Of a stretch of 64,000 bases of DNA, positions 1 through 64,000 are shown one piece after another. Origin of the DNA: Massariosphaeria phaeospora (Eukaryota; Ascomycota; Dothideomycetes; Pleosporales); assembly GCA_011032825.1 (NCBI GenBank), contig JAADJZ010000022.1:682001-746000 (forward strand), written 5' to 3'. Position 1 is the stretch's first letter. Every line of letters starts with the position of its first letter. Both the position numbers and the translations under genes were made by a program. Below the pieces are notes generated by a model. The model did not search any database. It was given only the letters and a program-made list of their open reading frames with translations, and was not told the origin of the DNA.

Positions 1-268
1 GTATCCCTAAACCGATGGCGTCAATGGAGTCGAGATAGCGCACGAGAGCAAGCTCTTGGGCAGGCGATAATAGCTGATTTGAAGCCTCACGATCTGATCG
101 CGTTGGGAGCTTGAGATAGGCGCGGCGGAGGCGATCGTAAGGCAGTTTGTGGATTGTAGCGTAAGATTTGAGGTTGGGCGCGCTGTACGCTCGCAGGCGC
201 GACGCGTGCATCTGCAGCTCAGATACCTCTCTAGCGTATTTCTTCGCGGCGGATGGATTGCGAGGCAT
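1..268 (-). CDS. Transposase N-terminus (CENP-B/Tc5-type helix-turn-helix), partial
   Basis: The frame starts at ATG 268 (MPRNPSAAKKY) and stays open for 89 codons to the window edge. It contains the usual two-part DNA-binding region of fungal pogo transposases: a Psq-like helix-turn-helix, then a segment reading LSPAQELALVRYLDSID, the start of the CENP-B-type second helix-turn-helix. Unlike the neighbouring copies it carries no stop codon in the visible part, so it may be younger or less mutated. The DDE catalytic domain would lie off the left end. Identification is by motif resemblance only. Confidence 0.6.
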   Translation of the reverse strand, partial: MPRNPSAAKKYAREVSELQMHASRLRAYSAPNLKSYATIHKLPYDRLRRAYLKLPTRSDREASNQLLSPAQELALVRYLDSIDAIGLGI

Positions 269-378
269 GGCTTTAAGAGTTCTATCGCGTCAGAAATTAA
301 TTATATAGCGTTGTGGCGGAGATTGATTTATATGAGGATATTTTGTTTGCATTAGGGGGAACATTTGAATTGGGGGGA
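1..378 (-). mobile_element. 5' part of a pogo-class transposon, cut by the window edge
   Basis: A minus-strand reading frame at 1-268 looks like the N-terminus of a pogo/Fot1 transposase. The 110 bp upstream of its start is AT-rich and ends at 378 in two C-rich blocks (read on the minus strand: TCCCCCC, then TTCCCCC about 14 bp further in). It stops exactly at the TA (379-380) that also borders the next element. I infer that 378 is the terminal-repeat end; the matching end lies outside the window, so this cannot be confirmed here. Confidence 0.6.
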
Positions 379-380
379 TA

Positions 381-2508
381 CCGAGGCGCCCGGCGTGACT
401 ATCCACCCGGCGTGACCATCCACCCGAACACCAAAATCGACACCACAACATGAAGCTATTGAGCCACGCGCGATAGCTATAATCGCGATATTTTCTAGGC
501 TTAGTTCTACAGGCCTCAATTAATATATATAGCTATCTATATTTTGCTGGGAGCTTGATAGCTCGGCCGTGTCGTGATTGAGATGGTGGTGGGCCTGCTG
601 CAGCACCTGAGGCTTCACTACCACCCTGAGGCTGCGCAGCTACTCTCTTTTTTGAGCCTGCCTTCGTAGCTACCTTAAGGCGTCTCCTCTGAGCTCTTTG
701 GGCAGTTTTTTGAGCTTGTTGGAGTCGTTGTTGAGTCCTACGAGCTGCCTGTCGTGAGGCTCGATCAGCAGCCTCACGAGCCTTCTCCTCCTGCCTCATC
801 AATTGCGCTGCTGTTCTCGCTGCACGCCTTGCCTCAACAGCCTTGAGCTTCTCCTGCCTCTGCTCCTCACGTACGCGAGATATCTCTGCTTTTTGGAGTT
901 GTTGTTGCTCCGCCTCAGCCTCCTGCTGCCGCAGGCGATCACGTGCCCTATCCACCTTGCTTGGAGTCCAGAATACAGCCCCACCGTGATACTCCTCAGC
1001 TGCCTCTAGAGGCAGAGCCTTGCCTCGCTTCCTACGCTGCCTCTCATTGATGAGAGCCTCCTTGAGTCTCACATTCTCATGCTCAGCTAGTACTGATCTA
1101 ATCGAGAGTCGGTGGATCGTTTGGTTGAGCTTTGAGATCTTTTTCTGGTCTCTATTAGCTACAGCGTGATCGACTAGCCGTCTGATCTTCCTCCAATCTG
1201 ATGCGCTTAGGGCTAAGAAGTCGCTATCGCTTGAATGGCCTAATAGAGCTAGCTAATTGAATCGTTTGAGTATTACCTCTAGCTCGAAAGGTAAGAGGCC
1301 AGTTGCTTTAAAAGCCTTGAGTATAGTATCCTTCTTGAACGAGGCCTCCTAGGCAGCCATAAACATAGGATAGAAGTCTCGTTTGCTTATAGATGTGAGC
1401 CCTTGGCACCTCTCCATGAACGCAGCTACCTAGTTTGAGTAGGCTGATGAGAATGGCTTAAACATGACGACGTCAAGCGGCTGGAGAGTGTAAGTTGAAT
1501 AAGAGGAGTATACTGCAAGGAAGATTCTATTCCGATCGCAGTACTCGATGAAATCCATCGTGAGGTGAGATCCATGGCTGTCTAGGACAAGTAATCGATA
1601 GCTCCGCCCTGCTTTCTCCTTCGTAGATCGATCAAACACTTGTTTGAGCCAGGCTAGTCCTATATCGTTGTTCGTTCAGCTAGAAAGTAAAGAGGATATA
1701 TATACTTGGTCCTTAGGCCTTAGGGCTTGTAGCTAGGTGTCCTGTATCGAGCCTAAGTTTAATTGATATATTAGCGCAGGCGCAAGGGCTGTTCCATTAG
1801 CGCATATGCAGGCTAGCAGCGTTATCCACTCCCGATTGCTATTCTAGATGTAAGCCTTGATTTTCCCCTCCTCATATAGCCTCTTGCTAAACACCCGCTT
1901 TGAGCGAGTAAGTATTCCTAGCATGCAGCTTTTCTTATTCATGTTGTACATATTGCAAGGCTCTATATCGTATTGGCTAATCTTACTGCGTAGAAGCTCG
2001 AAGTAGAGGGTATACTTCAACTAAGAATCAGCCTGGTGCCGTGAGCGATCGATGCCGGTAGCCCAGCGTGAGATTAGATCAACCTGGTGTCGCTTGATAT
2101 ATCGATCAACCCAGCCTTTTCCAACCTCTTTTTTCGCGATATCCGAGGCAAAGCGTCGTATCATAGGCCGTGTAGGAGGTAGGCCTTGCCTTGTAAAGCG
2201 CTCTATATAGCGTAAGAGCTCCAGCTCCTGCTGAGGGTGGAGCGCTTGCTGGTTTTGAGCCTTGGTGCTGCATGAGGTTGAGACGCTTCGGTGTCTTCGG
2301 CTGAGCGCTGCGTGGCTGCAGCCATAGATGGCTGCTATTTTCCTATATGAAAAAGGTTCTCCTGGCTCGCGCGATTCAATCGCTTCAATCGCATCCTCAA
2401 TTGCTCCCATATTGGTGGAGTTGTGTCGTGTTGAAGTTATGTAGTTGTCAGGGTTCGGTGTTCGGCTGGATGGTCACGCCGGGTGGATGGTCACGCCGGG
2501 CGCCTCGG
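381..2508 (-). mobile_element. Complete pogo/Fot1-class DNA transposon (element 1)
   Basis: The ends are inverted repeats of 52 bp (381-432 and 2457-2508) with two mismatches, flanked on both sides by the dinucleotide TA (379-380 and 2509-2510), the target duplication of Tc1/mariner/pogo elements. Each terminal repeat holds two tandem copies of a GGCGTGACCATCCA-like block. The 2,128-bp body holds one transposase relic on the minus strand. Its right TA is also the left TA of element 2, and its left TA adjoins the partial element at the window start. Confidence 0.92.
533..2410 (-). pseudogene. Pogo-class transposase, decayed (element 1)
   Basis: Translation from ATG 2410 gives helix-turn-helix regions (residues about 1-125), then a DDE domain in the same frame broken by several TAG codons, then a long basic, alanine-rich, coiled-coil-like tail (533-1072). 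The second catalytic aspartate survives in LVLDSHGSH and the third in LQPLDVVMFKP (about 1430-1639). The first is changed: the usual YNMDEKG reads YNMNKKS near 1930-1950. The internal stops that I could read are TAG, which fits CAG or TGG codons changed by C-to-T/G-to-A mutation. The protein cannot be active as it stands, although the frame is otherwise well kept over about 1.9 kb. Confidence 0.85.
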
Positions 2509-2510
2509 TA

Positions 2511-4598
2511 CTGTGCCCGTGCGCACCGTGCCCGGAGTCGGCCCGTGCCCCGCAACAATAAACTCGCGTCCCAACTCACCTTCTTCAACACGCGACTACT
2601 CAACCACCATGGATCTAATCGACAAGGCGATTAAAGACTTGAACTTGCGCGAACCAGGCGCAAAATATACTCTCCAACAGGTTGCTAATCAATATAGCGT
2701 CAACCGCTCGACGCTAGGGCGAAGGTGGAAAGGCGTGACAGCTTCCCAGGACACCAGGAACGCGTCGCACTAGAAACTCAGCCCACAACAAGAGTTAGAG
2801 CTTGTGCGGTATATTGTAGGCTTAACAAAGCAAGGGCTACCTCCTACAAAAGATATAGTGCGAAATTTTGAGTCTGAGATAGCCAAATCACCTGTCTCTA
2901 ACAGCTAGGTCACGCGCTTCTTTCACCGAAACCAAGGCGATCTCATCTCAAAATAAACAGCCGCTATGGACTCCAACCGCTACGCAGCTAACTTAAGAGA
3001 TAAGTACAAGCTATACTTTGACCTCTTGCATAAGAAAATAAAAGAGTACAACGTTCAGCCTAAGCAAATGTACAATATAGATGAAAAGAAGTTTATAATT
3101 AGTGTAATTAGCTGCTTAAAACAAGTGCTCTCTCGACGTTCATAGGAAAAAAAGGAGGTAAAGGCAGCCCGCTAGGATAGCTTACGTAAGTAGATAACTT
3201 TCGTAGCAGCAGTTTGCGCAAATAGGACGTTGTTGCTGCCTAGCCTTATTTATAAAAGCGCATTAAAGACACTACAATCGACATAAGTAGCCGATATTAA
3301 AGCTAGAAAACACGACGTCTTTGTTACCTCAACTCTCTCTAGTTAGAGCAACAACGACGTTAGATTGGCATAGCTTAAGCAGGTGTTTGATTGCTGTACG
3401 AAGAAGCAAGCTTGACGAGCCTACTAATTGCTTATCGTTGACAGCCATAGGAGCCACCTAACGATGGAGTTTATTAACTATTGTAACCGCAATCAGATAC
3501 TTTTAGCTATACTTCCTTTTTACTCAACTCACACGCTCTAACTTCTCGACGTTGTTATGTTTAAGCCCCTATTTAACTCTTACGGCAAAGAGCTATCGTC
3601 TTATATCCAGCGCAGCCAAGGGCTAGTTCTAATCAAGAAAGGAAACTTTTTCCTGTTGTTCTAGAGATCGTGGCAAGCTTCGTTTAAAAAAGAGACTGTT
3701 CTTAAGTCTTTTGAAGCTACTAGTATTTGGCCTATAGATCTAGACGTTATATTTGAACGCTTCACCCAAAGAGCTTCAAATAAAGATGAGATAGATAGAG
3801 GTGAGGTATCTGCCTTTAGAAATGCTAATTAGCGTTACCTAGATCGCCTCGTACGGTTTGCGGTGAAAAATAAAAGCGCAAAGAAGCTTAGCCTCACAGT
3901 TCACCACTTTTAGGTCTAAAACGAGCTTTTTAACTACGAAAACGGTGGCTTAAAAGAGGCTCTATTAGCTAAGAAAAAGCACAAAAAGCATAGCAAACCT
4001 CTAGATTTGCAGCAGCGCAAGGAGTATTATAGTAGAGCTAAGTAGTAGTTACCTAGCAAGGTCCGTAAGGCACGTGCTCGAGAGAAAGTTAAAAAAAAGA
4101 ATGAGCATATGCAGAAGCTTGCGCGAGCTAACTAAAAAGAGCTTCAAGCTTTAGCTAAACTCCTTTGTGAAACTGAGGCCAAGGAGAAACGCGTAGCGCG
4201 GAAGGCAGCTAAAGTAGTTAAGGAGAAAGAAAAAGCCGAGAAAGCAGCTAAGCGCGCACGCAAGATTGAAGCTTAGAACACTAAAAAGGCTCTACAGACG
4301 TCTTAAACAGGCAAGCGCAAAGCCTTACGAGCATTCTTACCTAAGGATAAGCGTTAGAAACGTACGGGTGGTGGTGCAGCTCGCGCGGCGTCGCCTGAAG
4401 CTGCATCAGCTGCTCCACCCAGAGTGAACAGCCGCGGCCGCGCCATCAACGTTCCATCTAAATATAGATAATACAAGCTGTACAAAAGCCTCATCTCAAT
4501 TACTCTAGCAAAAAATCTCGCAATAATAGCTATTGTGGCTGTTGCAATAAACTCATGTTTGTGGTGGTGAGCATGTTGTTTTTGGGGCACGGGCACAG
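2511..4598 (+). mobile_element. Complete pogo/Fot1-class DNA transposon (element 2)
   Basis: The element begins CTGTGCCCGTGC just after TA 2509-2510 and ends with the complement of those 12 bases just before TA 4599-4600. The body is 2,088 bp with a plus-strand transposase relic. The 5' end abuts the 5' end of element 1, head to head, with a single TA between them. It is more heavily mutated than element 1. A short hairpin, GCCCGTG/CACGGGC (4602-4620), follows the right end. Confidence 0.85.
2609..4471 (+). pseudogene. Pogo-class transposase, heavily decayed (element 2)
   Basis: The start ATG at 2609 (MDLIDKAIKDLNLREPG) opens about 54 codons before the first stop. The same protein can be followed in pieces: SPQQELELVRYI near 2775-2815, the first catalytic region YNIDEKKF near 3075 with its aspartate kept, VDSHRSH near 3440, LLDVVMFKP near 3545-3570, and a Lys/Arg-rich tail ending VPSKYR at 4471. 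Stops are mostly TAG, with a TAA where the relatives have TGG. The pattern matches RIP-like G-to-A change. No intact open frame exceeds 100 codons. Confidence 0.8.
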
Positions 4599-4600
4599 TA

Positions 4601-4776
4601 GGCCCGTGCTACGCACGGGCAATCTCATGAGATTTTTCGGAGAAACCTTGGGCCCGAGTAACGATTTAGTGGGTTAGATGTAACACGTCGCGTTTGTTGG
4701 TCTTGCTAGTTAAGCTTCTAGGGTTCGCGCGAGACTGTGCTGTTGTGCCGACTGTATAGTGCTGCTGTGCCGACCG
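4601..4776. other. Short host spacer between transposons
   Basis: These 176 bp lie between the right TA of element 2 and the left TA of element 3. They hold a 7-bp-stem hairpin (4602-4620) and two near-repeats of TGCTGTGCCGAC (4737-4775). No gene is visible. Confidence 0.5.
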
Positions 4777-4778
4777 TA

Positions 4779-6931
4779 CGGTAGAGTGCCCGTGCGCTAC
4801 CTACGCGAGCCATTACAGTACACGAGCCACCCCAACTTCCAAACATATGATCTATCCCAACTTTGACACGTCGTTACTCTACCAATATAGATCTAATCAA
4901 CGCTGCAATTAAAGCAATCAACTCGCGCGAACCTGGCGCATCTTTCTCGTACCGCCAAGTTGCCAAACAGTTCGGCGTTGATCGCACGACGCTGTCGCGA
5001 AGACACCAAGGCACATCGCAGTTTCAAACAGAGTACTACGAACACCGGCAATTACTTGACTTACAACAAAAGGCAGAACTCGTTATATACATAGAAAGAT
5101 GCACTGAGCGAAGCTTGCTACCTACACAAGAGATAGTACGAAATTTCGCAAGTGCAGTTGCAAAATAGAAAGCTTTAGATGCGTAGGTTTCGCGCTTTTT
5201 GCATCGACACAAGGATAAGCTTACAGTCAAATAGAGCGCCGGGCTTGATCGCAATCGTTACCAAGCTAATTCATATAAGAAATACGACCTATACTTTCAA
5301 CTACTCTATAGGAAAATGCGGGAGTACGATGTAGAGCCAGGCAATACCTACAATATGAATAAGAAAAGCTTCTTCGTTGGCATAACTACACGCACCAAAC
5401 GCGTCTTTTCTAAAGCAATCTAGCTAGCAAAACTGCGTACGGCGGCTATACAAGATGGCAATAGAGAATGGATCACGCTTCTAGCTTGCGTTTGTGGCGA
5501 TAGGAGCTCACTGCCGCCCGCTCTTATCTACGAAAGAAAAGCTAGGTTGCAATCGAGCTAGGTTGACTCTATTAAAGCTAAAAAACACGAGGTTTTTGTT
5601 ACTAACTCAACCTTAGGATAGACGAATAACGATATTAGATTAGCATAGCTTGAGCAGTTGTTTGAGCGCTATACTGCAACAAAAGCGCGTCAGCAATAGC
5701 GCTTTTTTATTGTTAACAGCCACAGCAGCCACATTACGCGCGAGTTTATCGACTACTGCGACGCTAAAAAGATCCTCCTTGCTGTCTTTTCTTCTCATTC
5801 AACCTACACCTTACAGCCGCTCGATGTGGTAATGTTCTCGCCGCTTTCGAAGCACTATACTCAAGAACTCAACCGCTATCTACACCGATCGCAAGGGCTT
5901 ATTAGCGTCAAGAAAGGCGACTTTTTTCCGATATTTTGGTTAGCGTGGGGCAGTACAATGAAGCCGGAGCTTATTTTGAAAAGTTTTCAAGCTACAGGCG
6001 TGTGGCCGATGGATGCGGAGGTTATACTAAAACGCTTTAACACTACCACCTCTAATCAAGATAGGAATACAGAACTGCGAGAGCTAGGTAATAGAGATAG
6101 TTAGAGAGACCTGCGAAAAAATTTAGACACTGCGGTTGCAGATAAGGGAAAAGCTAAAGGCAAACGCGTCGCTGCTGCATTACACTCTCTACAGGTTCAA
6201 AACGAGCTCTTCCACCACGAAAACGAGGGCCTGCGCGCTGCGATCACCACTAAACAGAAGCATAAGAAGAAGAGTAAGGTCCTTGACCTGCAGCAGCGCG
6301 AAGAGTTTCACGGCGGTGCTATACTATAGAGTCCTCGCAAGGTTCGAGAAGCTCATGCGCGCGAGACGGTCAGACAGCGCGAAGAAGAGCAGGAAAAACT
6401 CCAGAAAACTCACAATCGCGAGCTCAAAGCTGCAGCTACACTATACAAGAAAAAGATGGCGGAGGAGGCAAAGGCGCTGCGGCAAATCGCGAGAGAGCGC
6501 GCGGCAGAGGAGCGTAAGGCAAGGGCTGCAGAACTAGCCGCAGCGCGCGCGCTCAAAAAGCAGCAACGCGACGCTGCAACCTCACAAAAATCTCGCGATA
6601 CACTAAACAAAGGCAAGCGAAAAGCCTCACGAAGCGCTGCTTTAAAATCTACAAAAAAGCGTCGTGTTGTAGGTGCTAAAAGTGGTGTTGATGCTGCACC
6701 TCCGCCGCCATTGCTTCCACCTAAAACCACCACGCGCGGCCGCCAAATTAAGGTACCACAAAAATTTAAGTAGTACAAAAGCTGCGCAAGGCTCTATATA
6801 GTACTACACTAGAAAATCTTATAATAAAACAATTTGTATGTGGCTCTACAGCTTCATTTTTGCGCGCGCTGATTTTAGACGGGGTGGCTCGTGTACTGTA
6901 ATGGCTCGTGTAGCGCACGGGCACTCTACGG
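4779..6931 (+). mobile_element. Complete pogo/Fot1-class DNA transposon (element 3)
   Basis: Inverted ends of 51-55 bp (4779-4833 and 6881-6931) match except for one substitution and a 4-base length difference, and are flanked by TA at 4777-4778 and 6932-6933. Unlike elements 1/2 and 4/5, no other element shares its target dinucleotides. The body is 2,153 bp with a plus-strand transposase relic. Confidence 0.9.
4887..6773 (+). pseudogene. Pogo-class transposase, decayed; start codon lost (element 3)
   Basis: Relatives start ATGGATCTAATC; here the same place reads ATAGATCTAATC (4887), so the start codon itself carries a G-to-A change. The helix-turn-helix region is readable to 5168, the catalytic domain piecewise to 6104 and the basic tail at 6456-6773. 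Two of the three catalytic aspartates have become asparagine: YNMNKKS near 5355, and IVNSHSSH near 5710 in place of the usual VDSHGSH. The third, in LQPLDVVMF (about 5813-5836), is kept. Several TAG stops and frame breaks interrupt the rest, so the copy must be dead. Confidence 0.85.
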
Positions 6932-6933
6932 TA

Positions 6934-7734
6934 CCGGTACGGTGATACTGCGGCGTATGCGGCGTCGCTATCGCATAGATGGTACTGAAAATCAAACTTC
7001 TCGTACGGATTCGCCCGTCAAGATGTTGCGCTTCTGGTATTCTTGCATGGTCCGATCTTCCCCATTCCGGATCATGCTGGCGATTAATTGGTATTTGGAC
7101 GCTGGATACAAAATCTGCACACCCTGACTCTATTAGCGGAGTTTCCGCGGATTACTGAGGCTCGGGTCGGGGAAGAGGGTGAATCATGGTTTATAGGCAA
7201 ACTAAAGAAAGTCCCTCACATGATTGCCACTCGTTGTTTTGCTTGGAGGTCGCTAGCGGTTGGTTCAATAAGCTGAAGGAGAAAAGGAGACGAAAATACT
7301 ACTGGCCGAACCTTGCTCTGGTAGCTAAGTAATTTTGTTCTGTAAATATTGTGTTAAAACATCCTGTTTATCGTGTTAACGCTAGACCGTTCATATTTCC
7401 ATACGGACGATGATGATGTAGTGTCCGTACAGGTCCGTACGGAGTATCGCTCATGCGGTCGGAAGAGTATGCGAAACCTTAGTAATCCACGACAAAACTT
7501 GGCGCATGCAATGTGGGGAATGCGCAGCGTCCCATCTGTCTTTCAAACTGAACTCTCCTGGTGATGTTCACAATTCGCCTTTGCCCACTGCACCATGTCC
7601 TCTCGCACCCGATCCATTGTCTCATACCGCGGCAGTATTTGCCGAGATATCGGCCTCTCGCCACGTCCGCAAAATCTGCGCAGGCCGTTCGTGTTGACCA
7701 TGCCGAAGACGGTGGGAACCAGACCGTTGCCGCT
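6934..7734. other. Intergenic, no gene recognised
   Basis: This 0.8 kb between transposon element 3 and the aldolase gene has only short open frames with no recognisable motif. The last 170 bp are open in the frame of the aldolase gene (from 7561), so its start could be further upstream than annotated. Confidence 0.5.
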
Positions 7735-8664
7735 ATGGGGCGCACGACATCGGGCAGAGCGCTGAAGATACGCAAGTATCCGATATTTGTGAGGCTAGAA
7801 GACGAGCGGTTGTATAGGAAACAACATCTGGCAGCGGCATTTAGGATCTTCGCGGCGAGGGGCTTCGACGAGGGGGTTGCGGGGCATATCAGCGTCAGGG
7901 ACCCGATCTTGACGGATCATTTCTGTATGCCAGAAGTTCCACGTATCTGATGGAGATGGACTCGGAGAAGAGCACGAAGATCCTCAATTGCTGATGTTTG
8001 TAGGGCTCAACCCACTCAGCACGCACTTCTCGCTCATCCGCGTCTCCGACCTGATCCTCGTAAACGAAGCCGGTGAAGTCGTCGTAGGCAGCGAGCCCAT
8101 CAATGCCGCAGCATTCGCTATACACTCCGCGATCCACAAAGCGCGGCCCGACGTCCACGCAGCTTGCCATGCGCATTCGACGTACGGCAAAGCGTTCAGC
8201 GCGTTCGGGCGGGGACTAGACATGATCACCCAAGACAGCTTGCGCTTCTACAAAAGCCACGGCGTATACAAACAGTTTGGAGGCGTGGTGTTAGCTAGCG
8301 AGGAAGGAGAGCGGATCGCACAAGCGTTAGGTGAATACATAGAAACACTGGTCCATGGCTGTGGCATTGATCCTTCTGCACAGGGACTGGCAAAGCCGCA
8401 ATTCTACAGAACCACGGCATCCTCACTGTCGGGCAATCCGTCGACGAAGCGGCCTTCTGGTTCATCTCTCTCGACAAAACGTGCCATGCGCAGCTTCTTG
8501 TAGATGCCGCCGCCAACGGAAGCGGCCACGAGAAGAAGATCATTCCCGATGCTGAAGCCGCAGAGAGCTACAAGCAGGTTGGTACGCCGGAGAAGGGCTG
8601 GCTGGCTTTCCAAGGGTATTATGATGAGATTCTTACGAAGACTGGGGGGAACTTCCTGAATTAG
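7735..8664 (+). CDS. Class II aldolase/adducin-domain protein, 3 exons
   Basis: Exons 7735-7924, 8004-8330 and 8384-8664 join in frame to a 265-residue protein. The introns (79 and 53 bp) have GT...AG ends, and removing them restores conserved stretches: DHFWLNP at the first junction and [12 protein letters not shown] at the second. The domain shows the class II aldolase signature: [14 protein letters not shown], a metal-binding [10 protein letters not shown] histidine pair, [10 protein letters not shown], and a C-terminal region ending KTGGNFLN. Family members bind zinc and act on sugar phosphates or related substrates; the substrate is unknown here. The start is the nearest ATG before the conserved block; the frame is open to 7561, giving a possible longer N-terminus. 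Confidence 0.8.
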
Positions 8665-9689
8665 ATCAAGGTACCTGTATGCCTACCTCCCCAAACTACA
8701 GCGCCTACAGGAAGCATATCCCTGCATAAACGTGTGCTTGTCAGCTCGCGTATTGTTTCTCTTCGAATAAGGATAACTATCTCCTTTCGTCGGGCGCCTA
8801 AGGCGGGGTCTTGATTGGGGGCGATGTTCGATATACGAACACCCGTTCGGGCACCCAGTAAAGACCTGAGTGTTGCGAAATATAGACGGATCTACACCGT
8901 AAGCATGGCTTGATAATGCTCGAGCCCTGTCGGGTGTGTGGTTCGCGGTACTGAGTGATTGATGATTACTCAGGCTACTCCGTAGTATATTAATACTCCA
9001 GAGTAAGACTGGTGGTCAGCTGCTAGTAAGCTGAACAGCGACACGAAAGCTTCGCGTAATTTCTCGAAGTGCATATCTCCGACTATCTCAATGTCTGGCC
9101 AACTGCGCTCGCTCGTTAGAGGTTTCTTGATCCGTTTGGCTACGCTGTTGAGACGCTCTAGCTTAACGGTACCGGGAAACTTCCAGGGTGGGGATCGGCG
9201 CGGAGCTAGTATGGACCAATCATGCGTCCTTGTCATACCGGAAAAGAGTGTAGGCTACGGAGTACAGCCCTATCGTAAGGCTTGATTAGTCGTTTCTTCC
9301 CTCCGCTCTTGTCATACTCACCGATTCGCATCATGCAGCACTCGAGCTGTATACTGGGTACGAAACATGGCGTCCAATCTTGCATAACACATGGCATCCT
9401 TCTCTCGTGCGGCCGATGAGAGAGGCGTGGAAGAATGCTTTTTATCGAATTTATGGCATTTATTGGCTGGATGGAGACATACGGAGGCCGAAGGTAGCAT
9501 GACATTGAAGGACGTTTCATATTTGCGCTACCGCTGCAAGGATATTTTTGGCGAGGAGCGACATTCACATCACTGCTACAAAACGGAGGACTGCCCCATC
9601 CCATTTCCAACCGTGTTTCTATTCGTTTCTATTCGTTTCTATTCGTTTCCATCTTCTTGTCGCTCTTTTGCACTGCATTTCCTCCCATC
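8665..9689. other. Intergenic with a short tandem repeat near the downstream gene
   Basis: No gene is recognised. The ten-base unit ATTCGTTTCT is repeated about three and a half times at 9615-9650, just upstream of the glycosyltransferase start, in what is probably its promoter or 5' leader. Confidence 0.5.
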
Positions 9690-10853
9690 ATGCTTGAGTC
9701 ACTGCAGGCTCTGAACCCCTTCTGTAAACATGGTTACGTGCCGCTCACAGCAGTACCTGCTTCTTATCGAGTCCAAACACACGTAAAGATAACCATCGCC
9801 GTCATTGTCCTTATCTCAGTTGCTGCTCTGCTCCATCCGCTCGGTGCCGCTCAGCAATATGTCTTCAACAGCTCGGCCGACAACGGGCCCATACCGAGCA
9901 TTGTCCATTACGTGTATATCAAGAAAGATGACGACTCAGTGTTGAACTTCCACTTCGCCCACTTCCTGACGCTCTTTGCTTCCGTCATGTACATCAACCC
10001 ATCGCGCATCTACATCCACACCGACTACAGCGACACCGATATCGCCTCAGCTGTCCAGAACGGCAACACGTGGACCCGGAAGGTGCTCACGACCTTTCCG
10101 GAAATAGTCGTCTTCAACCCAGTTGTCGCTCCCCAGTTCGCAGGTCCGAACGAAGGCAGAAAGATCGATGCCATCCAGCACAAGTCCGACTTCATCCGCT
10201 GGGACGAGATTGCCAAAACCGGCGGCATCTACCTCGACTGGGACGTCGTCGTACTACAGCCCCTAACACCTCTCCTCAACGCCGGCTTCGCATTCGTTGC
10301 CGGCCGCCAGTACGGCGGAGCCGCCGAGGACGGCAGAATCAACGGCACCATCAACAACGGCGCCTTTATGACCAAGCCCAACAGCGCCATGGCACGCATC
10401 ATGCTGCGCGAGCAAACCGCCGGCTTCAACGGCGCGTGGGAGTACAACCTGCAGTTCCTAACGTCGGTAGCCGAGCGCCTCGTGCACATCCCCAACCAAG
10501 CCCTCATCTGCGACCGGCACGCCTTCGCGCCCACGCACTGGTTCGCCGAGTCCAAGGACGCGCTCTTCCTGGCCAACGACGGCCGCCCGTCGCCCGAGCC
10601 CTCGCTCACGAACTCAACCGACGTCATGGATATCTACGATAACATGGTGGCGAATAGGCGCCGGCGCCTCGACTGGGAGATGGATCTGTCGGCGACGTAT
10701 ATGCTGCATGCGTTTGGGCAAGGCCAGCATAATAACGACATTACGCCGAAGCGGATTTTGGCGCGGACGAGTAACTATGGGGTTGCGACGTGGGCGATTG
10801 TCAAGAGGATGAAGGAGGAGGGGCATGTTAAAGGGCATGAGGAGGAGGGTTGA
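9690..10853 (+). CDS. Glycosyltransferase with DXD-type motif (GT32-like), type II membrane protein
   Basis: A single exon encodes 387 residues from ATG 9690 (MLESLQALN); an in-frame TTG upstream was not used. A hydrophobic segment at about residues 34-54 predicts a type II signal anchor, placing the catalytic domain in the Golgi lumen. The core GGIYLDWDVVVLQPL (about residues 178-192) carries the DXD metal-binding motif of the sugar-binding GT32 family (Gly_transf_sug), preceded by KSDFIRW, where relatives have K(A)DxxRY. NGAFMTKP and DRHAFAP follow as further family-like blocks. The role is probably adding a hexose to glycans; the sugar is not predictable from sequence. Confidence 0.85.
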   Translation: MLESLQALNPFCKHGYVPLTAVPASYRVQTHVKITIAVIVLISVAALLHPLGAAQQYVFNSSADNGPIPSIVHYVYIKKDDDSVLNFHFAHFLTLFASVMYINPSRIYIHTDYSDTDIASAVQNGNTWTRKVLTTFPEIVVFNPVVAPQFAGPNEGRKIDAIQHKSDFIRWDEIAKTGGIYLDWDVVVLQPLTPLLNAGFAFVAGRQYGGAAEDGRINGTINNGAFMTKPNSAMARIMLREQTAGFNGAWEYNLQFLTSVAERLVHIPNQALICDRHAFAPTHWFAESKDALFLANDGRPSPEPSLTNSTDVMDIYDNMVANRRRRLDWEMDLSATYMLHAFGQGQHNNDITPKRILARTSNYGVATWAIVKRMKEEGHVKGHEEEG

Positions 10854-12189
10854 CAGCGGGCTCTGTGGGTGGTGGCTTGACGTCAGGAGTTTGGCTGGCA
10901 TATCGTGGCTCGTTTAGATACCAATATCGCATTGTTTCCGTTCAAGACTCTCTCTCTTTCTCTCTTTCTCCCATGCGACGAACTCTTTTCCTGCGAATAT
11001 GAGCTGTTGGTACCATATCCATCGCGCTCCAGGCGCCTACCTACCGATCCCTCGCTTGATCACACCATTATCTAGCCATCGTTTCATATCGTCGGAGTCG
11101 AGCTTACCGTTGCTTGTCAGCAGATCGAACCCGGGTACGAAGGCTTGGCTGCGTTTTCGGCACTGCCGCGTGGATTCGGAGAATTTCCACGTCCGGTATC
11201 TGTAAGTGTGACTGTGCAGAGTTCGGACCGTGGCTATTTATGGCGCAACCTGCTTCGTAGGCAACGCCCGCAATGAGAATAGACATCAGTCCGTACGTGA
11301 GTCCCTTAATGAGCAGAACTGTTGGTCGCGTTTCGACTCCTGCATCAGCGTTTGTTCACTGCTTCTTAAAATCGTCTCTTATTGTATGGATTCTGCCCTT
11401 ATCGACTCGTTCAACGAGCCACTATATCGGATGAGGATTACCCATGCGCTTGGTGATCGCCTTCTAGATAGGCAGGTGGTTGTTGGAGATGGAGGGAGTC
11501 GTTGAGGGAGCTGCGGTGATTAATCGAGGTTAGTGCGAATTTGCTAGTGTGTACGCTAACGCCAGATGCGGTATACACCCGATCTTCGGGGCGTTACACC
11601 TCACAGTCCGCCCACCGAAGCTTGCCCCCGGTATCTGACTTTTATTTTTGTATGCTTGCTGAGCAAACCAATGCGGGCGTATTCTTACATCCGGGAAAAT
11701 ATCAACACTACGCCTTGGAGACCATCCGAGGTGCCCTGCCGCGCATATGAATTTCCGAAGTCCCTCACTAGTGTCTATCTCGGACAGCTGATCCCTCGTG
11801 ATGGAAAAAGTTGATTTCCAGACAACTAGACAGAAGTACGCGTAAAGAGCAGCCGCATGAAATCGGGGCGGGACGGATGGCCCCTCAATCAGCGCATCCT
11901 GTTGATCGCGACGTCAAATGTTCATGAATAGTGATCGAACACGCGGTGAACTATATCAACACCGCTGCCGACTTGTCCATGGCTCCAAGATTAAACGGCT
12001 GTCTCCACTGCATGAAGCATTGCCTACTTACACGCTTCCGGACCAGATAGACATGACACTGGTTGATGATGTTTTAGCAGGGAATATGGTCTTCGAACTG
12101 TAAACGCACCTACAATCGTACATCTCTAGCACAAGTCCTTTGCTTTTCAGACTTAGAGAGTGTTTCTAGCCGGGACATAGCAGGCCAGT
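10854..12189. other. Intergenic, no gene recognised
   Basis: There is a CT-rich run at 10950-10970 (CTCTCTCTTTCTCTC). Only short, unconvincing open frames follow. No clear copy of the array unit seen downstream could be read here. Confidence 0.45.
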
Positions 12190-12309
12190 CTTAAGAATTT
12201 AATATTATACTAGGAAAAAGGAAAGCACATCCGGATGAAGGACGACGTACTTTAATCCTACTTTCAAGAGATAATGTGGAAGTCTAGAAAAGAGTGTAAA
12301 AGTGAGGTG

Positions 12310-15300
12310 GTTATAGGCCGGGATATGCGCTGACTATGCATGGCAATAGATCACGTGTAGGTTGCGACAGAGACTACCAGGGTTGGTTTAGAGTCCGAGG
12401 TTATCGATAGTCCACGTGGGAGTGGGGACAAAGAACGGCAGGTGACGCTTCATTTCACCCGAGGCGCCCGAGCCTTCCGACGCTGGAACATGACACAGAA
12501 TTAACACCGCGGGCAAGCACATGCAGTTCATCGTTAGCATCTTTTGATTCCAAACTCCGGAAGCGCGACACATGCAGAAGATGCACGGCTTTTTTTTAGA
12601 GGACGGGAAGATGCATTGGTGTAGTTAGAGGAAAGGAAAAAGTGTGAGTCTATATAGCAAGTTGAAGTAGCTGACAACTACGCATACCTTCCGATGAAGA
12701 TCTTCATCATCTCTCGGTTCTTCTAAGCTCCAACATCTTCGGAAGTCTACCAATCTTCGCGCGATCGTCCATGCAACACTTAAGCTCATGTTTAGCGACA
12801 AGCTCACGACTACATCCACCCGCGGGTTCTTGCTACTTTAATATCCTTGCTGCTGGGCGGGGCACATAGCAGCGTCGGTCTGAAGTTTCTTGAACAGGTT
12901 TCTGAGGATTGAGAATCGTAAAGATTAGAGCAAGAAGACGCACAAAGGATGTTTATACCCGTACTAAGTCCTTGCAATGCCAGCCTGTCGCTCGAATTAA
13001 TGTAAGTACGCCGCTGCACAGCGTCATCACTTCCCACTTCCTATCCTGCTTACTCTCTACTCGCGTGTATTGCAGCGCTCATCGCTTTACAATTTCGTAG
13101 TCTACCTCTCCAGCGGCCAGCACTATAAGATGATCCCAGCCTGATTCTATAGTCAGACGTAAGAGAATAATTCACGTTAATACTCCTAAGAGCTCATCAT
13201 CTCCATCTTTCCACTACTTCCAAAGCACCTTTCAGGAACCCGATATCCGAGTCGATTCCGCAACTCCAGTCGTGGTTCAACACACATTATTTTCTCTCTT
13301 CCAAATTTCTATTCATACGCTCGTCAGAGCAAGACGGGCTATATGAAACGTTAGCTAGAGCTTTTTTAGTTGCAAGCCTGCTAGATCTGTAGTTGTAAAG
13401 ACTTCGTAGGCAGACACGAGGTACTTTATACCCGCGGCAAAGGCTTGCACATCGGACGACTGAGAACCAACGAGCATGGTCCGAAGGTGATCATCGTCAT
13501 CATCATTTTTTTCCAAACATCCTTCTTCTCCGGTTACGCCCCGCGTGTAGGAAGCATAAGATGTATTCAGCTATATCTGCAGTGCACACAGTCCCCAGTC
13601 TACACAAGCACGCCAGAGAGGTTTCTGCTTTTAATCACAGGTTGCTGGACGTCGACCGAGGACATTTAGAATGCTGTTTTTGGGTTTACCATGGCTACAA
13701 GGGGCAGAAGAACATCGTTTGGTACGGTGTCTGTTTATAATATAGAACACTCGTAAAGATAGCGCATTTCGAAGAATAGAAGAGTGAGAGAAGGTTGGCC
13801 ATTTATACCCGTGGCGACTTTCTAGAGAAGCAACAAATGTATGCGTAGTCGCAGTTTCGAATCTTCCATGAACTCTGACTAGTATCTTTTTCGAGTGGAA
13901 AGTACTCATGACACTTGCTTGTATGTTTTTCCAGATCATGACATGGATCTAACAATCTTTTTCGCGAGCCAAACAACATATAGTATATCGTCTTGAGCTT
14001 TTTAAGCTTTTCTGCGTCAGGGCATACGCATAATATTTGCGAGATGTAGGCTTTTTAAATACTAAGCAGCCTGATCCAACAGCGAACATAATCGCTTCGG
14101 TTGAGAATTTTAGATAGCCCCATGAAAGAAGAACGATCGTGTTGAGTGAACGAAGTAGAAAACGAGTCCTATATAGTCGTAGGACGGGCTAGCTCGTACA
14201 ACGCATATTCACTCTTTCCTATCTTCGGAGGAGGCAGAGAGAAGATCCATTTATCGATCACAGAGCAGATTTCTCTCAAAACACCTTGCACCTCAGCTTT
14301 TCAACCAGAAACACACCATGACAGCGTGTCCAGATAGTTTTAATATCTCGATACAGACTTTGGAGCGAACCACACATGTTCCAAGTCTCTGGCTCTGTTT
14401 TAGTTACTGCTTCGCAAAGCCGCAGCACATAGCGCAATTTCTCGGTTGGTTTTTATACGAAGATTAACGTCAACGTCGCAAGTGTAGGAGAGATGGCGAC
14501 AGATAGTATAAGGGGCTTATATATGCGTGGAAAAGGGGAAAGAGGACCGGGTCAAGATGGAGATGGCGCACATCATCCACAGCACCTCGTTTTGCAGTTC
14601 ACGGCTGCCAGTACCGGGAACCATACTGTCATCCGTTTTCTGTAAATTCTTTTCACTTTTCTTCTAGCGGAGTTACATATGTCGACCATGTGTATCTTCT
14701 ACAAGTATCTTGTCCCAATCGGACGCACACATGCTGCCTCTTAATAATGTTTTAGAGTACCCCAAGGCGGGAGCAGACATACGCTAGGACATCTGCGGTT
14801 TTTAGAGCGAAGGCTCTGGGTGTGAAGTTGTGGGGAATATAATAGAGAAGAGAGGAGGGATCTTTATACCTGCAGCTCAGGATCCAGCAGTTGCGCATTA
14901 CCCGTCATCACCATGGAACACGAAGATGCTCAACATTGCCATTACTACTCCGTCGAGGCGTATCGTATAGTCCCGACACCCACTCCCATGAGTTTCTGTT
15001 GCATCTCTTTTGAGAGACACTCCGCCAGTCACCACATGGTCAAGCCCCGCTTCTTTTTCGATAATGTGTATCCCTCAGAAGAAGAAGCACACATATAATC
15101 TCGGTAAAGTAATTTTTAGAGGGAGCACCGAGTGCTTGCGGCTGTGAGGCAAGAAGAAGTTACGGAAGAGATGGGTCTTTATACTCCCCATTGCGCTGCA
15201 CAAAGCTATTTCCAAGCCCATCACCAGTAGCTGTACTCGGGGATAATCGTCATGGCTGTATTCTCTTCTTTTGTGCCACCGGATGTTGTTGTCGCGATAG

Positions 15301-17172
15301 CTTGAGGTACAAAGGTACCTCAGCCAGTTGAAACACCATCGCTAGCCCCACGTTTCGTTTTTAGTGCTGTACCGCTCAGAGCAAGAGGCACACATACAAC
15401 GTCGGACAGATGAATTTTTTAGAGAAGCCTCTGCAAGTGGCAGGTGTGAGGAAAACAATATAGGGAAGAGGCGGATCTTTATACCCGTCGGTTCCGAGAA
15501 TGGAGCTTCGGCACCGCCCGGCTTCTGGACATCATCACCACCACCTACACCCTGTACTGCTCACCGTCACTATGCCTGTTGATGCCTGTCTATATCTCGA
15601 AAAACTGTGCTTGCAGACCCGTCGAAATTGCTCATGATGGTACTTGAATCGCATCCGCTAGTCCACACACCATGCTTGTCCCTGCGTGTGGCATTTAGTG
15701 TTCGCCTTCCACGAAAAGAAACACTCATCCAGATTGGCGCTCATTGATTTTAGAGCGCGCCCGACGTTGGTAGTTGTGAGGAGCGAAAAGAGCGTGAGAA
15801 GACGGATCTTTATACGCTTTCCTCCGCTGCATCATCACTATTCCCGTCAGCCACCATCTTCGCTCAGAGCTGCTCATCACCACTTCCTTATCTCTACGCT
15901 CCACACCCCTCAATCCACATGCACACGCTCCTTCTTTTCCCATTTCAATTCCCAGCACACATTCTCCGCCGCCACCGATCCAACACGCATTCTGCCAGGC
16001 GTACTAGTCTTTTGATGTAGTACCCACGCAGAAGCAGACATATCCCGCTGACAAGAATGTTTTTAGTACGTCGTACAAGCGGAAGTATGTGAGGAAAGAA
16101 AGAGGTACGAGAAGGGTAGGATTTTATACCTCGCTCGTACGCCTTGGCCGCCACTCCTAGGAATCCCACGACGAAGAAGACCACCACAATCCGCTCATCA
16201 TCATCATCACCACTAACCCCTCCCTCCCCACAACCCCGCCCTACAAGCCCATGTCTTTTCTTTCTCTTTCTTTCCCCTTTCCAAACCACTCACCCCACAA
16301 AACCAACCTCTTCCGCCCCCGCCCGCCGGCCAAAACACACATTCGTTGAGATAGCTCCCCTTTCTGGTCGAGGATGCGTCTCCGAGACATCAATTGCTAG
16401 ATGTTTGTTTTTAGACCAGGATCTAGAGACGGGGAGTTGTGAGGAGGAGAGGAGAGGAGAGCAGGGCGGCGGGGGTATTTATACATGCTGTCTGGATGTC
16501 GCTTGATAAGATCAGTATTAGAATTACATCATCACTATTATCACGTCCCTTCTCTACTATTCGCAGGCTCTTACACACACAGCCCTCCACCTTTTTATCT
16601 CCTAACCCCTTAAGCTATGCACCTCGCCGAGCTATGCCCTTCGCTCCCGCAAACCAGAACGAACATGAAGCATTCTCATTCCAGTTTTTAGTCACGGACT
16701 TCTCCAAGACATGTAATTCATGTATATTTTTTTTAGATCCAGAAACTGGAGACTAGGAACTGTGAAGAAGAGAGGAGAGGAGAACAGAAGGGGGATCTTT
16801 ATACTTGCGCGTTGCATGGTTTGGGCGTTGTGCATGGGAATGGAAAGGAGGGTATCTTCATCATCGAAATTCAAACACACGATCCTCACCACCACCACAC
16901 CACACCTCCTGTCTACAGATCTTCTCTCTCTCACAACCTCACACCCTCACGCACACACACCCGGAAACATAACCCTTCGCCATACACAATTCAGTCTCTC
17001 TCCCATGCATCAGCAGCCGAGTCCCTCCGCACATCGCACGAACTGGTCAAATTTTTTATTGCTCCAGACAACAGGCGAGCCACCCCATTGCATGCTTGGT
17101 GCAAATTTTATAGCAAACCTATGCTGGGAATGAATCTGTAGAGAGTTAAAAGAGCAGAGAGACCTATATACC
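12310..17172 (-). promoter_or_regulatory. Set of minus-strand core promoters within the array
   Basis: The best TATA copies (14863, 15178, 15478, 15809, 16123 and 16798) read TATAAA followed by a CT-rich run and a CA-containing CCTCACA/CTTCACA about 30 bp away, the layout of a fungal core promoter with its start site. The secreted WSC gene elsewhere in the window has a similar box, TATAAAAAGATCC (52492), 79 bp before its ATG. In the array the TATA-to-ATG distances are 70-88 bp. Transcription itself cannot be seen from sequence. Confidence 0.5.
12388..12573 (-). CDS. Candidate 61-residue protein from array unit at 12651
   Basis: This is the longest frame that starts at a conserved array ATG. 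It begins MCRASGVWNQK and has a short hydrophobic stretch (LPAVLILCHV, about residues 20-29) that could be a weak signal peptide starting at an internal Met. The start of the peptide resembles other units: M, then Cys or Ser, then an aromatic residue and a QK-like pair near residues 8-11. Beyond that nothing is shared. Other units give 52 (15570-15728), 49 (16241-16390), 46 (13949-14089), 43 (15910-16041) and 35 codons (14673-14780). Such lengths also occur by chance, so coding status is uncertain. Confidence 0.25.
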   Translation of the reverse strand: MCRASGVWNQKMLTMNCMCLPAVLILCHVPASEGSGASGEMKRHLPFFVPTPTWTIDNLGL

Positions 17173-17175
17173 TCA

Positions 17176-17995
17176 CAGGACTGCTGAAATAATGATGAGC
17201 AGCAGCAGTATTACTAGTCCATCCCCCTCCCCCTCCGCCTTCCCCACCCCATCGCGCTATTCCCCGACTCCCAGCTCGTAGAATCCCAACATGATGTTTT
17301 TGCACTCGACTTTTATTTTTCGCCCAGTCGACCCATCATGCCATCTTTTCTCTAGAGTTTTACTCGCTGCTCAAGAGCCCAGAGACACGAGACATCCTTG
17401 TCTTGGTTCATGTTTTGTTTTTTGATGTTGCGGTGCTGCGGAGGTAGGGAAAGAAGTTGGGAGAGGGACGGTGAGAGAGAGTTTATAGGTGTTGGGCAGG
17501 GTTGTGGAATCGGATCGGTGTGTGACTGCGTTTGGTTCAGCCAGACCTTGGGGTTTGGTAATGCGCAAGGCGGCTGGAGCATGGAAGTTGAGAAGGGATA
17601 AAGTATAGCAGACGACGACCTACGTAAGTGTAGAGAGATCTTGATTGCATTGGCTACCTGCCTCATCTTGATATCATGCCAGAACGCCATTACCGTGACC
17701 GTGGCCCCATCCAAAGTCCGCGGGTTGGCAGTGTCCAGAACCTGTTCCGACTCCGTATCCAAGCTGTAGCCACAGCCATTACCAATCCAAGCCTCTGTTA
17801 TCCGTGTGCCATGAAGTGAAGCGCCCCTGCCAAAGAAATGCCGAGAAGAGTGTACGCATGCAACGCAATGCCGTAGCATCAAAGAAGAGTTATATCCCAT
17901 TCTATGAGGCATATCGCCGTCAATGCAATCGAACACGGTGCCAATGTGTGTGAGCGCTGGATCGGTAGGGAAGAAGCGATGCAGGAGGAGAGAAA
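17176..17995. other. Intergenic, no supported gene
   Basis: A 194-codon open frame on the minus strand (17352-17936) has no recognisable motif and sits directly downstream of the small mitochondrial-type gene, so it is more likely its 3' untranslated region plus chance reading frame. Confidence 0.4.
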
Positions 17996-18414
17996 TCAGA
18001 CGATGAGGAGCTGTGTTGCATTAGCCAGATTCATAGCGGCGAGATGACGCAAAGAGACGTACCTTCTCAACATTGTTCCCAGCACTCTTCTCATCGATCC
18101 GGTTCCAGGCCGTGTAGATGAGTGCGCCAGAGATGAGCCACATGATAGGGATGGTGGCTTCAAGAGGGCCTGTTTACGCGTTAGCACGGCTATCCTCCTC
18201 TCTGAAAAGCTCGTCGCCCCCTGCGACACCAGATAGAGGCAGTAGCGAAAACAGGCCACATACTGGGCTTCTCCGCTTGTGTCGCCATCTCTATGACCCT
18301 TGCAGCCCGGCTGGAGCTCGAGCTCGAGTTGTACCGGAAAGCGACCGGCGCGCGCTTGGTGGCGAACGACGCGGTTATGGCGAAGCGCTTGGGGAGAGCG
18401 AATCGAGGAGCCAT
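17996..18414 (-). CDS. Small predicted mitochondrial membrane protein, 3 exons
   Basis: Exons 18414-18264, 18169-18063 and 18010-17996 give 90 residues. Both introns have good signals: GTATGT with GCTAACG and CAG (94 bp), then GTACGT with GCTAATG and CAG (52 bp). Reading frames are continuous across both. The N-terminus MAPRFALPKRFAITASFATKR is rich in Arg/Lys/Ser/Ala without acids, like a mitochondrial presequence. It is followed by a Ser-rich linker and one hydrophobic helix (ATIPIMWLISGALIYTAW, about residues 54-71). The size and layout resemble small accessory subunits of respiratory complexes, but I do not recognise the exact family. Confidence 0.75.
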
Positions 18415-19503
18415 TGCGATTGTGGGAGGGTTCGGAATTGAGGTAGAGTGGTCGGTATTCGGTGTTCACGATCGGGTGAGTCTGCGCGCAGCAATGGAGG
18501 GCGACAGGAGGCTTATATAGGAGGCTGTGGTGGCGGTGAGTCGACACGTAAACAGCAACAAGTCGGTTCGATCGTCGGTTCGTCGCTCGTTCGCTCTGTC
18601 TCCTCTGTGAACGAGAGTCGTAGGAAAAAGAAGTGAAGTGAAAGTGAGCTGGTGAATTGCGGGGAAGCGAGGGTGTGTTTTATGCAACAGTGGGTCTGGC
18701 AGAGGCGAAAAGGAAAGGGGCGGCATGCACAATTTTCGCGATGAGGTGAGACGCACGGATTTCCGCGTTCTAGCAGGGTGCGCATGCGCTTGCCCATTGG
18801 GGAAGCTACGGGCTTGGCGTCGCTTAGCGGGCTTGTGCACGGCCCGCACTTTCCCTTTCACTTTCACTTTTACCTTCACTTCGATTTTGACCCCCGCACG
18901 TATATTCACTACCAATATCACTTTCATCTCCTGTTTACGTCTCTCAGAACAATCATCTATGACGGATACGGCGCAGCGTGATATCGTAATCACTGCGAGC
19001 CACTTTCTCCCGCCTTCTGTATCACTCTGGACCCTGCACTTTTTGGATGCTAATGTCTCCAAAAACTATCTATTGAGGCATCGCCGTGCACCAATTTTTT
19101 TGCTGATCTAGATTGGATTGACAGTATGCTCTTATTGACATCACAAACATCACGTGTCTAGCACGCTCCCGGAGACAACTTACCGATGAAACAGCGTTAT
19201 TTGCACCCCAACTTTAGGTGCTATGTTAAGAGGCCTGCCTTCGCAAAGGAAGCTGTTTCAGGCAGACAGCTATGATTGCATCTGCGTTAACACCTACAAC
19301 GGGAGATCATTTTGCTAATGGGGCTCAGCTGGCGGTCATCTTCCTTGGCGACTATGCACAGCCCTACTGCTCAGCCTTGCTTCAGTCAGATATCTCGACT
19401 TCTCATCAGTACAGTCAAGTATTTCAACTTCCCATAAGTTCAGTCAGATATCTTGACTTCCCATAAGTCCTCCGCCATACACGCTTCAGCCATAGTCGCT
19501 AAA
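18415..19503. other. Intergenic; contains three 29-bp tandem repeats at its right end
   Basis: No gene is recognised in 18415-19382. The segment 19383-19469 holds three consecutive 29-bp copies (starts 19383, 19412 and 19441) sharing CAGTCA..TAT.T..ACTTC.CAT.AGT, 35 bp upstream of the next start codon. Confidence 0.6.
19383..19469. repeat. Three tandem copies of a 29-bp repeat
   Basis: The copies are contiguous and of equal length with several substitutions between them; copies 1 and 3 are closest at their starts, copies 2 and 3 at their ends. The position just before the ubiquitin-like-domain gene suggests a promoter or leader element. Confidence 0.85.
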
Positions 19504-21498
19504 ATGGCCATAACTTTCGGGTCGTTCGGCGATATCATCGCAGCAGTACAGGTTGCGTACAAGCTTGTGGAGATCCTGAGCGCCCAACGAGGCGCAAAGC
19601 GGGAGTTCTCTGAGCTGATCGTGGATCTCAGATTATTCCATCGGTTCTTGGACCACGTAGGTTCCCGAGACCACTAGACATATTGATACTGGCTTAACGA
19701 CTGCAGCTATCATCCTTTTGGCAAACACGCGAACGGGGTCCGCAGCTAGACAGCCTTTTCGATATTTTACAACCCGTCATCTGCGACGCGAAGGGAGAGA
19801 TAAACACGCTGCTCGAGAAGATTATATCCAAGTACGGAAAGAGTCTCACCGCTCCCTCCAAACATAATCCCAAGGATGTGGCGAAGATGCTGCAGTGGCA
19901 TATGGCAGAGCGCGATGGGATCGCTCGGTTGCAGGATAAGCTCCGCAAGAGCAAGGAGGTTATATTGATGGTACAAAGCCAGGCCAATACGTACGGCTAC
20001 AGTCTTCGTCGTCCAGAAGAACCAAACCAGGCTAATGACTGCTGTCTATAGAATCCTGGAAGAAAAGAACAAAGCTCTCATACATGAGAAGTTTCAGGCA
20101 CTGATGGATGCAGAAGCTGAGGCAACGACATACCTTGACACGCGGCTCGATGCCCTAGAAGATGAATTCTACAAGCAAACTGCGATACTCAACCGCATAT
20201 ACGATGGGATAGGAAGTGTCAGCACGGCGCTGTGAGTATGCTTCTAGTTTACGAAGGTCGATTCTAATACCTCTTACACCCAGTGCCCCTATTGCCCGCG
20301 CCGCAATCGACATTCCAACCATGCTCGGCAACATATATACAGAACTGCTGGCCCAAAGAGCCTTGCATCGTACTCTCAACCCTTACGCTCAGAATTCCGC
20401 GGTCATTGAAGACGCGCTCGGATGGAAGTTTGAAATCCCCCTCGACTTGATCGTATCCTGGGATGTGAGCTGTCCCGAAGCAGCACGACCTTCATTCAAG
20501 ATCTAACCAATCGCAGACATTACATTCCATCTTTCTGGACAAATTCAAGGAGCGGCCTGGTTACCAACTGATACAAGCACGCCGTTATGTTATGCGAGAC
20601 GATCTCAATGGGTTGGAACTCCGTCGCAGCGTCGCGCTCAACTCGGCAGTTCGTCCTGGTCAAAAGGTCAACATGGTCATGGTATTTTTCAAGTCCGAAT
20701 CGCAAATAACGGTTTGCCCGAGATGCAAGAAATCGAGCCTTCAGACGAACGACACCGATATTACATGGTTAGTTGCGGCCTATTACCCGATTTCGTCAAG
20801 CGTTGGGATATTGTTAACAATCGCATTTTTATAGCTTGACTCTTGGATGTAACATGGAAATACAGCGATTCGAAGATGTCACAGACACTGAACACCTCGA
20901 AAACTCGATAAAAGAGGGGAAAGTCTCGATTGTTTCTAAACGGGACGGCACTCTTCATCGCAATGTCGACGACATCGAAGACAATCCCGACATCGATTTT
21001 GACGCAAAAATACTTAAAGATTTCGTGCATCTACCCCCCACCGAAGATAGCGTAGAGGTCTTCAAAAGGATACGCTACATTTCGCGCTGGGAAGACCGAA
21101 GCGAATCCAGGGGATCTGTACAGTACCGAACCGGACAGTATAAATGGTGGGATTGTCAAAAGAGTGCCGAATCGCACACGATTATGAACGTTTCATTAAG
21201 TTACCTGCAAACTACTATGCCAAAAGATCTGCTCCCCTCTACCCTTGAGAGTTGGCGGGACCATTTATTTGTGTATCTCAAGTTTATTGGCACATCCGTC
21301 GAGCAATCTAGGCCAATGCTCATGCTATTCTCAACGAAGAAATGGTACCGGAAAGAAGCATGGAAGTGCCTAAGAAATATTCTTTGGATAAAAGCGCACC
21401 CTTCTCTGATTCTTATCACGTCTGGTAGTCGGCTATTTTATCCAGACGCAGAGATGCTGTTTGAAGAACACACCGGTGTTAAAGAGTCTGGTGAATAA
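19504..21498 (+). CDS. Fungal N-terminal domain plus ubiquitin-like domain protein, 6 exons
   Basis: Exons 19504-19656, 19707-19990, 20052-20231, 20284-20464, 20517-20767 and 20835-21498 join in frame to 570 residues. All five introns are 50-67 bp with GT...AG. The N-terminus MAITFGSFGDIIAAVQVAYKL is the helical start shared by many mould proteins of the STAND/HET-associated type. The middle is coiled-coil-rich. Around residues 245-335, EDALGWKFEIPLDLIVSWD...FKERPGYQLIQARRY resembles the fungal ubiquitin-like domain (ULD_2), followed by a CPRC motif. Relatives are thought to be scaffold or signalling proteins. The first stop (TAA 21496-21498) is followed in frame by 47 acidic codons. Confidence 0.8.
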
Positions 21499-21642
21499 TA
21501 TGATCGAGGATATAAGCATGGAGGAGAGTCTGATGAAGATCCTGGATACGAGAGAGAGTTTGTAAGTGAGGCAGAGGACAGGGTTGAAGAAAAGTCGGAT
21601 GAAGAGCTTGATGAAGAGTGTGATCACGAGGGAGACTCTTGA
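21499..21642 (+). other. In-frame acidic extension after the stop codon
   Basis: Directly after TAA 21496-21498 the same frame stays open for 47 codons to TGA 21640-21642, and 21 of the 47 are Asp or Glu (runs such as EEKSDEELDEE). This looks like an acidic C-terminal tail cut off by a point mutation, or used by readthrough. Confidence 0.55.
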
Positions 21643-22405
21643 ACTCGGTGAAGAGTCGGAGCTCGATGTAGAGCATGAGTAAGAGAGAGTTGAACAGCCG
21701 CAACACAGGAGATCGACTTCAAACGAGATGCTTTTGTGCAGACACGCACATCAACACGCTTTCGGTCGGTTGAATCTGTTCTCGGCTTGCAACCCAGTAA
21801 TATTGGCCTGGAAAATTCACTCGAGATTCCCGCACATTCGGGATTCCTTTCTGTCGCTCGGATAATTTCCTCAATGCACTTATTGTTGAGGAATACATCT
21901 AAGGAAACGTTGCCCGCGGATGGTTCCTCCAAAACACTTCACGCTGCGACTTTGCATTAGCATGCCGGCTTCATATAGTTGCTCTTCTGGCTCGTAGATC
22001 AATACTGAAGGAACAAGAACATCACTATACGGTCTAGTTCTTACATAGACTAGATGCAAGAACGGTATAGCTGCGGAATCATTGCCGACCAGCTAAGCGA
22101 GGTAGTTAATACTCCCTCGGCTAACAACACAGCCACGACAGCTGGGCCTATTCCCGTAGTCGCTCGTGAACATTCGAGGTACCCACGGATCTCACAGTGG
22201 CCAGGATTTTGTACGCCCCGCCTTAGCTTGGGCCAACACTGCAGGAAGTTGCACGATTCACACGCTAACGATAACCTAGTCTAACCTGCCTCAAAGGTAA
22301 CTATAAAAACCAGCTCTCGCTCTCTGACTTTATTATCGACCTCGTAGTCCAATCTCACATCTTTCTAGAGCATCTCTCATTCAGAAATACCACCACGTCC
22401 TCACC
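21643..22405. other. Intergenic with TATA box for the hydrolase
   Basis: No gene is recognised. A TATAAAA box at 22302-22308 stands 98-104 bp before the hydrolase start codon, followed by a CT-rich leader. Confidence 0.55.
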
Positions 22406-23254
22406 ATGGCCAACCCAACCGTCGTCCTCGTCCCCGGTGCATGGCACTCCCCCATCCACTACGCCCCACTAACCCAACTCCTCGAAGCGGCCAACCACAC
22501 TGTCGTCACCGCCCGCCTCCCCAGCGTCGGCTCCTCAACACCCAAAGACCAGTCCGTCGCAAACGACGCATCCTTCATCGAGAACAAGCTGCTGCGCCCG
22601 CTCATGGAGCAGGGAAAAGACGTGCTGCTGCTGATGCACTCGTACGGCGGCTGCCCCGGCGCTGTCGCGGCCAAGGGACACAGTAAGAAGGAGAGAATGG
22701 ATGCGGGCCAGAAAGGCGGGATTGTCGGTCTAGTGTTTCTGTGCGCGTTTCTGGCTGGCGAGGGCGATTCTCTGAAGAGCAAGTTGCCGAATCAGGAGCA
22801 TTTTCCTTGGGTCATGGAGAATGTACGTCCCGTCCCGTCTCTCTCTGTGCATGCACGAAGAAGCAGCCCAGCTTAGCCCAGCTAAACTGACCCTCTCCCC
22901 CAGAGCCAAACATCCCAACTCAGCGTCTCCGACCCCGGCACCGTCTTCTACAACGACGTGCCCTCTGCCGCCGCCGCAACTGCCATCTCGCACCTAGCAC
23001 TACACGCCGAGCCCGCGCTGTCGTCCCCGAGCGGGCCGCCCGCCTGGCTGGACGCCGCGTATGACGGCAAGCGCGCGTACCTGCAGACGCAGTCGGACAA
23101 CACGATTCCGTTTGTGGCGCAGGATGCCATGGTCAAGTACTCGGGCGTGCAGTGGGATGTGGAGGTGTGGGAGACGGGGCATAGTCCGTTTTTGGTGAGG
23201 CCGGAGGCGCTGGCGGAGTGGGTTGTGGGGAGGGTGAGGGCTTATGGGGTTTAG
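22406..23254 (+). CDS. Alpha/beta hydrolase, 2 exons
   Basis: Exons 22406-22822 and 22904-23254 (intron GTACGT...CAG, 81 bp) give 255 residues. The N-terminus TVVLVPGAWHSPIHYAPL is the first strand and oxyanion loop of the methylesterase-like hydrolases. The nucleophile elbow is MHSYGG (Ser 79). The C-terminal part has DNTIPF, then ETGHSPFL, whose histidine is the likely catalytic base. The length is normal for this single-domain family. No signal peptide is visible, so it is probably cytosolic. Substrate unknown; the closest general class is plant MES/fungal esterases that act on small carboxylic esters. Confidence 0.88.
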
Positions 23255-23780
23255 GCGGAGGGATTGAGGAGGGTGGTGCGAGCGCGTTAGATGGGGGTGT
23301 GATTGTGTCTTTGCACGAAGCAAGCATGTATCAAAGCCCGCTCTTGCCCACCGGTTCCTCAACACATAGCTAGGACTCGTTGCTTTATAATCTCGGCTGT
23401 CAAAGATCTGATGAAAAGAATAAAAGAGGTTAGCTGAATCCATACATCTACCTGCGAGCGAGACGCTGCACCTTTCTGATTCGCTCGTAAGTCATGTGAC
23501 TCCTGTCCGTGATGAGTCATTTCGCGCACAATACGAAAAGTCTGGTCGCACCTCTTAAATGACTTCGCGAGGCTTATCGTTTCCAGCATTTTTGTTTTCG
23601 GCGTAAGCTGAGTGGATGTTCTGATTTGCGGAGCGCGCTAAAATCTAGCAGAACCATGGTTTGTCAAGAAGGCTACTATAAAACTTTTGCTTCTTACTTA
23701 TATTTGATTCCAACACTTACACCACACACAATATACAGACATCACACAAACAACTACAAGACACTCACACTGCGCCAAAC
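23255..23780. other. Intergenic with a retained promoter of the DUF3669 pseudogene
   Basis: No gene is recognised. TATAAAA at 23677-23683 lies about 100 bp before the pseudogene ATG (23781), followed by an ACAC-rich leader. Confidence 0.5.
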
Positions 23781-24448
23781 ATGACCTCTGGGTACTGTTG
23801 TATCGGGAAAGGCTGCTGCGGCAGTGTTTGGGCTCGCGAGGATTCCCTAGATGGGCACGCGAAGATGGTTCACCAGGGCGATCAATTACAAACGATATGT
23901 ATCGCAATGTTGTCAAAAGCTACATGGATCACTCTCCTCTGGTGCCTATATCAGTACCTCGGGTGCCTATATCAATACCTCGATACTCCGACCTCATCCA
24001 AGCGACCGACCCATTTTGGCGAGACAATCTCCGTTGGTTCCCCGCTGGCTTCTCGGCATGCAGAGCACTCGTCTCAGAGCGAATTCCTAAGGTCCCCAGG
24101 GCTATAAGCGATAAGATTGTGAATCTGTTCTGCGCCGGCAATGAATCGGTCTCTGAAATCGTCAAACACAACGACGACGATGACGCCTGTCTGATACGGG
24201 TATATCTTGGTCGACGTCGACGACGGGCAGTGACAAATTCGTCGCGCCTCTAGCGCTTTAGTCTCCGGAACGTCCCTCTCCACATCAATCAAATGGAAGA
24301 AGTCGGCCTCGACGTCAAGGCATATGCACAGACGATGGCGGACGCCCTCGCGATGATGCATTGGGGTGCACAGATCGATGCGAATGACGTCGAGTTCGTG
24401 TTAGCACCTCCACGCGTGAATGCTAAGTTAAGGATAACGTAGATACTA

Positions 24449-26554
24449 CCATGCAGGTCGGGCTTGTGCCCCACTCGGGCTCGTGCCCCACTCTCACCAA
24501 AACAACACACCCATCCTATCTTCTTTAGCACTTGATAACTCAACAACTATAGCACCAATTGATAAGGCAATTGCAGATTTAAGATTGCACGAACAAGACG
24601 AAGATTTTAGTATCCAAAGTATCGCGAAAAAACATGGTGTCGAGTACTCAACGCTGCGGCGGAGGTGGACGGGCCAGACAGGCCCTCAGGCAGCTGGGTA
24701 CGCCTCGCAACAAATACTCAGCCCACAACAAGAAGAAAAACTCGTACAGTATATTAGAGAGCTAACGGCTCGTAAGCTACCTCCTACAAGGGCGATAATA
24801 CAAAATTTTGCGTCGAATATATTAAAACAACACGTTAGCAATAGCTAGGTTACGCGCTTTATCAACCGCAACCGCGACTATTTTATCTTTAAATAGAGCG
24901 CTGGCATAGACGTTGTACGCTACTAAGCTAACTTACGACGCAAGTACGAGTTGTACTTTAACTTTTTACATTACAAAATTGTTTAGTATAAAGTAGAGCC
25001 TTGTAATACTTACAATATAGATAAAAAAAGCTTTATAATTAGTGTTACAGGACGCTCAAAACGAGTGTTCAGTTAGCTTTAATAGAAGTAAAAGAAAGTC
25101 TAAGCAGCGCTTTAAGATAGCTCTCAAGAGTAAGTAACAGTCGTAGCAACTATTGAAGCAGATAAAAGTGTTTTGTCGCTAGCTTTTATATACTCGTTAG
25201 CTAACTGCACACTCTAAGCTTTATGAGTAGCTTAAATTAAAGCAGAAAAGCACAGCGTGTTTGTGAGCTCCTTACCAACAGAATAGACAAATAATAACAT
25301 TAGATTGGCCTAGTTAAAGCAGGTTTTTAACTGTGAAACGAAGCAGAAAGCACGTTTTAGCCAAGATTAGCGTCTTCTTATACTCGACGGCCACGGCAGC
25401 TACTTCTTAATAGACTTTATCGAATACTGCGAGGCTTACAAAATACTGCTAGCTATGTTTCTCTCTTACTCGACCTATACGCTGCAGCTTCTTGACGTAG
25501 TTTGCTTCAAACCTCTTAGCAGCAACTACTCCGCTAAGCTCACCAATTACTTCTTTAAAACGCAAAAGTTGCTAGCCGTCTAAAAAAGAGACTTCTTCTT
25601 GCTGTTTTAGAGTGCCTAAGAGTTAACGTTTACAACAAAACTAGTCCTTAAAGCGTTTAAAGCTACTAGTATTGCCTCTATGAAAGCTAACGTTGTACTC
25701 GAGCGTTTCTGCAAACAGAACGACGATAAGAGTAAAGCACAGCTATTAGCTCTCTTTCTTAAGGACTAGAGGCAGATAGATCGTCTTATACGTGCTGCAG
25801 TGAAGAATACCTTAGCAGAAACCTCGCAGAAGCTCTCTCAAACGCTACACCAACTTTAGGTTCAAAACGAGGTACTACACTATAAGAACAGCGGCCTAAA
25901 GGATGCTCTTACTACCAAAAAGCAGCGCAAGAACGCTAGCAAACTTCTCAATTTGCAGCGTAAAGAGGAGTACTACGGTGGTGCTACTTTCTAGTTGCTC
26001 TCCAAGTTCAAGCGAGCACGTGAGCGTGAAGCAAAAAAGCAACACTAAAAAAAGCAAGAGAAGCTAGCAAAGTCAAACAGAAAAGAGCTTTAAGCTGCTG
26101 CCAAGCTCTTTAAGGAGCAAAAGAAAGAGGAGCGTCGTGTTGCAAGAGAGAGAGCCAAGAAAGTGCGAGATTAGATAAAGGCAGAACAAGTAGTTACTTA
26201 GAAAGCTAAAAAAGCTACTTAAAACACTAGGCAAGCTTTTATAATTTCTTTTAAAAGCAAGCGTAAAGCTTTAGAAGCACCTCTAGCAAAGTGCAAGCTA
26301 AAACGAGCTAAAGGCGGTGCTGCAGCTCGTTCGTTGTCTTTAGAAGCTGCACCAGCACCTCTACCCAAAGTTAGCTCTCAGGGCCGCGCGATCACTCTCT
26401 TGCGAAAACTTAGATAGTAAAACTTATTCGTACGCTTCTACAGAGTAATAAAAACAATAAATCTTGCGATAATAGCTTGTACTGCTGTTGTAATAACCGC
26501 ATTCTTGTAGTAGTAAGCATGTTGTTTGGTGAGGCACAAGCCCGACCTGCATGG
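24449..26554 (+). mobile_element. Complete pogo/Fot1-class DNA transposon (element 4)
   Basis: Inverted ends of about 26 bp with one mismatch (CCATGCAGGTCGGGCTTGTG...) are flanked by TA at 24447-24448 and 26555-26556. The body is 2,106 bp, AT-rich, with a badly eroded plus-strand transposase. The left end contains a repeated CGGGCT(T/C)GTGCCCCACT block. It lies in the last intron of the DUF3669 pseudogene and abuts element 5 tail to tail across a single TA. Confidence 0.9.
24549..26417 (+). pseudogene. Pogo-class transposase, heavily decayed (element 4)
   Basis: The expected start ATGGCACCAATTGAT reads ATAGCACCAATTGAT (24549). The helix-turn-helix part is open to about 24848 (APIDKAIADLRLHEQ; LSPQQEEKLVQYI). 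Then TAG stops accumulate through the catalytic region, where YNIDKKSF (about 25015) keeps the first aspartate and LLDVVCFKP (about 25490-25517) the third, while the middle motif reads LDGHGSY. The basic tail ends GRAITL...R near 26417. This is the most mutated of the five copies. Confidence 0.8.
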
Positions 26555-26556
26555 TA

Positions 26557-28624
26557 CCGTGCCCGTGCGCGCAGCGATCCACGAGGTTATTGAGCCACCC
26601 ACAATAGCTATAATTATAAGATTTTTTAGTAGAGCAACTGTATACATGCTCGTGATTAACTTGTATTAATTATATTTACGCGAAAGCTTAATTGTGCGGC
26701 CGCAGGAGTTGACTTTGGGTGGAGCAGCTAGTGCAGCTTCTAAGGACACTGCGACAGCTGCAGAACCGCTACCGCGTCTCTAGCGCTTGGGCTTTGATAG
26801 AAGCGCTCTTGAGGCTTTGCGCTTGCCTGCTTGGGCAGTTGTAGAGGCTTTTTCAGTGTTTTAAGCTGCGATTCGAGCAGCGCGCGCGGCCTCTTTGCCA
26901 GCCTTCTCTATAGCACGCACTGCCTTGGCTTTCTCTCTCGCCACACGCTTCTCCTCTGCCTCCTTCTCTTTAAGTAGCTTGGCAGCAGCTTGAAGCTCCT
27001 TCTTGTTCGCCTTTGCAAGCTGCTCTTTATGCTCTTTTTGTTGTTTCAATTTCTCTCGTGCACGTGCCTCTCTAATCTTGCGCGAAGACTAGAAGACAGC
27101 GCTACCGTAGTACTCCTTGCGCTGCTGCAAATCGAGACGTTTGCCGCGCTTTTTGTCCTTCTTTTTAGTCGTAAACGCCTCTTTCAGACTGTTATTTTCG
27201 TGGTGTAGCAGCTCGTTTTGAACTGAGAGTAAGTAGAGCGTCTGAGAGAGCGTCTTTGACTTCTCTGCAGCAGTATCCTTTACTGCAGAGCGTGCTAGAC
27301 GATTCATCTAACGCCAGTCGCTCTCTTTGAGAGCTAAAAAACCTGCTTTACTTTCTTCCTGCTCTTTGCTTCTTACTTTGTCGAATCGTTTGAGTATAGC
27401 CTCTAGCTCTATAGGCCATATGCCAGTAGCTTTAAAGGACTTAAGAATTGTCTCTGTCTTAAAGGAGGACACCTACGCTCTCTAGAATAGTAGGAAGAAG
27501 TTTCTTTTTGAGACAGCAATAAGCCCTTGGCTCCTCTAGAGGTAGGTAGAGAGCTGCGCTAAGTAAGAGCTAGAAAGAAGTTTAAAGCAAACTACATCGA
27601 GTAGCTGAAAAGTGTAAGTAGAGTGAGAAAAAAACACTGCTAAGAGTATGCGATAGGAGTCGCAGTAGTTGATAAAATTCTAGGTAAAGTAACTGCCATA
27701 GCCGTTAAGTATAAAGAAACGCTAGTTTCTTTTACGACGCGCTTTCTGCTTTGTACAGTAATCAAATACCTGCTCTAGCTATGCCAAACCAATGTCGTTA
27801 TTCGTCCATCTAGATAGAGATGAAGCCACGAAGACGTCGTGTTTCCTAGCTTTAATAGCAGCCACCTATGAGGCCTGCAGTGAGCTGTTCGCTGACTAGT
27901 AGATAATGCCAGGCAGCAGAGCACTCTCATCAGCGCAGACAGCCGCGAGAAGGGTAATCCAGTTACGAGAGCTATCTTGGAGAGCCGCAGTTACTTCTTT
28001 TTGCTCCTACATCTGACGGCTCAACACTCGTTTAGAGCAGCTAAGTACACTAATCATAAAGCCTTTCTCATTTATATTGTACATGTGACGCGGCTCTAAG
28101 CTATACTAAGTAATTTTTAAGTGCAGCAGCTTAAAGTACGCTTTATACTTCTCTTTAGAGTTAGCTTTGTAGCGTGTAGCGTCCATCCCGGTAGTGTATT
28201 TAGAGATAAGATGCTCATGGATTCGGCTTAAGAAGCGCGTAACCTAGGCATCTGACGCGCTCTCGTGAGCGATCTTAGTAGCGAAATCTCGTAGCATCTC
28301 TCTCGTAGGTGGTAGCTCTCGCTTTGTCAAGCCTTTAATATACTCTATAAGCTCATACTCTTGTTGCTGGCTGAGTAATTGTTGATCGCGATCCTTAACC
28401 TCCTGTGGGCGCTGACGACCTTGGTGTCTTCGGCTTAGCGTAGCATGCGATACACCAAACTGGCGAGCAATTGCGCGGTATGTAAAATGTTCTCCTAGTT
28501 CTAGCGATTCGATTTCTGCAACTGCGTCATCAATTGGTGCCATAGTGGTAGAGTTACGACGCGTCAATGTTGGTGGCTTGTCTGGTGTTTTGGTGTTCGT
28601 GGATCGCTGCGCGCACGGGCACGG
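26557..28624 (-). mobile_element. Complete pogo/Fot1-class DNA transposon (element 5)
   Basis: The terminal repeats match perfectly for 28 bp (26557-26584 and 28597-28624, starting CCGTGCCCGTGCGCGCAG) and are flanked by TA at 26555-26556 and 28625-28626. The left TA is also the right TA of element 4. The body is 2,068 bp and the transposase points left. Confidence 0.93.
26666..28543 (-). pseudogene. Pogo-class transposase, decayed (element 5)
   Basis: From ATG 28543 (MAPIDDAVAEIESLELGEHFTYR) the two helix-turn-helix regions stay open to about 28244. The catalytic region is broken by TAG codons; the first aspartate motif reads YNINEKGF (near 28070), again Asp to Asn. The basic coiled-coil tail survives in pieces at 27089-27307 and 26861-27049, ending KLSRKYN at 26666. 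Its close resemblance to element 1 in layout points to one family. Confidence 0.82.
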
Positions 28625-29000
28625 TACGTTAACTACTGTCTCTTTCCAGTCTGGATATCTCGGCGAACACTCGATGTGGCTTCTCGATTTCGATTGCTGT
28701 CGGTACATGTCCATGGACGAAGCAGGCATCGAGCAGGCGTGTGCCGCCTTCTTCAGAAACGACCCGTACTACCCGCGCCCGTGCGGTGCAGACGCCGCTG
28801 ATCGCATTCTATGGGTAGAGTTCAAAGAGAGGTTCCTGACCGCTAGCCGGGCGATACTTTTGGAGAAGAGGAACGTCTATGAGGTGGATGCATCTCTCCC
28901 GGAGAGACTGATGTCGAAGATTGAGGAGAAAGGGCTCGTGTTACAGAAGAAGAAAGATGATCTCGCAGCGGGATCATTCGGCGATGGGCCGGAGATTTGA

Positions 29001-29540
29001 TTGCTAGATCCGAGGTTTACCCGGCGGGTCTCGGATAAGCGGATCTCAGGGCGGCGCATCCGCATCATAGAAATTCATCGTGTTTCCCTTCCACCATGCT
29101 TGCAAGCTTCTACCACCTAGCAAGCTGACGATATGTCGCGTGCTCCATGACAATTGATTAAACTTCGATTATGATGCTGCTGCCCAGAGCGTAAAATCTC
29201 ATCATCCTCCTGGTTTATCGCTAGCAAGGGTTCACCCCTTTCCAAAGCTCACGTTCTCACGTACGGGAACAGACTAAATAATCAACATGGCCATACATGT
29301 CGAATTCAAGTTCTCTCGGCTCTTGACTTGCGAGCCTGAGAGTCGCTCAAATGTTTTCCCAGGCAAGCTTCCCACAGGCTAACATGTTAGGAAACGGGCT
29401 TGCCTCAAGCAATTGATTGCTGGTTGACTACTCGGTAGGCCCAGCATCAAGTATATCAACTAGACCCTGTTACTACCGTATTTTTTTCGCTACGATTTGA
29501 TCAGCTGTTGTCCAAGTGCACTTCATCGGAAGCTCCAGGC
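29001..29540. other. Intergenic, no gene recognised
   Basis: This is the 540-bp space between the DUF3669 pseudogene and the Argonaute start. No motif stood out. Confidence 0.45.
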
Positions 29541-32500
29541 ATGTCTTCTAATCGAAAAGGGGCCAGCGGTTCCCGCCCCGACCCAGAGCGAGCTCGTTCG
29601 CCTCGTCGTGGTTCTAGATATGACCATGATGATCGGCGTAGTGATTCTCCAAGAGGCGAACATCAGGACCCTCGGCGACGCGATCCACGAAGCCGGTCGA
29701 GGCATGAGCAGCGGGACAACGAGCATCACGACCGTCGAGACTCTAGAGCTTATCTACCACCACCACCGGAAGACACTTTCCGGCATGAATCTAGGGGCCG
29801 TCGTCGTGGTGATCGTCGTAGTGATTCTCCTGATGACAAGAACTACGACTCTCAACGGGCGCGACCGGGGTAGTCGCTCGAGGTATAGACACCCCGACGA
29901 GCACCAATCGTATCTGGATCGTCGGGCCTCCAGAGATCATCCACCAGCGCACCGTGAAGAGCGCCGGGGGTCCACGCATAGAGACCGCCCTCCACCGTAT
30001 GGCCGCTACCGTCCTCATGGAGAAAATGGACAATCGCAAGGCTATGAGCGGGACAATCGATTTGATCAACCAGCTGTTCGAGGCGCTGCTAGACCGTATG
30101 ATGATCTAGACCTCGCGCAGAATCCTACTGACCGTCTTCCTAACACCGGAAATACTCAGTTCACGAAACATCATATGGACCTGGGAACCCATATCTCCCC
30201 GGCACGTCACGAGATGATCGTGGCCACTTTTCTTCCTTCCGCGGAGTACACCCACCCCGTGGGAGGGGGTTCGAGAATAGACTACATATGCAGAGTCGAG
30301 GATCTGGTTCGCAGCATTCCGCATCACCATCCACCGCAGACCATCGTGAGCAAACTCAGCCAACTGTGTCTGATTTTCCCACCCAGCGGGATTCTATACC
30401 ACCGGAAGCTGACTATCGATATCAAGATCACCTACAAAGACCCTTTAAGCAGTTGCCTCAGGACCGGAGAGGCCTGTGGAAACCATCTACCACACGTCTA
30501 GGAACGTCACAAGACCTGTGGGTGGTGACAAACTTTGTCCAAATCAAGAAGACTCCGGATAGACTGTTTGTGGATTCCATCAGCAATTCGTACAAACGCC
30601 AACTGCCGAACGGCACAGAAGCAGATGCGAACTTCAGTCGCCGGTCTGAGCTTAAGAGTCTATTTCAAGCGGTTAGAGGTCAGTTTCTAGATGAATTCAT
30701 CGAGTCCAAAGTATGGGCCACCGACTTCCGTAGCCTGTGGACGGATGAACCGCTATTCGATCATTCCGCCAGCCTGGAACGCACCTTCGCCTACGACACT
30801 GAGAATGGCCGTACTGTTAACCCACTGACTGTTCAAATCAAACTCGTGAAGGAGTTGTCGGACCTGACACAGTACACTGGGCCACAGAATACGGTGCAAC
30901 ATGTCTCCGAGAAGCTTACAGCACTCAATGCTATTGTATCTCGGCCCGTCAATGAGCTAATCACGTCAGAAATTACCCAAGTTGGTCCAAACCGCTTTTT
31001 CATCAATGATGCCTTCACGGAAATGAAGAATTGCTAGCTGTCCGCGGCTACTATAGCTCCGTACGGCCTGGTAAAGACGGCACTCTCCTCAATATTAATA
31101 CAGCTACGGGCGTCTTCTTCCCCCCCTGTGGCGTCTCTGACTTCCTGTACGGGCTTAAGACTTTGGCATCCGAGATCAGCATCTCGGACGTAGAAAGATG
31201 GCTGAAAGGAGTTTCGCTAAGAGTATCGTACGTCAGACCACAGCTGAAGGGCCGAGAGGGCGATATCAACTCTGAAGGGAGCCGACGCAAGACGTTCAAG
31301 AATTTCGGCGAGAGCCTTGCGACGCAGCGATTCTACAGGCAAGGGGATACAAGTGCGAACGGGACGACGGTATTGCAGTATTATACTCAAGGTAGGTCAT
31401 ATGTTAACACTGGGTTGTCGACTCATCTAACGTTCTACTAGAGTTGGGTATCTCAAATCTGAATCCTACAGGAAGATGCGTCAATGTTGGCAAAAAGCTC
31501 GACCCGCTTCACACTGCTAAGCAGCAAAGTGCAAATGGTGCCATTTGGATTCCCGCTCAGCTCCTCGAAATCGAGCCCAACCAGCCCATGAAATCGCAGC
31601 TTTGCCCACAGCATACATCGCATTTGATCACACATGCCAAGCGCAACCCTAACATGAACCTTGGATTGATAGATGGGGAAGGAATGGACACGCTACAGAT
31701 CCGGAATCATGGTTGTTGGGTGAGGGTACTAGTTCCTTCCATCTAGCATCCCGCTGACATGTTTTAGCAAAACCTGAGCCTCGAGATAGATACCAAATTA
31801 ATCGATATCCCCGCATCTCTACTAGCCGCACCAGCATTACAATATCAACGGTCTCACAACAACAGACTAGTTCCTTATCGTGTTACGCCACAAAGAGCAT
31901 CTTGGAACTTTCGGCAAAACGTAGCGTTCCTTCAGGCGGGCACAATATCCGCGTTGAATTTGTTCTCATTGGACCATCGTACAAGGTCGGACGAGCTCTG
32001 TAAGAACATGGTGTCCCGACTCAGTTTTCATGGAATGATTGTTACGCAAGGACATGTCGAGACTGGATCAATTGACGGACTCGACAAATTCTGGACCAAT
32101 AGGGCCAAGGGCGATCGTACAACCTTTGTCGTCATTGAGTCCAAGGGCCCTGATAATCACGCAAAGATTAAACGGAAAGCTGACCTTACGCACGGTGTGC
32201 GAACGGTGTGCGCCGTGGGAGATAACATCCCATACTATCGTCACCGGAATAATCACCAAGATGCCGGGTACCAAGTCCAACATCTCGACAACATCGCCAT
32301 GAAGTTCAACTCCAAAAGCGGTGGTTCGAATCACAACCTTTCATCAACTTCCTTGGATCTTCTCAGAGAGTATCGGGATGTGACGATTATCCTAGGAGCG
32401 GATGTAACTCATCCTGGTGTAGGTTCACCATTTGGGTATCCGAGCGTCGCATGCGTAGTTGGAAGCGATGATAAGCAGTTCCAGAATTATCCCGGGTCTA

Positions 32501-33389
32501 TGCGCTTACAGGCTGGTGGTCAAGAGGTAAGCTACATTAATCTAGAGCAACATGCAAACACGTCTCTTGCTCGAACGAACAGGAAATTGAGGAGATGGAG
32601 GGAATGGTTTTAGAACGACTAGAAGCATGGTACATACGCAACCACCAGCAATTCCCGCGAGCCATGCTGTTCTACCGCGACGGCATCAGCGAGTCCATGT
32701 TCGACAATTGCAAAAGAATAGAGATAAGAGCTGTCCGCAACGCCTTTGACACTTTCAAGGAACGGCACGAGCAACCGGACGCGGAACTCAAACTCACCTT
32801 TGTAATCGTCAGCAAACGCCATCACACTCGCTTCTTCCCAACAACCAGCAACGACCGTCTCGATAACGGCAATCTGAAACCCGGTCTTCTCGTAGACCAG
32901 ATAGTCACCAGTCCGCGGGAGTACAACTTCTACCTGCAGTCCCACGCCGCCCTCCAAGGGACCGCTCGCTCAGCTCATTACAGCGCCCTCCTCGACGAGA
33001 TGGGCTTCGGCTCCTCCAACAACCGGCTAGCTGAGTTCACACACCATCTCTGTTACTGCTTCCCACGCGCTACGAAAGGTGTGTCGTACGCAGCTCCAGC
33101 CTACATCGCCGATCGCATGTGCGAACGCGGCCGGCAATACTTGAGGCCCTGGGTTCCGACGGATGAGTACAAGACGCCGCTGGATGCCCAAGGCAACAGG
33201 CTTCAGACCAAGGAAGCTATCCGGCGGTGGAAGAGGGACATGACTTCGCAGCTGGCGCGGAACGCCCAACTGCCATCGAACGACAATGAGCGGGTGTGGG
33301 GTAATTACACCGACATGCCCGCGCCAGGCGGGCAAATAAGACTGAACCCATGGCACCCCAATCTGGACAATACAATGTTTTGGATGTAA
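29541..33389 (+). CDS. Argonaute (PAZ-PIWI) protein with frame disruptions in the 5' half
   Basis: From ATG 29541 an Arg/Ser/Asp-rich leader (SPRRGSRYDHDDRRSDSP) runs in one frame to about 29860, in the +1 frame to about 30260, and back in the first frame to about 31025. The N-terminal domain (VVTNFVQIKKTPDRLFV) and linker follow. At 31025-31030 a further one-base break precedes LLAVRGYYSSVRPG. Introns 31392-31441, 31720-31767 and 32527-32582 then join the PAZ end and an unbroken MID-PIWI region: ILGADVTHPG, YRDGISESMF, and a C-terminus ending NTMFWM. Catalytic Asp/Glu/Asp positions look kept; the fourth position is Asp (AYIADRM), as in many fungal Argonautes. The role is small-RNA-guided silencing. 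Disruptions could be real decay or sequence error. Confidence 0.8.
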
Positions 33390-33829
33390 GTGGGAAGAAG
33401 GATGAGGTGGCCTCCGGGTCAGAGTCGACTGCATGACAGCAGAGGAGTGTGCTAGTTTCGAGCCGTTCTCTTTCATCGTTCTTTTTTGTCTTCTACGGCC
33501 AGCTTCCTAGTACTTGTAACATAACTGTAACACCAGGTTTCGGCAATAATGGCAATGCATGTTTATTTTGAGGGTTGATCAATTAATTTGGAGTATCCGA
33601 ATATCTTCCCCCAGCGTCTCTGTTCGGTTGCCTAGCGGAGTCAACATCTGGGTAAGAAGAGCAACATTTCCGAGGCAGCGAATTCACGAGCATATACCGG
33701 GGAGCTCGGGCAATAAGTCTCACTCCAACCTAGATTCCAACCATTTGTTTGTGACATCCCGTCCAACCCCCGAAGGCATCCTCAATCCATGTCCTCATGA
33801 TTGTTCTCCGTATATGGCGCAGGATCTGT
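33390..33829. other. Intergenic between convergent Argonaute and SNU13 genes
   Basis: This contains the two 3' untranslated regions. No other feature was seen. Confidence 0.45.
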
Positions 33830-34739
33830 CTAGATCTGTAGTCGTTCGACCTTGTTCTTCAAGCTCGTAATCTGGGTCATGAGATCGGAGGATTCATTCG
33901 TCGTTATGCTCGCGCTGATAACCGGGCGAGAGACGCCGCACTAGTCGTCGTTAGCTGCAAGTACAGTGGTAAAATATGAGTACTTGTTAGCATCCGACGC
34001 CAAAAATCTCGAGGGGTATCCGCCGTGTGGTTGGATTTAACGGGAGGCGGAGACGCTGAAGTTGATGTTAAGAGCACCACAGAGCTCTTGAATATCGAAC
34101 GCCTGACTAGACATCGAATGTCGAAGGCGATATCGTGGATGCTGTGGGGCATATGCATGAAGGAGGTAAACTTACGGCGCGACCGAGGGCCATTTTCGAG
34201 GGTACGTAGACCTGTTCGATGGTCAGCAGATTTTCAAGTTTTGGAAGACGCCGAGTAAACCGAGGGTGAAAAGCGTAGACAGAGCTAGAACTTACATAGG
34301 GAACATTCTTGTCTTCGCAGAGCAATGGGAGATGTCTGCGGGGTTGTTAGAGATTACCGATTTCTCGGCTGGCAGCGGCATGAGGCATACAGAAGGATTG
34401 CGAGGGGAGACCTAGATGTTCATTAGTCTTGCCTGTGGAGAGGACTGGAGCTGGCTTACGTGTCTGCCGCGAGGATCACTATTTCGGCTACACCGCGGTC
34501 TGCATTCTGTCAGCGTCAGTTCGACAGAGAGGGACCCTTTGTAAACCCACTCAACGTCTTGGTCGCTTCGTTGGCCCCCTTCTTCAGCTGGCGGTAGTCT
34601 GGCGAGCGCGTTAGCTCAAGTGTCAGAGAGAGTGGGCGAGGCGATGCGACGTACGAGACGCTTGCTGGACGAGGTCAAGGATCTCTGTCGAGAGAGCTTG
34701 GTCGGCCTGCGGCCACGCGGCGGAGGTGTCTTGGGACAT
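33830..34739 (-). CDS. SNU13: 13-kDa ribonucleoprotein-associated protein Snu13 (L7Ae family), 7 exons
   Basis: Exons 34739-34655, 34598-34551, 34499-34460, 34411-34391, 34335-34296, 34211-34176 and 33940-33830 give exactly 126 residues, the usual length. The introns are 56, 51, 48, 55, 84 and 235 bp. The sequence is the conserved L7Ae/Snu13 fold throughout: [37 protein letters not shown], then LCEDKNVPYVYVPSK, ALGRACGVSRPVI and ITTNE. It binds kink-turns in U4 snRNA and in box C/D snoRNAs, so it serves both splicing and rRNA modification. The fourth exon is only 21 nt. It is divergently placed from the V-ATPase gene 456 bp away. Confidence 0.96.
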
Positions 34740-35195
34740 GGCGGAGGTGGAAGTAAGGTAGAGGTGGGTATGGAAGGGTGATCGTTGGGTTCACTGCTTA
34801 GCTCGCCCGCGTCAGGGTTCCTAGATTTCTACGTTAACTGGAGAAATACGAAGCGACGAGGAAAAACACGTACACTGCTTTGCTCGCCCGTGGATAGCGT
34901 GGTGGTGGTGAGTGTGGGGTGGTGGTGGAAGGATGGTCGCATCTCTGCTCTGTGCGATAAAACTTTCTGGATGTCCAGGGTCGGGCTTGGCGTGCATGAG
35001 CCCCGATATCACGTGGCGGGCTAGGGTGGTCTTGGCGGCGAAGACTGCGGATGCGTCTCCAGCGTCCAGCCATCGTCACCACCTCCCACACGTCAACCAC
35101 AGCCACCCGCCGACCTCCATCCACACCGCCATCCATCTCACTCGAGATTCCCCGATCCATCTAGAAGACTCGATCGTACCCATCCAACCGCCATC
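34740..35195. promoter_or_regulatory. Bidirectional intergenic region between SNU13 and the V-ATPase c gene
   Basis: Two housekeeping genes diverge from these 456 bp, which must hold both promoters. I saw no canonical TATAAA in it, as often for such genes. Confidence 0.5.
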
Positions 35196-36109
35196 ATGAC
35201 TGACTACTGGTGAGTGCCTCCGCGTAGCTCGCTCTCTCGCGAAAGCAGGACAGCTCCAGCTTGCGTCTGCGCGACCCGCTGGAGCTTGCAAGCCCCTTGA
35301 AAACACCACGAATAGGCTCCTTGCCCCTCACTTCAACGGACCAATGCTAACTCCTGTCTGCAACAGCCCCGTCTATGCTGTAAGTCGCCGCCGCACTCCC
35401 GCTTCGCCTCCCTAGAAGTCAGCACCGCAACAGGCATCGTGACTGCCACGGCCACCATCACAACACTCCTTACACGTCCAAGGCCATACAGGAGCGATTG
35501 CTGACAAGCGGACTAGCCCTTCTTCGGCGCGATGGGCTGCACATCCGCCATCGTCTTCACGTGTTTCGGGGCTGCCTACGGAACCGCCAAGGCCGGCGTG
35601 GGTGTTTCCGCTATGGGTGTCCTGCGCCCGGATTTGATCGTGAAGAGTGCGTATCCTCCGCCGCATTTCCGTGCTCGAGCGCGAGCGGCTCACGGGGTGC
35701 TACTGTCCAAGATCGCAACCCGCTAATGTTTCCCCAGACATTATCCCCGTTGTCATGGCTGGTATCATCGGTATCTACGGCCTCGTCGTGTCCGTCCTGA
35801 TCTCCAACGACCTGAAGCAAAACTCGTCGCTCTTCACCAACTTCATCCAGCTTGGTGCCGGTCTCTCTGTCGGTCTCGCGGGTATGGCTGCTGGTTTTGC
35901 TATCGGAATTGTCGGTGATGCCGGTGTGCGCGGAACGGCCCAGCAGCCCAGGCTGTTCGTCGGAATGATCTTGATTCTTATTTTCGCTGAAGTCTTGGGT
36001 ATGTCATCTCTTCCGGCTACGGAACCATCGCTAATGACGTCTAGGTCTGTACGGTCTTATCGTTGCTCTTCTGATGAACTCCCGCGGTAGCAGCGCCGAG
36101 CCCTGCTAA
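35196..36109 (+). CDS. VMA3: V-ATPase proteolipid subunit c, 5 exons
   Basis: Exons 35196-35209, 35367-35379, 35517-35646, 35738-35998 and 36045-36109 give 160 residues, normal for the family. The first two exons are 14 and 13 nt; splicing yields [17 protein letters not shown], the conserved start. Four hydrophobic helices follow, with [12 protein letters not shown] in the first pair and the essential glutamate in [21 protein letters not shown] of the last. The protein forms the proton-carrying ring of the vacuolar H+-ATPase in the vacuole and endomembranes. The symbol is assigned by closest conserved type; VMA11-like paralogues differ at the termini. Confidence 0.95.
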
Positions 36110-37332
36110 GTGCACACATCCATCCGGTTGCAGCGCCCGTCAAACTACATCTGCAGTCGGTGAACGTACCCCGGAATTATCGCATGTCTCGCGTACCCTC
36201 CAACATCTCTCACATGGCGCTCATGGATGAACATAGGCGCTATGTTGTATGTCTAGATTTGTGTATTTCTTTTGGTAGTGGATAAGCCTCGCAGGGGGCT
36301 TGGTGGCAGCTGAGCAGTGGGCTGGGGGGAGCGGTAGATAATGGAATCAGTCCACGGCAAAATGCGATCCATTTGATAGCGTGTATTGTAAGGTCTCCTC
36401 AAATTTCCATTGATCGATTGCGCTTAAGAACGAATTGCATTGATTTCCTTGCTACCTGTGCTAGTCAAACAACGGTCTAGTCTTCAATTATGCAACAAAC
36501 ACTCTCATCCGGGGTTGGATACGAATGTTATCCAGTCGCCTTGCCTCATCTCATCGGTACGCAGCGACGTTCGAAAGACTCAACCATGCATGTTCCGAGG
36601 CTAGCCAGCACGTAACCCAGGCTGTTGTATCACCTTGCATGCGAATATGCACACCACTTGCACCGTTCCTCAACGGCCGATCGGTATTGGACTCGGTGGA
36701 CCCCAGCATGAAAGCGCCAGACGTACGTGGCAAAGAACGCTACCAGAGCGGTTTAGTGGGAGCATAGTTGTAGGCAACAAGTTCATGAAGCTTTCTTTCC
36801 CAGTTTGTGGATCAAGTACTATCTATCTCAAACGAGCTGCATTTGTGCAAGATTGCAGCATCTCTCTCCAAACTCCTCCGATCCTCGCAACCGTCTGAAA
36901 CATCCTAAACCCACACCGACCGTCTCTCCCGCTTCTTGTTCGAAAATTCTGTTTCCAGCATGTCCAGCAATGTCCACCCCGGCAAATCTCTTCGCCTAAA
37001 CACGAGGGGTGGTTTGGATCGAGAGAACGGGAAGGTCGTCTTGATATGTTATATGGTTGATGGCCACGGGTGTGCTTGAGTGGGTTGTTCGAGTGGGCGT
37101 TCGAGCGTGCTTTGCTGGCTAGATGGGTGATTGGGGATGGTATGATATGTTGTGTGTACATGGGTCGTACGTGGAATCAAGGCTAGTGGGAGGAGAGACA
37201 AGCAGACCAATAGGGGAGACTAGGTAGTTGAAAGGGGGATCTGATAACTCTAGTCTCTGGTTGTCGTCCTCGATATCTGATCTTCTCGGTCGTTCTCTTT
37301 CTCTCCTTGTCTTTTCACTGTCTCCTGAGGAC
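36110..37332. other. Intergenic between convergent genes
   Basis: These 1.2 kb hold the 3' ends of the V-ATPase gene and of the ARID/SH3 gene. Short open frames have no recognisable motif. Confidence 0.45.
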
Positions 37333-40300
37333 TCAGGAGTCAACCGCGGTCTCGTCTTCGAAGTCCGGCCCAAAGCAATCCGGACACCGTCTACGATGAC
37401 ACGCCTCGCAATATTTCGATGAGTTATAGCACAGCTTGAAGCACTTGCAGCAGACCCAGTCATTCCAACCACCGGGTGGCTCGTAGCCTGTTTTGGGCTG
37501 CTCGCTGCTGGAGTCCTGCTTAGCTACGTCGGCCGCGCTTTCATCGTCGGTTTGGATCGGTCGCCGGTTCTCGAGCGCTACCGGGTCGACGTCATCCCTA
37601 TACTGGATATTTTCAACTGGGGTTTCAGCGTCGCTAGTGTTATGCAGTGGAGACTTGTCGTCCGGGACCGTGTGCTGTGTAGGATCACTCTCACTTGAGA
37701 TCTCTTCTCGGATTCCCCCTCCATTGTAGCGTTCCAGCCTAGCCCGCACCATATCACAGATTTGCTGTGCGGCAGCGCCATCTTCCGCGAAAAACTCAAA
37801 ACCGTCGCAGACTATGGCCCGCCAACCGTCTTCGCGCCTTCTTCGATGGGCAACAGACCCTTCAAACCGGACCAAGTTCGCATGAACACTCACATCTAGC
37901 ATCGAGGAATACAATATAGTCCAGGTAGTACCGTCATGGCAAAATTTGACATAGGGGTCGCCAATCCAGAGCATGCCCATGGGAGCTGCCGGATAGGAAC
38001 TACTGAGCAATTGAGCATGACCTATGATCACTATCCTGTTTGCTTTCGGACAGCAAGAGTTCGGCTGGTGTCCGCATTTGCTGCACTTATTGTCCTGGTC
38101 GATGAGGTCACCGCATCCACAACACATTCGTTCGTCAATGTCAGTTTGAATGCGGCCTGTGGCTAGCGGAGAAGTGAGCGGTTCTCGCGGAGAGTGTGGA
38201 GCTGGATGATCAGCTGCAAGGAGTTTCTCGCTGGGTGGTCCAGTTGCGCAGCAGTAGCCTTTGCTATGTCCACAATCCGGGCAACTCTCTTTTTCTCGTG
38301 ATATCAGACCGGACGTTTCGCAAGAGCAGCAAATCCACGTGTCAGATGGTACTATCGCGTAAATTTTCTTAGAGCTGGGTAGACGTTCCGGAAGTTCCCT
38401 CGGGCTGCTTGCCTTCGGTTTAAATCTAAAGGATTCCGAGTCGGGTTTCTCGCTATTCAAGTTCGGTTTCTCGTTTAGCATGTTCCAAAAGTGCATAGTG
38501 TCTTCCACACAATAATTGCTGGGGAACCATCCACGAACGCCCTTGCACACTCCGTCCCACCACCCAGTATCTTGTTCTGTTATGACCTGGATGATGTCGC
38601 CTTTCCGGAAACTCAGCACTGTGCCGTCATCCGCGTCATAGTCGGTGGTCGCTCGCATGTACTTGCCGCCTGGAGGAGTTGACTTGACCACTGGTGGCCC
38701 ATAGTCGGTGCCAATCTGCGAAAACAGGAAGGGTTCATGAACTCTGCGAATGACTTGCGCAAGGGTCATATACTTCAAATCCTCCAGTTTTCTGATCCGA
38801 AGGTCAGTTGGCAGGACCCGAGCTTCATACCATTCCCTCATCTGCGGTCCAGTATATGGGCCATGTGCTTTGTCGAACTGGTCGAGGAACATCCATCTCA
38901 TGTGTTCGGAGGGAATCATGATGTTCGAGACGACAATGGGTTCAACCTCAATCCTAGAATCTGAAAGAAGCTTGATTTTCCGACGATAAAAAAGCTCTTG
39001 AAGTGTAAAATCCCGTTTATCATCCGGTGCTTCTACTACCCTGAGCCCTAAATGCGCGTTGCAATGATGACACGCTAACATTGCACACCGAAAATCTTCG
39101 AGAGCGGTCCCTCGAAATCGATACTCCTGATCGCTTTCTACTCTGAGTTTGCTGATATATGGGGATTGTTTGGGACTATAGTATTCTGTCGTGTATTGGA
39201 TCCATGAATTGGAGAACCGGCCGAATTCGCCCTCGCACGTCTCGCAAAAAGCCCTGACCTCTTGAGGACCGATTCCGGGAGGTGTAGGCAAACCTTTCGT
39301 TAGAAGCGGTGAACGAGGACCCGATACGCTGACTGGGGTAGGCATGTTCGAATTAGCTTCAACTGAGGACGTCCGCTCGTGTCTAGTAGTCTGGGGAAGG
39401 GTCGGCGAAGCTTCTGGTGGTGGATAATGTCCCATAGTGTATCGAGAGGACTGGGGATCAGATAAGTTGGTGATGAGGTTTAGTTGGGCGGACTTAGACT
39501 TTTGGGTGCTCTGTGCGTCCGATGCAGTGGCACCATCTGTATTTGCCGTGAGGCCAATGTCGCTGTCGAATTCTGTGTCCTGGCGTAGCTTTTCGTTCGC
39601 GTATATTGTCTGAATATCGAGTTCGCTCAACGACTGGTTCCTTGCTATATCGTTCGATCCTGGAGGGTTGAAGCTCTCGAGAATAGGGCTCGGGAGAGGC
39701 TCGCTTCCAATGATCAGGTCTTTTCGGCTTCTTCGACCGTACATGTTACTCTCCATCTCCGCTCCAGATTTATCTTCTCCTGATAACTCTCTAGATGTAA
39801 CGCCGATTTCGTCTACATCGTCTGAAACTGCTTGTATTGGCGCTTCTATATCTGTAGTCAACTCGGTGACTCTTGCTTTGTTGCGTGCGACACGACTTCC
39901 TATCGACTGTTGGCTACTCGTGTCACTATTAGCTTTCTGACCCCGCTGCTGGGGATCGTCCTGATTGCCCGAGTTTTCCGCGTGTACAGCAGCGGACTTC
40001 CCGGTCTCAGCCAACTGGTCCCCTGGAGGATACGAGTTTTCGGAAACATGTCGCGGTAGCTGCTGCTCAGCGTCCGCTTTCAGGTCTTCGAGCCGTTGCT
40101 AGAGTCAATTCATTAGCGTTTTCAGGCCCGCCAATATTGCCACTACACTTACTTGAATAGTCTCCGCGCTGAGCTCTTGTTGGGAATGAACCCAGAATCC
40201 GGTCGCCAGCTGTACTCTGGTCAGTTCATAGACTGATGGTGGAATCCCACAGTGTTTATCTTACAGGATCCGGTTGTAACCACGCGTCGGGACCGAACAA

Positions 40301-42430
40301 CTTTTTCACATCGGTATCTGTGACCGCTGCCTGCAAGCTTCCCGCTGGCAGGAAATACTTGTGGTATACAGGGGTAGGGATATCCCGCTTTCTTGCCACC
40401 TCTTGGAGAAGCGCGCGCACCATGAACAGGAAATCGTCCCTGTCCTCCGAGGTCAGATTTAGACGAGTAAGACCGTCTTCAGTGATGTTGCGAAGAAGTT
40501 CTAGCGTGTGGAATCCATTTGCGTAAAGGACGTTGTGATATCGAGCCAATCCGGGGATTTCGTAAATCGATGTTGTGTCCATGATTGGGATTATGGGGTC
40601 GCGGAACGCTGAGACCTTTTCTTCGTATAAGAGGATCCATTCCTCATATACCCTTTTAAGGGACAATAGTATCAAATGCCTTTCACCGGTAAGTTGAAGA
40701 TCCCGGGCAACATCTACCCATAGATCGGTCTCGCATACGTGGCCGAACCCGCCTCGTTTCCGGACAGATCTGATGAGCGCCAACAGTGTTCCCATCCCGC
40801 GCGGCGGTTCGGTGAAAATTCCATTACCTCGTTGTCTATGAAACTCTAAGAACCCGACCATATCGGTGTCATTCTTGGGTATTTCGTGGGCCTTGGTGGT
40901 TCTTTGAACTATATCTCTGTACAAGGATGCTACCGAGGGTGTCACTATGTCTCTATTGAGTTGGTCACCCCCGGGGTCAGATGCTGCTGCGCTAATAGAG
41001 CTCGTAATAGACCGAGATCCACGTATATCTTCTTCATCATCGCTCTCGTCATGATCATCTTTCATGTACGATGGTAGCGCAAATAGAGCTAACTCCTCAT
41101 GATGTTTGCCAAGATGACGACGAAGTTGCGTGAGTGAAGGAAGTCTTTGTTGGCAAAGGGCACACTCAGCAGTTTCTCCCATGGCGGGTAACCTCTCACA
41201 AGTGCGAATCATCTCATCTAAGCGATGGTCATTGTTGAAGTCCGGGTGATCATTTTGAAGATGTTGCCGGATATCCGCGTGCGACTGGAAAGCGATGTTG
41301 CATCCGTCGACACATTCCCACCATTTGCGGTGAGCTTTGAGCTCATGATCGAACCAGTCATGGCGTGAGTCGTAAGCGCAGTCTGGTATCTCGCACTCTT
41401 CGAAGGAACAAACATAGGGTTGGAGATCTCGGTAGACATGCTTATGCCAGGCTGAAACATGTCGAACAGAGGTAAAACGGAAGCATAGAGGGCATTCAAA
41501 CGGGTCGCCATCCAGGCCTAGCTCGGGCAGTGGTGGGGGTCGTAGCTTTGTACTGTCATTTGTAGAGGAAGCATATGATGTTTGTGACAACGTGTCCTCG
41601 TAGTAGTCATTGTTGTCCAGATCGACGGCAGAGCTATTGGCTTTCACAACTTCGGGGATGGATGATGCAACGGTACTTTGAATCCATTGGGAGGGTGCGC
41701 TCAGAGTGGGTGCGAACGTTACGGTTGGAGCTGCTCGTGTCTGTTGCTCTACTAGCTCTAGACCTTGTTCTAGTCTTTTGCGGTGCTCATCTCGGTATCG
41801 TAGATACTGTCGGCGTCGGGAAATGGCTTTACCCAATTTAATCACTAGATAGTCTTCGGCGTTCGGGAATTTGTCTCGCACATGTTCAATGTCGTAGTGC
41901 TCGTAATGAGATGTATCAATCTGTGCAGATTCCTTGAACTGATCGTGCGGTGCAGGGTTCCGAATAGCCATTGAAAGCCGCATCAAACAAGTGATTATCT
42001 CGGCTATGTTGGACGCAAGCTGTTGAAGTTCTGTTGTCCCAGAATCCTTGTCAAAGAGGTCATCGTCGCCAGAATCGGATTCAGAACCGGATAGGTCTTC
42101 CCAGGGTACTCTAGCCCCAGATATGATTTCAATCGCCTCTATTATGACCGTGTTCAGACTCTTGAGTAGTTCAACCACCCTATCCCGGATATGCGATGCC
42201 TCTCGAAGTCTGTAGTCAAGGGAACTCCTCCCTTTACGATGTGCAGCAATGTTCCCGCACCATAGGCGAAATCGTCCCAACTCGTCGTGAAGGTTCCATG
42301 GCGCTGTCTTTTGCTTGGTTAGCAATCCAGACTGATTTAGACTCGTGCAAGCCTTTTCAAACCCGACAAGACATGTGTGAACGTGGCTGGCGATTGGTGA
42401 TGCATCGTCCGGTCCATTTGCAGTCCTCAT
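37333..42430 (-). CDS. Large zinc finger-ARID-SAM-GYF-SH3 protein, 3 exons
   Basis: Exons 42430-40265, 40209-40153 and 40098-37333 (introns 55 and 54 bp, all phase 0) give 1,662 residues. Order along the chain, by eye: a helical N-terminal region; C2H2-type fingers (about 315-455, e.g. FECPLCFRFTS, AECALCQQRLP); an ARID-like region (about 510-605: FLEFHRQRGNG...VRKRGGFGHV...LWVDVARDLQL); a SAM-like helix bundle (about 620-690); a disordered stretch; a GYF-like domain (about 1140-1190: WMFLDQFDKAHGPYTGPQMREWY); an SH3 domain (about 1220-1275: ATTDYDADDGTVLSFRKGDIIQV); cysteine-rich zinc ribbons; a PH-like segment; and a last zinc knuckle at the C-terminus. DNA-binding plus adaptor domains in one chain is unusual. 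Function is unknown. Confidence 0.8.
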
Positions 42431-42866
42431 ATTGGATGCGGCACATGTACCGGACTCCTAGAAAAAGACAAGTCTCAGAGCAAGCCTCTGGAGATAGGTC
42501 TGGCTTTAGAAAGCGCTATACGATCAGGCCGGCTGGGGAAGGTTTTCGTATGTTGTCTGGAACCGTGGAAAAGATTGGCGCTCTCCCAGTTGGCCTTCCG
42601 TTGACAGTCATAGCCGGTATAGGCTGTCCATGAGATGCATGGTAATGGTAATAATGAAGTTGCTAGTCCGTAAGGGTGGTTTGCATGAGGTTGACAAAAT
42701 CGATGGACTCATGAGGCTGAGGCTGAAAAGCGGGGGCGAAGAGTGCGGGCTGTTGCACGTGCAACGGGCCTATTCTCAGCCGTGCAGCCTTATACGCATC
42801 AACTCTCCCTCTCAAAGTACGAACTACAGACAAAATACTGCTGGGTATGCGGTAAATCGATCGAGG
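42431..42866. promoter_or_regulatory. Divergent intergenic region
   Basis: These 436 bp separate the divergent starts of the ARID/SH3 gene and the DUF7580-like gene. They are partly open in the frame of the latter from 42630, but the conserved N-terminus begins at 42867. Confidence 0.45.
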
Positions 42867-44766
42867 ATGTCGGGTTTCGAGGTAGCTGGAGTGGTTCTAG
42901 GCTCTCTGCCGCTTGTACTGGCGGCACTAGAGCACTACGCAGAGGGCATCGCGACAGCGAAGCGGTTTTGGCGGTACAAGTCGGAGATGAGGTCCCTAAT
43001 CCTTCAGATCAATACCGAGAGAAGCATCTTCATCAATACTCTGGAGCAGCTGCTTACAGGGATCGTCAGAATCGAGCATATGACGGAGCTGTTGTCGAGC
43101 CCCGGAGGAAAGGCTTGGGTCGACTCTGGAGTAGATGGAAAGCTTCAAGACCGACTGAGAGACGCGTACAACATTTATCTCGACAATGTAAGAGGAATGG
43201 ACAGGGCTTTGGAGAAGATGATGGCGAAATTGGCTTTAGGAGTGGACGGCAAGGTGCGTGGGTTGTTCCTCCCCCATCGAAGTGCCGGCTAGCGCACATC
43301 CTTATTCTCTGGTCCGATTACATTATCGAAGCTCCACCGCCACACCACAACGACTAGAATCGAGCGTAACTGCATTCTTGCTGTCTATCTCACTAATTCC
43401 ATCGCTGACATGAACGCAGCCGCAATTCGCCGATCCGAACGCATTCAAGCAGGAGATCCGACGCCTCAAGTTCAGCATCACAAAGTCAGAGTATGCTGAA
43501 TCCATGGGCAATTTGAAAAACTACAACCAGGCGTTAGCACGTATCACGAAGCAATCGCTAGAGCTAGAGCCTACACGCACAGGAAGCAAGTCGAGTGGAG
43601 CCTGTCCGAACTTCCGGGCATTCCAGGACTATGCGAAGAGTCTCTACAATACCATACGGTCGGGGCTGCAGTGTGGATGCCAGGGCCATGCTGTGAATCT
43701 GCGTCTGGAGAGCCGAAGCGAAAGATTCGAAGAAGAAGAGGATGCACTTGGACAGACGCCATTCCGAGTCGTCTTCTCTTACACTTCGGATACTAACTCG
43801 CCAGCCTCAACCTGGTCGTTATGGAAGGAAGCTGATATTCGATATATCCACGATAAACCTAAGCCCATAGACCCAGCGCCTCGCTCCCAAAGAGTCACTC
43901 AGATCTCGTCAGAGAGGCGGAGAGTCAGATTCGATCCGGGTGGGGTTCAAGTACAACATGTAAGCCTAGCTACCGCCTCTAGTACACCTCAGCCTCACAC
44001 GCCTACCCCCAATCTCGACCAAATCCAAGACCTGTGCAAGGCAATTGAAAGGCTGCAACAGCCCCAGCGGGAAATCTGTATCGGGTATCTCCTCGACAGT
44101 GTCAGAAGAAAACACGGAATTTACCCCTTGGAACCACCCGTCACGAACCACCAGCAATGGGCGACCTACTCCTTGCGCGATATCCTGAATAAACCCGCCA
44201 CAGTCAACCGCCGTCTGACCCAGCATGACAAGCTCAGAGTAGCTGTCGTCTTGGCCTCGAGTGTGCTTCAACTCTACAAGACACCATGGCTAGATGAACA
44301 CTGGGGGAAAGATGACGTCATCTTTATCCACAGACCCGGAGCTTCACTGTCATCCATCTACGAGCATCCCTTCATCAGCCGGAAGTTCACCAAAAGCACC
44401 AGCAGTCCCAATCCGCCCACCCTGCCAACCGTCTGTCGAGTCATCCGCAACCAAACGCTATTCACCCTCGGCGTCCTGCTCATTGAGCTCTGGTACGGCA
44501 AGTCGATTGAAGAGCTGCAGATGCCATGCGATCTTGATTGCCAGGGCACGCCGGGGGTCGCTTGGTGTACTGCGGAGCGGGTCGTCGAGAACGAGATCGA
44601 ATTTGAGGCTGGGAAGCGCTACTCGGACGCGGTACGACGCTGCATCCGCTGTGACTTTGACCGGAAGGATATGAGTCTTGACAACGAGAGCTTCCAGCAG
44701 GCGGTGTATGATGGGGTGGTTTCCCTGCTCGAAAAGACGCTGCAGCAGTTCAACAGCTTGGATTGA
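42867..44766 (+). CDS. DUF7580-like fungal protein, 2 exons
   Basis: Exons 42867-43253 and 43420-44766 (intron 166 bp, GTGCGT...CAG) give 577 residues. The start MSGFEVAGVVLGSLPLVLAALEHYAEG is the hallmark helix of a large mould family; relatives combine it with a C-terminal DUF7580 region that resembles a degenerate protein kinase. Here the C-terminal half contains HDKLRVAVVLASSVLQLYKTPWL, DDVIFIHRP and TLFTLGVLLIELWYGKSIEEL, matching that pattern; catalytic kinase residues are not evident. Proteins of this type are suspected of roles in heterokaryon incompatibility or signalling; that is inference from the family. Confidence 0.8.
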
Positions 44767-46133
44767 GGGTGCACAATTCCTGGAAAAGTCAGTATTTCCA
44801 ACCTGCTCCGCAAGTCATTGATACTACCAAGCTCCCACCCCCCGTGACATAATTCATTTCTGATGCGTACTGAGGGGACTGTAACTCTACGTTTGTATCG
44901 TCTCGCCTTGACAAGCCATATTGGGACGTTTACTTAGTATGCTAGATACACTAACCTTTGTAAAGATAAAGGTAAACTACCTACCTATTATTAGAGATAC
45001 CTATACTGTCAAGAGGATTGTCTAAATTCTGTCCTTATCGACAATGGATTCTGCTAGGGGGGTGAAGCTACTGCCATCAGCCACCGCATGGATGAACGGA
45101 CAGCAAACACCCTCCATATTTCCCCAGCGTTTCCTCTTGATCTACTTATGTTTGACGCGACGGTGGAACAAAGAGATCGAAGGGCTCTTGGTGGAACTCA
45201 GCACAGGCTCCAGATACTTCTGACGATAACCTTGCGATAGCTTCGGTCGTGGGGCAAATCACCTGAACGTGGTTCTATGACCTGTCCGTAAATGTATCGG
45301 TATTAGATATGCAGTGTTATACAATCGGTATACGTATAGAGCTGGGGAAGCAGTTTGGCGTGTCTGAGCACCGTCAGTCCTCGAAGAAGGGATGACGTTG
45401 TCCTGAAAGAAAGTGGCCGGGAGTCCCTTTCACCCACTAGACGCCGGTGGTCGCTGCTGCAGGGTCCAAGCTAGCCGCTTGGCGGAAATGGTCCCCGCGG
45501 CTGGCTGGGCGGCTGAAAGTGCAACGGCCAGTCAGCAGGCAGAGCATTTATTGGATCAGCCTCTTTGTATATATACCAATACCACTGCGCCGTCACGGGG
45601 CCCTCCCTTGACTGCTTCACTCGTAGACTGCTCTCTCTGTTGGAGTGTTTGTTGCACCTGCCCAGTCAATTGTCGCGCCCTTCCGCGCTTGCCTCTTGAG
45701 CGCGAGACCAACGCGGCGGCGGCAGGAGCGTTGGAAACCCGAGCCTCGAACCCCTCCACTCGCCCCGGAACGGCAGGTACACACTCCCCGCTGCCCAACC
45801 CTCTGCACAGCTCTCCGACGGACGTCGCAACAGCAGCGCAGAGTCCAGCCCGGCCTCGCACGCCGTCTGTCGCTTGTGCAGCTCCTATCAAACAATCCGG
45901 CCGCCGTCGACCAGTCGCCGCCGCCGTCTTGCACCTCCGAGACGCTGAAACAAACGCAAGGTCCTTCCTGCGTCCCCCCAGCCTGGGACACGACCGCGAC
46001 CGACCAACGCGACCAACACCACCACGGCCGCTGCTCCCTGGCCTCCTGGCTACCGACCTCGCTCTCCGCCGCCCCCGGCCGCTGGACTACCACCTATGTA
46101 TCGGCCTGGCACGCTGCTTGCTGTTCTGTCACC
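44767..46133. other. Intergenic and 5' leader of the Ser/Pro-rich gene
   Basis: 44767-45400 shows AT-rich stretches and no gene. 45413-46133 is GC- and CT-rich and open in two frames, but without conserved features; I read it as promoter and long 5' leader of the next gene. Confidence 0.45.
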
Positions 46134-47255
46134 ATGACCGCCGCAAACCTGGCCTCCCCGCTGCCTGGCCTCCCCGAACAGCCGCACGCCGACGACCTCA
46201 TCCAGCGACTGAAGGCCATGACGACCGCCGACAGCGCGCTGCAGGAAGCCGCGAACGCGGACAACCCACTCGGCCTCACCCGCCAGCTGAGCAACTCGTC
46301 GTCCGATGACGGCAGCTCCGTCCGCCAGCGGCGCCCTTCTACACCACGCTCGCAGACGGACCCCTCCAACGACATACACGTACTCCCCACCCACCACACG
46401 CGGCCGCGGAACCGCTCTCCCTACTCTCGCACCCACTTCCGCTCGCACAGCGGCTCCAGCTCGCTCAGCGCCCCGCCAATGACGCGGGCTCACTCGCTGC
46501 CGACTGTTGTCAACCCCATCGGACACCTCGCCTTCTCGCCCTCCCCAATGCCCCACGCCCGGCCGTCCTCGCCGCTCCGCTCGCCGAAACGCACCCGAAG
46601 CCCCTACCGTCCGCCGGAAGACTCGTATGCACACTCGGGCGCGCCCAGCGTGTGCGACATCTCCGAGGACGCTGAGCTGGAATTGACACCAAAGCTCGGG
46701 ACTGGACTCGGCGCCGCCGTGCCTCCCTCGCCTTTGTCGAGCTTCTACAGTTCCAATTCCCTGTCTAGGAGCATTAGACGACGCCCTGCCTCACCCCTCC
46801 ACCAGGTATTGGCCCCGTTTGGCTCAGCGACTACCGCCCAGACAACGAGCACACCCACGTCGACCGCCTCATCGCCCCTACTCTCCGCTTCCAAGTTCAA
46901 CGAGCCGTTTCCCGGCATGAACTCTCAATACCCATCCTCGCACGCCTCGTCGTCCATGCCCTCGACACCCACCTCCATGCGCTCGCGCAGCCCTTCGATC
47001 TCGTCTCTCGAGACTATACCCGACACACCCGACGCAGAAGCCGAAGCCACTGAAGCAGACTGCATTGCTCGGTTGAAAGCTGCAGTGGACCGAGAGAACG
47101 ATGACGCAGACGGCGCCAGGCGTTCCAGCTTGGACGTGCCTGGAGGCAGTGGCCGCGCTCTGGGCTTCGGCAAGCGGGACTCGAGGAAGAGGTGGAGCGT
47201 GTGCGGTGCGGAGAGACGAGGCGACCTTGACCTCGAGACCATCTGGGAAGACTGA
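46134..47255 (+). CDS. Ser/Pro-rich low-complexity protein, function unknown
   Basis: ATG 46134 (TCACCATGA context, MTAANLASPLPGLPEQ) opens 373 residues in one exon. An earlier in-frame ATG at 45645 would add 163 residues of unconserved-looking Arg/Pro-rich sequence. The protein starts with an acidic amphipathic segment (ADDLIQRLKAM), then long Ser/Pro/Arg-rich stretches with many SP and RSP sites (SPKRTRSPYRPPE), and ends in a defined region, EATEADCIARLKAAVDRENDD...RKRWSVCGAERRGDLDLETIWED. The motif ADCIARLKAA near the end echoes DDLIQRLKAM near the start. Likely a disordered, phosphorylated regulatory protein; I do not recognise the family. Confidence 0.7.
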   Translation: MTAANLASPLPGLPEQPHADDLIQRLKAMTTADSALQEAANADNPLGLTRQLSNSSSDDGSSVRQRRPSTPRSQTDPSNDIHVLPTHHTRPRNRSPYSRTHFRSHSGSSSLSAPPMTRAHSLPTVVNPIGHLAFSPSPMPHARPSSPLRSPKRTRSPYRPPEDSYAHSGAPSVCDISEDAELELTPKLGTGLGAAVPPSPLSSFYSSNSLSRSIRRRPASPLHQVLAPFGSATTAQTTSTPTSTASSPLLSASKFNEPFPGMNSQYPSSHASSSMPSTPTSMRSRSPSISSLETIPDTPDAEAEATEADCIARLKAAVDRENDDADGARRSSLDVPGGSGRALGFGKRDSRKRWSVCGAERRGDLDLETIWED

Positions 47256-48269
47256 TGAGCGGGGCACTTGATTTGCAGTCGAAGGGCCCCAGACATCAAT
47301 GGACGGGGACAACATGTCTCTGTACCATGCATCATAGGAAGTTCAGGATCACTGCATTACCGGCGTACGGATTGGGGAGCCAGGCTTTGGCCTGGGCACG
47401 GAATTCTCCTAGTCAGCGGTACATGGTTTTCTTGTTTTGCGAGTCGTGTCTTTCTCTGCTTTCTCCCGCCCCGTCTCTCTACTACTGCTACTGCACAAAC
47501 AGGGAGTGGCAGGCGTTTGATCCGAGCACGAAGGACGAGCTTTCCTTTCTTCCCTTGTTTCTTTCCTTGTCCTCTGCACAGCCAGCATCTAGTACGATAG
47601 TACGATACACACACAGCACACACACGAACATGATGAAACCCGGACCAACAAACATTTTCTCATCAGCATGATACCCTCCTGTGGCGGGAGCAAATGGGGT
47701 GTTCCTTTATGGGATTTTCTTTTGCGCAAGTGCGAACTGGATGGATAAGGCGAGAGAATATCAGAAATCAGCGGAGATATCATAAAAAGTATGGCTTTTT
47801 CTCCATGCAAATCGTTTGTTTACTGTGGTGCTTGTTGGGTGATTGATTGATCGGTGATCGTTGGTACCGAGTAGCCCCTTGACCCCCTACATGACAACGC
47901 AGGTACACTGGACTGGTATGACCCCTACATGACGCCGCAGGTACGCAGGTATGTTTATTTTTGGGTTTTGAATGGCACTGCTTGCGTGAGCGGTGGATGG
48001 ATGACTGCTTGCTGACGGGTTATTTTGTCCTGTTTTAACGCGGCTTACCTACATAGTGGGATTCCATCAGTTGTGTAAGAAAATAGCTACCGATGTTTGT
48101 GTTTCCTGCGGACGGGGGTAGCCGGGACGGGACTGGACTGGACTGTGAGATATGTGAGGTGTGTATTCTTGGGTCCTTGGTGGTGTATGATAGTTGGGGT
48201 TTTATGCCATGTACAACTGCGTTACTGCGATCTGTCTCACGACTCACACTGACTACCTACCTATGCACA
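47256..48269. other. Intergenic between convergent genes
   Basis: It includes an AC-rich run (ACACACACAGCACACACAC, about 47607-47625) and two near-copies of GACCCCTACATGAC..CGCAGGTAC (47880-47945). No gene is recognised. Confidence 0.45.
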
Positions 48270-49406
48270 CTACACCCCTTCCCCCCACTTCCTTCCCCCC
48301 TCCCTCTCCACCCCAAACACAACCCCACACCCCCTCCTCGCCCCCTCCGTCACCTTCAACACCCTCTTACTTAGCTCCTCCAACCTCTCCGCCGCCTCCG
48401 CATCCCCCTCCTGAATAATGCGCGCAAACTCCAGCGCCTCCTCGCGCATGTTCAGCGCGCCTTTGACGTCGTCGCCGCGCGCCACGCCCAGCTCGTGCGT
48501 TGTGCCGGTCGCGCGCTCGAAGAAGGTGACGGAGGAAATGTCGGTGATGCTGGGGAGCGTGAGCGTGCCGAGCGTGCCGTGGATTTCGCTCGGGGCGGAG
48601 GAGGTGTAGATTTTGGAGGTGGAGATGTGGAGGGGGAAGGGGGCGGCTTTGGTATTTCCGGTGGGGGTGTTGTTCGTGCTGTCGTCGCTCTTGTTGTCGT
48701 TGTTGTTCTTCTTGTCATCATTATACTCAAGCACAAGATGCCCCCCGCCATCCGCCCCCGTAGCAATCCTCACAGGAAAATACACCGCCTCATCCGGCTC
48801 ACCAAACAGCTCCACCGCCGCCGCCACACAGTACACGCCCAAATCGACCAAACACCCGCCGCTCATCTCTAAGCTGAAGATATTCGGCGGCGGGTCCGCG
48901 CCCGCCAGCACCTGCGCGTACCGCGAGCTAAACTGCGCGTACGTGAAGCTCGCGCCCGTGACCGTGCCTATGCGGCCCAGACTCTGCTTGAGTAACTTAA
49001 AGTTCGCCTCGTGCAGGTGGCGGAACGCTTCGAGCAGGAAGACGCCGTGCGCGCGCGCGAGGCGGAATAGCGCAGCGAGCTCGGCGAGAGTGCTCGTGCT
49101 GGGTTTTTCGAGGATGACGTGTTTGCCGGCGGCGAGCATCTGTGCGGCGTGCGTGTAGTGCAGTGAGTTCGGGGAGGCGATGTACACGGCGAGGATGTGT
49201 GGGTCCGCGGCGAGGGATGCGAGCGAGGTGTGCTGTGTGATGGGGGAGGGTGAGTCGGAGTCGTAGCGCGCGCAGAAGGTGGAGGCTGTGGAGGCGTTGC
49301 GGGAGTACACGGCTGAGAGGGTCCAGGATGAGGTGGAGTGCGCGGAGGCGATGAATGAGTGCGTTATCCAGTTTGTGCCGATGGTGGCGAAGGGGATGGG
49401 CGACAT
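48270..49406 (-). CDS. Gfo/Idh/MocA-type NAD(P)-dependent oxidoreductase
   Basis: A single exon encodes 378 residues. The N-terminal Rossmann half has FATIGTNWI (a variant nucleotide-binding loop), AVYIASPNSLHYTHAAQMLAAGKHVILEKPSTSTLAE with the family's EKP lysine, and EAFRHLHEANFK where related dimeric dihydrodiol dehydrogenases have E(A/G)xxxRxxP. The substrate domain contains GGCLVDLGVYCVAAAVELFGEP. A hydrophilic Asn/Asp/Lys-rich insert (about residues 230-250, NDDKKNNNDNKSDDST) interrupts it and is probably a surface loop. The usual role is reduction or oxidation of a sugar or xylose-like substrate; the exact one is not predictable. Confidence 0.88.
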   Translation of the reverse strand: MSPIPFATIGTNWITHSFIASAHSTSSWTLSAVYSRNASTASTFCARYDSDSPSPITQHTSLASLAADPHILAVYIASPNSLHYTHAAQMLAAGKHVILEKPSTSTLAELAALFRLARAHGVFLLEAFRHLHEANFKLLKQSLGRIGTVTGASFTYAQFSSRYAQVLAGADPPPNIFSLEMSGGCLVDLGVYCVAAAVELFGEPDEAVYFPVRIATGADGGGHLVLEYNDDKKNNNDNKSDDSTNNTPTGNTKAAPFPLHISTSKIYTSSAPSEIHGTLGTLTLPSITDISSVTFFERATGTTHELGVARGDDVKGALNMREEALEFARIIQEGDAEAAERLEELSKRVLKVTEGARRGCGVVFGVEREGGRKWGEGV

Positions 49407-52400
49407 GGTGGGGGATGCGATGGAGGGAAGAAGGTGGTGAGGGGGAGAATGGTTGTTCTGTTTGGAAGAGTATGTTATTTAGTGGAGCTCTACTGATTGT
49501 GGAGTTAATGGATGGAGGGGTAGCTGTAAGTAACCCCACTATGTCGACGTCATGGCACGGTTACCTATTTGGTAGGTTCTCGTCACTGTTTAAACTCCTC
49601 CTACCCTTCACAAAAAGAAATGCCGTGGTTTGCTGGTAATTTTAATTCTGCTGTTGCCTCTTCGGTTGTGGGCGCGGCTTACACTGTAGAGTAGAAATTT
49701 GGCTAATTGAGTTAGTTATTTTACGAACGGGAGTAGGCTGGCTTCTTCTGCTGGTAGCGTAAAGCCTGATGAGCGACTCGGGAAAGGAATCGCCTTGAGT
49801 GGAGTGTTTAGCTTGCGTTACTACTACAACCTCTAGGCATATTGAGATATCTGCAGAGTGGTTAGTCATTATGCGACACTCATGCTCTCTTTCACGGGCA
49901 TTTTCATGGTGCATTGGTGACTGAAGAGAACAGAGAGGATCCAGCTACCGATACCGAGTGTCTTGGGCATTGCACGGTCTTGTCAGGAGCACGTTGGCCC
50001 GATGTTTACTTAAAGTGCGATCCTGGGGAACGCCGTGTAACCAGGCGGAGTGAAACACGGCTTACATTGGTGTACCACGTGCAATGGATACTGCCTAGGT
50101 AGACACATGATTATAGCATGGAATACTGAAACATGTTCGAGAGGGGAATGATCGCCAGATGGGGGTAGCCGGTTCAGTGGTGAGATAGAAAGAGGTCGTT
50201 CTAGCCGTAGTCTAGAGACGCCGATCGAGCAGAGTCGGAGGATTGCAGACTCGTTGTGAAACCGGGTTTTTCGTCTCCTTGGTACATGTAGGTGGATACA
50301 ACATTGTTTCCTGCGCTTCACAGCTTCCAAGTCTCGGGAACCACCTAATGGATAAATGCATACGAAGTCCGGCCTGAGATCTGTGGCGAAAGCCCGTGGT
50401 TGAGCACGGTCTCCAAGTCCGTGGTAGCAGAATTTCTATGCCTGCCACACTACGTCGATGGCGCGTCAAGTGGGATAATAAAAAGTACATCGTAGCACCG
50501 TGAGTGAGCATAGAGTACGAGATGTTCGGCCGGGATCGGGAGTAACGTCTGATGGTCAGGCGGCGAGGCTAGTTGTACGGGCCGTTTGTCTCAGATATGG
50601 CGTTCATGCGATAGACTCATTTGGTCAGACCCGAGGATATAGTGGTGTCGGAGCGTAGGAGTGGTGGTACATAATGCGGGGAGGATGGCTTCTCCCAGAT
50701 CTTGCAGGATTTTGTCTTAGATGGCGGCGGCACTTGGACAGCTGTCAGTGTAAGTGTATACGGCGTTTGTTCGAGCCTGCTTCTGGGGGTATTGGTCTTC
50801 GACTGAGTTCTGAGCACAAGCAGACCATCTCACCTTCCCTAATCGGTCGACAACATTCCGTGATCGGGGAATTGATACTGCAAGTGACGTGCTGTCGGCG
50901 ATGCCACTGGTTCTCTACCCGTCGGAGTAGTGAGAGTAGCGTCAACTCTGTTGCTCAAAGAGGAAGACGTTGATTTCATACGTGTCTGCATCTGTCCATG
51001 CAGCCTTCCAAAGCGTTGAGGCCGCCGGGGACAAGACAGAGCACAATATTCGCTGGTGGAGGCTTGCGAACACAAGAGAACACGGAGGGCGGTCGCAGAG
51101 GCTCTGGTCCAAGCCTCGGGGGATAAGCACGGGCTGGTTTGCTTTCCCCGACGCCGCGTGGGTCGAGATACGGAGGACCAGCTACCGAACTGGGTTTTCC
51201 TTTTGAAAGGACATTGCCTCCTGTAGTGGCTTGTTAGCCAAATTGGATTGAGTCACGGCCGCAATCGTCGGCAGTTCCGCTTTGTCGTCGAAGCCGTAGT
51301 CGCCCGTGGTTTGAAAAGTGTGGGAGCGCCGCAGCAGGAGAGAGTCATCTTCTCTGTAGAAGGTTCCTCGGTGGTGGTGGCGGACCCATGCATGCACCGG
51401 ACACGATTAGACCGGGGTCGGGCCCGGACTTGACGCTCTCGGTCAGCGCTTCGATAACCTTAATAGCGAGGGGCGAGATTCCACGTTTCATGTGCCTGCA
51501 CCAGAGCGCAGGCGCCAGATGGGAAAACACGGCGCGGCGCATATACGGGCAGAAATTGAGGTTTGCAAAAGGAGGCAAGGCCGGGCGGTGATTGGCTGTG
51601 ATTGTCTGGTTCGGGCTAGCGCTGCCCCGCGCCGACGTCGTTTGGGATGGCGGGCGCCATCCTCTGCATCATCCTTTCACTCTCGCAACCTTCCACCAAC
51701 CTCACGCCGTCAACCAAGCCAGCGTCAGCGTCGTGAGACCGACTCGCGCTGCCCCTGCCGCCTGCATGGCGCGCCCTTATCGATTGCTCGCCGGCCCTAA
51801 CTTAGAGTGCAGGCGTTTGGCTCACTGTTCCTGCATCGCGCCTATGCACTGTCTGTCAATCACCCACCTCCCCTGAGTGCGATCCAGGCAAACACCATGC
51901 GAAGAACGTGTTCACGCTATCCAAGCGCCGATGCTGCGAGACTGCGGGGGGGTGGTTATCCCCTCTTTCATTCTTCACTTCCCCCGGCTGTGCGATTGCT
52001 TGGCCCAGATCTCAGGCCAGCAGCCGTTGCACCCGAGATCCCCTACTTTGTGTATGGGGTCGTCGAAGCGGAATTTGCGGCGCACAGGGCGGGCCCAGGC
52101 GCGTACCTGGCTTCGCACTCAGACTGCCCGACGGGTCCACGGGCTGCCCCCGACTGCACAGTGGCCACGGCGCCGGACAACCGCCTGGTTAATTTTGCAC
52201 GCTTCGCTACGGTAGGCATGCGTTAGTCGTGCAGGTACCATGCGAAGGCGCTGACGCCGCATATGCACATGAGATTGAGATGGTGAGTTTCGAAACACTC
52301 GAGCCATCGGCGCCATGTTCCACTATAAGAGCACAAAGCCTCCTCGCACGCTTTTGATCTTGCGTTACTGTTCTGGCTTCGTTCTCGGTCAAGCACCCAC

Positions 52401-52570
52401 ACTGTCGTTCTTTTTCCTTCCTTTCAGAGCTCGACGCTCGTTACACACCTTCATTTGGTTCACTCTAGTCCCTCATTCACACCATCTTGTGTATAAAAAG
52501 ATCCCGTTAGGTCAACTCCGACTCTCATACTGAAATTCGGCATCTTGACCTCTTCAATTCACTCTCCAAA
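49407..52570. other. 3.2-kb gene-poor gap
   Basis: Many overlapping open frames of 60-110 codons occur on both strands but none shows a motif, a hydrophobic pattern or splice-linked continuation that I could recognise. The last 250 bp contain the promoter of the WSC gene. Confidence 0.45.
52492..52498 (+). promoter_or_regulatory. TATA box of the DUF1996-WSC gene
   Basis: TATAAAAAGATCC lies 79 bp before ATG 52571, with a CT-rich leader between. It resembles the boxes of the array at 12-17 kb. Confidence 0.65.
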
Positions 52571-54512
52571 ATGTACTCCAACAACCTTTTGCTCGCCCTC
52601 GGGCTCGCTGCGTCCATCGCCCCTACCGATGCCTTCTTCCGCATGGGCTGCCCTGGACGTGTCGTGCGCAACCGCCTTGACCCCATCGTCAACCCCGGGG
52701 GTGTTGCTTCGCATGTTCACACCATTTCTGGTGGCTCTGGCTTCGGTCCTTCCATGACTTTCCAGCAAGCTCGAGACTCAAAATGCTCGTCTTGTCAAAT
52801 CAAGGAAGACATGAGCAATTACTGGACGCCGCAGCTCATGGTGCAAATGAAAGATGGCACGTTCCAGCCAGTCCCTGTTCAAGGTGATGGTGATGATAGC
52901 AACGGTGGCATGACTGTCTACTACCTGTAAGTTTTCTCGCATTGAGTCACAGGCAACATTCTGATGCGGCACAGTCAACGAGGCGAGAAGGGTGAGCAGC
53001 TGAAAGCCTTCCCAGAGGGCTTCCGCATGCTCGCTGGAGATCCTAACAGGCGGAATTTCACGGGCGATTCGGATGCAAAGGCCATCAATTACAACTGCCT
53101 TGGTGGCAACAAGCCCGAAACTAATGAGTTGCCCAACTACAACTGCCCTGGCGGCCTGCGAGCGCAAGTGTTCTTCCCGTCCTGCTGGGATGGCAAGAAC
53201 CTGGACAGTGACAATCACAGGTCGCACATGGTAGGTGATTTTCCGATACGCATCGCACCCAATTGCACCTACTAATAACAACTAGAGCTACCCTGTCGGT
53301 GACCATGCCGACAGCGGCGCCTGCCCCTCAAGTCATCCCGTGCATTTGATCTCCATCTTCTTTGAAATCTTGTACGATACCCCCAAGTTCCTCGATCAGT
53401 GGAACGGAGACCAGCAACCGTTTGTCTTCTCCAATGGCGACAAGACGGGCTACGGCCTCCACGGGGACTTCGTCAACGGCTGGGATGTGGATGTCCTCCA
53501 GAAGGCCGTCGACACTTGCACCGATAACTCCGGCCAAGTCGAGAAGTGCGGCGCCGTCACCATGTTCACTCCCGATGAATGCAAGGCTTGCAAGATCCCC
53601 AGCGTGATCGACGAGCCGGTCGATGGAATTCTCAAGGCTCTCGCTGGCTGCAATAAGATCAGCGCGGGTCCAGAATACGCCGCACCCCCTAAAGATTGCG
53701 CGTCCACCGCTGCCATCGGCGCCGCTGCCCAGAACTTTGTCGACTTGACCTCAACCAAGAAGTGGGCGTATACCGGCTGCGGCACCGACAAGTATGACAA
53801 GCGCACCTTCACGGGTAAATCAACCACCGGCGACGACATGACAGTTGAGAAGTGCGTCGACTTCTGCTCTGGCGCGGGCTTCACCTACGCCGGCCTCGAG
53901 TATGGCCGCGAGTGCTACTGCGACAACAAACTCGACAAGGCCAACGCACCCAAAGATGGCGTCATGGGCTCTTGCACCACGAAGTGCTCGGGCAACAACA
54001 AGCAGTTCTGCGGCGCAGCCGGCGCTCTCAGCATCTATCACAAGTGCGAGGGCGAGTGCAAGAACATCCAAATCGGCGGCGCCGCACCTGCCGCGTCCTC
54101 GAAGGCCGCCGCGGCTCCGTCCGCATCGCCCAAGCCCCAGTCCAGCAGCAACCCTGTCTCGGTCAGCAAAGCCGCAGTCGTCAGCAAAGCCGCAGCTACA
54201 CCAAAGCCCAGCACAACAAAACCCACCAAAGCCGCCGCCTCCTCCATGGTCACGCCGGCGCCCACGCCCACCAAGGCGCCCGATTGCCCGCGCAACAACT
54301 GCATCAACCAGATCTTCAACCCAACGGCCTCGGTCTCCGCCAGCAGCTTCTGTGCGTCATACACCAAGAGCGCGAACACCGCTGCGTCGGCCATTCCGCA
54401 GTACCTGCACAACTGCTACGGCGACGCGAACATGGTGACCAGCGCATGCAAGTGCCTGAGCCACTTCCCCACGGGTATGCCCAAGATTCGGAGACACGCA
54501 CGGGAGATTTGA
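52571..54512 (+). CDS. Secreted DUF1996 and WSC-domain protein, 3 exons
   Basis: Exons 52571-52926, 52975-53230 and 53286-54512 (introns 48 and 55 bp) give 612 residues. A signal peptide is evident (MYSNNLLLALGLAASIAPTDA). The DUF1996 domain follows from about residue 22: RMGCPGRVVRNRLDPIVNPG, VASHVHTISGGSGF, ATLKQ-like QQARDSKCSSC, then HRSHMSYPVGDHADSGACPSSHPV and HGDFVNGWD. A WSC domain at about residues 364-455 (YTGCGTDKYDKRTF...CVDFC...GLEYGRECYCDNKL...CTTKCSGNNKQFCGA) predicts carbohydrate binding. Then a Ser/Ala/Pro/Lys-rich linker and a short cysteine-bearing C-terminal module. Probably cell-wall associated or extracellular. Confidence 0.93.
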
Positions 54513-56785
54513 AGACGCGTTTGCCTTGATCTCTCCTCCACCTAGCTAGTTCATGACATGGGGAGTTTCGATTCTTTCTGCTGCATTGTATGCATCACTT
54601 TACGACTTTTTGGATATACTACTAGCGTCTCTACTTCTTTTCACTCGCTTACCTCGACCTACTTTTTCGCCTGTTTGGACTGGAGAGTCTCTTGTATGTG
54701 TATATATAGAGAGAGTGTTAGAGAGAGCAGGAACGAAAAGAAAAGTGGGCGTCTTAGGCGGCCGCTTCCTTCTGCCCTGCTGAATTGAACAAATTACAAT
54801 TAAGATAGAGTACGATGCGGTGGCGTGAGGTGCTATGAAATGGAATGAAAGGAGAAACATGTCACCAGGCGGCCAGCCGGACGGACGCGAAGAGACGCGT
54901 AGACGGTTAGAGGTTGTCAAAGGATAAAACTTTGCGCGAATGCTCAAGGGGAGCCTCATCTGTTAGGGTGTAAAAGCATTCGATGTAAGGCGTAATTGTA
55001 AGTTGGAGGTAGGTTGTAAAGCTGTGGGATGTGAGATGTAAGAAGGTACGGCCTCGTCGTCTGGCCCCAATTATGCCGCTTTTTCGTCCTTGTCGGGAAG
55101 AGAAGATGCTCGGGTAAAGGATAAGAGGTGAAATCACAGCATACAAGATAGAGAAATAGAGAGAAGTATAAGAGAAATATCTACTGGCGTGGAAGTTGGA
55201 AGTTGGAAGCTCTATGTCCCAGGCATTAAGTCAAACTATACTTACTACTCACTACTTGTAATACCTTTTTACATAGTATGTACGTACTTACTCTACTTGG
55301 GATTACGTGTACCTATATACACGGTGTTTACTACCTTGGAAGCTAGTCTAAGCTACGCTTTGTCTTGGTCTTTATCTTTCTAGGTATGTTGTATTCCTAG
55401 CTGTCTATTAGTATAGTAAAGTAGAGTAGAGAGAGTAGCGTTGAGTTCAGTAGAGTAGAGTAAGCGTATAGCGTATACATGGGATCTATATATGCTGAAA
55501 GCGAAGTGCGTCATGTGTTGTGTGTCGTGTAGAGTAGTAAACGATACGATATCTGTAGAATGTCTAGGTAGATATAGGTTAGGTTCGGTTCGGTTGCATT
55601 GGATTCAGCTACCTACCAGTGGCAGAGCGAGAGCGAGCTTGCGGGCTAGGCCGTAGGGTGGTTGTCAAGTAGAGTAAGTAGAGTGACGTTGAACAGGGAT
55701 ATATGTATATATGTGCATGTGTGTATACTGTACATAAGTATGTAGAAGATATAGAGAGACGCTTGAACGAAGGCAGGCCACTCGTATATCTATGTACAGT
55801 TTAGGAGTAAGATTTTGCTACCGTTTTGTTCTGTTCAGTGCTGTGCTGTGCAGTTTAGGTCCGTTCACTTTAGTTAGTGTAGTGTAGTGTAGTGCGGCAT
55901 AACGTGTCTTGATGCTTGTTCCGTCCATCCATCCATCTATCTATCTTCGTGCTATCCATCCATGATATGATGTACACCAAACCAAACCAGACCATTGTGA
56001 CTCTAATCATAAGGAGGAATAATCACTCACTCAGTCGCTCACTCGGTCACTCACTCCGACCCTCCCAACCACCCACTCCCGCACTCCCAAGCTACAAGCC
56101 AAGCGCATGAACCACCTCATCTCATCTCATTTCATTTCATGCCGGTCCTCTCACCTCAACATCTGCCATGTATGCATAGCAAATAGACTGACTGACATAG
56201 AAACCTGGATTGACACATCTGGTTGAAGACTAGTCTATAGCAAAGTAACTGACAGACGGATGGGTGTTCAATCAACCCAACTACCTACCCTGCCTATATG
56301 CCCAATGCTCCGTGCCCCATGCTCCGTGCTCCATGCGCCGTGCCCATGCCAAAAATGCTGCATAAGATGCACCCCGTGGTATCGTTGGTAGTGGGAAAAA
56401 GGAAAAGGTAAAGAGGACCCGCTATATCATGCCTGGAGGAGTGGGTAACGAAGAAAGTGCCGGCGGTGTACCTCAGCGGCTTCTCCGCTTCTTCCTGGCT
56501 GCACACTCGTCCAGGCAAAGGCCCAGATAGACCCCTGGCTCTCAAACATTTCCTGCCAGACCGTGTCTAGAACAATCACCGTCCACACCCGTCGCAAGTT
56601 GTGCAATCCATGCAGGTGGGAGCCGAATTCTGTCCAACGAGTGCGGCCGACAAGCACTCACCTCACTGCCCGTACGCGGTCTTCTTGGATGTAACGCGCG
56701 GCGTGCGGGCCGTCGGGCGGTGGTTGTTCTTTGCGGAGTCTTAGTACTTGTTCCAAAAGATGTCGCGCTAAAACTCAAAAGGCGA
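54513..56785. other. Intergenic with simple repeats
   Basis: The stretch 55390-55460 is rich in (T)AGAGTAGAG, 55860-55900 in TAGTGTAGTG, 55920-55960 in ATCC/ATCT runs, and 56130-56150 in CTCAT/TTCAT. 56293-56350 repeats CCATGCTCCGTGC-like blocks. No gene is recognised. Confidence 0.5.
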
Positions 56786-57782
56786 TCATATTACCTCAGG
56801 AGCGGGCACCGTGCTCTTCCGCGGCTGGGTGGCCAGGCCCTTCTTCATCAACAGCAGTGGAATGATGTCGGCGGACCTGTGGCGGCTGATGAATTTCCGG
56901 CAGACGGGGCACTGCGAGCGCTTAGGTTCATTGGGCGCGGAGCGGTTCTCGCCGGCGATGAGGGCTTCCATGAGGCACGTGTGGCAGAAGAGGTGGCCTG
57001 TGTGGGCGTCAGTATGTGCGAGAGTATCTGAGAAACAAGTACGCACCACAAGATGTCGCTGTGAGGTCGGTCGGCGTGTCCATGCAGATGACGCAGGTGA
57101 AGGAGTTGAAGGTGGTGGCCTTCTCCTCGGGCCGCTGCTGGGCCTTGACGGCTTCGGCGCGCTGTTTCTGCAGAACCTCGAGGAAGTCGCCCTTGTCGTC
57201 GGACAGGTCGATCTCCTCAATGTCGGCCTCGGGCTCTTTCTTGGGGCGGCGTATGGCGGCGCCGTCGTCGCGTTTCTGGCGCTTTGTGGAGGGGCCCGGC
57301 GTGGGCGACTTCCGCTTGGGGCGGCGCGGGGCTCGCTCTGCTGCGGCGTCTGGGGCAGGCGGCGAGGCCGTGGTCAAGTCGACGTAGCCGTTCGGGAGCC
57401 GCCCGGTCTGCTGGCGGGTTGGGGGCATGCTGGCGTGGACACGACTGGCACACGAGGCCCAGGTCGGAGTCGGCGATCGAGGGAGCACGCGGGCTCGGCG
57501 GTCGGCGGGGGGCGGGCTGGCGTCGGCGGGATTGAGGATGTTGGCGAGGAAGCTGGTGGGCGGCGGCGAGGGCGAGGTGCGGAAGGCCTCGTCAAAGTAC
57601 GAGGCGACGGGCGCGCGGGGCGAGCGTTCGAGCTGGCGGCACTCCGGGCACGAGGCGTCGGAGTGAAAGCTGTAGTTGAAGGGGTGGTGCGGGTGGTGGC
57701 CGGCGAGCGCAGTGGCGGTGAAAGGCGACGGGTGAGGGTGAGGGTGGTGGTGGCCGTTGGCAGCAGCGCCAGAGGCCGGCAT
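56786..57782 (-). CDS. RING-finger E3 ligase-like protein with SUMO-interaction-like motifs, 2 exons
   Basis: Exons 57782-57047 and 56997-56786 (intron 49 bp) give 315 residues. The intron interrupts the RING: joined it reads CVICMDTPTDLTATSCGHLFCHTCLM...CPVCRKFI, a complete C3HC4 finger at about residues 230-290. Upstream, NGYVDLTTA and IEEIDLSDDKGD match the hydrophobic-core-plus-acid pattern of SUMO-interaction motifs, and RPKRKSPTP...KRQKR looks like a nuclear signal. That layout resembles SUMO-targeted ubiquitin ligases of the Slx8 type; this is inference. The N-terminus is His/Pro-rich. It is divergent from the polymerase gene. Confidence 0.82.
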
Positions 57783-58262
57783 GGTGGCAACGGGGGGCTA
57801 TTGTGAGGGCATCGACACAGGACAGGCGGGCAGACGGGCTCTGGGGGACGGGGAGGCTTGAGGCTCGAGGCTCGAGGCTCGCTGGGGGAGAGCGCTGGCT
57901 TCAGACTACGTGACGGCGCAGGTGAATACAAGTAAGCTGCGCCGACGCTGGTGCCACCCAAGCCAGTGGCCTCTTCGTCGTGCCGTCGTGCCGTCGTCGC
58001 CGCGATGGCTGATGGCGCGGGTCGGCGGCCGCGTTTCCGGTGCTGGCACTTTCGCCGCAGCTCCGCCGGGCTGCAACTCTTGGCGTGAAATTGGAATTGG
58101 CTGACGCGCCGCTGCAGAGAGAGAGCGAGAGAGCGCGAGTGCCAGTGCATGACGCATCAGCCCACCCCTCGCCATCACCCCCGCTCCTACTCACGCGTCT
58201 GTCCTGTCTGGCCGGTATATCGGTGTATCGCTCCAGCGGCATGAAGTGACCGCCACACGAAT
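57783..58262. promoter_or_regulatory. Bidirectional region between the RING gene and MIP1
   Basis: 480 bp of GC-rich sequence between the two divergent start codons. No TATAAA box was seen. Confidence 0.5.
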
Positions 58263-61200
58263 ATGCGCCGCAGCCCACGCGCAACACCTCTCGCTGCGAA
58301 TCTCCTCACCCGACCGCGATGCCCTCCGCGAGCCGCAAGCTCTCCTCTCTGGTGCGCCCCGCGACGATGTCTCGCCACAGCCACAGCCCGATCAACAACA
58401 AGGGAAAAGGCCGGTAGCGATGCGCCGCTGCAGAGCCTGTCTGGTGGGGATCAAATGTCCTCTAACGTTATGCTACCTGTACTGACTCCGCCCAGTGCCG
58501 TCCGACGCTCGCTACAACGAGATAGGGGTCCAGCAGCTCTCCAGCCACGTCCACTCGCAAATCTTCCCCGGTGCAAGCACCCTCCCGCCCCCCGAGCTCG
58601 TCCAGCTGTCCAAGGACCACCTCACGCGCCATGCCCTGCTCGGCAAGAACCAGGACTCCATGCCGCCCGTCGGCTTCGATCTGCCCGCCCTGCAAGGCGC
58701 GACGCTGGATGAGCACTTCTACAAGCTGGGCATGGATGCCGCCGAACCCTATCTCAGCATGGCGAAGAAGCTGGCCTGGGCGAATCCTCCCCCGAAGCCG
58801 CGGAAATGGGTCAGTCAGAGTGGCTGGACCAAGTACAACCGCGACGGCACCACCGAGGCCATCGACGCGCCCGACGAGTCCATGCTCACCTTTGACACCG
58901 AGGTCATGTGGAAGGAGACCTCGTTTGCCTGCATGGCATGCGCCGTGAGCCCCACTGCATGGTACGCCTGGTTGTCGCCTTGGTTACTGGGCGAGTCCAA
59001 GTCGGACCGCCACCTGATCCCGCTGGGAGATCCTACGCAACCGCGCATTATCGTCGGCCACAACATCGGATACGACCGGGCGCGGATAGCCGAAGAATAC
59101 GACATCAAGCAGTCGAAGAACTCGTTCATCGACACCATGTCATTACACGTCGCTTCCAACGGCATGTGCTCGCGACAGCGGCCGTCGTGGATGAAGCATC
59201 GGAAGAGCCGGGAGCTGCGGGAGAAGATTGCAACCGCCGACGAGAACGCCGAGTTGTCGCACTTGCTCGAGTCCGGGGCGATACCCGAGGAAGAGGAGGA
59301 GCTGTGGATAGGACGGAGCGCTATCAACTCATTGCGAGATGTGGCCAAATTCCACTGCAACATCACCATCGACAAGCAGCGACGCGAGTACTTTGGAGAA
59401 CTCGACCGACCTGGGATTCGGGAGAAACTGGACGAGCTCCTGGACTACTGCGCTGCCGACGTCGAAGTCACCCACCGGGTCTACCAGAAGGTCTTCCCTC
59501 TCTTCCTCGAGACATGTCCTCATCCTGTCAGTTTTGCCGCGCTCCGCTTTCTCGCTGCCGAGATTTTGCCCGTGAATGAGACCTGGGACGCATATATCAA
59601 CAACGCAGAGTCGACGTACCGGAAGCTGGAAGTGGCTGTTCGTGAGCGGCTGGTCAATCTAACCGAGCGGGCCCTCGAGGTCAAGGAGCAACCGGAAGAA
59701 ATCAAAAACGACCCTTGGCTTGGCCAGCTGGACTGGACTGGTCAAGAAATCAAAATGGTGAAAGGGAAGAAGAAGAATGACCCACCAAGGCCCGCCGCAC
59801 GACAGAAGAAGCCTGGCATGCCCAAGTGGTACAAGGACCTGTTTATGAATAATGATGCGCCGATGAGTCTAACGGTCCGGACACGAATAGCACCGATCTT
59901 GTTGAGGCTCTGCTGGGACGGGTATCCGCTGGTCTGGTCTGACAAATACGGATGGACGTACCAGGTCCCCATTGATGAGGCGTTCTTATATTATGAGAAG
60001 GGCATGAAAGAATTAAACATGTCGGAGGAGGAAAATACCAAGCTCCGTACTGACTCCGAGCATCTGTACTACAAAATCCCGCATAAAGATGGTCCGTTTG
60101 CGCGATGTACGAACCCCCTTGCCAAGGGTTACCTCCAATATTTTGAAAAGGGCAAACTGAGTTCGGAATACGCCTACGCTAAAGAGGCACTGGAGATGAA
60201 TGCGTCGTGTTCGTACTGGATGAGTGCAAGAGACAGAATCACGTCACAGATGGTGGTCTATAACAAGGAACTGGCAAACGCGCCGAAACTCGTCTCCGCA
60301 TCCACAAAAGGAAGAGGCAAGAAGGTTGGCTTCATTCTGCCACAGATCATTCCCATGGGCACGGTCACCCGACGATCGGTCGAGAATACGTGGCTCACGG
60401 CGAGCAACGCGAAGGCTAATCGCGTGGGATCCGAGCTCAAGTCAATGGTCAGAGCACCGAGGGGGTACTGCTTCGTTGGCGCCGACGTCGATTCGCAAGA
60501 GCTGTGGATTGCCAGTTTGATTGGCGACGCTACATTCAAACTGCATGGGGGCAATGCCATCGGCTTCATGACGCTGGAAGGCGCCAAAGCTGCCGGTACT
60601 GATCTGCACTCCCGGACGGCCGGCATTTTGGGTATCTCAAGGAATGATGCCAAGGTCTTCAACTATGGTCGCATATACGGAGCAGGGTTGAAGTTCGCAG
60701 CCACGCTCCTACGACAATTCAACCCCTCCCTCACCGACGCGGAGACGTCGAAGACCGCAAACGATCTCTACCAAACGACCAAGGGAAAGAAGACGAACAG
60801 GAAGCAGCTGCATGAACGACCATTCTGGAGGGGCGGGACCGAGTCCTTCGTCTTTAACAAGCTCGAAGACTTTGCCGAGCAGGAGCGACCGCGAACACCC
60901 GTCCTGGGCGCTGGCATCACCGAAGCTCTGATGCGACGGTACCTCACCAAAGGCGGCTTCATGACGTCGCGCATCAACTGGGCCATCCAGTCCTCCGGCG
61001 TCGACTACCTGCACCTCCTCATCGTCAGCATGGAATACCTCACGCGGCGCTACAACCTGGACGCGCGCCTCTCCATCACCGTGCACGACGAAATCCGCTA
61101 CCTGGTCAAGGAAGAAGACAAGTACCGCGCCGCCATGGCGCTGCAAGTCGCCAACGTCTGGACGCGCGCCATGTTCTCGCAGCAACTCGGCATCAACGAG

Positions 61201-61917
61201 TTGCCCCAGAACTGCGCCTACTTCTCCGCCGTCGACATCGACCACGTGCTGCGCAAGGAAGTCGACATGGACTGCATCACGCCCAGCAACAGCGCCAAGA
61301 TCCCGCACGGCGAGAGCATCGACATCATCGCGCTGCTCGAAAAGGGCAATGTCGCGCGCCTCGACCCGGATGTCGTGCCGACTGAGCCCCCGGACGTCGC
61401 GCGCTTCGCTGCCGAGTACACGCCCCGCGTGCCCAGCATGACGGCCCTCGAGGCCGACGACCCGACGTCCGGCGCTGCGCTCGCGTACCTGAAAGCGCAG
61501 ATCTGCAGCGACGACAGAGAGCTGCGCGACGTGCTGCGCGCTGTGCGGCCGCCCGCTCCTCCTACGAAGCCATTATCGCGCGGCAGCAGCAGCAGCAGTA
61601 GCAGTTATACTACTAGTAATAAGCCATCTTCGTCGTCGTCGTCGTCATCGCGATATGCATCCCAAGACGAATACGGCGAGAGCGAAGAGGAGCGCAATAT
61701 CCATTACCAGCAGATGGCGCGCTTGCTGCCCGTGGATGAGATCTGGGCGGGGAGTAAGTTTGCGCAGGGGTGGGGGAGTGGGAGTGGGAGTGGGAGCCCG
61801 GCGGCGAAGACTGCGGCCGGAGGGGCGAGGGGTGGGGGAAGTGGGTGGCAGATGCCGGTGCAGGGGAAGGGCGCGAGGGTGAGGGCGGGGGCGGCGGCGT
61901 CGTGGGGGAGAGCGTAG
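58263..61917 (+). CDS. MIP1: Mitochondrial DNA polymerase gamma, 2 exons
   Basis: Exon 1 (58263-58443) encodes an Arg/Ala/Ser-rich mitochondrial presequence; a 52-bp intron (GTGGGG, TCTAACG, CAG) joins it in frame to exon 2 (58496-61917), total 1,200 residues. Family-A polymerase and 3'-5' exonuclease motifs are clear: LTFDTE (Exo I, near residue 193), IVGHNIGYDRARI (Exo II), YCAADVEVTHRVY (Exo III), FVGADVDSQELWIASLIGD (motif A), KVFNYGRIYGAG (motif B) and ITVHDEIRYLV (motif C). The enzyme replicates mitochondrial DNA. The C-terminal extension of over 150 residues is low-complexity: a Ser-repeat (about 61580-61650) and a GSGSGSG/Gly-rich end. Without exon 1 the frame lacks an ATG start. Confidence 0.95.
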
Positions 61918-63616
61918 GGGGGGTGGTAGTAAGGTTGGCTAAAAGTGCGTGTGTCGTTTTTTTGTACTTGTATATATCATGTTGTTTATTGTATGGGTAC
62001 GTGGTATGGGGTATGGGGTATGGGTTATGGTATTGGTCTCGTCATCTACGGATTAGGTCAGGTCAGGTCAGGCCTTGGGTTGCTGGGCTGGGCTGGGTCG
62101 TGTCAGGTCTGGTCTGGTCATTTACTTGTTTATTCAATGTGTTCGTTTGTTTCGCATTCTTCTACATACCTCTCTACATAACTGCCAAAAGGATGGGATG
62201 GGATGGGAAATATTGCTCCGCAGCGGATCGCATCGTATTGCATAGCTGTCTTATATTCTTGTTACTATTGAACAATTTGACTGGACTTGATCATTATTTG
62301 GACTGAGCAGCCTTTTTCCTAAGTGGCGTTTACAATGTGATAGGTGTGGGTATAGGTTTTTTTTGTTTTCGTTGCGTTGCGAGGCTTGTTTGGTAGCTAT
62401 TAGAAAGAAGAGGGAGGAGTTTGGCTCTAGGGGTTGGGTAGAGGGGAAGAGAGTGCGAGTGCGACTGCGAGGGGTTTGCGTAGGTAGTGGTGTAGTTATC
62501 GCGGTAACGAGACAAGACGATCCGAGCTGCTGAGATGAACTAAACTGGTCTGGATTAGTTTGTTCTACTCGCGGGTTTGCTTGCTTGCGTCTCTGCTCGC
62601 GTAACAAGCGTAGCGCTGTACTATGTTCAACTGATGATTCCATTGCTGAATTCGTCATCGCAACTATTGAACATCCCCTTTTCTAGAAACGTGACAAGAC
62701 TTCTGCGGCCCGGCCAAAGTACTTGGTACTCGCAATAACGGCGGTGGCACAGGCTCACTCATCAAGTGCATAGACAGAGCACGGGTTCGTTAAAGGATTC
62801 AGGCTATAAATAGAGGGAACAAAAGGAAACACGAAGTAGGCGCGAAAAGGGGAGAGATACGAAGGAGTGGTAGAAGCACGAGGTAGTATAGTACCCAGGG
62901 GCCAGAGCGCTTCCTGCACTCCCCCAGCACAGCACGATTATCATCGCTACCGTTCAATCGGCTTCCACGGAGGGGTGGCGACGGCTCCTTCAATGAGAAT
63001 TCCTCGGGCGCGCGGTAAAAGACATCGAGCGGGGGGATGGAGCATGGGCACGTTTCCTACGTATCGTATCTGTGACGGGAGAGACTGTATAGAGCGGATG
63101 CAATAGATAGGGACATGTGAAGGGTGCCTGTACTTTCTCCTCGAGTAATATCCCACCGCATATAACAATCCAGCAATTTTACTTCTTCTTCAAACTCGGT
63201 CGCTTCACGCTTGTCGCTGTCGCTGTCGCTGTCTGTGCCGGATGGTTTTGTGCCTCTTGAGATTCGACAGCCTGCCACTCCATACTGTATTCACACTGGC
63301 TGACAGCGCACTAGTGCTGGGTGCCCTCGTGTTTTTCTTTGCGGTGCTGCCAGAGCGACTTGGGAGTTCCGCTCGTGGTTGTTGAGTTGGCGGCGCGAGA
63401 TGAAATGGGCTGGGCATTATTGCGGCACCAAGAGGGACATATTGCCAGTTGCAGAGGACGCTGAAGTAGCTCTTGTGAGGCCGTAGCTATTATTGTAGGC
63501 AGCTAGTTCTGTAGCAGCGAGAAGAACGACCGCTGCTATATTAGCATCGTACTTCGAGAAGCCAATAGTATAACAGTCGAGATTGGTACATATCCGTCAC
63601 GTCTACATCGCGAATC
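61918..63616. other. Intergenic with short tandem repeats
   Basis: After the polymerase gene come GGTATG(GG) repeats (62000-62030), (GGTCA) x4 (62053-62075), GCTGG repeats (62080-62098) and GATGG repeats (about 62192-62207). No gene is recognised. Confidence 0.5.
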
Positions 63617-64000
63617 CTAGTCATCAACAACAAGCAACTCGTCGCCTTCTTCATAATCCCACAAATGTTCCAACTTCTCCCCCTGCGCATCTCGGCGCAA
63701 ATCTGACATTGGTCTTCCACAGACGAGGCTCTTTAGATTATCTTGCCAGTGGTCCCAGACTACGACCATGTACTTGCTTGCTCTATCTCTCGGCAACTCA
63801 GGTCTCCTTCCCCCATAGTATTCATCGCAGAGACGAATAAAAGCAACCATCAGGCCCTTGGCACAATCCATCAACGACCCTGTGATCCGAGTTTCGAACC
63901 CCATCAAAATTATACAGTTCCCAAGCTCGTTGAAATAGAATAGTTCCCTGGGTCGCATGGAGCATATATGCTTCTGAACGACGTGCTTCTCGTCGAACAA
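63617..64000 (-). CDS. C-terminal part of an unknown protein, cut by the window edge
   Basis: A minus-strand frame stays open from the right edge (64000) to TAG at 63617, giving 127 visible residues. It looks like real coding sequence: mixed composition, HICSMRPRELFYFNELGNCIILMGFETRITGS, KYMVVVWDHWQDNLKSLVCGRPM, and an acidic end (YEEGDELLVVDD). No domain is recognised. The start lies outside the window; the first visible codon (TTG) is not proposed as the start. Confidence 0.55.
   Translation of the reverse strand: MFDEKHVVQKHICSMRPRELFYFNELGNCIILMGFETRITGSLMDCAKGLMVAFIRLCDEYYGGRRPELPRDRASKYMVVVWDHWQDNLKSLVCGRPMSDLRRDAQGEKLEHLWDYEEGDELLVVDD

Follow-up and report, generated by a model that had tools for sequence, protein, structure and literature searches.

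Same-strand arrays of TATA-headed units with a fixed A-run-to-ATG distance in the fungus Massariosphaeria phaeospora

The window, a stretch of 64,000 nucleotides from the genome of Massariosphaeria phaeospora (Pleosporales), carries an array on its minus strand at about 12.05–17.49 kb (12052..17487). The array consists of approximately 16 diverged units, each headed by a TATA box and all running in the same direction. An earlier note on this DNA had described 15–16 diverged units repeating every 300–375 bp, and this agrees with our measurements, as the TATA-to-TATA spacing was 300–377 bp with a single exception of 473 bp. The extent it gave, 12190 to 17175, does lie within the array but is too narrow at both ends: there is an extra first unit, with a TATA box at 17482..17487 and a CT-rich leader followed by CAAAA..ATG at 17417, and the last cassette ends at about 12052. 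Unit 2 has its TATA box at 17165..17170, with a second TATA at 17112, and those of units 3 to 9 lie at 16798..16803, 16478..16483, 16123..16128, 15809..15814, 15478..15483, 15178..15183 and 14863..14868. These are followed by 14518..14523 (unit 10), 14170..14175 (unit 11), 13802..13807 (unit 12), 13425..13430 (unit 13), 12952..12957 (unit 14) and 12651..12656 (unit 15), and by a weak TATA box (CTATAAC) at 12310..12315 in unit 16. TGATGA-like words were seen upstream of TATA.

The ordered minus-strand boxes described in the earlier note do recur after the TATA box: between 11.5 and 17.8 kb we found CCTCACA or CTTCACA (seven exact copies), then CTAAAA (15 copies). Of 65 units in all, 34 had a CACA-like start, which ended 34–51 bp past the TATA in 33 of these 34. 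The box ATGTSTGC is present in six exact copies, but it is just one variant of a broader element, an A-run and an ATG separated by 17–20 nt, which often occurs more than once per unit; 30 such cassettes lie between 17417 and 12052. The shuffled control that the note had proposed placed the array well above chance. In dinucleotide shuffles of positions 12001–17300 (n = 1000), A-run/ATG pairs had a mean of 2.27 and a maximum of 7 (27 observed), and modules of TATA, A-run and ATG a mean of 0.057 and a maximum of 2 (12 observed). The plus strand of the same interval held no pairs and no modules, and the density of pairs was 5.1 per kb in the array versus 0 to 0.15 per kb elsewhere in the window.

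Pairwise local alignment of 330-bp units gave a mean score of 15.8 versus 10.5 for a reverse-complement control, or 13.7 when the trivial overlapping pair 17170/17112 (score 273) was left out. Neighboring pairs of units from 14.8 to 16.8 kb scored far above shuffles, whereas most pairs involving units below 14.6 kb or the unit at 17487 did not. Mean column identity was 39% over 14 units, with few conserved columns, and Tandem Repeats Finder reported nothing at 12–17.5 kb, in keeping with the claim that the array is not a satellite. The RIP indices TpA/ApT and (CpA+TpG)/(ApC+GpT) were 0.86 and 1.15 in the array versus 0.82 and 1.13 in 17.5–64 kb, and by this measure the array is thus not a RIP-mutated repeat. 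In the window and nine array loci, no Rfam family reached its gathering score; three weak matches in the window's array had E values up to 5. None of the three candidates (Rfam family, RIP, satellite) explains the arrays.

The strongest rule, which the earlier note had missed, is one of distance. An A-run, in its best form WYTAAAA, is followed by an ATG at 22–25 nt, counted from the base preceding the A-run to the ATG, so that the spacer is 17–20 nt. The consensus is WYTAAAA, 17–20 nt of free sequence, then (C)ATG(G/T), and the element is directional, with one or more per unit. In the window's array 24/33 A-runs obeyed the rule, compared to 0/11 on the opposite strand. Minus-strand cassettes with 18 nt between TAAAA and ATG include 16710..16735 (first of unit 3), 16388..16413 (unit 4), 14317..14342 (third of unit 10) and 14087..14112 (first of unit 11). 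Those with 19 nt include 16664..16690 (second of unit 3), 16039..16065 (first of unit 5), 15726..15752 (unit 6), 15337..15363 (second of unit 7), 15092..15118 (first of unit 8) and 14778..14804 (first of unit 9). A gap of 17 nt is seen at 14730..14754 (second of unit 9), and one of 20 nt at 14428..14455 and 14375..14402 (first and second of unit 10) and at 12571..12598 (first of unit 15). In unit 7 the first A-run breaks the rule, its ATG being 26 nt away.

The same module recurs genome-wide, and the window's array is one of many same-strand arrays in M. phaeospora. Pattern scans of the genome returned 14 matches versus 1 in the control, 9 versus 0, 77 versus 15, and 49 versus 4, with 16/77 and 8/49 of the matches in the last two judged by eye to be AT-rich dispersed repeats. 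A narrow pattern (CTCACAACT, CTAAAAA, ATG) matched a single unit of the window. A DNA search of the genome turned up no further copy of the array in the window, and a scan of IMG/VR for the promoter module gave no match. A C34 match of the 14-versus-1 scan (L012) was excluded by eye as it sits before an open frame, and the C34 and C49 matches of the 9-versus-0 scan were outside the analysis. Also excluded from the counts were L022 (C45:2072 kb; one cassette on the plus strand, five on the minus) and the plus strand of L021 (four), and several stretches were trimmed by eye to the array before counting. One array, C28, is a compact repeat-spacer array, and in C2+ there had been local tandem duplication (509/555).

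Across 14 arrays at 13 genome places the rule was obeyed by 264/425 A-runs on the array strand versus 12/139 on the other strand, counting A-runs with two non-A letters before them; most of these come from places found by patterns that include an A-run, and 11 of the 264 belonged to the pattern used to choose six loci. A-runs after CT obeyed it in 94/119 cases. A pattern lacking the ATG box picked out nine stretches at eight places, and in these TAAAA-to-ATG gaps of 18 and 19 nt occurred 38 and 36 times versus about 2.7 for each other gap. Three held-out loci (L036–L038) gave 41 pairs at 22–25 nt (five of them part of the locus-choosing pattern) versus 7.8 expected, and on the other strand 4 versus 2.6. 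The two-box element was counted 327 times over the 70 kb of array sequence covered; by other definitions the count was 129 (strict TAAAA), 216, 283 or 422 (A-runs of at least three). T was the commonest base before the A-run (170/327), a pyrimidine preceded the A of the ATG in 74%, and past the A-run comes CA, followed by A-poor, G/T-rich sequence. About 25 nt downstream of the ATG are conserved within arrays, and the counted cassettes share the orientation of the TATA boxes of their array.

Between arrays, the boxes and the spacer length are conserved and the spacer sequence is free. The earlier note's statement that only the boxes are kept fits distant units, but neighboring units of other arrays conserve the flanks as well and tend to lose the 17–20-nt spacer. 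When within-array pairs were chosen by their upstream flank, identity was 0.35 in the spacer and 0.58 downstream, and downstream was more alike than spacer in 31 pairs and less alike in 3 (22 and 3 without C28). Pairs chosen by their downstream flank gave a weaker contrast (35 versus 13, or 22 versus 13 without C28), background pairs likewise lean to the flank (2025 versus 1368), and none of the 35 pairs came from the window's own array. The element pairs are not independent, and in C28 the downstream flank of one element is the upstream flank of the next. When leader, spacer and downstream parts were compared with gaps allowed, there was no clear contrast, the identities having a high floor and some being undefined; the ungapped comparisons do show one, and so its strength depends on the method. 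One pair of C27 units is 0.77 identical over 303 aligned columns; there, no clear similarity is left in the first spacer and the roughly 25 nt that follow, while 15/17 bases of the second spacer are retained.

Three of the approximately 420 spacers, those of the cassettes at 16039..16065, 14778..14804 and 14428..14455, were searched against the genome with at most two mismatches, which gave one second place, with two mismatches, a number we put at chance level. A 22-nt piece from downstream of one ATG had one match elsewhere, with three mismatches. A DNA search with joined spacers returned no matches and is uninformative, as it also missed the spacers' own sites. Matches of 11 nt between spacers and the rest of the window were found for 50 and 44 of 422 spacers in the two orientations versus about 34 and 35 for shuffled spacers, a slight enrichment, seen in both, that we take as composition. 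The spacers were not antisense to one another, and seven matches of at least 10 nt between spacers of different arrays, about the shuffled number, gave no sign of swapping.

A hairpin score before first cassettes was 4.06 versus 3.52 permuted (0/200 permutations as high), a modest effect in a test run after hairpins had been noticed by eye; before later cassettes there was none (z −1.5). Among 129 cassettes, hairpins between spacer and flank or within the flank showed no excess over permuted partners, covariation gave no fixed secondary structure above the permuted maximum, and no effect of, or selection on, spacer folding or accessibility was seen. From the cassette ATGs, the next A-run was spread evenly over the three frames (33, 33, 36). 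Open reading frames from these ATGs had a median of 22 codons (mean 29.9) versus 19 (30.5) for array ATGs at large, and 14 and 23 codons in the two other frames. Third positions were not freer downstream of the ATGs, nor was a purine favored at −3 of cassette ATGs. The ATGs thus show no coding signal, and the units are apparently non-coding. This speaks against the idea in the earlier note of decayed copies of one gene kept at the 5′ end, as does the recurrence of the conserved boxes within units. Among the three readings that it offered, the best fit is a tandem family of tiny genes or non-coding RNAs, while a chromatin or regulatory array may still be entertained.

As a whole, we tentatively consider the arrays best explained as TATA-driven non-coding RNA units from which 22–25-nt cassettes would be cut and loaded into Argonaute, although our confidence in this is low. 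From the promoter-like boxes, we infer that the arrays are transcribed. Each unit would be a short non-coding RNA gene with a TATA box, a CT-rich stretch and a start near the CTCACA-like boxes, and its leader would tend to hold a small hairpin ahead of the first CUAAAA. On the RNA, a machine that gauges distance and is indifferent to the intervening sequence would then recognize the two boxes, and these would mark the ends of a 22–25-nt segment to be cut from a single-stranded, largely unstructured precursor. Each cassette would give its own small RNA, taken up by at least one of the Argonautes that the genome encodes, and as a last step we infer that a change of spacer would change the guide. 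Nine genome loci have Piwi-domain matches; one is in the window (nine protein frames searched in Pfam), about 13 kb from the array, a proximity that may be chance. A small RNA starting at the U of UAAAA would have a near-constant seed and hence be a poor guide. Rather less probable is an undescribed eukaryotic guide-cassette system, with interchangeable 17–20-nt spacers renewed faster than their surroundings and serving as 22–25-nt Argonaute guides, perhaps against elements since lost from the genome.

The same two boxes could work as a length ruler in RNA with no guide function, a reading that we regard as possible but doubtful. A protein or RNP would contact WYUAAAA and CAUGK, need 17–20 nt between them and ignore their sequence, and the RNAs would be scaffolds or decoys loading many RNP copies. 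That just boxes and length are conserved across arrays, that none of the three spacers searched recurs convincingly elsewhere in the genome and that spacer folding is not under selection, as also expected of a neutral linker, would all follow. However, the flanks are equally free between arrays, and yet within an array the spacer tends to diverge more quickly than they do, which is unlike a neutral linker, and in the C27 pair the first spacer is wholly changed and the second kept. On DNA, WYTAAAA might instead be TATA-like and C|ATG an initiator at a fixed 23–24 bp, so that RNA would start at the ATG and each cassette be a tiny gene, as at 21U-RNA loci. The strict spacing, the preceding pyrimidine, the free spacer, the conservation after the ATG and the shared direction of cassettes and TATA boxes agree with such mini-promoters. 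We nevertheless think them unlikely, as the units' own TATA boxes keep a different spacing to the CACA-like start, the ATG is much stricter than the initiators known to us, and the leader hairpin hints at RNA.

The order and composition of the element (A-run, CA, A-poor G/T-rich sequence) also resemble a metazoan poly(A) site, which has an A-rich signal, CA and a G/T-rich downstream element. The cassettes could thus be early 3′-end signals, each an A-rich hexamer, about 18 nt, cleavage at CA and a G/T-rich element, stacked after promoters and ending short transcripts. However, outside the array the window has the element at background level, and its genes there thus make no use of it, and we know of no poly(A) sites with a distance fixed within 4 nt or an ATG required; we therefore hold this improbable. 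A functionless decayed satellite, transposon or RIP-mutated repeat would account for the age of the units, their decay at the array's far end and the tandem duplication in C2+. It is very improbable given that both boxes and the length survive in arrays otherwise sharing little, that the RIP indices match those of 17.5–64 kb and that the window's array has no other copy in the genome. Tandem genes for tiny peptides starting at the ATGs, suggested by the order of TATA, leader and ATG and by a few neighboring frames that look alike by eye (C28 and C45 arrays), are the least credible reading. As it stands, it is contradicted by the even frames of the A-runs, the frame lengths, the third positions and the base at −3.

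Genes for nematode 21U-RNAs (piRNAs) are many tiny clustered non-coding units with a common short motif and otherwise unique sequence. Their motif lies at a set distance, and the precursor is described as single-stranded (PMC4050365). The arrays resemble these clusters in having a short motif at a fixed distance from unique sequence, clustered on one strand (264/425 versus 12/139). They differ in being fungal and in their motif (CTGTTTCA in nematodes, A-run/ATG here), with the free sequence enclosed by two boxes instead of following a single one and with several cassettes per TATA unit. To our knowledge, no piRNA-cluster-like class of unique small-RNA units is known in fungi, and in literature on fungal tandem non-coding RNAs, promoter arrays, small-RNA clusters and Argonautes we found no description of such arrays. 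If transcribed and cut as proposed, they would amount to numerous clusters of unique small-RNA units, each on one strand and all under a one-line sequence rule, somewhat like nematode piRNA clusters, and they may represent a source of small RNAs not described before. Even a mere length-measuring RNA element would, as a two-box signal conserving length and not sequence 327 times, pose a new recognition problem. Such a rule lends itself to checking in any Pleosporales genome and in a single small-RNA library.

The nine loci with Piwi matches and the cassette length, 22–25 nt being close to that of small RNAs in fungi, recall fungal milRNAs and other Argonaute small RNAs, although no long hairpin precursor was seen in the arrays. 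The AGO1 of Colletotrichum is described as preferring a 5′ U, at 21 nt (PMC4890784); in the arrays, T is likewise the base most often found before the A-run. Like snoRNA clusters, in which small non-coding genes stand in tandem with short boxes at set distances, the arrays are tandem small units with such boxes, but these are not C/D or H/ACA, and Rfam gave no gathering-score match in the window and nine array loci. Unlike CRISPR arrays, the units carry Pol II-like promoter boxes, no source was found for the three spacers searched, and the repeats, far from near-identical, are poorly kept even in C28 and none is common to different arrays. The likeness to CRISPR lies in C28 itself, where a conserved stretch of about 35 nt recurs between variable spacers, mostly of 18–20 nt.

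The earlier note had described a promoter-leader-ATG module repeating through 12190..17175, and its boxes were scanned on the minus strand across 11.5-17.8 kb. TATA boxes were spaced 300-377 bp apart, with a single gap of 473, and were followed by a CCTCACA-like box and then by CTAAAA. In the shuffled control that the note had proposed (1000 dinucleotide shuffles), 12001-17300 held 27 A-run/ATG pairs against a shuffled mean of 2.27 (maximum 7). Complete TATA/A-run/ATG modules numbered 12 against a mean of 0.057 (maximum 2); the other strand held neither pairs nor complete modules. Pairwise unit alignments had a mean score of 15.8 (13.7 without one trivial overlapping pair) versus 10.5 for reverse complements. 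Likeness was greatest among neighbors in 14.8-16.8 kb and almost absent at the low-coordinate end. Given the box order, the excess over shuffles and the unit alignments, the repeated module stands. A DNA search of the genome returned no second copy of the array, which also showed no Rfam family match, no tRNA and no RIP signature.

Following the first leader, and in many cases once more at a later point, a run of four or more A has an ATG at a near-constant distance downstream. Nine stretches at eight places, fetched as matching or adjoining TATAAA, CTCACA and CTAAAA (a pattern without ATG), had TAAAA-to-ATG gaps of 18 nt (n = 38) or 19 nt (n = 36), each other gap length up to 60 averaging about 2.7 cases; the remainder of the window gave a flat distribution. 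Across 14 arrays at 13 places, and counting from the base just ahead of the run, an ATG stood at 22-25 nt for 264 of 425 A-runs with two preceding non-A letters, and for 94 of 119 preceded by CT, versus 12/139 on the opposite strand. The window's array alone gave 24/33 versus 0/11. Three later-fetched loci contained 41 such pairs (7.8 expected), five of which belonged to the search pattern. Weak extra preferences preceded the run (W at the third place, C or T at the second); around the ATG, C came before in 51% and G or T after in 76%, with A-poor sequence further on. Start codons were considered and rejected: the next A-run was spread evenly over the three frames, open reading frames were no longer than controls, and a purine at -3 was not favored.

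The counted places lie on contigs C1, C2 (two), C8, C12, C13 (three), C15 (750456 bases; window at 682001-746000), C16, C27, C28 and C45. The module pattern had 14 exact places in the genome (control, 1), the TATA/CTAAAA/ATG pattern 77 matches (control, 15) and the pattern of two consecutive cassettes 49 (control, 4); by eye, 16/77 and 8/49 were AT-rich dispersed repeats. One such repeat, transposon-like in look, matched the two-cassette pattern exactly at eight places (e.g., C1:2646096, C50:1512874). At C45:2018500-2028400 two arrays diverge, the first on the minus and the second on the plus strand, and their flank families differ. Five two-cassette matches on both strands within 11 kb at C45:117899-128708 are probably a further array cluster. 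In another fetched stretch (L033, 5043-5460), three GAAAAGGTATGGAYCCGTACGR-ATGG repeats mimic the element; they are perhaps part of a coding repeat, because the complementary strand carries a 316-codon open frame there.

Spacers were compared with flanks in pairs of elements, none from the window's own array. In 30 pairs with similar upstream flanks (of 216 elements), spacer identity was no more than background (0.28 versus 0.257), and the unselected downstream flank showed clear likeness, at about 0.49 across 20 positions. In 35 within-array pairs, likewise chosen by upstream flank, identities against background were 0.351 versus 0.309 for spacers and 0.576 versus 0.342 downstream. The downstream flank was the more similar part in 31 pairs and the less similar in 3, with one tie (22 versus 3 without C28, where the elements form a compact repeat-spacer array). 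Two C27 units, 0.77 identical across 303 aligned columns, had no clear likeness in the first spacer or in the roughly 25 nt that follow; their second spacer keeps 15/17 bases. Neighboring units on C2 and at one C13 place (C13c) showed milder change. Selection by downstream flank gave 35 versus 13 in 52 pairs (22 versus 13 without C28), and background pairs also leaned toward the flank (2025 versus 1368), and gapped comparison gave no clean contrast. Short of proof, the pair tests and C27 suggest that spacers likely change faster than their surroundings.

A hairpin directly before CUAAAA in first cassettes, tested after hairpins were noticed by eye, exceeded permuted controls (0/200); no fixed fold was found for the elements. 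From the same-strand order with TATA, this hairpin and the strict spacing, we infer a transcribed, RNA-level signal. A DNA mini-promoter appears improbable by comparison, and an odd 3'-end signal still more so. In the favored, though far from certain, mechanism a 22-25-nt segment would be excised from the RNA and loaded into an Argonaute. The spacer might be carried as the guide; against this idea, none of the three spacers searched had a convincing match elsewhere in the genome, and spacers were neutral in folding. A ruler measuring length blind to sequence ranks next after this mechanism, though still unlikely.

Piwi domains gave 14 matches at nine loci, three on C15, some with internal stops (introns or decay); Colletotrichum higginsianum has two Argonautes (PMC4890784). 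An Argonaute gene in pieces lies at 30288-33389 (+) in the window, about 13 kb from the array, with ArgoN below cut-off and Piwi above it in two exons (~32.1-33.1 kb). The portions of the literature searched held no description of such arrays. Their logic most resembles that of nematode 21U-RNA clusters and, in the case of C28, that of repeat-spacer arrays, a likeness that falls short of showing membership in either class.

Ahead of TATA in 11 arrays, TGATGA and GGTGAT were enriched in the last 60 bp (13/61 versus 3.8 expected) and at 60-120 bp (8 versus 1.8), and are perhaps a shared upstream activating site.
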